Assembly (NCBI GenBank): GCA_029858565.1
Contig: JAOUEV010000033.1
Span: forward strand, 1 to 39,296
Reading direction: 5' to 3'
Source: Nitrospirota bacterium
GTDB taxonomy: Bacteria > Nitrospirota > UBA9217
DNA: 39,296 nt
Shown: piece by piece, positions 1-39,296 of the stretch
Layout of the letters: each line of letters opens with the position of its first letter
Numbering within the stretch: the stretch's first letter is position 1
Notes under the pieces: generated by a model
Seen by the model: only the letters and a program-made list of their open reading frames with translations
Database searches by the model: none
What the model was told of the DNA's origin: nothing
Position numbers and translations under genes: made by a program

Positions 1-432
1 TCCGAGACAGAGTTCGGCTTCGCCGAAGACGAGTTGGCACTCCTGCGGAGTGAACGCCTGGTCCTCGACGAGCAGAAAGTATTCCTTCGTCACCGTGATA
101 TGCGGTGTCCAGGGTATATACGGGTCACGGATAAGATCGAATGTCTTGTGCATGAACCCGAGTATCGACGGATATTTTACGAAGGCAAGCACGTAGTAGT
201 TTGCGTGGTCATGCGGCGAGGACCAGAACTTCGGCTCCCACACGAACTCGGCGAGTTTCATATTCAGCATCTGGTGCGCGTGCGTACCGCACCGCTGCTC
301 GACGGCGTAATGGTCGATCTCGGCTCCGCCGAAGAACTTGAGGGTCAGGTGCGCGGGCTTATCGAAGCCCTTCATCGTGACGGGAAATTGAACCCACGAG
401 TAGGGCTTCGTCGGGAAGGTCACGCGTTTCAT
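1..432 (-). CDS. 2H phosphoesterase-like protein (3' end outside window)
   Basis: Reading the minus strand from ATG at 432 gives 144 open codons that run off the left edge. Two H-x-T motifs are visible: H28-L-T30 in AHLTLKFFG and H111-I-T113 in PHITVTK, 83 residues apart. This is the signature of the 2H phosphoesterase superfamily (LigT/CPDase, AKAP7, phage Acb1), whose two His-x-Thr motifs cleave 2',5' or 2',3'-cyclic phosphates. Acb1 of phage T4 degrades CBASS cyclic nucleotides, so an anti-defence role is possible; RNA 2',3'-cyclic phosphodiesterase is the alternative. The start overlaps the upstream stop (ATGA), which fixes it. It is the last gene visible in the minus-strand early operon. 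Family call is from motifs only; the C-terminus is not visible. Confidence 0.7.
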   Translation of the reverse strand, partial: MKRVTFPTKPYSWVQFPVTMKGFDKPAHLTLKFFGGAEIDHYAVEQRCGTHAHQMLNMKLAEFVWEPKFWSSPHDHANYYVLAFVKYPSILGFMHKTFDLIRDPYIPWTPHITVTKEYFLLVEDQAFTPQECQLVFGEAELCLG

Positions 433-650
433 TTCTCAAGCCTCATCGTGGTAGTGGCGCGCCCGGTGCCTTTCGGATCGCGCGTAGACATCTTGACCTC
501 GCGGCCCGCCGTGAAGTCGGTCTTCAGCTGCATGACCTTCCCCGGCGGCTGCTCGCGAACGACGGCGTTGTGGCTGAAGATCCGCTCGACCCACCAGGAA
601 AGTTGCGAGGCCGGGACGTCTTCGTAGACGGTGGTGACTGTGATTTTCAA
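429..650 (-). CDS. small hypothetical protein (73 aa, TTG start)
   Basis: I do not recognise this protein. It begins (L/M)KITVTTVYEDVP and ends with a basic, Thr-rich tail. The TTG at 650-648 is preceded by AGAGGAGAGAG, a good Shine-Dalgarno at proper distance, and overlaps the TGA of the upstream gene, so it is preferred over longer in-frame openings. It overlaps the 2H-phosphoesterase gene downstream by ATGA, so the genes are translationally coupled. No membrane segment or cysteine motif is seen; a small soluble early protein is the most that can be said. Confidence 0.65.
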   Translation of the reverse strand: MKITVTTVYEDVPASQLSWWVERIFSHNAVVREQPPGKVMQLKTDFTAGREVKMSTRDPKGTGRATTTMRLEK

Positions 651-874
651 TTGGCTCTCTCCTCTGCCGGCGTGATCTCGGCCTCCGGCATCTTCCCGTT
701 GAGCCGGTCGATCAGGGCGTCGGCCCATCTGACGGAATCGTCCGCGACCGCGTGGTACTGGCAGCCGTGGCGCTTGTACATATCCTCGTTCGTGAGCCGG
801 CATTTCATCGCCTCGACGGCGTAGTGTTCCCGAAGCGTCATCTCGCTCGCGGGCTTGTTCGGAATCGTTGACAT
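647..874 (-). CDS. small hypothetical early protein (75 aa)
   Basis: ATG at 874-872 overlaps the upstream stop (TGATG) and the gene ends by overlapping the next TTG start. The protein starts MSTIPNKPASEMTLREHYAV and contains EAMK...ADALIDRLN. That layout, MTLR followed by an alanine-rich helix and ADAL/ADAM near the C-terminus, resembles a widespread group of small phage early proteins of unknown role. It contains one cysteine in the first half and one in the middle, with no CxxC. Function unknown; the operon position with small early genes is the only context. Confidence 0.75.
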   Translation of the reverse strand: MSTIPNKPASEMTLREHYAVEAMKCRLTNEDMYKRHGCQYHAVADDSVRWADALIDRLNGKMPEAEITPAEERAN

Positions 875-1089
875 CACCTTCTCCTCTGATGGTTGATTCG
901 CCGCTCGACCATATCGTCGAGGATGCGGCCAGCCCACGCCGATTGTTTCGGCGTGAGGTCGTCGGCGTCGGTCTCCCACTTCTCGAGGATGAACCGCGCT
1001 GCCTTCTCGTTGTACTCGGACTCTTCGCCGAGGAGAGTCACATCCTCGCGCATGATCTTGTCGCCCTCGAACCATTCCCCCACGGTCAT
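874..1089 (-). CDS. small acidic hypothetical protein (71 aa)
   Basis: Starts MTVGEWFEGDKIMREDVTLL and ends in a basic QRRR tail. GGGAAG lies about 8 bases upstream of the ATG, inside the end of the previous gene. The body is rich in Glu, Asp and Ala and predicts as helical, with no signal peptide or membrane segment. The stop overlaps the next start by one base (TGATG). I do not recognise the family. It is one of five tightly coupled small genes that follow the helicase in the minus-strand operon. Confidence 0.7.
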   Translation of the reverse strand: MTVGEWFEGDKIMREDVTLLGEESEYNEKAARFILEKWETDADDLTPKQSAWAGRILDDMVERRINHQRRR

Positions 1090-1094
1090 AAAGC

Positions 1095-1280
1095 TTACTT
1101 CCCGACCGTCACGATATATTGGATGTCGAGGCCGACGACGTGCTTCCAGAGCTCCTGCTTCTGTTCATTGGTGAGGGCTCTGGTCGAGCGCACCGTCATC
1201 GTCTTCTTGGCGTGGTTCTCCTCGACGGAGAACTCGCCGATGTCGGCCTTGATGCTCATCAGATAGTTGAGGACGTTCAT
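1095..1280 (-). CDS. small hypothetical protein (61 aa)
   Basis: Starts MNVLNYLMSIKADIGEFSVEE. The chosen ATG at 1280-1278 has GAGGT about 5 bases upstream and overlaps the previous stop (ATGA); an upstream in-frame ATG nine codons earlier has no comparable site. The sequence alternates short strands and a helix (TRALTNEQKQELWKHVV) and could be a small alpha/beta fold. No catalytic motif is seen. Function unknown. Confidence 0.7.
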   Translation of the reverse strand: MNVLNYLMSIKADIGEFSVEENHAKKTMTVRSTRALTNEQKQELWKHVVGLDIQYIVTVGK

Positions 1281-1729
1281 CGGCGACCTCGCTCTTCGCT
1301 GCAGCACTCGGCGGCGAAACGTACCGCCATCGCCGCGACCTGCATCGCTTCCTTCTTCATGCCGCCGAGATCACGCTTCGACTGGTTCGTCCAGACATGC
1401 TGCTTCAACTCGTCGACCTCTTCCTGGAGGACCGCGAAGCCCTCGTGTGCCGAGTTGAACGCGCCGTACTTCTCGCGGCCCGTGACCGCTTCGGCCTCGA
1501 TCTCCTCGAAGATTTCCTGATAAGGATTCACCGTCTTCTCCTTTGTAAGTAGTAACTCAGACCCGTGATTGATTCGTAATACCGACCAGAGATCGCGACG
1601 CCCGGCTTCGCCTATATCATTTAGAAATGAAACGAAGTCGGTCTCCATTTTCTGATTGAGTTTAGCGACGTAAGCTTCGCCCTCCCACCAGAGGACGATC
1701 TGGTGGGTCGCTGGATCTTTATAAGTCAT
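1277..1729 (-). CDS. MazG-like protein with N-terminal extension (150 aa)
   Basis: The C-terminal 84 residues contain EEIEAEAVTGREKYG and LQEEVDELKQHVW, then KKEAMQVAAMAVRF, the helical pattern of phage MazG-like NTP pyrophosphohydrolases. These clean up nucleotides or act on (p)ppGpp during infection. The usual second metal motif ExxD reads ExxQ, so activity is uncertain. The first 66 residues, starting MTYKDPATHQIVLWWEG, are not recognised. The ATG at 1729 has GAGGAGG 8 bases upstream and overlaps the J-domain gene stop (ATGA). A second in-frame start, GTG at 1531, has its own AAAGGAG, so an 84-residue short form is likely also made. Confidence 0.65.
   Translation of the reverse strand: MTYKDPATHQIVLWWEGEAYVAKLNQKMETDFVSFLNDIGEAGRRDLWSVLRINHGSELLLTKEKTVNPYQEIFEEIEAEAVTGREKYGAFNSAHEGFAVLQEEVDELKQHVWTNQSKRDLGGMKKEAMQVAAMAVRFAAECCSEERGRR
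1529..1545 (-). promoter_or_regulatory. internal ribosome binding site and GTG start within the MazG-like gene
   Basis: On the minus strand AAAGGAGAAGACG is followed directly by GTG AAT CCT, in frame with the 150-codon gene. The Shine-Dalgarno match is as strong as any in the operon. It sits exactly where the recognisable MazG-like domain begins, so it would produce that domain alone (84 aa). Confidence 0.55.
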
Positions 1730-2319
1730 CGCATGGCCTCCTCGTAAGCACGGTTGAGCAGAGTCATCGCCTCGTGGCTCCCACCGAAGTCGGGATGGTT
1801 TACTGCGGCCAGTTCGCGGTACCGGGCTTTGATATGTTCTTTCGACGAGTGACGGGGAACTCCGAGTACGTCCCACCAGTCGCGCTTCGCGGGAGGAGCC
1901 GGCGGCAGCGCCGTGAATCCCGTAAACGATCGTTCCATCAGATCCGACGAACCCCAGCGCTCGATGCCGCGCAGGGCCTCGATCGTCTTGAAGATCGCGT
2001 AGATGTTCTCCTCGATCTTTCGCCACTGATCGCAGGCGAAGACCATCGACTTCTTCGGCTTGTCCCAGCCCTGGGATTTCTGGAAGTAGACGGCGACGCC
2101 CGTATCGTCGGGCTGCCTGTAGCCGGAGTACGGGAGCCCGTCGTTGGTGGAGAGGATGATGTTCGTCGCGCCGAAGCGTTTGAGTTCCGCCATCAGATAG
2201 TCCCTGGCGACGGCGAAACTCTTATCGGCGAACTTCGACGTACGCCTCTGGTAACTCGTCGTCCGCTTCCAGCCCGCCGGCCATTGCAAGGGATAGGCGT
2301 CTATACTCGTGTCGTTCAT
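1726..2319 (-). CDS. protein with C-terminal J domain (DnaJ-like)
   Basis: 197 aa. The C-terminal part (about residues 148-197) reads WWDVLGVPRHSSKEHIKARY...AAVNHPDFGGSHEAMTLLNRAYEEA. This is a J domain with the diagnostic HPD tripeptide in the loop between helices II and III and the usual helix II and III patterns. J domains stimulate the ATPase of DnaK (Hsp70). The N-terminal 140 residues are unrecognised and include a DDTGVAVYF strand region. The J domain sits at the C-terminus, unlike cellular DnaJ. The start overlaps the preceding stop (ATGA). The phage could recruit host DnaK to a replication complex, as lambda does through host DnaJ; this is inference from the domain and the adjacent helicase. 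Confidence 0.85.
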   Translation of the reverse strand: MNDTSIDAYPLQWPAGWKRTTSYQRRTSKFADKSFAVARDYLMAELKRFGATNIILSTNDGLPYSGYRQPDDTGVAVYFQKSQGWDKPKKSMVFACDQWRKIEENIYAIFKTIEALRGIERWGSSDLMERSFTGFTALPPAPPAKRDWWDVLGVPRHSSKEHIKARYRELAAVNHPDFGGSHEAMTLLNRAYEEAMR

Positions 2320-2522
2320 GCGTCGAACTCCTCGCTCAATATTTTTTCGGCAGTAGCCCAGTCCTTCGGTGATAATTCTCTAATCTGCTTTCCAAGCGAC
2401 TGCCATACCAATGCGACCGCGAGCTTCGTGCGGTTCGGAAGTAAGTCGCAGATCTCGTCGGTCAGCTTTTCAGCTTCGACCCGGATCTCTTCGCTGCTCT
2501 TTGTGACAATACTGTTGCTCAC
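2316..2522 (-). CDS. small hypothetical protein (68 aa)
   Basis: Starts MSNSIVTKSSEEIRVEAEKL and is nearly all helical and acidic, ending LSEEFDA. It is joined by ATGA overlaps to the helicase gene before it and the J-domain gene after it. No known motif is recognised. Its position between helicase and J-domain protein suggests an accessory replication role, but this is context only. Confidence 0.75.
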   Translation of the reverse strand: MSNSIVTKSSEEIRVEAEKLTDEICDLLPNRTKLAVALVWQSLGKQIRELSPKDWATAEKILSEEFDA

Positions 2523-4141
2523 CCGATCACCCTCTTTACTCTCTGAGCCTTCGCGAAGAGCGCCGTCATGACCCGCTCGTCCAGCGAACCAGGAACGACC
2601 ACATACTCGCAGCGAACGAACGCGGCGGCATCGCGCCCGCGTCGACTTGTACGCTTCTCACACTGTTTATTAAGTTCATCCGACCAACTCGGTTCGCAAA
2701 ACACGACGCGATCGGCGGCTTGGAGGTTGTGCCCCCGCCCCATCGCCGCGATGTTTCCGACGATGACCCGTACGGAGCCCCGAGCGCCGGACTGGAAGCT
2801 ATGGAACGCTTTCTCCCGAGCCTCCTGCGGAGTGCCGCCCATGACCAGCGCGACGGCATCGCTGCCTCCGCGGCCCTTCGATAGACCTCGTGCGAGCCCG
2901 AGGCAGACTTCCCGGTGCCACGCGAAGAGTAGGATTCTCTCATTCTTGTCCTCCAGCCGATTTAAAATATATTTTACGACCCAGGCGATCTTGGATACCC
3001 CGAGCTCTTTCCTATGGTGAGCGATCTCGCCCTGGCTGAGATCTTCGGAGATCTCGCCTTTGAGGAGCTTCAGATTCTTGCGCTCCCACTCGCGCATCTC
3101 GGGCTTCCGAGTATCCTGGTTCATAAACAGCATCGAGCGGCGTCGCTCCGGGTGATCGAGTTGATCTTCGGTCACCACATGCATGAAGCGCTTCCGGAGG
3201 CGATCGCGAAGCTCCCGCTCGTTCGACGAGTGCTTGAACTCCCATTGACCTCGCTCGTTCATCTTGGCGCCGCAGAACTTGAAACCGTAATCGCGCATTC
3301 CCATGCAGTCGATCGCCTCGGGGTCGAGAGCGTAGACCGGCGCCCAGAGTTCCATCGGCCTGTTCGGCATCGGCGAGCCGTCGAGTAAGACGGTGCGGCC
3401 GGCCGATTGAAAGAGCCCCCCGTACGTGCGGTACTTCGATGCGCCTCCGAAGAGCGCCTTCGTACGGGAGGCCAGCGGATCTTTGAACCTCGAGGCCTCG
3501 TCGACCGCGAGCAGTTTGATTCGGATTTTCTTTAAGGCCGTATAGACCCATTCCTTAGCTAACATCGAATCCGGGACGATCAGGAAGTCGGCCTTCCAGT
3601 GGACGGCCTTCTTGGTCAGCGACGTGCCGACGCGGCCTACGGTCACGAACGCCCGGAAGTGCTTCGTGAAGCGCTCGATCTCGCGCTCCCAGTTATATGT
3701 AAGGTCGGGCGGTACGATGACGACGACCTGGCCGGGCTCTCTGATCAGCATGCCGGCGACTATCGCCTGGGCCGTCTTTCCGGCGCCGGGCGCGTGGGCC
3801 AGATAAGAACGCGTGCGCCCGAGTACCCAGCGCACGCCGTCTATCTGGTGAGCATCGAGAAAAGAAAGCGACGACATCGGAGGGACCGCAAGCTCTCGAT
3901 TGAACGCACGGTTGAAGACTCTCTCGCAGGTGTCATCGGCATAAGGTCTGAACCGTGCCGCCGCTTTCAAAGACGAAGATCGTAGTACGGAGGAGTCGAC
4001 GATCTGCCAGAGATCGCGCTCGTCATCGGGACAGAGATGCGAATGGGGCGACGGCCCCAAAAGCTCGAGATAGAAATGCTTGTCGGTGTTGTCGAAGCGC
4101 AAGACGGCGCTCTCGGTTTGTCCCATCCCCTGTTTTTTCAT
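2519..4141 (-). CDS. SNF2/DEAD-box superfamily 2 helicase
   Basis: 540 aa. Walker A APGAGKT lies near residue 121 after the SNF2-type entry FLDAHQIDGVRWVL. Motif II is VDEAS near residue 214 (DEAS in place of DEAD/DEAH), followed by FKDP. Motif III is around LDGSPMPNRP. The second RecA lobe contains LLFAWHREVC, then GRGHNLQAADRVVF and a C-terminal KRTSRRG arginine motif (motif VI). This is the layout of phage SNF2-like ATPases that remodel or unwind DNA during replication or recombination. The chosen ATG at 4141 lies about 50 bases downstream of a TTGACA promoter; an ATG five codons further in is possible. It is the first gene of the minus-strand early operon. Confidence 0.9.
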   Translation of the reverse strand: MKKQGMGQTESAVLRFDNTDKHFYLELLGPSPHSHLCPDDERDLWQIVDSSVLRSSSLKAAARFRPYADDTCERVFNRAFNRELAVPPMSSLSFLDAHQIDGVRWVLGRTRSYLAHAPGAGKTAQAIVAGMLIREPGQVVVIVPPDLTYNWEREIERFTKHFRAFVTVGRVGTSLTKKAVHWKADFLIVPDSMLAKEWVYTALKKIRIKLLAVDEASRFKDPLASRTKALFGGASKYRTYGGLFQSAGRTVLLDGSPMPNRPMELWAPVYALDPEAIDCMGMRDYGFKFCGAKMNERGQWEFKHSSNERELRDRLRKRFMHVVTEDQLDHPERRRSMLFMNQDTRKPEMREWERKNLKLLKGEISEDLSQGEIAHHRKELGVSKIAWVVKYILNRLEDKNERILLFAWHREVCLGLARGLSKGRGGSDAVALVMGGTPQEAREKAFHSFQSGARGSVRVIVGNIAAMGRGHNLQAADRVVFCEPSWSDELNKQCEKRTSRRGRDAAAFVRCEYVVVPGSLDERVMTALFAKAQRVKRVIG

Positions 4142-4196
4142 CGCTCAGTATATACAGCGCGACGCCCCCTAAAAATTCTCAGTTTCGGTATTGCTC

Positions 4197-4226
4197 AATC
4201 TAAAAGTTTCCCGTAGGCTTTGTCAA
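4197..4226 (-). promoter_or_regulatory. sigma70-type promoter for the minus-strand early operon
   Basis: On the minus strand a perfect TTGACA (4226-4221) is followed after 18 bases by TAGATT (4202-4197), 4 of 6 matches to TATAAT. Transcription would begin near 4190 and reach the helicase start at 4141. It lies in the 149-base gap between divergent genes. A GTATATAC palindrome (4148-4155) sits in the presumed leader just before the start codon. Confidence 0.6.
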
Positions 4227-4290
4227 CCGGAGAATCTGAAAAGACTTCAGCACTTCATCACGCATAGCACCGAGGGAGAGGGGGCATCGC

Positions 4291-4530
4291 TTGGCTAAAT
4301 CCAATGTGGATAAGTCGAACAAATCCACGAAATCCGTTTCAAAATTCATTGCCTGGATCGACGATATAGGCATCGAACCACTTGCCGAAAAATTAGGCAT
4401 CGACCCGTCGGCGGTGTCCCATTGGCGCCGGGGTCACTGCCATCCGCAAGTACGCCACATGAAGAAGATCGTCGAGCTCTCGAAGGGGAAGCTCACCTAT
4501 CAGGAGATCATCGAGGGGGTTCCGCGATGA
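4291..4530 (+). CDS. small helix-turn-helix DNA-binding protein
   Basis: 79 aa with TTG start; GGGAGAGGGGG lies just upstream. Residues about 30-55 (LAEKLGIDPSAVSHWRRG) form a Cro/YdaS-type helix-turn-helix, the DPSAVSHWRRG segment being the recognition helix. The N-terminus is Lys/Ser rich. Its position at the head of the rightward operon, facing the leftward early operon, is that of a Cro-like regulator or an early transcription switch. It overlaps the primase gene by ATGA. Candidate operators are the GTATATAC palindromes at 4148 and 7663-7731; that pairing is inference. Confidence 0.8.
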   Translation: MAKSNVDKSNKSTKSVSKFIAWIDDIGIEPLAEKLGIDPSAVSHWRRGHCHPQVRHMKKIVELSKGKLTYQEIIEGVPR

Positions 4531-6878
4531 GCGACGTTCTCAAAGAAGCACGCCGTCTATACAAGGCGGGGTTCGCGATCATCTGGCTTCACCCGAAATC
4601 GAAGCGTCCCGTCGAGTCGAAGTGGACGACCGGCGAGCGCAAGATCTGGGCGTACCTCGAGTCGACGTATAAGGAAGGTTACAACGTAGGCGTCCGGACG
4701 GGTACGCCGTCGAAGCTGAAGGCGGGCTACCTCGCCTGTATCGACGTCGACATCCAAGACCCAGCGTTCGAGGAAGCCGCTATGAAAGTGGTCGAGGGCC
4801 TCGTCGGCCATACGCCGATGCCCGAGGTCCGCTCCGGATCCGGCAACGGCTCGCGCCATCTATATTGCGTGACGCCGGAGCCCTTCAAGATGATCACGGT
4901 CGCGAAATCGACGGAGACCGTCGAGGTCAAGGGGAAGACGAAGCACAAGTTCGAAGTGTGCATCTACTCCGACGGGCGGCAGATGGCGCTGCCTCCGTCT
5001 ATACATCCGGACACGGGCAAGGCGTATAGATGGGAGTATCCGATGGAATCGGAGCTTCCGGAGTTCGACTTCGCGAACGTGAAATCGGTGTCAGCAAGTG
5101 TTAACAAAAAGGCCGGCAAGGCCGGCAAGGCCGGAGGGCAAGCGAGCGAGGCGGATGGCGGCGGTGCCCAGCTAGGTCGCGAAGCGACCGAAGCGGATTT
5201 TGAATTTCATGTGAGCGACGTCGACCTTGACTGGCTCCCGATCTCTGCCAAAGTTTTGGGAGGAATCAAGCATGGAACTAATATCGTCGATCGCTCTAGC
5301 TTCTTGTTACCTGCAGCTACTGCTCTTCACACTGCGGGGCTGGACCGGAACGAGATTCTGTCTGTCCTTACTGACCCTCGCAATTTCCTTAGCGCTTGCG
5401 CTTACGACCACGCACAAACGAAAGATCGCGCGCGAGCCGCGCACTGGCTATGGAAGTACACCATCCGCAAAATCTTCGCCGAACGCTCGGCGACTTCTGT
5501 ATTTTCGAAGGTAGACTCTGAAGCCGGCGACGAGAAGCTTTCGCCCGAAGACGCCGAGAAACAGACCGAGGAGTTACTCTCCGAGATCAACTGGAGGCAG
5601 AATCTCGACCGCACCAAGCAGGGGAAGCTGACCACCAGTCTGAAGAATCTCGATCTGATCTTCTCGCACGCCGTCGAAGGAAACGTCTTCGTGAAAGACC
5701 TCTTCGCCAATCGCGTGATCTACGGAGCCAACGCGCCCTGGGGCGGTAAGGCTCAGGCGCCGCTCGAGGACATCGATCTGATCTTGGTCAAACGATGGCT
5801 CGCGGATGCATACGGTATCGAGCCGGCTACCAACGCCGTTCTCGAGGCGACGTCGCTCGTCGGCCACAAGCAGCGGATTCATCCGGTCAGGGATTGGCTC
5901 GAGACGCTCGAGTGGGACGGAACCCCGCGCGTCGATACCTGGCTGAAGGATTACTGCGAGGGCATAGCGGAGGAGCCGTACCTCTCGCAGGTCAGTCGTA
6001 AATTTTTACTAGCGATGGTCAAACGGGTTTTCGAGCCCGGATGCCAATGGGATTACGTACTCGTCCTCGAAGGTAAACAGGGCCGGTATAAGTCCTCGAT
6101 CGCCCGCGCGCTCGCGTCGGATCGGTGGTTCATGGATAACCTGCCCGACCTCAAAGACAAAGACGCGATGCTGAACCTGCAGGGCAAGTGGCTGATCGAA
6201 CTCGGAGAGCTCACGTCGGTGAAGAGGAGCGATTACAACCTGGTCAAAGCCTATCTCGTCCGTCGCACCGATACGGTTCGCCCGCACTACGGGCGTATCC
6301 AGGCCGATGTTCCGCGGCAGTCGGTGTTCATCGGTACCGTGAACGAGGGGCAATACCTGAAGGACCCGACGGGCAACCGCCGGTACTGGCCGGTGAAGGT
6401 CGGCACCTGCGACGTCAAAGGGCTCTCGGCGGTACGAGACCAACTCTTCGCCGAAGCGATGCATATATACAGGGAGACCGGAGAGATCTTGATGCTCGAT
6501 GAGGTCGCGAACGAGCAAGCGGCGGAGGCCCAGGAAGATCGCCGCGTCGAGGACGACGAGTCGGAGATGCGAGACGCGCTGAAGGACTTCATCGAATCGG
6601 ATGCCGGCAAAGAATTCAATTTCGAACGCTTCCGCGTGCGCGAACTCTTCGAAGGTGTCGGCGCTCCCTGGGGTCGATTTGCAGACAAATCGTATACGCT
6701 TCAGACGGGCACTCTGGTGCTGACGGGGCTCGGGTTCGAGCGCCATAAAATCGGGGGTCAACGGCTCTGGAGAAAGTCGTTCGTGGAGGGCGAAAAACCG
6801 TGGGGCAGACCCCTGGGGCAGACCCCCCATTTGGGGCAGACCCCTCTGCCCCACGACGCCGAAGCGGACTTCCTCTGA
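4527..6878 (+). CDS. bifunctional primase-polymerase / VapE-type helicase
   Basis: 783 aa. The N-terminal third is a prim-pol (archaeo-eukaryotic primase) domain: FAIIWLHPKSKRPVESKW, the DVDI metal motif near residue 73, and SGSGNGSRHLY. The C-terminal half is a VirE/VapE-type AAA+ domain: WDGTPRVDTWL, Walker A EGKQGRYKSS near residue 515, Walker B-like WLIELGEL, and the TVNEGQYLKDPTGNRRYWPV sensor region near residue 605. This enzyme would prime and unwind at the phage origin. Start ATG 4527 overlaps the HTH stop, with GAGGGGG upstream. The last 60 bases lie in the G-rich decamer cluster, so its tail (KPWGRPLGQTPHLGQT) is low complexity. Codons at 5262-5400 are atypical and overlap a possible embedded gene. 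Confidence 0.92.
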   Translation: MSDVLKEARRLYKAGFAIIWLHPKSKRPVESKWTTGERKIWAYLESTYKEGYNVGVRTGTPSKLKAGYLACIDVDIQDPAFEEAAMKVVEGLVGHTPMPEVRSGSGNGSRHLYCVTPEPFKMITVAKSTETVEVKGKTKHKFEVCIYSDGRQMALPPSIHPDTGKAYRWEYPMESELPEFDFANVKSVSASVNKKAGKAGKAGGQASEADGGGAQLGREATEADFEFHVSDVDLDWLPISAKVLGGIKHGTNIVDRSSFLLPAATALHTAGLDRNEILSVLTDPRNFLSACAYDHAQTKDRARAAHWLWKYTIRKIFAERSATSVFSKVDSEAGDEKLSPEDAEKQTEELLSEINWRQNLDRTKQGKLTTSLKNLDLIFSHAVEGNVFVKDLFANRVIYGANAPWGGKAQAPLEDIDLILVKRWLADAYGIEPATNAVLEATSLVGHKQRIHPVRDWLETLEWDGTPRVDTWLKDYCEGIAEEPYLSQVSRKFLLAMVKRVFEPGCQWDYVLVLEGKQGRYKSSIARALASDRWFMDNLPDLKDKDAMLNLQGKWLIELGELTSVKRSDYNLVKAYLVRRTDTVRPHYGRIQADVPRQSVFIGTVNEGQYLKDPTGNRRYWPVKVGTCDVKGLSAVRDQLFAEAMHIYRETGEILMLDEVANEQAAEAQEDRRVEDDESEMRDALKDFIESDAGKEFNFERFRVRELFEGVGAPWGRFADKSYTLQTGTLVLTGLGFERHKIGGQRLWRKSFVEGEKPWGRPLGQTPHLGQTPLPHDAEADFL
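5272..5514 (+). CDS. possible embedded membrane microprotein in +1 frame of the primase gene
   Basis: 80 codons, out of frame with the primase. The ATG at 5272 has GGGAGG at 5258-5263, 8 bases upstream, an excellent ribosome binding site not needed by the host gene. The product would have two hydrophobic stretches (about residues 4-21 and 29-48), then a basic tail beginning HKRKIAREPR. The primase reading frame switches to T-ending codons here (GCT, ACT, CTT, TTA, AAT), unlike the rest of that gene. Caution: T in the third position gives hydrophobic residues in this frame, so the membrane-like character and codon shift are not independent evidence. Confidence 0.35.
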   Translation: MELISSIALASCYLQLLLFTLRGWTGTRFCLSLLTLAISLALALTTTHKRKIAREPRTGYGSTPSAKSSPNARRLLYFRR

Positions 6879-7119
6879 TGGGGCAGACGGGGCATACCTG
6901 GGGCATACCCTTTGAGGGGGGTCTGCCCCACCATAGAGCGGTGCAATTTCAAACGGTTAAGTCGTATTTGGGGCAGACGGGGCAGACCTTTTATATTGGT
7001 AGGTAGGGTAAGTAGTTTTTAAGCGTAATTAGGGGGAATAGTATATGAGTAGACATAGTAGTAAGAATAAAAACACACAGGCAGACTATAAGGGAAAAGG
7101 GTATGCCCCCTCTGCCCCA
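6801..7119. repeat. G-rich decamer repeats (TGGGGCAGAC), candidate replication origin iterons
   Basis: Copies of TGGGGCAGAC or one-base variants lie at 6801-6810, 6814-6823, 6832-6841, 6879-6888, 6888-6897 (GGGGCATAC), 6899-6908 (TGGGGCATAC), 6969-6978 and 6978-6987. Inverted copies lie at 6844-6853, 6921-6930, 7101-7109 and 7111-7119. They begin inside the 3' end of the primase gene and cross the intergenic gap into the resolvase start. The stretch 6931-7080 between copies is A+T rich for this genome. Short direct and inverted repeats beside an A+T-rich tract and a primase-helicase gene are the usual form of an iteron origin. Regulatory or G-quadruplex roles are alternatives. Confidence 0.6.
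6968..6997 (+). promoter_or_regulatory. possible promoter for the resolvase gene
   Basis: TTGGGG (6968-6973) and TATATT (6992-6997) are separated by 18 bases. The -10 matches 5 of 6, the -35 only 3 of 6. It overlaps two of the G-rich decamers, so anything bound to those repeats would affect it. It lies 48 bases before the resolvase ATG. Confidence 0.35.
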
Positions 7120-7659
7120 CGAGCCGGCCTGGCGTTAGGTATCGATCCCGGCTTCGCCGGCGCTTTCGTGCTCACCGACGGCTCCGATTTTCTGAAGGCC
7201 TGGCCCATGCCTTTGGTGGTCACCGGCGGCGACCGGATGATCGACTTCGACGGCGTACACGAATTGCTCACGGAGATCTTCGAGGGTCATCGCCCGCACG
7301 TCTTCCTCGAGCGCGCGATACCGATGGCGATGGGTTCCAAGGGCGCGTTCAACTATGGCCGCGGTTTCGCTGCGATCGAGATCGCGATCGCGTTGATCGG
7401 GATGCCCGTCACGTACGTCGAGCCCGCGAAGTGGGCCAAGTATATGCACGAGGGCCTCTCGACGGACTTGCGGCCCAAGGCCAAGTCGATGATCGCGGTG
7501 AAGCGTCTATACCCGAAATTGGTCAAAGTCCTACCGACGAATACCAAGGGTACGCTTCAGGACGGTCCTATCGACGCCTTGTTGATCGCTGGATACGGTA
7601 TACGCCGGGGTCTCGTGAACGTCTCGAAACCGGGCAAGGCGGAGGACGATTTCTTTTAG
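7045..7659 (+). CDS. RuvC-like Holliday junction resolvase
   Basis: 204 aa. The RNase H fold acidic residues are visible: D34 in LALGIDPGFAG, Glu in VFLERA near residue 93, and Asp in DGPIDALLIAGYG near residue 175. Between them, MGSKGAFNYGRGFAAIE and YVEPAKWAKYM match phage RuvC-like nucleases. The enzyme should resolve branched replication intermediates before packaging. The start has AGGGGGAA at 7031-7038, 6 bases before ATG. The first 27 residues are a basic, low-complexity lead that overlaps the decamer repeats, and ATG use there may be fixed by the repeats. It follows the primase-helicase and presumed origin. Confidence 0.88.
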   Translation: MSRHSSKNKNTQADYKGKGYAPSAPRAGLALGIDPGFAGAFVLTDGSDFLKAWPMPLVVTGGDRMIDFDGVHELLTEIFEGHRPHVFLERAIPMAMGSKGAFNYGRGFAAIEIAIALIGMPVTYVEPAKWAKYMHEGLSTDLRPKAKSMIAVKRLYPKLVKVLPTNTKGTLQDGPIDALLIAGYGIRRGLVNVSKPGKAEDDFF

Positions 7660-7662
7660 ATA

Positions 7663-7731
7663 CCCGTATATACGGGATGTGTGCGTATATACGCGACTAG
7701 TAAAATAGTTGGGTCCCTTGCGTATATACGC
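7663..7731. repeat. three GTATATAC-centred palindromes, candidate operators
   Basis: The gap after the resolvase holds CCCGTATATACGGG (7663-7676, perfect 14-base palindrome) and two copies of GCGTATATACGC (7683-7694 and 7720-7731, perfect 12-base palindromes). Centres are 19 and 37 bases apart. They lie upstream of the 7789 gene set in 129 non-coding bases. Perfect repeated palindromes in a leader are typical of dimeric repressor sites; no T-run follows, so they are not terminators. Confidence 0.65.
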
Positions 7732-7788
7732 TTCCAATTACCGACGCGCCACGCTATCCTAGTATTGTAACGAACTAGGAGATAGACG

Positions 7789-7989
7789 ATGACGCAAAAT
7801 CAGATCGAGACCCTACGCAAGATCAAAAAGGCCATCCTCAAAAGCGACGCCGTAGTCGACGTCCTCTGGATGGACGGCGCGATGCCGGAGACGGTTTGCG
7901 AAGCCCTCGACGGCCTCCTCATCGACGCCGGAGTATCGGCGGACGAACTCGAGGCCGACTACCAAGGTACGGATTATGAGCAACGATAA
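7789..7989 (+). CDS. small acidic hypothetical protein (66 aa)
   Basis: Starts MTQNQIETLRKIKKAILKSD; AGGAG is 9 bases before the ATG. It is helical with an acidic C-terminal half (SADELEADYQGTDYEQR). No family is recognised. It is the first gene after the triple palindrome, so its expression would be controlled by whatever binds there, and it overlaps the next gene by 14 bases. Confidence 0.75.
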   Translation: MTQNQIETLRKIKKAILKSDAVVDVLWMDGAMPETVCEALDGLLIDAGVSADELEADYQGTDYEQR

Positions 7990-8188
7990 GGAACTCGGAA
8001 CGCCGAAGACTTTCGACGAGGCGCTCTTCCGCGCTCTCTGCGTCGGCCCCTTGAGCGAGATCCGCGAGAGGTCGTACCGAGTCTTCAAAGATTATTTAGC
8101 GCAGAAATTCGGCACCGCGATGCTCCAGCACCCCGAGGCCGAAGAGATTTTAAAGAAGCTATTTGACGATATAACTAGGAGGTCTTAG
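7976..8188 (+). CDS. small hypothetical protein (70 aa)
   Basis: Starts MSNDKELGTPKTFDEALFRA, overlapping the end of the previous gene. It is mostly helical, with the C-terminal region LQHPEAEEILKKLFDDI. No known motif. The lipoprotein gene begins immediately after its TAG, and the AGGAGG that serves the lipoprotein lies inside its last codons, so the two are coupled. Confidence 0.7.
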   Translation: MSNDKELGTPKTFDEALFRALCVGPLSEIRERSYRVFKDYLAQKFGTAMLQHPEAEEILKKLFDDITRRS

Positions 8189-8671
8189 ATGAAACGCTCG
8201 ATTGTAAACGTAATTGGTTTTATAACTTTAAACTTATATCTGACCGCTTGCGGCTCGAGCGGCGGAGGCGCCGCCGACTCGTCGAAGACCGACCCCGCGT
8301 CGCCGAATCCGCCGAGCATCGTCGCGCCGACGCCTTCGAATCCTACGGTATCAGGGACCTACTACACCCTGGTGAAGAACGCGACCGTCTCCTCGGGCGG
8401 TAACTCGTATCAGATCACGATGACGGGTCACTGCGCCGTACTCGACTCGGTAGACTATTGCTGGGACGACGGCTTTCAGACCGTGCCCGCGATCGGATAC
8501 AAGACGAGCTTCTGGCAGATCTGTAGAACGGTCGGCGGAGTCGTAGGTCAATGCTCGAGCGGCACCGATCCGGTCGACGGAGTTCCGACACCTTGGACGG
8601 AGATGGCGGCGAAGCTCGTCACCCCTCCCTTCACTCCATCAAATGTATACGCGCAAGGAATTGCGACGTAG
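8189..8671 (+). CDS. phage lipoprotein, ending at an amber codon inside a longer open frame
   Basis: 160 aa to the TAG at 8669. The N-terminus MKRSIVNVIGFITLNLYLTAC has a basic start, hydrophobic core and lipobox LTAC, followed by GSSGGG and a Pro/Ser linker, so it should be lipid-anchored in the envelope. The exported domain has Cys pairs spaced 8-9 residues: HCAVLDSVDYC and ICRTVGGVVGQC. After the TAG the same frame stays open to TAA at 8744-8746 and adds VTCTLTGSIIDC, a third pair with the same spacing. The amber is therefore a recent nonsense mutation or a readthrough site. Role unknown; superinfection exclusion or receptor masking would fit an early phage lipoprotein. Confidence 0.75.
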   Translation: MKRSIVNVIGFITLNLYLTACGSSGGGAADSSKTDPASPNPPSIVAPTPSNPTVSGTYYTLVKNATVSSGGNSYQITMTGHCAVLDSVDYCWDDGFQTVPAIGYKTSFWQICRTVGGVVGQCSSGTDPVDGVPTPWTEMAAKLVTPPFTPSNVYAQGIAT

Positions 8672-8746
8672 GTCACCTGCACGCTCACGGGTTCGATCAT
8701 CGACTGCGTAGACTTTCAGATTGACACCGCCCAGGCTCCTCTCTAA
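8672..8746 (+). other. in-frame extension of the lipoprotein beyond the amber stop
   Basis: Twenty-four codons read VTCTLTGSIIDC...DTAQAPL then TAA. They continue the Cys-pair repeat of the lipoprotein and have no start or ribosome binding site of their own. The next gene's ribosome binding site (AAGGA) begins right at the TAA, as expected if this TAA was the original end. Confidence 0.6.
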
Positions 8747-8757
8747 GGATAGACAAC

Positions 8758-8988
8758 GTGGCAAAGAAAAAAGCTCCGGCGAAAAAGAATAATGAGGCGA
8801 CGCTCGTACCGATCAAGATCCACGAGCGCGCGATCCGCGAGATCAAAGCCAACGCGAAGAAGTACGCAGCCGGCAACTTCTCCGCTTGGATGAGACACGC
8901 GTCTATACACTACAAGCCGAAGCGCGGAGAGGTCGTCGACCTCTCGACGATGCCCAGCGGCAAGGCGAGAGCCAAGAAAAAGCGTTGA
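8758..8988 (+). CDS. small basic protein, possibly ribbon-helix-helix
   Basis: 76 aa with GTG start behind AAGGA. Both ends are Lys/Arg/Ala-rich (MAKKKAPAKKNN and KARAKKKR), suggesting nucleic acid binding. The middle, LVPIKIHERAIREIKANAKK then NFSAWMRHASIHY, is a strand followed by two helices as in ribbon-helix-helix proteins. A DNA-binding or transcriptional role is plausible. It is followed closely by the ParB-methyltransferase gene, and TTGACA overlaps its end but without a good -10. Confidence 0.6.
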   Translation: MAKKKAPAKKNNEATLVPIKIHERAIREIKANAKKYAAGNFSAWMRHASIHYKPKRGEVVDLSTMPSGKARAKKKR

Positions 8989-9025
8989 CAGTCTAGGCCC
9001 TCCGCATGCGACCCTCTAAGCTCGC

Positions 9026-10402
9026 ATGAAATTATCAGACCTCACGAAGAATCCAGAGAACCCCCGTAAGATCACCGCCGAGAAGCAGCGGATGCTGCTC
9101 AAGTCCTATAAGCGCTTCGGCGATCTATCCGGGATTGTATACAACCGCAAGACTCAGCGGCTCGTCGGCGGACATCGCCGGCAAGACGTATTCTCTCCCG
9201 ACTCTCCTATCGTCATAAACAAGAAGTACAGCACTCCCTCGAGAGTCGGCACGGTCGCGCTCGGCTATGTCGAGTCGAAGGGCGAGCGGATTCCCTACCG
9301 AGAAGTCTACTGGGACGAGCATACGGAGAAGGCCGCAAACATCGCGGCGAACAAGGGAGCCGGCGAGTGGGACCCTGCGCGTCTCAAAGAGTGGATGCAG
9401 GACCTCTCGAGCTTTGACGTGAATTTCGATTTAGAGCTTACGATGTTCGACCCCGACGAGATCAAAGACATCGTAGGTATCGAGGTCAAAGGCTATACGC
9501 GGACCAATACGGACACGGGCGTCGACGAAGACGACGTGCCCGAGAAAGCTCCCGCGCGGACCAAGCTCGGCGACGTGTATATACTCGGACGCCATCGCCT
9601 CGTTTGCGGCGACTCGACCTCGGCCTCGGTCATCGAGAAGCTTATGGACGGCGAGCAGGTCGACTGCGTATGGACGGATCCGCCGTATAACGTGGCGCTC
9701 GGATACGACGAGACGCCGGCGGAAGCGAAGGCGCGTAACCGCCGCACCGACGGGCTGACCGTCGCCAACGACAAGATGAGCGACGAGAAATTCCGCGAGT
9801 TCCTGACCTCGGTCTTCAAGAATATGGTGAGCGCGGCGAAGCCAGGGGCAGCCGTTTACGTGAGCCACGCAGACTCCGAGGGATACAACTTCCGCGGCGC
9901 GATGAGAGACGCCGGCTGGCTCGTAAAGCAATGCCTGATCTGGAAGAAGTCTTCGCTCGTGATGGGTCGCCAGGATTACCAATGGATTCACGAGCCGATT
10001 CTCTACGGCTGGAAACCCGGTGCGGCCCATACGTGGTACGGCGACCGTAAACAAACGACTGTTCTTGAGTTCCAGAAGCCCTCCCGCAATGCCGAGCATC
10101 CGACGATGAAGCCCGTCGAGCTCGTGCAGTACTGCCTCGATAACTCCTGTTCGCCGGCCGGCTTCGTGCTCGATATATTCGGCGGGTCCGGAACGACGCT
10201 GATCGCGTGCGAAAAGACGGCGCGCTCGTGCTATACTGTGGAACTCGACCCCGGCTACTGCGACGTCATCGTCGCGCGCTGGGAGAAGTACACTGGACTC
10301 AAGGCCCAGCTGATCCGGGCCGAAACGAAACGAAAGCCATCGACGCAGGCAAAGGTACAGGCAAATGGCAAACCCAAATCCCAAGCCGCCCCCGAAGCAT
10401 AG
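9026..10402 (+). CDS. ParB-domain DNA methyltransferase (beta-class N4/N6)
   Basis: 458 aa. The N-terminus is a ParB/Srx-like domain (NPENPRKI near residue 9, GGHRR near residue 48). The methyltransferase part carries motif IV DPPYN near residue 218, then later FGGSGTT (motif I) near residue 382 and VELDP. DPPY before FxGxG is the beta-class order of N4-cytosine or N6-adenine enzymes. Such fusions are common near phage terminase genes and modify phage DNA against restriction. No clear Shine-Dalgarno precedes the ATG; a 7-codon leader (9005-9028) ends by overlapping it as ATGA. The 3' end overlaps the small terminase gene by 38 bases. Confidence 0.92.
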   Translation: MKLSDLTKNPENPRKITAEKQRMLLKSYKRFGDLSGIVYNRKTQRLVGGHRRQDVFSPDSPIVINKKYSTPSRVGTVALGYVESKGERIPYREVYWDEHTEKAANIAANKGAGEWDPARLKEWMQDLSSFDVNFDLELTMFDPDEIKDIVGIEVKGYTRTNTDTGVDEDDVPEKAPARTKLGDVYILGRHRLVCGDSTSASVIEKLMDGEQVDCVWTDPPYNVALGYDETPAEAKARNRRTDGLTVANDKMSDEKFREFLTSVFKNMVSAAKPGAAVYVSHADSEGYNFRGAMRDAGWLVKQCLIWKKSSLVMGRQDYQWIHEPILYGWKPGAAHTWYGDRKQTTVLEFQKPSRNAEHPTMKPVELVQYCLDNSCSPAGFVLDIFGGSGTTLIACEKTARSCYTVELDPGYCDVIVARWEKYTGLKAQLIRAETKRKPSTQAKVQANGKPKSQAAPEA

Positions 10403-10775
10403 TCGCTTCAAGAAAGGGCAATCGGGCAACCCCGAGGGCGGTCGCGCGCACAACCCGGCGATCAAAGCTCTGCGTAAGATCACGATAGAATCCTACCGCG
10501 AGATCATCGAACTCGTGCTGACCTCCGACGTCCGCAAGATCAAAGCGATCGCGGAGGACCCGAAGTCGACGGGGCTTCAGGTCGGTATAGCCGTGGCGTT
10601 TATGAAAGCTATTAAGAACGGCGATTACACCGTGATCGAGCGTATAGCCGAGCGTATAGTCGGCAAGATCCCGGACGAGATCAAGATCCAGCCGATGACG
10701 GTGAATCAGAAAGTCACGGTCATCGACAAGACGGCGCTCGCAAAGGCGCTGCTCGAACTCGAAGAGGAAGTCTGA
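10365..10775 (+). CDS. terminase small subunit-like protein (DUF5681)
   Basis: 136 aa. The N-terminus has [15 protein letters not shown], the signature of DUF5681 proteins that precede large terminase genes. The rest is helical and ends in [13 protein letters not shown]. It would recognise phage DNA and hand it to the large subunit. ATG is inside the end of the methyltransferase gene with AAAGG about 9 bases upstream. The stop sits one base before the large-subunit GTG, supporting coupled synthesis. Confidence 0.75.
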
Positions 10776-10776
10776 T

Positions 10777-12339
10777 GTGGCCAAGGAGATCGAGTACGAC
10801 CTCAAGCGCGCAGCGGCTCGGCAACTCTGCGAGAACGATCATCTCTTCTTCACGCGCTATTTCTTCAAGCTCCGCCAATCCCTAAAGTTCATCGTCAACT
10901 GGCATCACCGAATGATCTGCGACGCGATCGACGACGTGATCGAAGGGCGCTGCGAGAACCTGATCATCAACGTCGCCCCCGGCGCATCGAAGACGGAGAT
11001 CGTCGTCATCAATCTCATCGCCCGCGGCCTTGCGAAGAACCCGCGCGCACGCTTCCTACACCTCTCGGGCTCGAGCGAACTCGCCGGCCTCAACTCCGCG
11101 CAAGCTCGTGACCTCGTATCGAGCGACGAGTTCCAATCGTTCTGGCCGATGAAGATCGCCGACGATGCGAAAGCGAAGAAGCGGTGGAACGTCGAGATCG
11201 ACGGACAGCCGGCCGGCGGCGTATATGCGACCTCCCTTGGTGGACAGATCACGGGCTTTCGCGCAGGCCACATGGCGCCGGGATTTCAAGGGGCTATACT
11301 CATCGATGACCCGATCAAGCCGGAGGATGCGTTCTCGCCGGCGAAGCTGAACCAGGCGAATCGAAAGCTCCTCACCACGGTGAAGTCGCGGAAGGCGAAT
11401 CCTAAGACGCCTATCGTCATAGTGATGCAGCGCATCTCGGAGTCCGACCCGTGCGCGTTTATCGAGAAGGGCAACCTTCCTGGCAAGTGGCGGATCGTAA
11501 AGATACCGGCGGTGATCTCGCAGGAATACGTGAACGCGCTAAAGCCGAAGTACCAACTGCTCGTGCCGGAGCCGGCGGCGCGCGACGCGATCGATGGGCG
11601 TTTCTCGTATTGGCCTTACAAAGAGCCGATCAGGGATTTGCTCGCCATGGAGAGAGGCGAGGGCACCGATGCGACAGGCGCCCGGATCTCACGGCACGTC
11701 TTCTCGGCGCAGTACAACCAAGCGCCGGTCGCCCTCGGCGGTAACGTCATCCACGGCCAGTTCTTCACGCGCTATCGCGTGCTGCCGAAGATCAAGTACC
11801 GGATCGTGTATGCGGATACCGCGCAGAAAACAAAAGAGCATAACGATTACTCGGTGTTCGAAGAGTGGGGCTTCGGCGACGACGGTCGTATATACCTCAT
11901 CGACTTGATACGGGGTAAGTGGGAAGCGCCGGAGCTACAGAAGCGGGCGGTTGCTTTCTGGGCGACGGCGAAGGCGCGCGACTCCGAGAAGTACGGGTCG
12001 CTCCGTAAACTGAAACCGGAGGATAAGTCGTCGGGTACCGGGTTGATTCAAACGCTGAAGATGCCGCCGTATAATATTCCGATCGAGGGCATCGAGCGGG
12101 ATAAGGACAGATATACGCGGGTCATGGATGCGCTGCCTTATATCGAAGTCGGCGCGGTTTGCATCCCGGAGGAAGCGCCGTTCACGAAGGATTTCGTGGC
12201 CGAGTGCGAGGCGTTCACAGCGGACGATAGTCACGACTTTGATGACCAGATCGACCCGATGGTTGACGCCGTAATGGATATGCTGTCTTCTGGCAACAAG
12301 ATCAAACAATGGACTGCGTTAGGTAAGAAGGGGAGCTAG
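10777..12339 (+). CDS. terminase large subunit
   Basis: 520 aa, GTG start. ATPase: Walker A variant VAPGASKTE near residue 66, Walker B AILIDDP near residue 172, and [10 protein letters not shown] as coupling motif. Nuclease: first Asp in RIVYADTAQ near residue 343, last acidic set in [13 protein letters not shown] near the C-terminus, the RNase H-like pattern of DNA-packaging terminases. It cuts concatemers and pumps DNA into proheads. Directly followed by the portal gene. Confidence 0.93.
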
Positions 12340-12342
12340 GCG

Positions 12343-13986
12343 ATGGCGGCTAAGAAATCGGTGCGTGTGAAAGCGAAGACGAGAGATTCCAAACGCCCGA
12401 ACCCTGGCCGCGCGCGGACGGCGGCGAAGCCGAGCCCAATCAAGCTTGACGCGATGGCGGTCTTCCGCGCGGAGGCGAAGGGACAGACCTCGAAGGTCCA
12501 AGAACTCTTCAAAACGGCGGACGGCTTTGATAACTTTGTATCTCGCATTGGTCTTCGTAATGACAATACACTCTCAGCTGGCACTTACACTTTCGACCTC
12601 ATCACTCGCAACCGAATTAAACTCGAAGCCGCATATCGTGGTTCTTGGGTTGTTGGCGCTGTGGTTGATTCTATCGCGGAGGATATGACTCGCGCGGGCC
12701 TCGACATCATGTCGGCAAAGGACGACGGCGACGTTCGCAAGATTCAAAACGGAATCTCGCGTCTGCAACTCTGGCAATCGATTTGCGACGGCACCAAGTG
12801 GGGACGGCTCTACGGCGGCGGCATCGGCGTGATCCAGATCGAGGGACAAGATCTCTCGACTCCGCTCGACGTGACGACGATCGCAAAGGGCCAGTTCCGC
12901 GGCATCGTCGTGTTCGACCGCTGGATGGTGAACCCCGTCGTGCAGAACCCGATCGACTCCGGCCCCGACATGGGTCTCCCCTCGTTCTATCAGATCGTCA
13001 ACTCGCCGGACGAGATGTCGCCGGCGTATCGCCCGACGTCGATCGACGGCTCGACGGTTCATTACACGCGTTGTATCCGCTTCGGCGGAATCAAACTCCC
13101 GTACTTCCAGGCGATTACGGAACAGATGTGGGACGAGTCGGTGCTCGAGCGTCTCTGGGACCGATTGATCTGCTTCGACAACGCTACGATGTCGGCCGGC
13201 TCCCTGATCGACCGCGCGAACCTGCGTACGGTCCAGATCGAAAACCTCCGGGAAGTCCTCGCCGCAGGCGCCGAGGCCACGCAAGGTCTATACGCGCAGT
13301 TCGATATGATGCGCGAACTCCAGGTCAACGAAGGGCTCACGCTCCTCGATAAGAACGACGTCTTCTCGTCGACCGCATATACGTTCTCCGGGCTATCCGA
13401 CATGCTCCTGCAGTTCGGGCAGCAACTCGCCGGGGCCTCCGAGATCCCACTGGTGCGCCTCTTCGGGCAGTCGCCGGCAGGACTCTCGTCGACGGGCGAG
13501 GCGGACATGCGTATGTACTATGACAATATCAACGCTCGACAAGAGGCCAAGCTTCGCAGCCCTTGGGAGACGCTTCTCAAAGTCCTCTGGTATTCTGAAC
13601 TCGGGAAAGCCCCGCCTGAAGATATGAGCTTCAGTTTCAAACCGCTCTGGCAGATGAGCGCCACGGACAAGGCGAACAATGCGAAGACGACAACCGAAAC
13701 CATACTCGGCGCGTATGACTCCGGAGTCACCAGCCGTAAGACGACACTTACAGAGCTCCGGGACGCATCGACTGACACCGGAATCTTCACCAACATTACC
13801 GACGAAGAGATCGAGGAAGCCGATTCGGATGAACCACCTATGCCAGACGTGGGACCGGATGATCCGCAAGCAGCAGCGAAACCTGGCGAGGGCGCACCGG
13901 GACAGGAGACCGAGCCGGCAGAACCGAAAGAGCCGGTGAAGGCTCTCGATCACCAACCACGTAAGTGGTGGAAGCCGTGGGCATAA
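12343..13986 (+). CDS. portal protein (DUF1073 family)
   Basis: 547 aa. The segment YRGSWVVGAVVDSIAEDMTR, then WGRLYGGGIGVIQIEGQDLS, and later LFGQSPAGLSSTGEADMRMYYDNI are hallmarks of the DUF1073 portal family. The portal ring sits at one capsid vertex and is the channel for DNA. The N-terminus is Lys/Arg-rich; the C-terminus is acidic and Pro-rich. Codons at about 12530-12680 are unusually T-ending. The ATG is three bases after the terminase stop region. Confidence 0.9.
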   Translation: MAAKKSVRVKAKTRDSKRPNPGRARTAAKPSPIKLDAMAVFRAEAKGQTSKVQELFKTADGFDNFVSRIGLRNDNTLSAGTYTFDLITRNRIKLEAAYRGSWVVGAVVDSIAEDMTRAGLDIMSAKDDGDVRKIQNGISRLQLWQSICDGTKWGRLYGGGIGVIQIEGQDLSTPLDVTTIAKGQFRGIVVFDRWMVNPVVQNPIDSGPDMGLPSFYQIVNSPDEMSPAYRPTSIDGSTVHYTRCIRFGGIKLPYFQAITEQMWDESVLERLWDRLICFDNATMSAGSLIDRANLRTVQIENLREVLAAGAEATQGLYAQFDMMRELQVNEGLTLLDKNDVFSSTAYTFSGLSDMLLQFGQQLAGASEIPLVRLFGQSPAGLSSTGEADMRMYYDNINARQEAKLRSPWETLLKVLWYSELGKAPPEDMSFSFKPLWQMSATDKANNAKTTTETILGAYDSGVTSRKTTLTELRDASTDTGIFTNITDEEIEEADSDEPPMPDVGPDDPQAAAKPGEGAPGQETEPAEPKEPVKALDHQPRKWWKPWA

Positions 13987-14798
13987 GATCTCTCACGCGC
14001 GACGCGAATACGAAGTCGAAGAAGACCCTCAAGGGTAAGTTCAAACCGTCCGCGGCAGCCGAGAGACAATTCGCCAAGTCGCTAAAGAAGATCGCTAGAG
14101 CGTCGGCGCATATTATCGAGCAGGGTACATACGGTCACAACAACGGCGTAGGCTTTCAACTCGATCCGTCGGTGCAGCGGGAACTTGAGGCGTACTCGAA
14201 GAAGCTTGGGCCGTGGGCGCGCACGCAATCGGCGAAGCTGCTCGAGCAGGTACAGCGATCGAACAAGCGCGCCTACAATAATAAATCAAAAGCGATTGGT
14301 GTGGCGATCACGCTCGAGGCGAACGATTCTCATATCGGTATAGTCGCTCGCGCGTTGATGGAAGAGCAGGTCGCGCTCATCAAGTCTATACCCATCGAAG
14401 CTGGACGAAGGGCGCAAGATATAGCCCTGAAGTCAGTTCTAGCCGGCACGCGCGCGACCCCGGACGAGGACACTATCGCGGAGCTCCAGAAGCAGATGGG
14501 CATGACCGAGGAGGTCGCGGTAAACCGCGCGAAGCTGATCGCGCGAACGGAGACCGCGCGCGCCAACGCCGCGATCAACCAGGCACGTGCGATGTCGGTC
14601 GGAAGTAATCAATATCGCTGGCATAATTCAGGCGACGCCGCCGTCCGCCATAGCCACAAATTCTTACGTGGCAAGCGTTTGCAAGGGATGATCTTCAGCT
14701 GGGACGACCCGCCCACATTGGATGACGGGATGACCGGCCATCCGGGAACCTTCCCGAACTGCAGGTGCTTTGCGGAGCCGGTCTTTGATACTGAATAA
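13965..14798 (+). CDS. head morphogenesis protein (Mu F / SPP1 gp7 type)
   Basis: 277 aa. The C-terminal domain RTETARANAAINQARA then YRWHNSGDAAVRHSHKFLRG, GHPGTFPNCRCFAEP, matches Phage_Mu_F minor head proteins, including the conserved R-T-E and the NCRC cysteines. The protein binds the portal and is ejected or needed for head assembly. It overlaps the portal gene. Start is uncertain: GTG at 13965, or GTG at 13977 which has GGTGGAAG upstream. Confidence 0.88.
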   Translation: MVEAVGIRSLTRDANTKSKKTLKGKFKPSAAAERQFAKSLKKIARASAHIIEQGTYGHNNGVGFQLDPSVQRELEAYSKKLGPWARTQSAKLLEQVQRSNKRAYNNKSKAIGVAITLEANDSHIGIVARALMEEQVALIKSIPIEAGRRAQDIALKSVLAGTRATPDEDTIAELQKQMGMTEEVAVNRAKLIARTETARANAAINQARAMSVGSNQYRWHNSGDAAVRHSHKFLRGKRLQGMIFSWDDPPTLDDGMTGHPGTFPNCRCFAEPVFDTE

Positions 14799-14894
14799 TT
14801 TCGCGTGACAAACCCCGAAATCTAAAAGACCGTAAAGACGAAACCAAAAACAACCGATTGGTCAAGCGACATCTTTTTCTAGGGGGAATAAACC

Positions 14895-15440
14895 ATGAAA
14901 TGTCTGTATGCGCTTATCGCGCTGTGCCTGTTTACGTCGACCGCGTTCGCGCTGCCTACTTTCAACCCTCAGATCGTGCTTGAGAACCAGCAAGGCGAGA
15001 CCTCGGTGAACGCGATCAAAGCCGGATCCGTCTTCCCCGCCTCCTTCAGAGCCGCAACCGTTACCCTAACCGCCGCCCAAGTCATCGCCCTCCCAGGAAC
15101 TCCCATCCAATTGGTGGCCGCTCAGTCAGGTAAACTGATTCAAGTCGTCGCCGTCGAATACATATATACGAAGGGCGCGGCAGCGTTCACGATCGGCGCG
15201 AGTAAGAATCTCATCGTCGAGTACAATACCAGCGGCGTAAATATCCAGCTGATGCCGACGACCGGGTTCATCGACCAGTCCACGAGTAAGACCGCTTTCA
15301 CATACGCCGGCTCAGTCGCCGGAGTCGGTATCGGCGGGCAAGCCGTACAGATCACGTCCGACGATACGACGCCCGTCTCCGGCGGAACCGGATCGACCGT
15401 GAAGGTCATCGTCTACTACAACCTGATCAACGTGTTATAG
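14895..15440 (+). CDS. Sec-exported protein in head module, unknown function
   Basis: 181 aa. MKCLYALIALCLFTSTAFA followed by LP is a clear signal peptide with an A-x-A type cleavage site. The mature part is Thr/Val/Gly-rich beta structure (VTLTAAQVIALPGTPIQL, VIVYYNLINVL), resembling small phage decoration or head-fibre proteins. AGGGGGAA precedes the ATG. A signal peptide in a structural module between head morphogenesis and protease genes is unusual. It may be exported to the periplasm, or the leader may be removed during assembly. No enzymatic motif. Confidence 0.75.
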   Translation: MKCLYALIALCLFTSTAFALPTFNPQIVLENQQGETSVNAIKAGSVFPASFRAATVTLTAAQVIALPGTPIQLVAAQSGKLIQVVAVEYIYTKGAAAFTIGASKNLIVEYNTSGVNIQLMPTTGFIDQSTSKTAFTYAGSVAGVGIGGQAVQITSDDTTPVSGGTGSTVKVIVYYNLINVL

Positions 15441-15453
15441 TAGAGAGATCCGA

Positions 15454-16821
15454 TTGAAAAAGCATTTTGCGACAAAGCTCACCGACAATATTCATAAGAC
15501 CCCGGAAGGGTTTTTGATTTGTTATAACGTGCCGATCGCGCGTTCCGGTGAGATGATCTACGGCAAAGACGAGTCGCCGATTACGGTCGGCCCCGACGGA
15601 AGAGCGATCGTATCGCGAGAGCCGAAGGAAGTCTTTCGCGCCGAGACGATCGCGTCCTTCGAAGGCAAGCCCTTCACCATCAAGCACCCCGAAGATTTCG
15701 TGAACCCGCAAAACTGGAAGATGCTCGCGAAGGGCCATATCCAGAACGTCCGCAAGGGCAGCGGTGAATTTGAAAACGACCTCATAGCCGACATTCTCGT
15801 CACCGATCACGAAGCCATCTTGATGGTCGAAGGCGGTATCCGGGAAGTGTCGTGCGGGTACGAGTGCGAGTACATCGAGCTCGGCATCGGACGCGGCATG
15901 CAAACGAACATAATTGGCAACCACTTGGCTCTGGTTCCTCAGGGTCGCGCGGGAGACAAATATGCCATCAACGACCAAAAAGGAGCGAAAATGAAAAAGC
16001 TAGGAGACAAGATCAAATCGATCTGGTCCAAGGCGGCGGATGAGGCGGCGAAGGTCGTCGATGAAGCCGGTGGTGAAGCCGGTGGTGAAGGCGACACCAA
16101 AGAAACCGCCGACGAGAAAGCCCCCGCCTGGGCAGTGAAACTCGAGAAGACGATGGCTCGCGTAGCCGATGCGCTCTCGAATCCGTCCATGTCTCAGCCG
16201 GCGGTAGCCGACGAGAAGAAGGACGACGACAAGAAGGACGATAAGGCCAAAGACGCCGACGAGTCCGAAGAGAAGAAGGACGACAAAAAAGACGACGCCA
16301 AAGACGAAGGCGGCGCTGAAGAAGATCGTCTGAGCAAGCTCGAAGCCAAAGTCGACAAGCTCCTCGCGATGATGGGTGAAGAAGCCCAGGACGAAGAGAT
16401 GATCGTCGAAGACGAAGGCGAAGAAGAGGAAGCCGAAGACGACGACTTCGAAGAGAGCCCCGCTGCCGCCACGACCGACGAGGCGTCGCGCATCGAGATT
16501 CTCGCTCCCGGCTTCAAAGCCAAAGGCAAAGACGCCAAACGACAAACGCTGATGAAAGCCTACGAGTCGAAAGACACCAAGGCGATCATCGAACGCTTGA
16601 ACGGCGGCAAAGCCGTCGATCTGAAGAAGGCGAGCGTGAAAACGATCGACCACCTCTTCGTCGGCGCGAGCGAAGTCGTGAAAGTGTACCGGACGAAGAG
16701 CTTCGCCGGTTTGAAACAGGTCCGCGATTCTCAGGAAATGATCGCCGGCGGCGGCGAGATGACTCCGGAGAAGATCAATGAAATCAACGAAAAACATTAT
16801 GCCCAGAAAGGGGTACATTAA
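15454..16821 (+). CDS. DUF2213 prohead protease fused to acidic scaffold
   Basis: 455 aa, TTG start. The N-terminal 175 residues match DUF2213 (GKPFTIKHPEDF, GGIREVSCGYECEY, HLALVPQGRAG), a prohead-protease-like domain with His and Ser as likely catalytic residues. From about residue 180 the protein is a highly charged Lys/Glu/Asp-rich coil typical of scaffolds, with a C-terminal helical domain. Protease-scaffold fusions guide capsid assembly and are then degraded. A tandem 12-base repeat lies at about 16060-16090. An internal ATG at 15991 likely makes the scaffold alone. Confidence 0.85.
   Translation: MKKHFATKLTDNIHKTPEGFLICYNVPIARSGEMIYGKDESPITVGPDGRAIVSREPKEVFRAETIASFEGKPFTIKHPEDFVNPQNWKMLAKGHIQNVRKGSGEFENDLIADILVTDHEAILMVEGGIREVSCGYECEYIELGIGRGMQTNIIGNHLALVPQGRAGDKYAINDQKGAKMKKLGDKIKSIWSKAADEAAKVVDEAGGEAGGEGDTKETADEKAPAWAVKLEKTMARVADALSNPSMSQPAVADEKKDDDKKDDKAKDADESEEKKDDKKDDAKDEGGAEEDRLSKLEAKVDKLLAMMGEEAQDEEMIVEDEGEEEEAEDDDFEESPAAATTDEASRIEILAPGFKAKGKDAKRQTLMKAYESKDTKAIIERLNGGKAVDLKKASVKTIDHLFVGASEVVKVYRTKSFAGLKQVRDSQEMIAGGGEMTPEKINEINEKHYAQKGVH
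15991..16821 (+). CDS. nested scaffold protein from internal start
   Basis: ATG at 15991 is in frame with the protease gene and preceded by AAAAAGGAG five bases upstream, stronger than the site of the full gene. It begins MKKLGDKIKSIWSKAADEAA exactly where the protease domain ends, giving 276 aa of scaffold. This repeats the arrangement of lambda C and Nu3, where abundant scaffold comes from an internal start. Confidence 0.6.
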   Translation: MKKLGDKIKSIWSKAADEAAKVVDEAGGEAGGEGDTKETADEKAPAWAVKLEKTMARVADALSNPSMSQPAVADEKKDDDKKDDKAKDADESEEKKDDKKDDAKDEGGAEEDRLSKLEAKVDKLLAMMGEEAQDEEMIVEDEGEEEEAEDDDFEESPAAATTDEASRIEILAPGFKAKGKDAKRQTLMKAYESKDTKAIIERLNGGKAVDLKKASVKTIDHLFVGASEVVKVYRTKSFAGLKQVRDSQEMIAGGGEMTPEKINEINEKHYAQKGVH

Positions 16822-16822
16822 T

Positions 16823-17533
16823 ATGAACACGTTTCTACTCTTCATCTGGAGCTTGGTGTTGAGCTTCGTCTCCGTGATGACCGCTCCGTTCAAGATCGCG
16901 AAAACCGCCCGCAGTAAGTTCGGCTCGTTCTTTCGAGTCGTCGGCCTCGGTTTAGGCCGTTCCGGCATTCAAGAGACTCGCCAATTGGTGAGCCTCGGTC
17001 GCTTCCGCACCTGCGATGCGATTCCCAGTCCTCAAGCCTACACGTACCAAGCTCCCGCCGGCGTACCCGGCGACATCACTCGCGTTGACGAATCCAACGT
17101 CGAACCCGCAATGCTCGTGGCCGTCGCCGACGTCTTCGCGCAGAGCTTCGGTATCGGCATGGTTTACAACGGCGCGGGAATCAGCCAAGTCGGTTTTGGC
17201 ACCACGGCTGCTCAATTCGCCGGCGTCTTGGTTCGCCAAGCTCCCGGCATCTCGAGCAACTCGGACGCCCTCACCGGCAACATCCCGAATCCGGTTCAGG
17301 TACAAGGCTTGTGCGTTCGCGGTTACGTGAACGTCCTCTGCGTGTACGGAACTCCGGCCCGCGGCGGCGTCGTTTACCTCCGGGTGAACTCGTCCGTGAA
17401 CAACACCCAAGTGGGTACGTTCGATGCGACCTCGGATTCGACCGACAACGTGGCTTTAAGTTTAACCCAGGCTTCTTGGGCCAGCAGTGGCAAAGACGCC
17501 AACAACAACGCCGAACTGCGCATCGCGCGCTAA
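16823..17533 (+). CDS. capsid cement protein (Gp24-like) with hydrophobic N-terminus
   Basis: 236 aa; AAAGGGG precedes ATG by 9 bases. Residues from about 72 on (APAGVPGDITR, GIGMVYNGAGISQVGFG, AAQFAGVLVRQAPG, VRGYVNVLC) match the structural cement proteins found next to DUF2184 capsids. These bind the capsid exterior or seams. The first 65 residues are unusual for the family: NTFLLFIWSLVLSFVSVM is a membrane-like segment followed by a basic stretch. It may be a leader cut by the prohead protease or a signal. Confidence 0.7.
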   Translation: MNTFLLFIWSLVLSFVSVMTAPFKIAKTARSKFGSFFRVVGLGLGRSGIQETRQLVSLGRFRTCDAIPSPQAYTYQAPAGVPGDITRVDESNVEPAMLVAVADVFAQSFGIGMVYNGAGISQVGFGTTAAQFAGVLVRQAPGISSNSDALTGNIPNPVQVQGLCVRGYVNVLCVYGTPARGGVVYLRVNSSVNNTQVGTFDATSDSTDNVALSLTQASWASSGKDANNNAELRIAR

Positions 17534-17551
17534 CGGAAAGGAAGGCAGACT

Positions 17552-18532
17552 ATGCGCCGTTTAGGACGTCACAGAACAAAGGATAGTACCCTCGCGTACT
17601 ACGTGAACCAGCTCGAAAATCTGGACAAGCGTCTCTACGAACCGCTGACCTCCGTTAGCTGGGGTCGCGACGTGAAACTCCGCTCCGGCATCACGATGAG
17701 CGATGAAAGCACGTCTTTCATCCGCTCGGCGTACGCCGGTCCCGGATCGCTGGATAACCCGGCGACCGCCAGCGATGGCGGCAACTTGCCCTGGATCTCG
17801 GCAGAGACCACGGCCATTCCCGGCGTGTCGGTAAACGGTCAGAAGATCGTGTTACCGCTCCGCTTGCTCGCTCGCGAAGTCAGCTACACCTCGGTGGAGC
17901 TCGATCGCTCGCAGCAAACGGGCCAGCCGATCGATGTGCAAAAGATCGCAGCACTCAACCTGCTGTATCAAGGCAACATCGACCAGTTGGTGTACATCGG
18001 CGCTTCCGGCGTCGGTGCGACGGGCCTCGTGAACAACGCCTCGATCACCGCCAGCAACGTCGCTGCCGGCGTGAGCGGTTCCACTCAGTGGGTCAACAAG
18101 ACCGCTGATGAAATCCTCGCCGACGTGAACGCGCTGTTGGAAGCTACCTGGGCCGCTGCCGCTTACGCGGTTTGCCCCTCGAAGCTGCTCCTTCCGCCTC
18201 TTCAGTTCAGCTACATCTCCAGCCAGAAGGTATCGTCGGCCGGCAACGTGTCGATCCTCACCTTCTTGAAGCAGAACTCGATCGCGCTGACCATCAACGG
18301 TCGCGAGCTCGATATTCAGCCGGTGAAGTGGTTGCCCGGTCGCGGCGCGAACAGCACGGATCGTATGGTGGCTTACACCAACGACGAGAGCCGCGTTCGT
18401 TACCCCATGGTGCCGATCCGTCGCGAGACGGCGTACTACATGGGCATCCGTTTCATCGCCCCGTACCTGTGGGCGCTCGGTGAAATTGAATTCGTCTATC
18501 CCGAGACGGTTCAGTACGCCGACGGCATCTAA
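17552..18532 (+). CDS. major capsid protein (DUF2184, HK97 fold)
   Basis: 326 aa; AAGGAAGG upstream of ATG. The sequence has the DUF2184 pattern: a short basic start, WISAETTAIPGVSVNGQ, LAREVSYTSVELDRSQQTGQ with DVQKI, CPSKLLLPPLQF, and a C-terminal PIRRETAYYMGIRFIAPYLWALGEIEFVYPE beta sheet. It forms the icosahedral shell. Located after cement and protease-scaffold as expected. Confidence 0.9.
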   Translation: MRRLGRHRTKDSTLAYYVNQLENLDKRLYEPLTSVSWGRDVKLRSGITMSDESTSFIRSAYAGPGSLDNPATASDGGNLPWISAETTAIPGVSVNGQKIVLPLRLLAREVSYTSVELDRSQQTGQPIDVQKIAALNLLYQGNIDQLVYIGASGVGATGLVNNASITASNVAAGVSGSTQWVNKTADEILADVNALLEATWAAAAYAVCPSKLLLPPLQFSYISSQKVSSAGNVSILTFLKQNSIALTINGRELDIQPVKWLPGRGANSTDRMVAYTNDESRVRYPMVPIRRETAYYMGIRFIAPYLWALGEIEFVYPETVQYADGI

Positions 18533-18544
18533 GGTAGGTGCCCG

Positions 18545-18877
18545 GTGAAACAATTCGTATTCAAACAATCGGTCTTGCTCGGAAAGGGCAAGGCCGGCTT
18601 GAACTCCGTCGGTAAGATCTACCACGTCGGAGTTCACGCCGTTTCCGAGGAGCATCAGAAAGACCCGAGCTTCGCGTTCTACGCGAAGGCTAAACTCATC
18701 GTGCCTTTCGAACAGAAAGAGCAAGGCGAGTTGGCGCCGGCGTCGAGCGATGCTGCAAAACAGTCCGCCGAAGTCGCTAAGTCGCAACTCGAGCCCGACG
18801 CCGAAATCGGCGGCGAGTCCGAAAGCGAAGGCGAGTCGGAAGACAAACCTCACGCCCGCAAGGGAAGGAAGAAGTAG
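18545..18877 (+). CDS. small head-associated protein (110 aa)
   Basis: GTG start behind AAGGTAGG. The first 60 residues form beta strands (KIYHVGVHAVSEEHQKD, KLIVPF), the rest is an acidic Ser/Glu tail ending in basic ARKGRKK. Small proteins of this kind follow major capsid genes in many myoviruses. Function unknown; possibly decoration or head completion. Confidence 0.7.
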   Translation: MKQFVFKQSVLLGKGKAGLNSVGKIYHVGVHAVSEEHQKDPSFAFYAKAKLIVPFEQKEQGELAPASSDAAKQSAEVAKSQLEPDAEIGGESESEGESEDKPHARKGRKK

Positions 18878-18880
18878 TCA

Positions 18881-19270
18881 TTGACCTTCGATGTTGCTGC
18901 GTTCAGAAAGGCGTTCCCGGAATTTAACGATACGGAGTTGTATCCGACTCCTATGGTTGACTTCTGGGTCGACTTTATCTCGCAGCAAGTCGTCGAGTGC
19001 GTCTGGAAGAGAAGTTGGAACATGGGCGTGAGTTTGTATCTCGCCCATGAACTAACGCTCGCGCGCCAGAACGCCGCAGCCGCCGCGATCGGCGGAACTC
19101 CCGGACAGCAAGGCGGAGTCGCAACCTCGAAGACCGTCGGATCGGTCGCCGTTCAATACGACGCTCAGTCGATGTCCGAAAAGGACGCCGGCTACTGGAA
19201 CCTCACCACGTATGGGAAGCAGTTCATCCGGCTCGTCCGGATCTTCGGCGCCGGGTGTGTCCAGCTATGA
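18881..19270 (+). CDS. head-tail connector (DUF4054-like)
   Basis: 129 aa, TTG start with AAGGAAG upstream. FRKAFPEFND, then a helix with YLAHELTLARQNA and SVAVQYDAQ, then YWNLTTYGKQFIRLVRIFGAGCVQL, matches DUF4054 head completion/connector proteins, where TxYGxxFxxL is typical. It binds beneath the portal. Overlaps the next gene by ATGA. Confidence 0.85.
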   Translation: MTFDVAAFRKAFPEFNDTELYPTPMVDFWVDFISQQVVECVWKRSWNMGVSLYLAHELTLARQNAAAAAIGGTPGQQGGVATSKTVGSVAVQYDAQSMSEKDAGYWNLTTYGKQFIRLVRIFGAGCVQL

Positions 19271-19791
19271 GCAAGCCCACTCTGAAAGTCACGAAGGACT
19301 TCACCAAACAGTTCAACGATGCCGTCAAGAAATTCCAGTACGATAAGGTACTCGTGGGAATTCCTGAGGACACCGATGCACGCAAAGAGACCGGCGAAGA
19401 TCAGATGATCGGAAACGCCGCGCTCCTCGCCATCGCGAACTTCGGTTCGCCGATGAACAACATCCCGCCGTGGCCGATCATGGCGATCGGGATTCGAAAC
19501 GCCCAAGACTCGATCGCGGAGCAATTCAAAGTCTGCGCTCAGAAAGTTCTCTCTTCTCTGGTGGGTGGTTCCAGTGGCTTAGACGCCATGGACACCTATT
19601 ACAACCGCGCTGGTTTAATCGCCTCTACTTCCGTGAAGAAAGTCATCAACTCGCAGGAGGACGTGCCGCCTAATAAGCCGTCCGATGCGACGATGCGCTC
19701 GCGGAAGGCCATCGGCTTCAAGGGCGACAAGTACTGGCTCGTCACTGGGCAGATGAGGAATGCGATAACGTACGTTGTGAGGGGGCGGTAG
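19267..19791 (+). CDS. neck/tail-completion protein
   Basis: 174 aa; the ATG at 19267 overlaps the preceding stop, preferred over a GTG four codons upstream. It contains VLVGIPEDTDARK, AALLAIANFGSP..NIPPWPIM and ends KYWLVTGQMRNAITYVVRG. The pattern 'NFGSP.NNIPPRPF..G....' and the final 'TGQMRNAITY' are typical of HK97 gp10 / Mu-type tail-completion proteins that cap the tail before it joins the head. Confidence 0.78.
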   Translation: MSKPTLKVTKDFTKQFNDAVKKFQYDKVLVGIPEDTDARKETGEDQMIGNAALLAIANFGSPMNNIPPWPIMAIGIRNAQDSIAEQFKVCAQKVLSSLVGGSSGLDAMDTYYNRAGLIASTSVKKVINSQEDVPPNKPSDATMRSRKAIGFKGDKYWLVTGQMRNAITYVVRGR

Positions 19792-20157
19792 ATGGCGAAG
19801 ATCGACGTCTCCGAACTGCTCCTCGATCCGGACTTCGTGGACCGCATGACGGTCGTCACGCGTACGCCCGTCGTGAACTCCAAAGGCGAGAACGTCATCA
19901 CCGACGTACCTCTCGAAACCGTAGGCAGCGTGCAACCCGCGAGCGGACGTACGATCCAGAAACTCCCGGAAGCCATGCGAGTCGCCAACATCTCGAGCTT
20001 CTGGTTCAAGGGCAAGATCATCGCATCCGAGCCCGGCAAATATTCGAGTATCATCGTTTTCAAAGGTCTCCGCTACCAAGTGCAGACGGTCTTCGACTGG
20101 TCGAACTGGGGCGCCGGCTGGAGTGAAGGTACCTGTATCGCGGAGGTGCCGGCGTGA
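19792..20157 (+). CDS. head-tail adaptor/neck protein (unassigned family)
   Basis: 121 aa, mostly beta: VDRMTVVTRTPVVNSKGENV, FKGKIIASEPGKYSS, YQVQTVFDWSNWGAGW. Proteins with TV.R......G.........G.VQP....... are found between connector and neck-terminator genes in myoviruses. It probably belongs to the neck. The start follows the previous stop directly and the end overlaps the next GTG as GTGA. Confidence 0.65.
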   Translation: MAKIDVSELLLDPDFVDRMTVVTRTPVVNSKGENVITDVPLETVGSVQPASGRTIQKLPEAMRVANISSFWFKGKIIASEPGKYSSIIVFKGLRYQVQTVFDWSNWGAGWSEGTCIAEVPA

Positions 20158-20777
20158 GTCAGCATACGACGGCGACAGGTGGGATTTTAATCCCAGCACC
20201 GAAGACGCCCGAACTCAATACGACGCCGGCCGGGTTGACCTTCGTTCAATTCGTACAGCAGCTGCTCGTCGGCCTCTCGACGTTTCCCGGCAACCTCGTG
20301 CGCCCCGAGTGGCAGCGCGAGCCCGCGAAGCAGCCCGACATCAACACCGACTGGCTCGCGTTCGGGCTTGGACAGGCGCAGGCCGACTTCAACTCTTATA
20401 TCGCGATCGAGACGGCGGAAGATCTGCCGGCTCCGAGCCTCCAGCGAAAAGAACTCGTCCCGGTCAGCATCTCGGTCTACGGCCCCAACGCCTACGACAA
20501 TATCGGACTGATCCGCGACGGTTTCCAACTTACACAGAATCTGGCGTCGCTTCGTCAAGCCAACATCGGCTTCATCGGCGACGCGCCGGCGATTCACGTC
20601 CCGGACTTTTTCAACGAGCGATGGTACGACCGCTGGCGCATGGAGATCCAACTCTCCCGCGTCGTCAAACGGGTATACCCGCTCCTCTCGTTTGTTTCGG
20701 CACAGGGCACGATCTACACCCAGACAGCAGCAGATCAAAACTACGAACTGCCCTTTGCGGCGGAGGAAGAAGCATGA
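20154..20777 (+). CDS. phage neck terminator protein
   Basis: 207 aa, GTG start overlapping the previous stop. It contains FVQQLLVGLSTFPGNLVRP, WLAFGLG...DFNSYI, RKELVPVSISVYGPNAYD, and RWRMEIQLSRVVKRVYPLLS. This matches the neck terminator / gp12-like family that ends the tail tube at the head side. Position before the sheath gene agrees. Confidence 0.7.
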   Translation: MSQHTTATGGILIPAPKTPELNTTPAGLTFVQFVQQLLVGLSTFPGNLVRPEWQREPAKQPDINTDWLAFGLGQAQADFNSYIAIETAEDLPAPSLQRKELVPVSISVYGPNAYDNIGLIRDGFQLTQNLASLRQANIGFIGDAPAIHVPDFFNERWYDRWRMEIQLSRVVKRVYPLLSFVSAQGTIYTQTAADQNYELPFAAEEEA

Positions 20778-21520
20778 AACTACTCTTGTTTATATTATCT
20801 TTTGTATTATGCGCGCCCGCCTTCTCGGCGTCGCTCGCGCCTACGAAGGCGATGCCGGTCGAGAAAGTCCTGGTGCTTTCGACGGCTACCATCACCGGGA
20901 CCGCAGCCTCGGGCACGATAAAGCTCGACACCAATCCCGGCGACACCGACACGATCACTCTGAACGGCACCACGGTCACCTTCGTGGCCGTGGTGCCCGG
21001 CGCTAACGAAGTGCAAATTGGCGTAGACGTCGCGACGACTTACGCAAGCCTCCTAGCGTTCTTACAAGCTTCGGCGGACACGCAGATCGTAAAGTGTACC
21101 TACGCGACGATCGCCACGAATCAGCTGAGAGCGACGTATAAGACCCTCGGCGTCGCGGGCAACTCCTTCACGCTCGCGAAATCGAGCACGCACATCACGC
21201 TCTCCGGAGCGGCCCTCGCCGGCGGCACCGCCACGCAGACCGTAAGTACGATAAATACGAACGGCCTCACCTTGGTGGGAATTCAACTACCGGCAGCGTT
21301 CACCAGCACGACTCTTACGTTCAATGCCTCGATCGACGGATCTACGTGGCAGCAGGTGTACTCGACGACTTCGGGTACGGCTCTCTCCTATACGGTCGCG
21401 CAAGGTCGCTACATCGCGATAGATCCGGCTCCGTTTTACGGCGTCAAGTACCTTCAAATCAAAACTGGTTCGGATGAGACTGCCGCGCGCACTCTTACCG
21501 TTTCACTGAAAGGATTTTAA
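20774..21520 (+). CDS. Sec-exported beta protein sharing a domain with the tail sheath
   Basis: 248 aa; ATG overlaps the preceding stop, with GGAGGAAG upstream. MKLLLFILSFVLCAPAFSA is a signal peptide. Residues about 40-150 (DTITLNGTTVTFVA, GVDVATTYASLLAFLQAS, GVAGNSFTLAKSS, LSGAALAGG) align along their length with residues 176-287 of the sheath encoded next. The C-terminal part (AAFTSTTLTFNASIDGSTWQ, YIAIDPAPFYGVKYLQIKTG) resembles beta-sandwich surface domains. It is likely a virion surface or exported protein; exact role unknown. Confidence 0.7.
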   Translation: MKLLLFILSFVLCAPAFSASLAPTKAMPVEKVLVLSTATITGTAASGTIKLDTNPGDTDTITLNGTTVTFVAVVPGANEVQIGVDVATTYASLLAFLQASADTQIVKCTYATIATNQLRATYKTLGVAGNSFTLAKSSTHITLSGAALAGGTATQTVSTINTNGLTLVGIQLPAAFTSTTLTFNASIDGSTWQQVYSTTSGTALSYTVAQGRYIAIDPAPFYGVKYLQIKTGSDETAARTLTVSLKGF

Positions 21521-21522
21521 CC

Positions 21523-23364
21523 ATGCTATCAGTCAATAGACTTATCAGAGTTACGGTCAGTGTCGGCGCGGCTCCCGCAGTCGGACGCGATTTCAACACT
21601 CTCTGTATCGCCGGCGATTCCGATGTGATCTCCGGCCTCGAACGCCTCCGTTCGTATTCGTCTTATGAAGCCGTCGCGAACGACTTCGGCGTGGCCGCTC
21701 CCGAGAGCGAAGCCGCTGCTCTCTACTTCGGCCAGGTCCCTCAACCGACGTCATTGATGGTCGGTCGATGGATCGCGTCTGCTTCGCACGGGTTTAACCT
21801 CGGCGCGATCTTGACCGCGAACCAACAGCTACTGTCCAACTGGACCAGCATCACGACGGGAGCCTTCAAGGTCTCGATCGACGGCGGAGTTCTCACGGCG
21901 GTTACGACGTGTGATTTCTCAGCCGTCACGAACCTGAACGGCGTCGCATCCGTGATCTCCGCGCGCTTGACGGCGGCATTGCTCGCTGCGACCTGCGTAT
22001 GGACCGGCTCGGCCTTCAAGATCATCTCGGACGCAACCGGAGCCGGCGCGTACGCCTCGGGCTTCATGTCGATCTCGGGTCAACCGACGGCGGGCGATTC
22101 CTTCACCGTCAACGGCACCGCCGTTACCTTCGTGGCCTCGAGCCCCGTCGGAAACCAAGTCGTCATCGGCGCCGACGCTGCGGCCACGATCCAGAACTTG
22201 CTGACCTTCCTGCAGCAATCGTTAAACGCCAATATCGACGACGCGACCTACGCGTTGAACGCCTCCAGCAACCTGAAGATCGACGTGATCGACAAGCTGC
22301 CCGGTACCGCCGGCAACTCGTTCTCGCTGGTCAAATCCGGTTCGAACCTCGCAGTATCGGGAGCGACCCTCTCGGGCGGCGTCCAGCCTTCGTCGGTAGG
22401 ATACGTAGTATCGCCGGCCTCGGGCGCGGACATCTCCACGCAACTCGGCCTGACCGCCGACGAAAGCCAAGCCCTGGTGAGCGGATACGCAGCGGAGACC
22501 CCGGTGCAAGCGGCGGCAGCGCTGGCCGCGAAGTCCACCATCTGGTACGGCCTGACCTTCGCGGCGACCACCGCGATCACGTCGGCTCAGTACCTCTCGG
22601 TCGCGGACTTCATCGAGGCCCTTTCGGTGACCCGCATGCTCGGTATCTCGACGAGCGATACGGGCTGCCTCTCTTCCCTGGTCACGAACGACATCGGGTC
22701 GCTGGTTGAAGCAGCGGGCTATAACCAGACATTCGTTGACTACTCGTCCTTTGAACCCTACGTCGCAGCGTCGATGTTCGGTCGTATGTTCTCCGTCGAC
22801 TTCGACGCGCAGAATTCGACGATCGAGTTGATGTACAAGCAGATGCCGGGAGTGCAGGCCGAGAATCTTTCCGAAGATCAGGCCAACGCCCTGCAGGCGA
22901 AGAACATCAACGTCTTCGTCGGGTACGATAACGACACGTCGATCATTCAGTACGGCACGATGGGCTCCGGCAACTTCATCGATGAAGTGTGGGGTCTCGA
23001 TTGGTTCCAAAATGCCGTGCAGACCGCCGTCTACAATCTCTTCTACACCGCGACGACGAAGATTCCGCAGACCGATGCCGGTCAGAATCAGATCTCGAAC
23101 GCATGTGGAAAAGTCTGTGGAAATCAGCCCGGAGGCGCGGTGTGGAACGGCCTCGCCGGCCCCGGCGTCTGGAACTCCTCGACGGTGTTCGGAAGCCTCA
23201 CCACGGGTCAGTACCTGCCTCTGGGGTACTACATCTTCGCGCCGTCGGTTGACCTGCAGAGCGAAGCTGACCGCGCGGCTCGTAAGGCCCCGCCCACACA
23301 GATCGCATTGAAATTGGCCGGCGCGTTCCAAGAAGCGGACGTGATCGTAACCGTAAACCGTTAA
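21523..23364 (+). CDS. tail sheath protein (DUF3383)
   Basis: 613 aa. N- and C-terminal parts match DUF3383 contractile sheath proteins: VSVGAAPAVGRDFNTLCI, YFGQVPQPTSLMVGRW, LGLTADESQALVSGYAAET, LMYKQMPGVQAENLS, VFVGYDNDT, and GYYIFAPSVD...R..RKAPP at the C-terminus. The sheath contracts to drive the tube through the envelope. Residues 176-287 are an inserted beta domain also found in the upstream exported protein, probably displayed on the sheath surface. AAAGGA precedes the ATG. Confidence 0.9.
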   Translation: MLSVNRLIRVTVSVGAAPAVGRDFNTLCIAGDSDVISGLERLRSYSSYEAVANDFGVAAPESEAAALYFGQVPQPTSLMVGRWIASASHGFNLGAILTANQQLLSNWTSITTGAFKVSIDGGVLTAVTTCDFSAVTNLNGVASVISARLTAALLAATCVWTGSAFKIISDATGAGAYASGFMSISGQPTAGDSFTVNGTAVTFVASSPVGNQVVIGADAAATIQNLLTFLQQSLNANIDDATYALNASSNLKIDVIDKLPGTAGNSFSLVKSGSNLAVSGATLSGGVQPSSVGYVVSPASGADISTQLGLTADESQALVSGYAAETPVQAAAALAAKSTIWYGLTFAATTAITSAQYLSVADFIEALSVTRMLGISTSDTGCLSSLVTNDIGSLVEAAGYNQTFVDYSSFEPYVAASMFGRMFSVDFDAQNSTIELMYKQMPGVQAENLSEDQANALQAKNINVFVGYDNDTSIIQYGTMGSGNFIDEVWGLDWFQNAVQTAVYNLFYTATTKIPQTDAGQNQISNACGKVCGNQPGGAVWNGLAGPGVWNSSTVFGSLTTGQYLPLGYYIFAPSVDLQSEADRAARKAPPTQIALKLAGAFQEADVIVTVNR

Positions 23365-23374
23365 GGAGTGACCG

Positions 23375-23815
23375 ATGACCGCATATAGTTTTCTCAATAT
23401 TGTCGCAGCGATCGCCGGTCCCGGCATCGCCCTCAACCTCGGTGCTGGTGCCGCGGTTGCGGAAGAAGGTATCTCGATCGCGCCCAGCGAAGACAAGAAC
23501 TCGATGGTGATCGGTGCCGACGGCGCCGGCCAGCATACGTTGATCGCGTCAAACGGAGGCTTGCTCACGATGCGCTTCCTGAAGACGTCGCCGACGAACG
23601 GGTTCCTGCAGCTGGCGTACGACTTCCAAGCCGCGAGCTCGGCGCTCTGGGGCCAAAACCTCATCACGATCGCCGACACCGCGCGCTTGGAACTGACGAC
23701 CTGCCAGTCTTGCGCGTTCAAGAAGAAACCCGAACTTGTCTATGACAAGGCCGGCCCGATGATCGAGTGGACTTTCGACTCCCTCGCGATCAACTCGGTT
23801 CTCGGTATCAAGTAG
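23375..23815 (+). CDS. tail tube protein (DUF3277)
   Basis: 146 aa; AAGGAG upstream of ATG. YSFLNIVAAIAGPG, then EGISIAPSEDKNSM, GADGAGQHTLIASNGG, and the C-terminal AGPMIEWTFDSLAINSVLG match DUF3277, the tube partner of DUF3383 sheaths. It polymerises into the inner tail tube that delivers DNA. No odd features. Confidence 0.9.
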   Translation: MTAYSFLNIVAAIAGPGIALNLGAGAAVAEEGISIAPSEDKNSMVIGADGAGQHTLIASNGGLLTMRFLKTSPTNGFLQLAYDFQAASSALWGQNLITIADTARLELTTCQSCAFKKKPELVYDKAGPMIEWTFDSLAINSVLGIK

Positions 23816-23829
23816 ATTAGGGGCTCGAG

Positions 23830-24261
23830 ATGACGAACGAGTTCAAAATCGGTGATAAGAATTTCAAGATCGGAAAGCTCGATGCTTTCCGGCAGTTCCA
23901 TATCGTACGCCGGATCTCTCCGCTTCTCGCCGAGGTCATGCCGTCTATCGCGAGCATGAGCAAGGCTGCGAAGAACGCGGACAATCTGACGGAAGACGAG
24001 AAGCTCGACGAGTTCGCCAAGATCGCGCAACCGATTCTGGCGGGCCTCTCGAAGCTCTCCGACGCGGACGCGGACTACGTGCTCTACCGACTTCTCAGTG
24101 TGGTGGAGGTCGAGCAACCGCAGTTCCGTACCTGGGCGAAGATTGCGACCGACACCGGCTTGGTGATGCAGGACCTCGAACTCCCGGTGCTGCTGCAAGC
24201 GGCCGGCCGGGCGTTGATGTTCAACCTGTCCGGTTTTTTCGCTTTACTCCCCCAAAAGTAA
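23830..24261 (+). CDS. tail assembly chaperone, short form (G-like)
   Basis: 143 aa. Acidic helical protein starting MTNEFKIGDKNFKIGKLDAF, ending SGFFALLPQK. Its place between tube and tape measure is that of gpG-type chaperones, which coat the tape measure during tail assembly. Near the end lies the slippery heptamer T TTT TTC (24234-24240), read in the proper phase, allowing a -1 shift into a long extension. The family is inferred from position and the frameshift as well as sequence. Confidence 0.82.
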   Translation: MTNEFKIGDKNFKIGKLDAFRQFHIVRRISPLLAEVMPSIASMSKAAKNADNLTEDEKLDEFAKIAQPILAGLSKLSDADADYVLYRLLSVVEVEQPQFRTWAKIATDTGLVMQDLELPVLLQAAGRALMFNLSGFFALLPQK

Positions 24262-24473
24262 CCCTCGGGGGAGGAGACACAGATGGGGTCGAGTGGGTTA
24301 GACTGGTCGATGATGAAGACTGGCTGCTCCGCCCGGCGATCGAAGGGATTTGCAAGTATGAGAGCTTGAAGGACGCAACCCTCGATCTCGAAGACGTCGC
24401 GCGCATGAATGCCGCGCTCGACGTAAAGGCCGAGAACGAGAAGCGCTGGAGGAAGGCGCAGGAGAATAAGTAA
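23830..24473 (+). CDS. tail assembly chaperone, frameshifted long form (GT-like)
   Basis: A -1 shift at 24234-24240 joins 137 codons of the short form to 77 codons in the other frame, giving about 214 aa and stopping at TAA 24471-24473. The extension contains VEWVRLVDDEDWLLRPAIEG, then KYESLKDATLDLEDVARMNA and AENEKRWRKAQENK. This matches the T-domain type DUF6889 (W...RP.IEG...YE.L.D..LDL.DVA.MN.ALD..AEN). It has no start codon of its own near its beginning. The stop overlaps the tape measure ATG (TAATG). Confidence 0.8.
24234..24240 (+). other. -1 programmed frameshift slippery site T TTT TTC
   Basis: Codons GGT TTT TTC place the heptamer in X XXY YYZ phase, so both tRNAs can re-pair with TTT TTT after slipping back one base. 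The -1 frame is open from here to 24473 and encodes a recognisable chaperone extension. A second run, CCCCCAAAAG at 24251-24260, is just before the zero-frame TAA and pairs less well. Confidence 0.75.
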
Positions 24474-25714
24474 TGGCTCAGACCGACGGCGACATCATAA
24501 AATCTTTCTTGGTGGGCCTCGGCTTCCAGGTCGACGAGAAGTCGCTGCGTATCTTCAACTCCGAGATCGCAAAGTCCGCAACCCGCATCACCGCCCTCTA
24601 CACCGCCGTCAACGCTTTCGCCGGCGCAATCGTATTCGCTTTTTCAAAAATCTCTGAAGGGTTCGAGGAGATGGGGTACCAGTACCACATCGTCGCGCCC
24701 GCAATAAACAAAGCCATAGTTCTCCGGCGGGAACTGATGAAGGCGTACGGAGCCGCCGGGATAAACATACGAAAGACGATCGTCGACTCGATAAAGCTGA
24801 ACATGTCGCTCACCAAGACGAAGTTCGCTTTCGAGGCGATCTATAAGTCCGTGGCGTCAAGGTTTTTTGGAGAACTCACCAGGCAGTCAGACGCCTTTCG
24901 GAAACGCCTCTACGAGAATATGCCGTACATTATTAACGCGCTCGAGAAGCTCGTGAAGGTTACCTTCAAGGCCTTCAAAGCCGTAACCATCCTCGGTGGT
25001 CGAGTTTGGTCAATTCTCTCGCGTGTGTACGATTTCTTCGTTACGCTGCATAAAGCCACGGACGGTTGGTCAACCATCGTCATCGGGTTGGCCGCAGCAT
25101 GGAGGCTGCTCAATTTAGCTTTCATCGCGACCCCGCTCGGAGCCCTCCTGACCGGATTCGTCGCGCTTCTCGCGTTGTTCGATGACTTCAAGACTTGGCA
25201 GGAGGGCGGTAAGTCGCTCTTCGACTGGTCTTCGTTCGTGCCGGTAATCAACGCCGTGACCTCGGCCCTGCTGGGCATGAAGAAGGTCCTCGACGGCGTG
25301 TTCACGGTCATCTTCGAAGTCGGCGGCGCGATCTACGAATACTTCTCGGGCAACAGCTTCGCCGCCATCGAGCATCTGAAAAACGCTTTCCAGGGACTCG
25401 GCACCATCGTCAACGGCGTATGGGATACGATCAAGGGGCTCGCCTCCTCGATCGGCGCTCTCGGAACCTGGGGCGGGGGCCTCTACGAGAAGTTCTTCGG
25501 CAACGGGCAGACGCCGCAGGCGTTCAATCCGCAGCAGACCGCGCCTCTCGGGTCGACACCGCCTCCGGGCCGACAGACGACGAACGCCAACATGCAGACA
25601 TCGATCAATATCACGGGCTCGCCGAACGCCGACGCGACCGCGCGCCTGACGGCCCAGCAACAGCAGAACGTGAACCGTGACTTCGTTCGCAACTTGAAAG
25701 GGGCGACTCGTTGA
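24473..25714 (+). CDS. tail tape measure protein (short)
   Basis: 413 aa. Long helical protein beginning MAQTDGDIIKSFLVGLGFQVD, with hydrophobic stretches (AGAIVFAFSKI, STIVIGLAAAWRLLNLAFI, LGALLTGFVALLALF) and a Gln/Pro-rich tail with TSINITGSPNADATARL. This is the pattern of short myovirus tape measure proteins. It sets tail length; 413 aa implies a short tail. Located right after the chaperones as expected. Start overlaps the chaperone stop. Confidence 0.85.
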   Translation: MAQTDGDIIKSFLVGLGFQVDEKSLRIFNSEIAKSATRITALYTAVNAFAGAIVFAFSKISEGFEEMGYQYHIVAPAINKAIVLRRELMKAYGAAGINIRKTIVDSIKLNMSLTKTKFAFEAIYKSVASRFFGELTRQSDAFRKRLYENMPYIINALEKLVKVTFKAFKAVTILGGRVWSILSRVYDFFVTLHKATDGWSTIVIGLAAAWRLLNLAFIATPLGALLTGFVALLALFDDFKTWQEGGKSLFDWSSFVPVINAVTSALLGMKKVLDGVFTVIFEVGGAIYEYFSGNSFAAIEHLKNAFQGLGTIVNGVWDTIKGLASSIGALGTWGGGLYEKFFGNGQTPQAFNPQQTAPLGSTPPPGRQTTNANMQTSINITGSPNADATARLTAQQQQNVNRDFVRNLKGATR

Positions 25715-26241
25715 GTTTTCTAAGCCAGCCGCTTCAGGATATTCTTCTCAAGCCCTCGCGTAAGCTCGGCAACATCGCCGTACAGGTCGTCGTCAATGAG
25801 CAGGCGACCGATACGCTGACCATCACGAAGCAGCCGGTCCAGCAGGGCGCGAGCGTCACCGACCACGCCTACATGGAACCGACGACCTTCTCTCACACGA
25901 TATATTTCTCGTCCGGCTCGACGACCCTCGGCTTCTTCGGCGCCAAGTCGCTCGACCAGATCTATCAGGAACTCCGGACGCTGCAGTCGTCGGCGATTCC
26001 CTTCGATATTGTCACGCCGAAGCGCATTTACAAAAGCATGTTGATGGCGTCGCTCACGCAGACGACCGACAAGCTCACCGAGAACTGCCTCGCGATCCAC
26101 GCGACGTACCAACAAGTCATCTTCGTGCCGGTGCTCGCGACGACGGTCCCTCGCATAAATCAAAAGAATCCGGGCTCGAACGGAGCCACGCAAAACGGCG
26201 GCTCGAAGTCGGCCCTCTTCACTCTCTTCGGAGGCGGATAG
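25711..26241 (+). CDS. tail/baseplate protein after tape measure (distal-tail-like)
   Basis: 176 aa, TTG start overlapping the tape measure stop (TTGA), with AAAGGGG upstream. It contains VVVNEQATDTLTITKQPVQ, VTDHAYMEPTTFSHTI and YKSMLMASLTQTTDK. The elements 'DH.Y..P' and 'M...SL.Q..DK' are shared with phage tail proteins that resemble LysM-free Dit/gp53-type adaptors. It probably joins the tube to the baseplate hub. Confidence 0.7.
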   Translation: MSFLSQPLQDILLKPSRKLGNIAVQVVVNEQATDTLTITKQPVQQGASVTDHAYMEPTTFSHTIYFSSGSTTLGFFGAKSLDQIYQELRTLQSSAIPFDIVTPKRIYKSMLMASLTQTTDKLTENCLAIHATYQQVIFVPVLATTVPRINQKNPGSNGATQNGGSKSALFTLFGGG

Positions 26242-26562
26242 ATGACGAGCTTCCTTATTCCTCTGGTGAATATTCCGCAGCAGTTCACGATCGACCTCGC
26301 CGGCGTCACGTATACACTTGTAAACAAGTGGAACGACATCTCGCAAGGCTGGATTCTCGACATCCTCGACGGCTCTCAGAACCCCATCGTATGCGGCATT
26401 CCCTTCGTGACCGGCACCGATCTCCTCGCCGGCCTCGAGTACCTCGGCATCAATGGCGAGCTTATCGTCTACACGAACGGCGATCAGTGGGCGGTCCCGA
26501 CGCTGAACAACCTCGGCGTCGATTCAAACCTCTATTTCCAAACGGACGCGGTAGATGGCTAA
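26242..26562 (+). CDS. baseplate plug protein (Pam3 gp18-like)
   Basis: 106 aa, mostly beta: IPQQFTIDLAGVTYTLVNKW, GWILDILDGSQNPIVCGIP, GTDLLAGLEYLGINGELIV, and LGVDSNLYFQ at the end. The pattern matches the plug proteins that close the hub in simple myoviruses such as cyanophage Pam3. Overlaps the next ORF by eight bases. Confidence 0.8.
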   Translation: MTSFLIPLVNIPQQFTIDLAGVTYTLVNKWNDISQGWILDILDGSQNPIVCGIPFVTGTDLLAGLEYLGINGELIVYTNGDQWAVPTLNNLGVDSNLYFQTDAVDG

Positions 26563-27541
26563 CCAAGTCGTAGTGCCCGAAGGCGCATCAGCCCAGCCCG
26601 AGAACAACCTCCAGTACCGGAGGCATTTCTCTTTGATCGTGACGGGCACGAACATCGACGGGCCGAACGGTCTCGATCTCTCGGCTCTCCACTGTAAATT
26701 CTCGGTGAAGCGCTCGAGCAATATGACTCCGAACTGCGCCGACATCCGCGTCTATAACCTCGATCAGAACACGGCGCTGAAAATCAAAAAGCAGTACACC
26801 CAGGTCATCATCCAGGGCGGATACAACTCGAACTTCGGCGTCATCTTCAAGGGCAACATCAAGCAGGTCATCATAGGCCGGGAGTCGGCGACCGATACGT
26901 TCATCGACCTCAACTGCGGCGACGGCGATCTCGCTTACAACTACGCGGTCGTCAACACCTCGATCGCCAGCGGAAGCTCGATGGCGGACCAACTGAAACA
27001 GATCACGGCCCCGATGACCTCTCTCCAGACCGCCCTTGGTGGGACTCAGCCGGAGTTCCAGCCGACGATTTTACCTAGAGGGAAGACGCTCTGGGGCACA
27101 TCGCGCGACTATCTCCGTACATTCGCGCAGCAGAACGATCTCACGTGGTCGATCCAGAACGAGCAAGTCGAGTTCATCCGGCAGCAAGGGTACGCGCCCG
27201 GCGAGGCAGTCGTGCTCACCAGCAAGACGGGCATGATCGGGACGCCGCAACAGACCAATATCGGCGTCAACGTGGTCTGCCTTATGAACCCGCTCATCAA
27301 TCCCGGCCGGCGAATCAAGATCGACAATGCCTCGGTCGCGCAGCTGAAAATCGACCTCGGGAATCCGAAAGACCCGGTGAACCTGGCCCCTCCGCTGACC
27401 GCCGACGGCGTGTACTACGCTCTCGTGATCGAGCAGCAGGGCGATAACCGCGGCCTCGATTGGTATTCGAAAGTCATCTGCTGTACGGTGAATCCGTCGA
27501 CGAACCCCATCAACAGCGTACCAGTGAGTTACGGACCATGA
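26555..27541 (+). CDS. baseplate hub protein
   Basis: 328 aa. The N-terminal part after residue 20 reads HFSLIVTG...GLDLSALHCKFSVKRSSNMTPNCADIRVYNLDQNTA, with VIIQGGYNSNFGVIFKGNIK. This is the first beta domain of gp27-like hubs in simple myoviruses (CKF.V.RS....N.A.IRVYNL). The later part continues the hub barrels. It organises the spike and tube at the tail tip. Confidence 0.85.
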   Translation: MANQVVVPEGASAQPENNLQYRRHFSLIVTGTNIDGPNGLDLSALHCKFSVKRSSNMTPNCADIRVYNLDQNTALKIKKQYTQVIIQGGYNSNFGVIFKGNIKQVIIGRESATDTFIDLNCGDGDLAYNYAVVNTSIASGSSMADQLKQITAPMTSLQTALGGTQPEFQPTILPRGKTLWGTSRDYLRTFAQQNDLTWSIQNEQVEFIRQQGYAPGEAVVLTSKTGMIGTPQQTNIGVNVVCLMNPLINPGRRIKIDNASVAQLKIDLGNPKDPVNLAPPLTADGVYYALVIEQQGDNRGLDWYSKVICCTVNPSTNPINSVPVSYGP

Positions 27542-28242
27542 GCGAAGATCCACGGCAGTACCTCAACGATAACGAAGAAGGCACGCGGCTTGCGCAAGAC
27601 GGCCATCAGGCGCGTATCTGGACGGCGATGCCTGGCATCGTTCAGTCGGTCGACCTCACGAAGATGACCTGCGTAGTTCAACTCGCGATCCAAGGTCGCG
27701 CCGAGCAGTCCGACGGAACCCTTGTATACAAAAACATTGCACTCCTCCAAGATGTGCCGATTGTATTCCCGCGAGCGGGAGGGTTTACGATTACCTTCCC
27801 GCTCGCGGCGGGCGACGAAGTGCTCGTCGTCTTCGCTTCTCGCTGCATCGATGCTTGGTGGCAGAACGGCGGGTACGAGAACAAGCCGATGGAATTCCGA
27901 ATGCACGACCTCTCGGACGGCTTCGCGATTCCGGGGCCGAGTTCGCAGCCGAAGAAGATCGCGGCCATCTCGACGACTGAGATCCAGATCCGAAACGACT
28001 CAGGTGACACGTATCTCTCGATCGTGAAGGCCACGAAGAAATTCGGCATGAAAAATCCGACGACCGATCTCAAGACCATAATGACCGATCTCGAAAGCGC
28101 GTTGAATACGTTTGCGACGACGCTCGCGGGATACGGCGGGGGCGGAGCGCCGGCGACCCAAGCGCAACTGCAAGCCCCCGGTGCGGCCTTGCAAGCGGCG
28201 CTGGTGCCGATTCTGACCAACATAGGAGCGCTTCTCAAATGA
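27538..28242 (+). CDS. membrane-puncturing spike (Gp138 family)
   Basis: 234 aa; the ATG at 27538 overlaps the hub stop. WTAMPGIVQSVDLTKMTCVVQLAIQG, then YKNIALLQDVPIVFPRAGGFTITFPLAAGDEVLVVF and CIDAWWQNGG, is the OB-fold of the Gp138 N-terminal domain (PIVFPR.GG...TFP...GDE.L..F..RCID.WW..G). The C-terminal helical part (TIMTDLESALNTFATTLAGYG) and Gly/Ala stretch form the trimer shaft. It pierces the outer membrane at infection. Confidence 0.9.
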   Translation: MSEDPRQYLNDNEEGTRLAQDGHQARIWTAMPGIVQSVDLTKMTCVVQLAIQGRAEQSDGTLVYKNIALLQDVPIVFPRAGGFTITFPLAAGDEVLVVFASRCIDAWWQNGGYENKPMEFRMHDLSDGFAIPGPSSQPKKIAAISTTEIQIRNDSGDTYLSIVKATKKFGMKNPTTDLKTIMTDLESALNTFATTLAGYGGGGAPATQAQLQAPGAALQAALVPILTNIGALLK

Positions 28243-28604
28243 GGGTTAAACAACTATCGCCTACGGGTGACTATACGTTCGGCAACTCGCAACTCAATTT
28301 CCTCGCGAACTCGCCAGAGTGCGTGGCCCAGGTCGTCTATACGTCGCTGCTTCTTTGGCTTGGTGAATGGTACCTCGATCTGACCGTCGGCATGCCGTGG
28401 GTCCAGGGCGTACTCGGAAAGCACAACCAGGCAACCGCCGACGTCACGGTGCAGGATTACATTTTAGGCGTTCAGGGCGTGACCGCAATTGAAACTTACA
28501 CGAGCATAGCTCAGACTGAACAACGTAAATACCTGGCGACTTCGAGAATCGACACCCTCTACGGGCCGACGGATCTCGACGTCACGAACCAGCGAGACCT
28601 CTAG
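28239..28604 (+). CDS. baseplate wedge protein (gp25/W-like)
   Basis: 121 aa starting MRVKQLSPTGDYTFGNSQLN, with VVYTSLLLWLGEWYLDLTVGMPW and VQDYILGVQGVTAI...; these match the small baseplate proteins (DUF2634/gp25-like) located between spike and J gene. GEWYLD...G.PW is typical. It fastens the sheath to the wedge. ATGA overlap with the spike gene. Confidence 0.85.
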   Translation: MRVKQLSPTGDYTFGNSQLNFLANSPECVAQVVYTSLLLWLGEWYLDLTVGMPWVQGVLGKHNQATADVTVQDYILGVQGVTAIETYTSIAQTEQRKYLATSRIDTLYGPTDLDVTNQRDL

Positions 28605-28613
28605 GGAGCGAAG

Positions 28614-29804
28614 ATGACCGTTGCTGATTTGGTATATATCGATTCGACCGGCTACCACTACGCGGACTATCCGACGTTCCTTCAGTTCGTGCAGGACCAG
28701 TACCGCGGCATCTACGGAGCCGACGTCTACCTCGGCCCCGATTCGATGGACGGACAATGGACCGCGATTCTCGCTCAGGCACTATACGACACGGCCCTGA
28801 CCGGATCTAAAACCTATAACTCATTCTCGCCGACGACGGCTCAGGGCGTAGGTCTCTCCCGAGTGGTGAAGATCAACGGCCTCAGACGGAACGTACCCAC
28901 CAGATCGACTGCGATCGTGACGATCACGGGTACCGCCGGCACCGTCATTCTGAACGGTATCGTGGCGGATAGCTTAGGGCAGCAATGGGCGCTGCCGGCG
29001 TCGGTCACGATTCCGCCCGGAGGCGACATCGATGTGACCGCGACCTCGACGGTCGACGGCGCGGTTCAGGCCGAAGCCTCGACGATCACCGTCATCTCGA
29101 CGCCGACACTTGGCTGGCAGTCGGTGACCAACTCGAGTGCTGCGACTCCCGGAGCTCCGGTCGAACAAGACGGCGAACTTCGTTTGCGTCAATCGGTATC
29201 GCAGGCTATCCCGGCTCAGACCGTGATCCAGGCGACTCGTGCGGCACTCGCGAATCTCTCGGGCGTTACCGAAGTCCGCGCGTACGAGAACGTCACCGAC
29301 ATCACCGACGGAAACGGTCTGCCCCCGCACTCGGTCTGCTTCATCGTTCAGGGCGGCGACGTCACCGACATCACGAACACGATCGGTCTATATAAAACTC
29401 CCGGCACGAACACTTTCGCGACCGGCCCGAACTCGCACGCCGAAACTTATATCGACCCGGCGGGCTTGCCAGTCCCGATCAACTTCTACAGCCCCGGTAT
29501 CGCCGCAACCATCGGCGTGCAACTCACCATCAAGGCGTTGACGGGCTGGGACTCGTCGTTCGAGACGCCGATCGCAGCGGCGGTTGCGGAACTCGTCGCG
29601 AGCTTCGGCATCGGCGGAACCGTGGTCTATACGCAGATCTTCGTGTCGGCTTACAACGCAGCACCTATCCCTGGCACCTATTATGTGCAGGGCGTTCAGA
29701 TTCAGAAGAACGGCGGCGGATTCGCTGCCGCGAATATTATTTTGGACTTCAACGAGATACCGGAGTGCGATCCGAACGCCGACATCGTATTCGTGATCGT
29801 TTAA
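28614..29804 (+). CDS. baseplate wedge protein J-like (gp47/gp6)
   Basis: 396 aa. YADYPTFLQFVQDQYRGIYG, DGQWTAILAQALYDTA, AQGVGLSRVVKINGLRRN, GAPVEQDGELRLRQSVSQ and SGVTEVRAYENVTD..DGNGLPPHSV are the classic Baseplate_J pattern. It makes the wedge arm that triggers sheath contraction. Located between gp25-like and DUF2612 genes. Confidence 0.92.
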   Translation: MTVADLVYIDSTGYHYADYPTFLQFVQDQYRGIYGADVYLGPDSMDGQWTAILAQALYDTALTGSKTYNSFSPTTAQGVGLSRVVKINGLRRNVPTRSTAIVTITGTAGTVILNGIVADSLGQQWALPASVTIPPGGDIDVTATSTVDGAVQAEASTITVISTPTLGWQSVTNSSAATPGAPVEQDGELRLRQSVSQAIPAQTVIQATRAALANLSGVTEVRAYENVTDITDGNGLPPHSVCFIVQGGDVTDITNTIGLYKTPGTNTFATGPNSHAETYIDPAGLPVPINFYSPGIAATIGVQLTIKALTGWDSSFETPIAAAVAELVASFGIGGTVVYTQIFVSAYNAAPIPGTYYVQGVQIQKNGGGFAAANIILDFNEIPECDPNADIVFVIV

Positions 29805-29814
29805 AGGGAGAGCC

Positions 29815-30495
29815 GTGGAAATTCAGGATTACCTAAATCTCGTCACGTCGGAGTACAAGAACCAGCCGAAGTTCAATGCCATGCTGTCGTTCATGGTCTC
29901 GGTGCAGGTTCAGGTGCAGAAGCTGATGAACCAGATGAGCGGCGAGGCGCTTCCTTCGCTTTTCGATCTCTCGACTCCGCCGATAGGAAACCAACTCGAC
30001 ATCATCGGCCAGTGGGTCGGAGTCTCGCGCACCGTGCATATCCCGGTCTCGGACGTCTACTTCACCTGGGACAGCACTTACGAGAAGGGATGGGACTACG
30101 GTCAGTGGCAGCCGGCGGACGCTCCGTCGACGATCACTTCGCTTCCGGATGACGTTTACCTGAATCTGATCTTGGCGACGATCGCTGCGAACAACTGGGA
30201 CGGCACGACGACAGGCGCGTACGCGATCTGGGCTCAGGTCTTCCCGGCGTTCCGAATTCTTATCCAAGACAATTGCAATATGACCTACAACCTCGGCATC
30301 GTCGGCGGCATCGTCGACTCTTTGACGCTAGCCCTCATAACTGGTGGGTATATACATCTGCGCCCCGAGGGCGTTCGCATCGATAAGTACTTTGTGCCCG
30401 TTGACTCAAATCCGGCCTTCTGTTGGGATGTGGAAACTACACTAGCAAAAGGCTGGGACGAAGGCTCTTGGCTCAGAGAACTCGCACCGACTTAA
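29815..30495 (+). CDS. DUF2612 tail/baseplate protein (gpI-like)
   Basis: 226 aa, GTG start behind AGGGAGAG. Begins MEIQDYLNLVTSEYKNQPKF, with FDLSTPPIGNQLDIIGQWVGVSR and PDDVYLNLILATIAANNWDG, the DUF2612 signature. Functionally similar to P2 gpI, linking the wedge to fibres. A repeated pair of near-identical segments is seen: FTWDSTYEKGWDYGQWQ and FCWDVETTLAKGWDEGSW. Confidence 0.85.
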   Translation: MEIQDYLNLVTSEYKNQPKFNAMLSFMVSVQVQVQKLMNQMSGEALPSLFDLSTPPIGNQLDIIGQWVGVSRTVHIPVSDVYFTWDSTYEKGWDYGQWQPADAPSTITSLPDDVYLNLILATIAANNWDGTTTGAYAIWAQVFPAFRILIQDNCNMTYNLGIVGGIVDSLTLALITGGYIHLRPEGVRIDKYFVPVDSNPAFCWDVETTLAKGWDEGSWLRELAPT

Positions 30496-30515
30496 AAATT
30501 TAAAAGGAGTGGCCC

Positions 30516-31646
30516 ATGCCAACTAATAATTTCGTCCCGTTCTGTAACGAAAACACCGGCACCAACCTGCCGACGCAAAACGCCTACATCGCCGATCCGA
30601 ACCTGCCGATCGGGAACCAACCCGGTATCGCGAGTTCGGCGTTCAACAACAAGGCGCTTCGTCAAGGGACGACGATCGCAGCCGTCCTCGCTCAGTACGT
30701 GAGCGACACGCAAGCGATCGACATGCTCGATAACCAGAACACCGCCGATCACGCGAATCCGCCGGCGCTGTTGAAGGGCCTCGAGGCCGCTCTCAGACGT
30801 CTGACTCCGGTGATCACCGATTACACCTCGGGCTCCGGCAACCACAATTTGTCATACAAGTTTTTCATCACGAATCCCTCGGTTGCTCCGACCGCTGGCG
30901 CGACCTATTCCGACGGCACGACGACCTATACGGTGAAGACGACCTACGTAAACAACACCGAACTCCATGCAACCGGAGGCACCGCTCCGGCGGTGACGGC
31001 GGGAACCCTCACCAAGACTGGTGGAACGGGAGACGCGACGCTGACCTTCTACGCTTACAGACGACCTCTGACGATGAAGGTGAAAATATGGGGCGGCGGC
31101 GGATCCGGCGCGGGCGGCGGTGTGGCCACTCCCGGTAACGGTACTGCGGGAAATGCTTCGACTTGGGGGTCCTTATCAGCTGGCGGCGGTGCTGCGGGCA
31201 CCTGGAGTGTTTCTGGCGGCGGCGCAGGCGGAACGAATACTTTTTCTGGAAACGGTTTTGAAACTCCGGGAGGAGCGGGACAAGGGGGCTGCTACATAAA
31301 TAACGCCGGGGTGGACATCGGAGGCGCCGGCGGACGGGGCGGCGATAGCTTCGGAGGCGGCGGAGGCCCTGGGGGCTCGGTTTCAAGCGCTGGCCAGAAT
31401 GGACGCGCCAACTCAGGCGCTGGAGGCGGCGGAGGCGGCGCTTATTCAAGCGGCGGTACTCCAGTAAAGAGCGGTGGAGCCGGCGGAGCCGGCGGTTACA
31501 TCGAAGCCGATATTTCCAACCCGTCTTCACAGTATGCATATGCTGTGGGGGCCGCGCAGACGTCGGTCGGATCGGGAACAGGGGGCGGAGCTAACGGAGG
31601 TCAGGGAGCTGCGGGCCGTATCATCGTTTACGAGAGCTATCAATAG
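30516..31646 (+). CDS. tail fibre with polyglycine-rich tip
   Basis: 376 aa; AAAGGAG before ATG. Residues 1-180 form the attachment part with SVAPTAGATYSDGTTTYTVKTTYV. From about 190 to the end the protein is a glycine-rich fold (KIWGGGGSGAGGG, GGAGGRGGDSFGGGGGPGG, SGAGGGGGGAYSSGG) ending AGRIIVYESYQ. Glycine-rich domains of this kind are used as receptor-binding tips, for example the polyglycine sandwich of T-even gp38 adhesins. It is the only fibre in this window and the best candidate for host recognition. Confidence 0.8.
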   Translation: MPTNNFVPFCNENTGTNLPTQNAYIADPNLPIGNQPGIASSAFNNKALRQGTTIAAVLAQYVSDTQAIDMLDNQNTADHANPPALLKGLEAALRRLTPVITDYTSGSGNHNLSYKFFITNPSVAPTAGATYSDGTTTYTVKTTYVNNTELHATGGTAPAVTAGTLTKTGGTGDATLTFYAYRRPLTMKVKIWGGGGSGAGGGVATPGNGTAGNASTWGSLSAGGGAAGTWSVSGGGAGGTNTFSGNGFETPGGAGQGGCYINNAGVDIGGAGGRGGDSFGGGGGPGGSVSSAGQNGRANSGAGGGGGGAYSSGGTPVKSGGAGGAGGYIEADISNPSSQYAYAVGAAQTSVGSGTGGGANGGQGAAGRIIVYESYQ

Positions 31647-31888
31647 TGGAACCTACGAAGGCCGCGCTCGACATACCGAAAGAGGTCTATTACGTCGCCG
31701 GGGTTTTGCTTCTCGCAAACCTCGGCACGATCGTGTCGATCATGTTCGCGGCCTTCAAAGCCGTCTGGTGGGCGTCGAAGCTCGACTCGAAAGTCGACGA
31801 GGCCCGCGCGACGGCAGTCAGAGCTCATAAACGAATCGATACGCTCGAGCGCGAAGACTCGGGCGAGACCGACGGGCCGAGTGCGTGA
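31646..31888 (+). CDS. single-pass membrane protein of lysis cassette
   Basis: 80 aa, GTG start overlapping the fibre stop by one base. One membrane segment (about residues 14-42, VYYVAGVLLLANLGTIVSIM onwards) is followed by a charged coiled coil (KLDSKVDEARATAVRAHKRI). It precedes the endolysin and overlaps it by GTGA. It may be a holin or an accessory of it; the second candidate holin is at 32481. Confidence 0.65.
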   Translation: MEPTKAALDIPKEVYYVAGVLLLANLGTIVSIMFAAFKAVWWASKLDSKVDEARATAVRAHKRIDTLEREDSGETDGPSA

Positions 31889-32484
31889 CCAATCTCGACG
31901 TCGCCTTCCATTACCTCATCGAATTTAGCGAAGGCTGGGAATACGTCAACGATCCCGACGACCCCGGCGGACCCACCAAGTTTGGAATCACAAAGAAAAC
32001 CTACGAGAACTTCTTCGGCGTCTGCGTTCCTGATCGCGAGATCGAACTCATGTCGCCGGCGATCGCGAAGCAGATATACGCTGCGGAGTACTGGGCTCCG
32101 CTCGCTCTCGGATGCGTTCAGAACCTGGGTTTTGCAGTCGCATTTTTTGATACGTGCGTGCTCTATGGGGTTAGAACCACTGGGCTTATGATCCAGCGGG
32201 CACTCAGCCGGGGCGGCGCCACGCTAAAGTTAGACGGCATTATTGGCGATAAATCCTTGGGATTCATAAATCTCGCAGGAGGTGGCTCGCCGTCCGCACA
32301 GCTACAACTTATGAAAGCCTTCCAAGGCCAGATCATGGATCGCATCGATGCGGTCATCGTCGCCAAGCCGACAAGCGAAAAATATCGCCGGGGCTGGACG
32401 AATCGGGCCGATCGCCTTTTGAACCTACTCGACGAAGAGTACGTCAATAAACTCAAAAACCAAGTTACCCAGGAGTTGTCATGA
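31885..32484 (+). CDS. endolysin, glycosyl hydrolase family 108
   Basis: 199 aa, GTG start. The GH108 active site reads SEGWEYVNDPDDPGGPTKFG; E16 is the likely catalytic Glu, with one extra residue compared with the usual EGGYVNDP. The C-terminal RRGWTNRADRLLNLL matches the family's peptidoglycan-binding end. It cuts peptidoglycan glycan strands at the end of infection. No signal peptide, so a holin is needed. Codons at about 32110-32300 are atypical. Confidence 0.88.
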   Translation: MTNLDVAFHYLIEFSEGWEYVNDPDDPGGPTKFGITKKTYENFFGVCVPDREIELMSPAIAKQIYAAEYWAPLALGCVQNLGFAVAFFDTCVLYGVRTTGLMIQRALSRGGATLKLDGIIGDKSLGFINLAGGGSPSAQLQLMKAFQGQIMDRIDAVIVAKPTSEKYRRGWTNRADRLLNLLDEEYVNKLKNQVTQELS

Positions 32485-32945
32485 AGAAATGTATGATCTA
32501 CGCCGGTCTCGCTTTCGCGCTGACTTTCGCGTGCGCTAAGGTCGCGCACGGACAAGACGCAGCTTCCGCAGTCCAAGCGCAAGTCGCGAGCTCGCAAGTA
32601 CCCGTCACCGTTCAACCCGCAGTCGCCGATGCGCCGGCAGCTGTCGTAGTTCCGGAGCCGGCCGCACCGCCCGAGTGGGCGACCGAAGTCCTCCTCTCCG
32701 TCTCGAAGCTGCCCGTGATCGGCCCGTACGTTTCCAAGGCGCTGCTCTATCTCGGCATCCTCGCGGCTCTTCTTACCACTCTGGTGGGCGCGGCCTTGAG
32801 CATCCTCGCGACGCTGAAGACCGGATTCAACTGGGCCGGCCTCGACAAAGCGTCGGCGGCCATCGAAGCTTTCCGTAACGGCAAAATCGTCTATTGGCTG
32901 ACGTACTTCTCGAACTTCAACGCCAAGAAGAAAAACGTCGCATGA
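32481..32945 (+). CDS. Sec-signal membrane protein, possible holin
   Basis: 154 aa; ATGA overlap with the endolysin gene. MKKCMIYAGLAFALTFACAKVAHG is a signal peptide or first membrane segment. An Ala/Pro/Val-rich linker follows, then a strong membrane segment (YVSKALLYLGILAALLTTLVGAALSILATL split over residues 85-115) and an amphipathic end YWLTYFSNFNAKKK. Position between endolysin and spanins suggests holin. Having an apparent cleavable signal is unusual for a holin. Confidence 0.55.
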   Translation: MKKCMIYAGLAFALTFACAKVAHGQDAASAVQAQVASSQVPVTVQPAVADAPAAVVVPEPAAPPEWATEVLLSVSKLPVIGPYVSKALLYLGILAALLTTLVGAALSILATLKTGFNWAGLDKASAAIEAFRNGKIVYWLTYFSNFNAKKKNVA

Positions 32946-33157
32946 AGCTGATCTTGCTGTTTCTCACGTCGCTGCCGGATCTCATCAAGCTCCTGCAGAT
33001 CATCGACAAGACGATTCAGAAGGGCGAAACTGATAGGAAGGTGAAGGATGACCTCAAAGTGCTACATCAAGCGTTTGCCGATAAGGACGGAGCCAAAGTC
33101 ACCGCTCTGTTCATGGGCGAAGCTCCTCCTGACGATATTCCTCGCAAACAGCCTTAG
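32942..33157 (+). CDS. inner-membrane spanin (Rz-like)
   Basis: 71 aa; the ATG at 32942 overlaps the previous stop. MKLILLFLTSLPDLIKLLQI is an N-terminal hydrophobic segment followed by a charged helix (KTIQKGETDRKVKDDLKVL). It is short for Rz, but the gene encloses the start of an Rz1-like lipoprotein in another frame, the classic nested spanin layout. Together they would fuse inner and outer membrane in the last lysis step. Confidence 0.6.
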   Translation: MKLILLFLTSLPDLIKLLQIIDKTIQKGETDRKVKDDLKVLHQAFADKDGAKVTALFMGEAPPDDIPRKQP

Positions 33158-33320
33158 CGGCTGCTCGACGCTCTTCAGATCGGAGAGCGTCGATACCAGA
33201 TTCGACGGCAAGTGGCAGGCCTGCGAGATCGTTCCGCAAAAGCCGCTCATGTGCCTCGACGAGCCGGACACCGGCAAGCTTTTAAAACTCTTACGCCAAT
33301 GCGGGAGCCCACGTCCATGA
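33048..33320 (+). CDS. outer-membrane spanin lipoprotein (Rz1-like), nested
   Basis: 90 aa in another frame than the Rz-like gene. ATG 33048 has AGGAAGG 6 bases upstream. A long basic lead is followed by LLLTIFLANSLSGC, a lipobox with Cys39, then STLFRSESVDTRFDGKWQAC and a C-terminal helix. The lipobox and nesting identify it as the outer-membrane partner of the spanin pair. It overlaps the next microprotein by ATGA. Confidence 0.75.
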   Translation: MTSKCYIKRLPIRTEPKSPLCSWAKLLLTIFLANSLSGCSTLFRSESVDTRFDGKWQACEIVPQKPLMCLDEPDTGKLLKLLRQCGSPRP

Positions 33321-33433
33321 ACTGCATCTACCTCGGCTTTGTAAACCAAAACCCTGCGTTAATAATCATCGGCTTTGTAAACCAAACGGAGGCCACGAAG
33401 ATCGTAGGCCTCGTCAACTGCGAAGAGGAGTAA
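33317..33433 (+). CDS. 38-residue microprotein with three internal repeats
   Basis: ATG overlaps the spanin stop, with GGGAG upstream. The protein is three copies of a hydrophobic unit of about 12 residues: YLGFVNQNPAL, IIGFVNQTEAT and KIVGLVNCEEE. At DNA level the 18-mer TCGGCTTTGTAAACCAAA is repeated exactly (33333-33350 and 33369-33386), 36 bases apart. A beta-hairpin or amyloid-like fold could form. No family is recognised. Confidence 0.65.
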   Translation: MNCIYLGFVNQNPALIIIGFVNQTEATKIVGLVNCEEE

Positions 33434-33437
33434 CCCT

Positions 33438-33791
33438 ATGACTTGCCCGCAACCCGCCGGCCCCTTCACCATCTTCACCGGCGACGCCAAGACGCTGCCC
33501 CTTCGGATCGCCTACGCGAGCGGGCTTCCGGTCGACATCACCTCGGCTTCCGAGATCGTCGTCAAGCTCCCGAACGCCGACGGCTCGTTCACGCTGCTGA
33601 AGCTTACCGAGTCGAAAGTCGCCATCGTCTCGCCGGGAACCCTCGGCCAGATCACGGCGCCGATCACGGCCCTCGTCTCGGCGGCGCTGAACATCGGCGA
33701 ACTCCAAGACATCGACGTGACGTTCACCATTGGTGGGAACCCTTTCACGGTTCGCTTCTACGGCGCGCTCTCCGTTTTCGAGAACACCTAA
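33438..33791 (+). CDS. hypothetical structural beta protein (117 aa)
   Basis: GAGGAG lies upstream of the ATG. FTIFTGDAKTLPLRIAYASG then SASEIVVKLPNADGS, LGQITAPITALVSAALNIGE and IDVTFTIGGNPFTVRF describe an immunoglobulin-like beta domain. Similar small proteins near phage lysis and fibre genes bind fibres or baseplate upper parts. Function not established. Confidence 0.7.
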   Translation: MTCPQPAGPFTIFTGDAKTLPLRIAYASGLPVDITSASEIVVKLPNADGSFTLLKLTESKVAIVSPGTLGQITAPITALVSAALNIGELQDIDVTFTIGGNPFTVRFYGALSVFENT

Positions 33792-33793
33792 AA

Positions 33794-34507
33794 ATGGATT
33801 ACTCGAAGTGGCTCGACGAGAAGGGGTACCCCGGATGCCGGCAAGACGACGGCTCGTGGGACGGCGGCGACACTGCGGCCATCCTCGGCACGATCATGGC
33901 GCTTTCGCCGGCGCTCACGGAACTGATCGTGAAGCCGCTGCCGGAAGCCTGCCCCTACGACGTCGTATACCATCAGCCGCTTCGCCATCCCGACCGCAAG
34001 AAATGGTACGGTCTCCCACATCGGTACTCGCGCGACCAGCTGATCGCGATGCTTTGCGGCGCGATGATGGCCGGGGTCGCCCTCGATAACGTCTTCCGCG
34101 CGCACCGGGAGCGCTGGTTCGTGACGGCCTGGAACACCCGTAAGAACGGCGTCGTCGAGACCCCCTGGAAGTTCCCGGACATTTGCGGCCCCGAGGTCTG
34201 GGCGCTCTGGATTCGTTTCTATAAGCCTTGGTGGGGCTGGTTCGTTCTGACCTTCCTGGACGTCGAGACGCTCGTCGGCGCGATCACCTGGCGGTGGTTC
34301 CAGCCGAAGACGAACCAGATCTGCCGCAACCATATGCTGGTATCCTTCGTCATGCGACGGAGACAGCCCTCCCTGCTCACGCCGTTCATCCAAGCTATCA
34401 ACGATTACCCCGAGATGATCGCGCGCTGGCGGGCCTCTAATGAAGCCACAGGCGAGTTTCCGACCGCCGACCTCTTTGCTGATTTCTTAGGCATCCCGAA
34501 GCCCTAG
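33794..34507 (+). CDS. hypothetical Trp-rich late protein (237 aa)
   Basis: Starts MDYSKWLDEKGYPGCRQDDG; three bases after the previous stop. It is rich in Trp and aromatic residues (AWNTRKNGVVETPWKFPD, KPWWGWFVLTFLDVE, WRWFQPKTNQICRN). No enzymatic motif or signal is recognised. Last rightward gene; it ends at the convergent junction. Confidence 0.75.
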   Translation: MDYSKWLDEKGYPGCRQDDGSWDGGDTAAILGTIMALSPALTELIVKPLPEACPYDVVYHQPLRHPDRKKWYGLPHRYSRDQLIAMLCGAMMAGVALDNVFRAHRERWFVTAWNTRKNGVVETPWKFPDICGPEVWALWIRFYKPWWGWFVLTFLDVETLVGAITWRWFQPKTNQICRNHMLVSFVMRRRQPSLLTPFIQAINDYPEMIARWRASNEATGEFPTADLFADFLGIPKP

Positions 34508-34630
34508 ACCCCGCTGCATACGGTATGCATTTATGCGGCGCTCCTGCATAATATATTCCGGACGTTCCCGGTTGCTTTTTAAAAGCAACTCCTGCGACGA
34601 TTCGGATGTGGGGGCGCTCCGCCGAGCCAT
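34487..34630 (-). CDS. possible small basic protein (47 aa)
   Basis: ATG at 34630 opens 47 codons starting MARRSAPTSESSQELLLKSN and ending RMQRGLGLRDA, overlapping the end of the rightward gene by 21 bases. The composition is protein-like, with Glu/Arg helices. There is no Shine-Dalgarno, and the DNA contains two palindromes that may instead be regulatory. Weak call. Confidence 0.3.
   Translation of the reverse strand: MARRSAPTSESSQELLLKSNRERPEYIMQERRINAYRMQRGLGLRDA
34511..34589. terminator. convergent junction with palindromes, possible bidirectional terminator
   Basis: The end of the rightward genes and the end of the leftward genes meet here. It holds TGCATACGGTATGCA (34515-34529, perfect 7+7 inverted repeat) enclosed by CCGC and GCGG, and GTTGCTTTTTAAAAGCAAC (34571-34589, perfect 9+9 inverted repeat). 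Loops are only one base, and no clear T-run follows, so intrinsic termination is uncertain. Confidence 0.35.
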
Positions 34631-34667
34631 AAAAAGCGATGAAAGTGGGGCGTTTTCTTTTAGAGAG

Positions 34668-34907
34668 TCAAAGCCGTGGTTGCCCGAAAGGCGTGTACGG
34701 CTTCCACCGATCATACTCCTGCCTGATCACGAGCCGCGCCGGCACCGTAAAAAACCAACAGCCGACCGCCTGAGTACACCAAGTTCCCTTCAATACCGCC
34801 TTCCGCCCGTCATCGTCGAACGATACCTTCGAGACGCAGAAAAAGACGTCGATACAATTCTCGTGCTTCCAGTAGATAGTGCCGCTCCGGCGTCGGTCGA
34901 ATTTCAT
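34668..34907 (-). CDS. small hypothetical protein (79 aa)
   Basis: Starts MKFDRRRSGTIYWKHENCID. It is a compact beta-rich domain with three Cys and many aromatics (WCTQAVGCWFFTVPARLV, YDRWKPYTPFG). Similar short phage proteins with HENCIDVF and YDRWKPY are known to me but without function. An in-frame ATG at 34958 (MRTTAVSS) would lengthen it; GGGAG lies about 13 bases before the chosen ATG. It is the last leftward gene. Confidence 0.6.
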   Translation of the reverse strand: MKFDRRRSGTIYWKHENCIDVFFCVSKVSFDDDGRKAVLKGTWCTQAVGCWFFTVPARLVIRQEYDRWKPYTPFGQPRL

Positions 34908-34926
34908 TAGAAGTTGCTGCTCCCGT

Positions 34927-35018
34927 TTACTAGAAGATACTGCAGTCGTTCGCATATAAAAGCGATCCAAACCACCGAAACTACAGTCGATCACATATAA
35001 ATTTTTACTAGAGGTTAG
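34927..35018. repeat. direct repeats in leftward intergenic region
   Basis: ACTGCAGTCGTTCGCATATA (34939-34958) and ACTACAGTCGATCACATATA (34980-34999) match at 17 of 20 bases, 41 bases apart. Both are followed by AA. Each is linked to a TTACTAGARG motif (34928-34937 and 35006-35015). The block lies between the zinc-ribbon protein and the final small gene, and is A+T rich. Likely regulatory for the downstream leftward gene. Confidence 0.5.
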
Positions 35019-35266
35019 TGGTACCCCGGCACGAGACCGTGACGGATTCGCTCCATGTAGCTCTGAAGAATAAGGTCCTGGGTCAGCGACGCGCAGTCGT
35101 CGCAAGTCAGCACCTGGATGATTCCGCCCTTGCGCTCGATCCGGTGCACGGTCCAGCGGGGTTCTCCGAACTGCGCGGCTCGCACCTCGATCTCGAGCAG
35201 ATCGCCCTCGACCCCACAGACGTGACACTGGCAATAATGATCTGGTTTCTTCTCAGTGTCGGTCAC
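35015..35266 (-). CDS. small zinc-ribbon-like protein (83 aa)
   Basis: GTG start at 35266 (MTDTEKKPDHYCQCHVCGVEG), placed 26 bases after the polymerase stop. It carries CQCHVC and later TCDDC, two Cys pairs suited to bind one zinc. Between them lies a strand-rich region with GEPRWTVHRIERKGG. Probably nucleic-acid or protein binding. A longer in-frame form reaching into the polymerase gene is possible but less likely. Confidence 0.65.
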   Translation of the reverse strand: MTDTEKKPDHYCQCHVCGVEGDLLEIEVRAAQFGEPRWTVHRIERKGGIIQVLTCDDCASLTQDLILQSYMERIRHGLVPGYH

Positions 35267-35292
35267 GGGATTCGCTCTCGAGAATGGTGAGG

Positions 35293-37458
35293 TTAGCCTT
35301 TGCGGTACCGAGGACCTGACCAACCCTTTGCGGAGATAGGCATGTCCGTCGCCCACGGCGGGGGGTCGCAGAGGATGTCGACGAACTCTTCCGTCGAACC
35401 CGTGCCGATTTGTTTTTCGGTAATCCCCTCGTCATGCACCATCAAGAGACCGCGATACCCGCGCTTCTCGAGCCTCACCATGCCTGGCATCATAAGATCG
35501 CGCGCGGTCGCTTGGGTAATATTTTCGGCGAGCGTGCCGCCCCATGTCCGCTCGAGCGCCCACTTCTTCGTCTTGGAATTCACGCCCCAAAACTCCAGTG
35601 TCTCCATGGGGTTCGACGTCTTCGTGACGAGTATATCCTCGCCGGTTTTCTTGTCGGTCTCGATGACTTCGTATGTACGCACTCGCCACGCGAGGTGCGG
35701 GTCGGCGTAGGCGAGCCGGCGTCCGCTCGGCAACTCGACCCAGAGGAAGCGCACACCCCCATAGTACCGGCGGGGGTCGTAGATGAACTTGCACCGGCCG
35801 GCCGTGCGGATTCCTCCGCGGCGGACGACCTCGATCGCGGCGGCCTCGTACGCTTTCCAGAGATCCGGCACCGCCGGATTCGCCTCGCGGTAGCTCTTTA
35901 CGGCCTCTCTGGACTGTTTCAACGAGAGCTTCAGCCGGTACATATCCCACGCGGTCTTCTGAAACTTCGGGCCGCCCATTCCGAAGCCGCAGCCTAAGAT
36001 CTGGGCCTTGCCGAGTTGGCGCTCGTCGCCTTCCTCGGAGATCGCGATGTAGGGCTTCCCGGTGTTCGCGGCGGCTTGGTATCTATACGGGTCGAGGTCA
36101 CTCCGTAAGACCTTGAGGCCGGGCTCGTTCTCCGCCAACCACCAGAGGACGGCGACTTCGACCTTCGAGAAGTCGGCCACGAAGAGTTCGCAGCCCTCGC
36201 TCGGTATGATCATGTTCCGGAGCAGCGCCGAGAAGAGAACGCCGAGCGACTCGCCGTAGAGAAGATGCAGCATATCTTTGTCGAGCTCGATGACGTTTTC
36301 GACCGCGGCGTACGGACGGTCCTTCGACATCTTGATCAGCCCGCGCGGGAAGTTATGGGGCTGAACCCCGGTGCCGGTATCCCGGCCCGTCGAGGCCCCG
36401 TGGTATAATAATATATCACGCACGCGATCGTCGGCGTTCGCCCGATCGAGGAAGGACTTGTACTTCTTCGTCGACGCCATCGAGAGGGCTTTGCGGATCT
36501 CGAGGAGCTCCCGCATATCGTCGGTCAAGCCGAACCCGTTCAGCGCGTCCTCGACGGTTTGTTTACGGAGGTTCGGAAGCTCGACGCCCTCGAGCGCCAA
36601 GAACTCGAGTATGGACTTCACGGCGCCGGGCTTCGTAATCAATCCCATGGTGAGCGTGTCGAGATCTTTAAGCCGCGCCTTCGACTCGATCTCCATGATG
36701 TCCGTGATCTTCCGTACCGTCGGTACGTCGATGCGGAGGCCCCGCCAATTCAGCATCTGATTCTGAAACCAGATTTCCTGTTCGCTCGGGATGAGATCGG
36801 GCAGGGCGAGGTCGGCGAGTTCTTCGGTGCGTACGTCGATCTTGCAGTACCGATAAAGCGTCTCGAACACTTCCGGATGCGTCCAGGGCTCGATGAATAC
36901 CGGCGGCGCGTCCGCACTCGCGATCAGCTGCTTCTTGGCACCTACGCGCTTACCGGCTGCGACCTCGGCCCGCGCCTTCGCCCAGGCGTTGTATTGTTTG
37001 GTGGGCTTACAGGTCGCCATCATCGCGACGTACCCGGCTTTATCCTTCTGGGTCGTGAGCTTCAAGACGGCGCCGAGGTCCTCAAGCTTTCGCGGGAGGG
37101 AGGCAGCGGCGGCTTTCGCAGCCGTGCATCGCCGCTGCCGTGGGGGAATCGCCGGCCATCCGTAACGGCGAACTAGGATATTGTCGTATATGCAGCGCTC
37201 GAAGAACGAGTTGTGCGCGCTGAATTGGTAGCCCTCGAGGATGAGCCCGATCCAGAGATCTTGCAGCTCCTTCGGCTGCTGCTTCCAGGGGCGATTGATC
37301 GCGTGGTAATCGAGGAAGTAGACCGTCGGCTCGCCTACGATCTTGAACGCGAGGCAGGTCGGCTTCGTCGTAGGGTCGAGTGAATACTTGTAGGCGCCCG
37401 CTTTCTTCAGGTCCACCATCGAGCGTGTCTCGAAATCCTTCGTCACTCGCTTTATCAG
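35293..37458 (-). CDS. DNA polymerase family A with 3'-5' exonuclease domain
   Basis: 721 aa from a CTG start. N-terminus: KDFETRS, the first metal motif of a DnaQ/Klenow-type 3'-5' exonuclease. Polymerase motif A FVADFSKVEVAVLWWLAE near residue 429; motif B RQLGKAQILGCGFGMG near 490; motif C LLMVHDEG near 672. It copies the phage genome. GGAGG (37470-37466) lies 7 bases before CTG 37458, which overlaps the previous stop as CTGA, the same overlap used by its neighbours. The nearest standard start, GTG 37446, lacks a good site. Confidence 0.92.
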   Translation of the reverse strand: MIKRVTKDFETRSMVDLKKAGAYKYSLDPTTKPTCLAFKIVGEPTVYFLDYHAINRPWKQQPKELQDLWIGLILEGYQFSAHNSFFERCIYDNILVRRYGWPAIPPRQRRCTAAKAAAASLPRKLEDLGAVLKLTTQKDKAGYVAMMATCKPTKQYNAWAKARAEVAAGKRVGAKKQLIASADAPPVFIEPWTHPEVFETLYRYCKIDVRTEELADLALPDLIPSEQEIWFQNQMLNWRGLRIDVPTVRKITDIMEIESKARLKDLDTLTMGLITKPGAVKSILEFLALEGVELPNLRKQTVEDALNGFGLTDDMRELLEIRKALSMASTKKYKSFLDRANADDRVRDILLYHGASTGRDTGTGVQPHNFPRGLIKMSKDRPYAAVENVIELDKDMLHLLYGESLGVLFSALLRNMIIPSEGCELFVADFSKVEVAVLWWLAENEPGLKVLRSDLDPYRYQAAANTGKPYIAISEEGDERQLGKAQILGCGFGMGGPKFQKTAWDMYRLKLSLKQSREAVKSYREANPAVPDLWKAYEAAAIEVVRRGGIRTAGRCKFIYDPRRYYGGVRFLWVELPSGRRLAYADPHLAWRVRTYEVIETDKKTGEDILVTKTSNPMETLEFWGVNSKTKKWALERTWGGTLAENITQATARDLMMPGMVRLEKRGYRGLLMVHDEGITEKQIGTGSTEEFVDILCDPPPWATDMPISAKGWSGPRYRKG

Positions 37459-37880
37459 AAGAAATCCTCCTGCTCGCCATCGAGGACGAACATCGCGATA
37501 TGCTGGCCGATACCGCGCCCGGGAGTTCCGTCCTCGATCGCGCACCACTTGACGTCTTTCAGATTCCTGACCTCTTTGAAGTTGGGATGAGTGAGCAGCA
37601 TGAGAATCCATTTGTAAATCGGAAAGACGAGCACGACGCGCTTTCCTTTTTCGCTCTCGGCCATCGCTTTTCGGACCCACGCCGTCGGTCCCGAGAAGGG
37701 CGGATTGACGTACGTGCTCTCGCCCCACACGGCGGTCAGCCCGTCGAAGTCCTCGGGGCGGGGATAGGGGCAAGCGTCGAACGTGAAATCGAATTCTTTG
37801 GTGAGCGCCTCGAGAAGCTCCGGCGGAGTCAACCAGTAGTGTTTGCCGTCTTTGGCAGAGCCCTTACCTTCGCGTGGCAT
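37455..37880 (-). CDS. phage N6-adenine DNA methyltransferase (Dam-like)
   Basis: 141 aa. HYWLTPPELLEALTKEFDFTFDACPYP, then STYVNPPFSGPTAWVRKAMAES and RVVLVFPIYKWI, match the DNA_N-6-adenine methyltransferase family of phages, with NPPF as the catalytic tetrapeptide. It methylates adenine in phage DNA, protecting it from host nucleases. AAAGG precedes the ATG. It overlaps the end of the cytosine methyltransferase by 17 bases and begins 3 bases after the stop of the alternative frame there. Confidence 0.9.
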   Translation of the reverse strand: MPREGKGSAKDGKHYWLTPPELLEALTKEFDFTFDACPYPRPEDFDGLTAVWGESTYVNPPFSGPTAWVRKAMAESEKGKRVVLVFPIYKWILMLLTHPNFKEVRNLKDVKWCAIEDGTPGRGIGQHIAMFVLDGEQEDFF

Positions 37881-38820
37881 AGCCTAACAACCTTTCGAAG
37901 GCGATTTGGGCCTGGAGCGGAACCACTGCATTGCCCAGTCCTCTAAGACGGTTGCCCCGCAAGGGTACCCCATGAGCCACTCGACCCACATCGGGTTCAA
38001 CGTCCCACCACCGATAGCGGTCGGGAGATCGACGCCATTCTTCCGGCCTCTCGCTTTCATCGCCGCTGCCCCCTCCGGCGTCCGAATCCCCTTCGTCCCG
38101 TCGGCGGCTCGAGGCGTCGGCCAGAGAAGCACTTGCTCGTTGAGAGGGCGAGAATTCTTGCCGTGAAGATTGCTCTTTCCTGATCGCCAATCGCGCGCCG
38201 TTGGCGTCGCCCATAAACCCTTCCGCGCCATCGTATCGAGCGACATCCGGACCTTGCCCGAACGCCCGGCACTCCCGCCCTGATTCGTGCCGTAGGAGTT
38301 TGCCGTCGGCGTAGGCAAGAAGGAACCATCGCTTTCGCAGATGGTGGGCTCCGACTTCGGCAGCGGATACAACGTCCCATCGACAGTCGTACCCGAGATC
38401 GGTAAGTGATCGAACCACAACGTCAAGTCCACGGGTTCGTATCGCCGGGACGTTCTCGAGGAAGATGAACGGCGGCTCGATTTCTTTCGCGAGTCGGTGG
38501 ATCTCCCAATAAAGTCCGCTTCGCTTACCGTCCAGACCTCCGCCGCGACCCGCAGTTGAAATATCCTGGCAGGGGAACCCACCATAGAGGACGTCAATGC
38601 TTCCCAGAAAGTCTTCGCCTCGGAGTGTTCGCACGTCGTCCCAGATAGGAGCTGCGGGCACTTCCCCTTTGAACATTCGCGATAGGAGAACAGCCTGAGC
38701 ATGGGGTTCATTTTCACAGTAGGCGCGCGGAACGACGTAGGGTTCCAGAGCTTCGGCGAGTCCGCCGATGCCGGAGAAGAGATCGAGTCCGTTGATTCGT
38801 CCTCGGCTAGATAGATCCAC
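37864..38820 (-). CDS. DNA cytosine-5 methyltransferase (Dcm-like)
   Basis: 318 aa, GTG start at 38820. Motif I DLFSGIGG (13-20), motif IV GGFPCQDIS with catalytic Cys84, motif VI FLENV (120-124), motif VIII RKRWFLLA (162-169), and motif X RGLGNAVVPLQAQIAF near the C-terminus after WWDVEPDVGRVAHGVP. All elements of a C5 methyltransferase are present. The region between VIII and X is short and low in hydrophobic residues (RSSRQEF, RRRDEGDSDAGGGSGDE) for a target recognition domain. The whole gene is overlapped by a 312-codon frame on the same strand. It follows the HNH gene with a 14-base overlap. Confidence 0.92.
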   Translation of the reverse strand: MDLSSRGRINGLDLFSGIGGLAEALEPYVVPRAYCENEPHAQAVLLSRMFKGEVPAAPIWDDVRTLRGEDFLGSIDVLYGGFPCQDISTAGRGGGLDGKRSGLYWEIHRLAKEIEPPFIFLENVPAIRTRGLDVVVRSLTDLGYDCRWDVVSAAEVGAHHLRKRWFLLAYADGKLLRHESGRECRAFGQGPDVARYDGAEGFMGDANGARLAIRKEQSSRQEFSPSQRASASLADASSRRRDEGDSDAGGGSGDESERPEEWRRSPDRYRWWDVEPDVGRVAHGVPLRGNRLRGLGNAVVPLQAQIAFERLLGYATRR

Positions 38821-38822
38821 AC
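37884..38822 (-). CDS. overprinted alternative-frame protein across the cytosine methyltransferase gene
   Basis: 312 aa from GTG 38822, two bases from the methyltransferase GTG and using the same GGGAG. It shows three periodic motifs (FLPTPTANSYGTNQGG near 168, WATPTARDWRSGK near 204, WPTPRAADGTKG near 234) and GTLNPMWVEWLMGYP near 274-287. From memory of protein families, PTPTAxD repeats and LNPxWVEWLMGxP occur in the C-terminal parts of many phage cytosine methyltransferases and related proteins. The frame ends 3 bases before the Dam start, with AAAGG inside its last codons. It may be a second protein or a source of an alternative recognition domain. Confidence 0.5.
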   Translation of the reverse strand: MWIYLAEDESTDSISSPASADSPKLWNPTSFRAPTVKMNPMLRLFSYRECSKGKCPQLLSGTTCEHSEAKTFWEALTSSMVGSPARIFQLRVAAEVWTVSEADFIGRSTDSRKKSSRRSSSSRTSRRYEPVDLTLWFDHLPISGTTVDGTLYPLPKSEPTICESDGSFLPTPTANSYGTNQGGSAGRSGKVRMSLDTMARKGLWATPTARDWRSGKSNLHGKNSRPLNEQVLLWPTPRAADGTKGIRTPEGAAAMKARGRKNGVDLPTAIGGGTLNPMWVEWLMGYPCGATVLEDWAMQWFRSRPKSPSKGC

Positions 38823-39145
38823 GTGTATCTCCCTTGTGTATCGCGCTTGAACTTATGGGCGTCGAGGCGGCGATGCTCCCGGATGTGGTCTCCGCGCATT
38901 TTGATTTCTAGATTCTCGAAGCGGTTATCTGACCGGACGTGATTCTTATGGTGAACGCATTCGCCGGGGAGCATACGCCGATCGAGACGGCGTTCCATCA
39001 CTAGGATATGCTCGCGAACGTATCCTCCCCGTCGCGGCCACTTGTGGTCCGGCGCGTAGACGTGAACGTACCCGTCGCGATCGACTCGTCGACCGCCTTT
39101 CCAAGCGGGATGGTCTTCGCGCTTTATACCGCCCCAGCCGCGCAT
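38807..39145 (-). CDS. HNH homing-type endonuclease
   Basis: 112 aa. GYVREHILVMERRLDRRMLP then GECVHHKNHVRSDNRFENLEI form a complete HNH_3 site: the REH lead, HHKN core and the N-x-x-x-N-L-E end. Such small phage HNH enzymes are often mobile homing nucleases, or help packaging. AGGAG precedes the ATG, which overlaps the previous stop by one base (TGATG). It ends inside the methyltransferase start region. Confidence 0.88.
   Translation of the reverse strand: MRGWGGIKREDHPAWKGGRRVDRDGYVHVYAPDHKWPRRGGYVREHILVMERRLDRRMLPGECVHHKNHVRSDNRFENLEIKMRGDHIREHRRLDAHKFKRDTQGRYTCGSI
38818..38834 (-). promoter_or_regulatory. shared ribosome binding site with GTGTG double start
   Basis: On the minus strand GGGAGATACACGTGTGG gives one Shine-Dalgarno and two overlapping GTG codons. 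GTG at 38822 is 6 bases from GGGAG and opens the 312-codon frame; GTG at 38820 is 8 bases away and opens the methyltransferase. Both distances suit initiation, so the site can feed both frames. Confidence 0.6.
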
Positions 39146-39296
39146 CAGTTCTCCTGATCTTTCAGCGGACGACCGTCGAGACCGATCAACTCGGGCTTCG
39201 CCGGCATCATCAATGATTTGTCTTGCGGAGGCGGCGGGGGTTCCTCGATCTTCTCGCCCTCTGGTACGGCGTCGAGTTCGTACTTCTCGCGGAACT
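39145..39296 (-). CDS. C-terminal fragment of an unidentified leftward gene
   Basis: The minus strand is open from the right edge and reads FREKYELDAVPEGEKIEEPP, a proline run, then MMPAKPELIGLDGRPLKDQEN and TGA. Only 49 residues are visible. The acidic and proline-rich tail is not diagnostic. It is coupled to the HNH gene by a TGATG overlap. Confidence 0.6.
   Translation of the reverse strand, partial: FREKYELDAVPEGEKIEEPPPPPQDKSLMMPAKPELIGLDGRPLKDQEN

Follow-up and report, generated by a model that had tools for sequence, protein, structure and literature searches.

The cytosine methyltransferase locus described here carries a real pair of nested genes with an unusually clear dual-coding signature. 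The two genes very probably specify a two-polypeptide C5-cytosine DNA methyltransferase of the M.EcoHK31I kind, with the second subunit (beta) produced by internal initiation within the gene for the first (alpha).

Layout of the locus and its surroundings

The analysed stretch of DNA (the window, positions 1–39296) makes up one entire contig, C79, in an assembly of 3.9 Mb. Phage genes on this contig include those for a helicase/primase, head maturation protease, tape measure, baseplate hub and wedge, and DNA polymerase, and no terminal direct repeat of at least 12 bases was found on it. The features of the methyltransferase locus are as follows.

37864–38820, minus strand: alpha (frame 1), C5-cytosine methyltransferase large subunit, 318 aa, GTG start at 38820, stop at 37864
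37884–38822, minus strand: beta reading frame (frame 2), 312 codons from GTG 38822, phrog_1008
37940–38640, minus strand: dual-coding core, with suppressed synonymous variation of frame 1 in the homologues
38758–38787, minus strand: alpha motif I, LDLFSGIGGL (ORF and invariant motif columns)
38557–38583, minus strand: alpha motif IV, catalytic PCQ (GGFPCQDIS; ORF and invariant motif columns)
37918–37950, minus strand: alpha motif X, RLRGLGNAVVP (ORF, invariant columns and AlphaFold2 helix)
38301–38315, minus strand: beta repeat 1, PTPTA (frame-2 translation)
38187–38210, minus strand: beta repeat 2, ATPTARDW, then RSGKSNLHGKNSRPLNEQV; candidate target-recognition element (match to Samy beta)
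38100–38123, minus strand: beta repeat 3, WPTPRAAD (frame-2 translation)
37962–38000, minus strand: beta motif IX, LNPMWVEWLMGYP (frame-2 translation; alignment of homologue L197 with M.HhaI)
37963–37998, minus strand: alpha segment EPDVGRVAHGVP, encoded by the bases that also encode beta motif IX (frame-1 translation)
37455–37880, minus strand: Dam-like adenine methyltransferase, downstream neighbour, its start overlapping the alpha end (PF05869, phrog_111)
38807–39145, minus strand: HNH endonuclease, upstream neighbour, its stop overlapping the alpha start by 14 bases (PF13392, phrog_20891)

Relative to alpha, beta is read in the +1 register: its codons are formed by the last two bases of one alpha codon and the first base of the next, so that the alpha wobble bases all fall at second positions of beta codons. 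In profile searches, alpha matched PF00145 (E = 1.4e-35) and phrog_363 (E = 7.5e-62) and beta matched phrog_1008 (E = 4e-21), while searches of Pfam and NCBIfam gave no model matching the beta of the window. The initial annotation had described a full C5 methyltransferase in frame 1, and motifs I, IV, VI, VIII and X are indeed present along with these family matches; it had left motif IX, in frame 2, unrecognised. It was also correct that frame 2 is open for 312 codons from GTG 38822 (ORF list), that it carries three PTP-A repeats (PTPTA, ATPTA and PTPRA), and that its stop, ending at 37884, falls three bases short of the Dam-like gene start at 37880. The translations likewise bear out that LNPMWVEWLMGYP (frame 2) and EPDVGRVAHGVP (frame 1) are read from the same bases.

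Elsewhere in the window, the product of 9020–10399 matches both ParB-like and DNA methyltransferase families (phrog_498). This protein and the Dam-like protein, besides alpha/beta, give the phage three methyltransferase systems.

Protein-level selection on both reading frames

Frame 2 might owe its length to chance and its form to the codon bias and conservation of frame 1, and so be a mere shadow. Its length is by itself a weak argument for a gene, since a frame 2 of at least 311 open codons arises in 0.2% of 20,000 synonymous-codon shuffles of frame 1; the value is moderately unusual (P about 0.002), and the initial annotation had already cautioned that length alone is not proof. Certain repeats of the two frames are also coupled through the same bases, as a shadow would be.

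Other observations run against a shadow. Phage loci were sampled by scanning viral contigs with the frame-1 motif pattern VGRVxxGxP and the following RL, with the wobble bases left free and frame 2 ignored. Frame 2 encodes W.EWLM in every one of the 119 readable loci fetched through the frame-1 motif alone, and exactly WVEWLMG in 115 of them, compared with an expectation of 0.2% for W.EWLM after synonymous recoding of the frame-1 codons. The third frame is closed in the sampled loci (median of 7 open codons). Scored against a homologue profile built without the window, the window frame 2 reaches 169.5 bits, compared with a mean of 50.8 and a maximum of 99.1 for 2,000 synonymous shuffles.

Synonymous variation in frame 1, measured as observed/expected on 82 non-redundant alphas, is suppressed only inside the overlap. 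The ratio is 0.95–0.98 for codons 1–57, a stretch that includes the highly conserved motif I and so provides an internal control. It begins to drop at around codon 57–65 (about 38640), is near 0.4 across the repeat region and 0.21–0.27 at the shared motif, and is back at 0.95 at 37923. The reciprocal profile of beta is suppressed under conserved alpha and rises to 0.87–0.99 under the alpha residues that link motif VIII to the shared motif. The two profiles show constraint passing from alpha to beta, with both frames constrained at the shared motif.

Beta homology also continues where frame 1 is closed. Alpha ends soon after motif VIII in four relatives (L153, L146, L239 and L291), and beta alone carries motifs IX and X. 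The window frame 2 matches the parts of beta past the alpha end in L153 (E = 2e-15), L007 (1e-13) and L146 (3e-7), and each of these non-overlapped matches scores higher than any of 2,000 synonymously shuffled versions of the window frame. L007 is Streptomyces phage Samy, in which the beta stretch TPTARDWKSGASNLHGRNSRPLNEVV, lying beyond the end of the alpha ORF, matches the repeat-2 region of the window at this same E-value. L153 is the cleaner case of the two, because the alpha register of L007 stays open some way past the alpha stop.

A further locus (L040:912–1952, one contig) has a second beta of 347 aa after an ordinary alpha/beta pair. This second beta, whose ATG overlaps the stop codon of the first alpha, is intact, and the alpha frame beneath it is without motifs I, IV and X. 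Retention of beta over a decayed alpha is again contrary to a shadow. Synonymous suppression, shuffle scores, wobble-free sampling and L040 reject a chance long ORF at the level of the family, and we regard the shadow explanation as highly improbable. Computation shows that both frames are under protein-level selection. According to the initial annotation, normal synonymous variation together with a lack of frame-2 homologues outside the frame-1 shadow would have told against a second protein; strong suppression within the overlap and the homologues L153, L007 and L146 were found instead. There is strong support for its suggestion that the locus yields two proteins.

As a side observation, L040 reads as one alpha with two potential specificity subunits on a single contig. 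Three ORFs are seen in L179 (reverse complement, 542–2082), corresponding to alpha motifs I–VIII, beta motif IX and a separate 81-aa motif X ORF, an arrangement that may be real or may reflect an indel. L197, L202 and L145 have motifs I–VIII, or motif I, in the beta frame, which may be due either to natural fusion or to indels introduced by sequencing; L197 looks like a single-chain enzyme with a beta-like frame left over. These three were left out of the argument, except for the use of L197 in aligning motif IX.

Division of motifs between the two proposed subunits

Computation shows that the methyltransferase motifs are divided between the two proteins. In terms of PF00145 membership, alpha has the large-domain motifs I–VIII with the catalytic PCQ, together with motif X, and is without motif IX, which is in beta. 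The identity of LNPMWVEWLMGYP as motif IX follows from an alignment of L197 with M.HhaI through this motif (ERLNPDWVEWLMGYP versus RKLHPRECARVMGYP), in which the L197 stretch equivalent to beta motif IX aligns with KTRKLHPRECARVMGYP of M.HhaI.

Alpha matches the large domain of M.HhaI/M.HaeIII, and its profile matches M.HhaI residues 11–178, with the terminal motif X weakly aligned. The AlphaFold2 model of alpha shows a confident large domain (about residues 8–175) and a motif X helix (288–312), with residues 196–278 mostly below pLDDT 50 and no small target-recognition domain. The linker between motifs VIII and X is poorly conserved and probably disordered. Beta modelled alone is poor (pLDDT 58); Foldseek returned no PDB fold match for this model, and the beta sequence profile gave no match to the PDB even at E = 10. 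A poor model of beta alone might fit a subunit that folds on its partner.

Target recognition is probably located in beta, judging from the AquI-like relatives in which alpha ends at motif VIII, and from selection in this region, which acts on beta and little on alpha. Just after motif IX (37948–37959), the window beta has CGAT where the consensus is xGWT, and on the same bases alpha has RGNR where the consensus is RVDR. L219 departs similarly from the consensus in both frames at these bases, a natural example of a single change altering two proteins.

In the proposed two-subunit enzyme, alpha would contribute the SAM-binding, catalytic large domain (motifs I–VIII), followed by a linker and the motif X helix. 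Beta, nested within alpha in the +1 frame, would contribute motif IX and probably the target-recognition region, i.e., the 'small domain' that alpha lacks. Both polypeptides would be translated from a single message and would assemble into one enzyme methylating phage DNA, with a probable role in the evasion of host restriction. Counting against the two-subunit model are the low pLDDT and missing PDB fold match of beta alone, the absence of a strong Shine-Dalgarno sequence at the internal starts of the window, the CGAT of the window after motif IX, though L219 is similar, and the published placement of the predicted M.EcoHK31I recognition domain in the larger subunit (PMC3404938).

Several known systems resemble the locus in part. 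The window alpha corresponds to the large domain of M.HhaI and beta motif IX to its LHPRECARVMGYP, but M.HhaI is a single chain of known structure, whereas the window beta alone has no detectable fold match. M.AquI (CYCGRG) is a two-subunit C5 methyltransferase divided after motif VIII, with a small subunit that carries both motif IX and motif X. It resembles L153, L146, L239, L291 and the Samy phage, which have IX and X in beta, and differs from the window, where motif X is in alpha. M.EcoHK31I (YGGCCR) is a two-polypeptide C5 methyltransferase whose beta is encoded inside the alpha gene in another frame, and the window family likewise has a nested, out-of-frame small subunit gene, with the two frames co-constrained. 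According to PMC3404938, which cites Lee, Kam and Shaw (1995), the large subunit of M.EcoHK31I contains motifs I–VIII and X while the small one contains IX, and in motif layout the window resembles it. The predicted recognition domain of M.EcoHK31I lies in the larger subunit (PMC3404938), whereas the evidence from the window family points to beta.

Initiation of beta and breadth of the family

Many homologues have a frame 2 that begins with ATG or GTG at alpha codon 57–62, preceded a few bases upstream by a Shine-Dalgarno sequence, so that beta starts internally near alpha codon 60. Candidate starts in the window are GTG 38822, ATG 38711, ATG 38702, TTG 38597, ATG 38585 and GTG 38582. No strong Shine-Dalgarno sequence was found before any of the internal starts of the window, where, by analogy with its homologues, beta would also be made by internal initiation and not by frameshifting.

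The start of beta is the point on which other explanations differ. According to the initial annotation, frame 2 begins at GTG 38822 and shares the Shine-Dalgarno sequence of alpha. The two-subunit enzyme would then stand, with beta beginning alongside alpha, and this would agree with a frame 2 that is open back to the alpha start in the window and in some homologues, and with the lack of a strong internal Shine-Dalgarno sequence in the window. The family, however, shows no synonymous suppression across alpha codons 1–57, its constraint beginning at about codon 57–65, and many homologues have no open frame 2 before codon 57–62, where it comes with a Shine-Dalgarno sequence of its own. The shared start is thus doubtful and, as an explanation of the locus, unlikely. 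A programmed +1 frameshift, also raised initially as a frame choice swapping the recognition region, would yield two alternative methyltransferases from one start, differing in their C-terminal regions. Both C-terminal versions are conserved, and the shifted product would link motifs I–VIII with the beta-coded recognition region and motif IX. Frame-2 constraint, however, sets in at about alpha codon 60, within the catalytic domain, far upstream of a useful shift and about 100 codons ahead of the recognition region; together with the internal starts of many homologues and a frame-1 motif X that the shifted protein would lack, this disfavours a frameshift, which we consider very unlikely.

Alternate-frame genes in phage methylases are documented, such as the hidden HNH endonuclease of the ShiLan insertion (PMC11855218), and an HNH gene lies directly upstream of alpha, so that frame 2 could conceivably be a mobile element of this type. 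Beta, however, matches phrog_1008, shares its bases with conserved methyltransferase motifs and is present in nearly all members of the family, which is not the pattern of a sporadic insertion. A ShiLan-type hidden HNH gene was rejected, as beta has no HNH family match in profile searches, and a mobile element of any such kind can be virtually dismissed.

The nested arrangement has known precedent and occurs widely, both in phages and in the genomes of bacteria. Each of the 122 betas that were aligned matches phrog_1008, and sequence searches found the family in phages of many hosts. A scan of 84,980 species genomes for the WVEWLMG pattern gave 255 confirmed places, with motif X in frame 1 at 78 of the 80 species-genome loci kept; searches of plasmids gave few matches. 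PHROG 363 (alpha) and PHROG 1008 (beta), both matched by the window, are each labelled DNA methyltransferase, but the PHROG library does not state that they are nested genes for one enzyme. Paenibacillus phage Diva has a homologue of the window beta (DIVA_50, E = 1e-12) in the +1 frame inside a methyltransferase gene, which is noted as 'g49 internal gene' and annotated as a hypothetical protein without a proposed function. Literature searches on overlapping genes in cytosine methyltransferases returned no published description of the nested alpha/beta family. What was known, then, is the M.EcoHK31I-like kind of enzyme, PHROG 1008 and the Diva internal gene; what is of interest is the breadth of the family, the selection on both frames and the apparent placement of the target-recognition domain.

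A wider reading, possible but tentative, is that beta is an exchangeable specificity subunit. On this reading, phages and prophages would commonly use nested alpha/beta genes, with recognition residing in the second frame; one alpha may serve several betas (compare L040), and parts of each subunit would have arisen by overprinting of the other. Many records annotate one frame only, so that half of such an enzyme is routinely missing from its description. The family is a large set for studying the co-evolution of two proteins on the same bases, includes what appear to be natural instances of splitting, fusion, duplication and one-frame decay, and bears on where sequence recognition is located in split methyltransferases.
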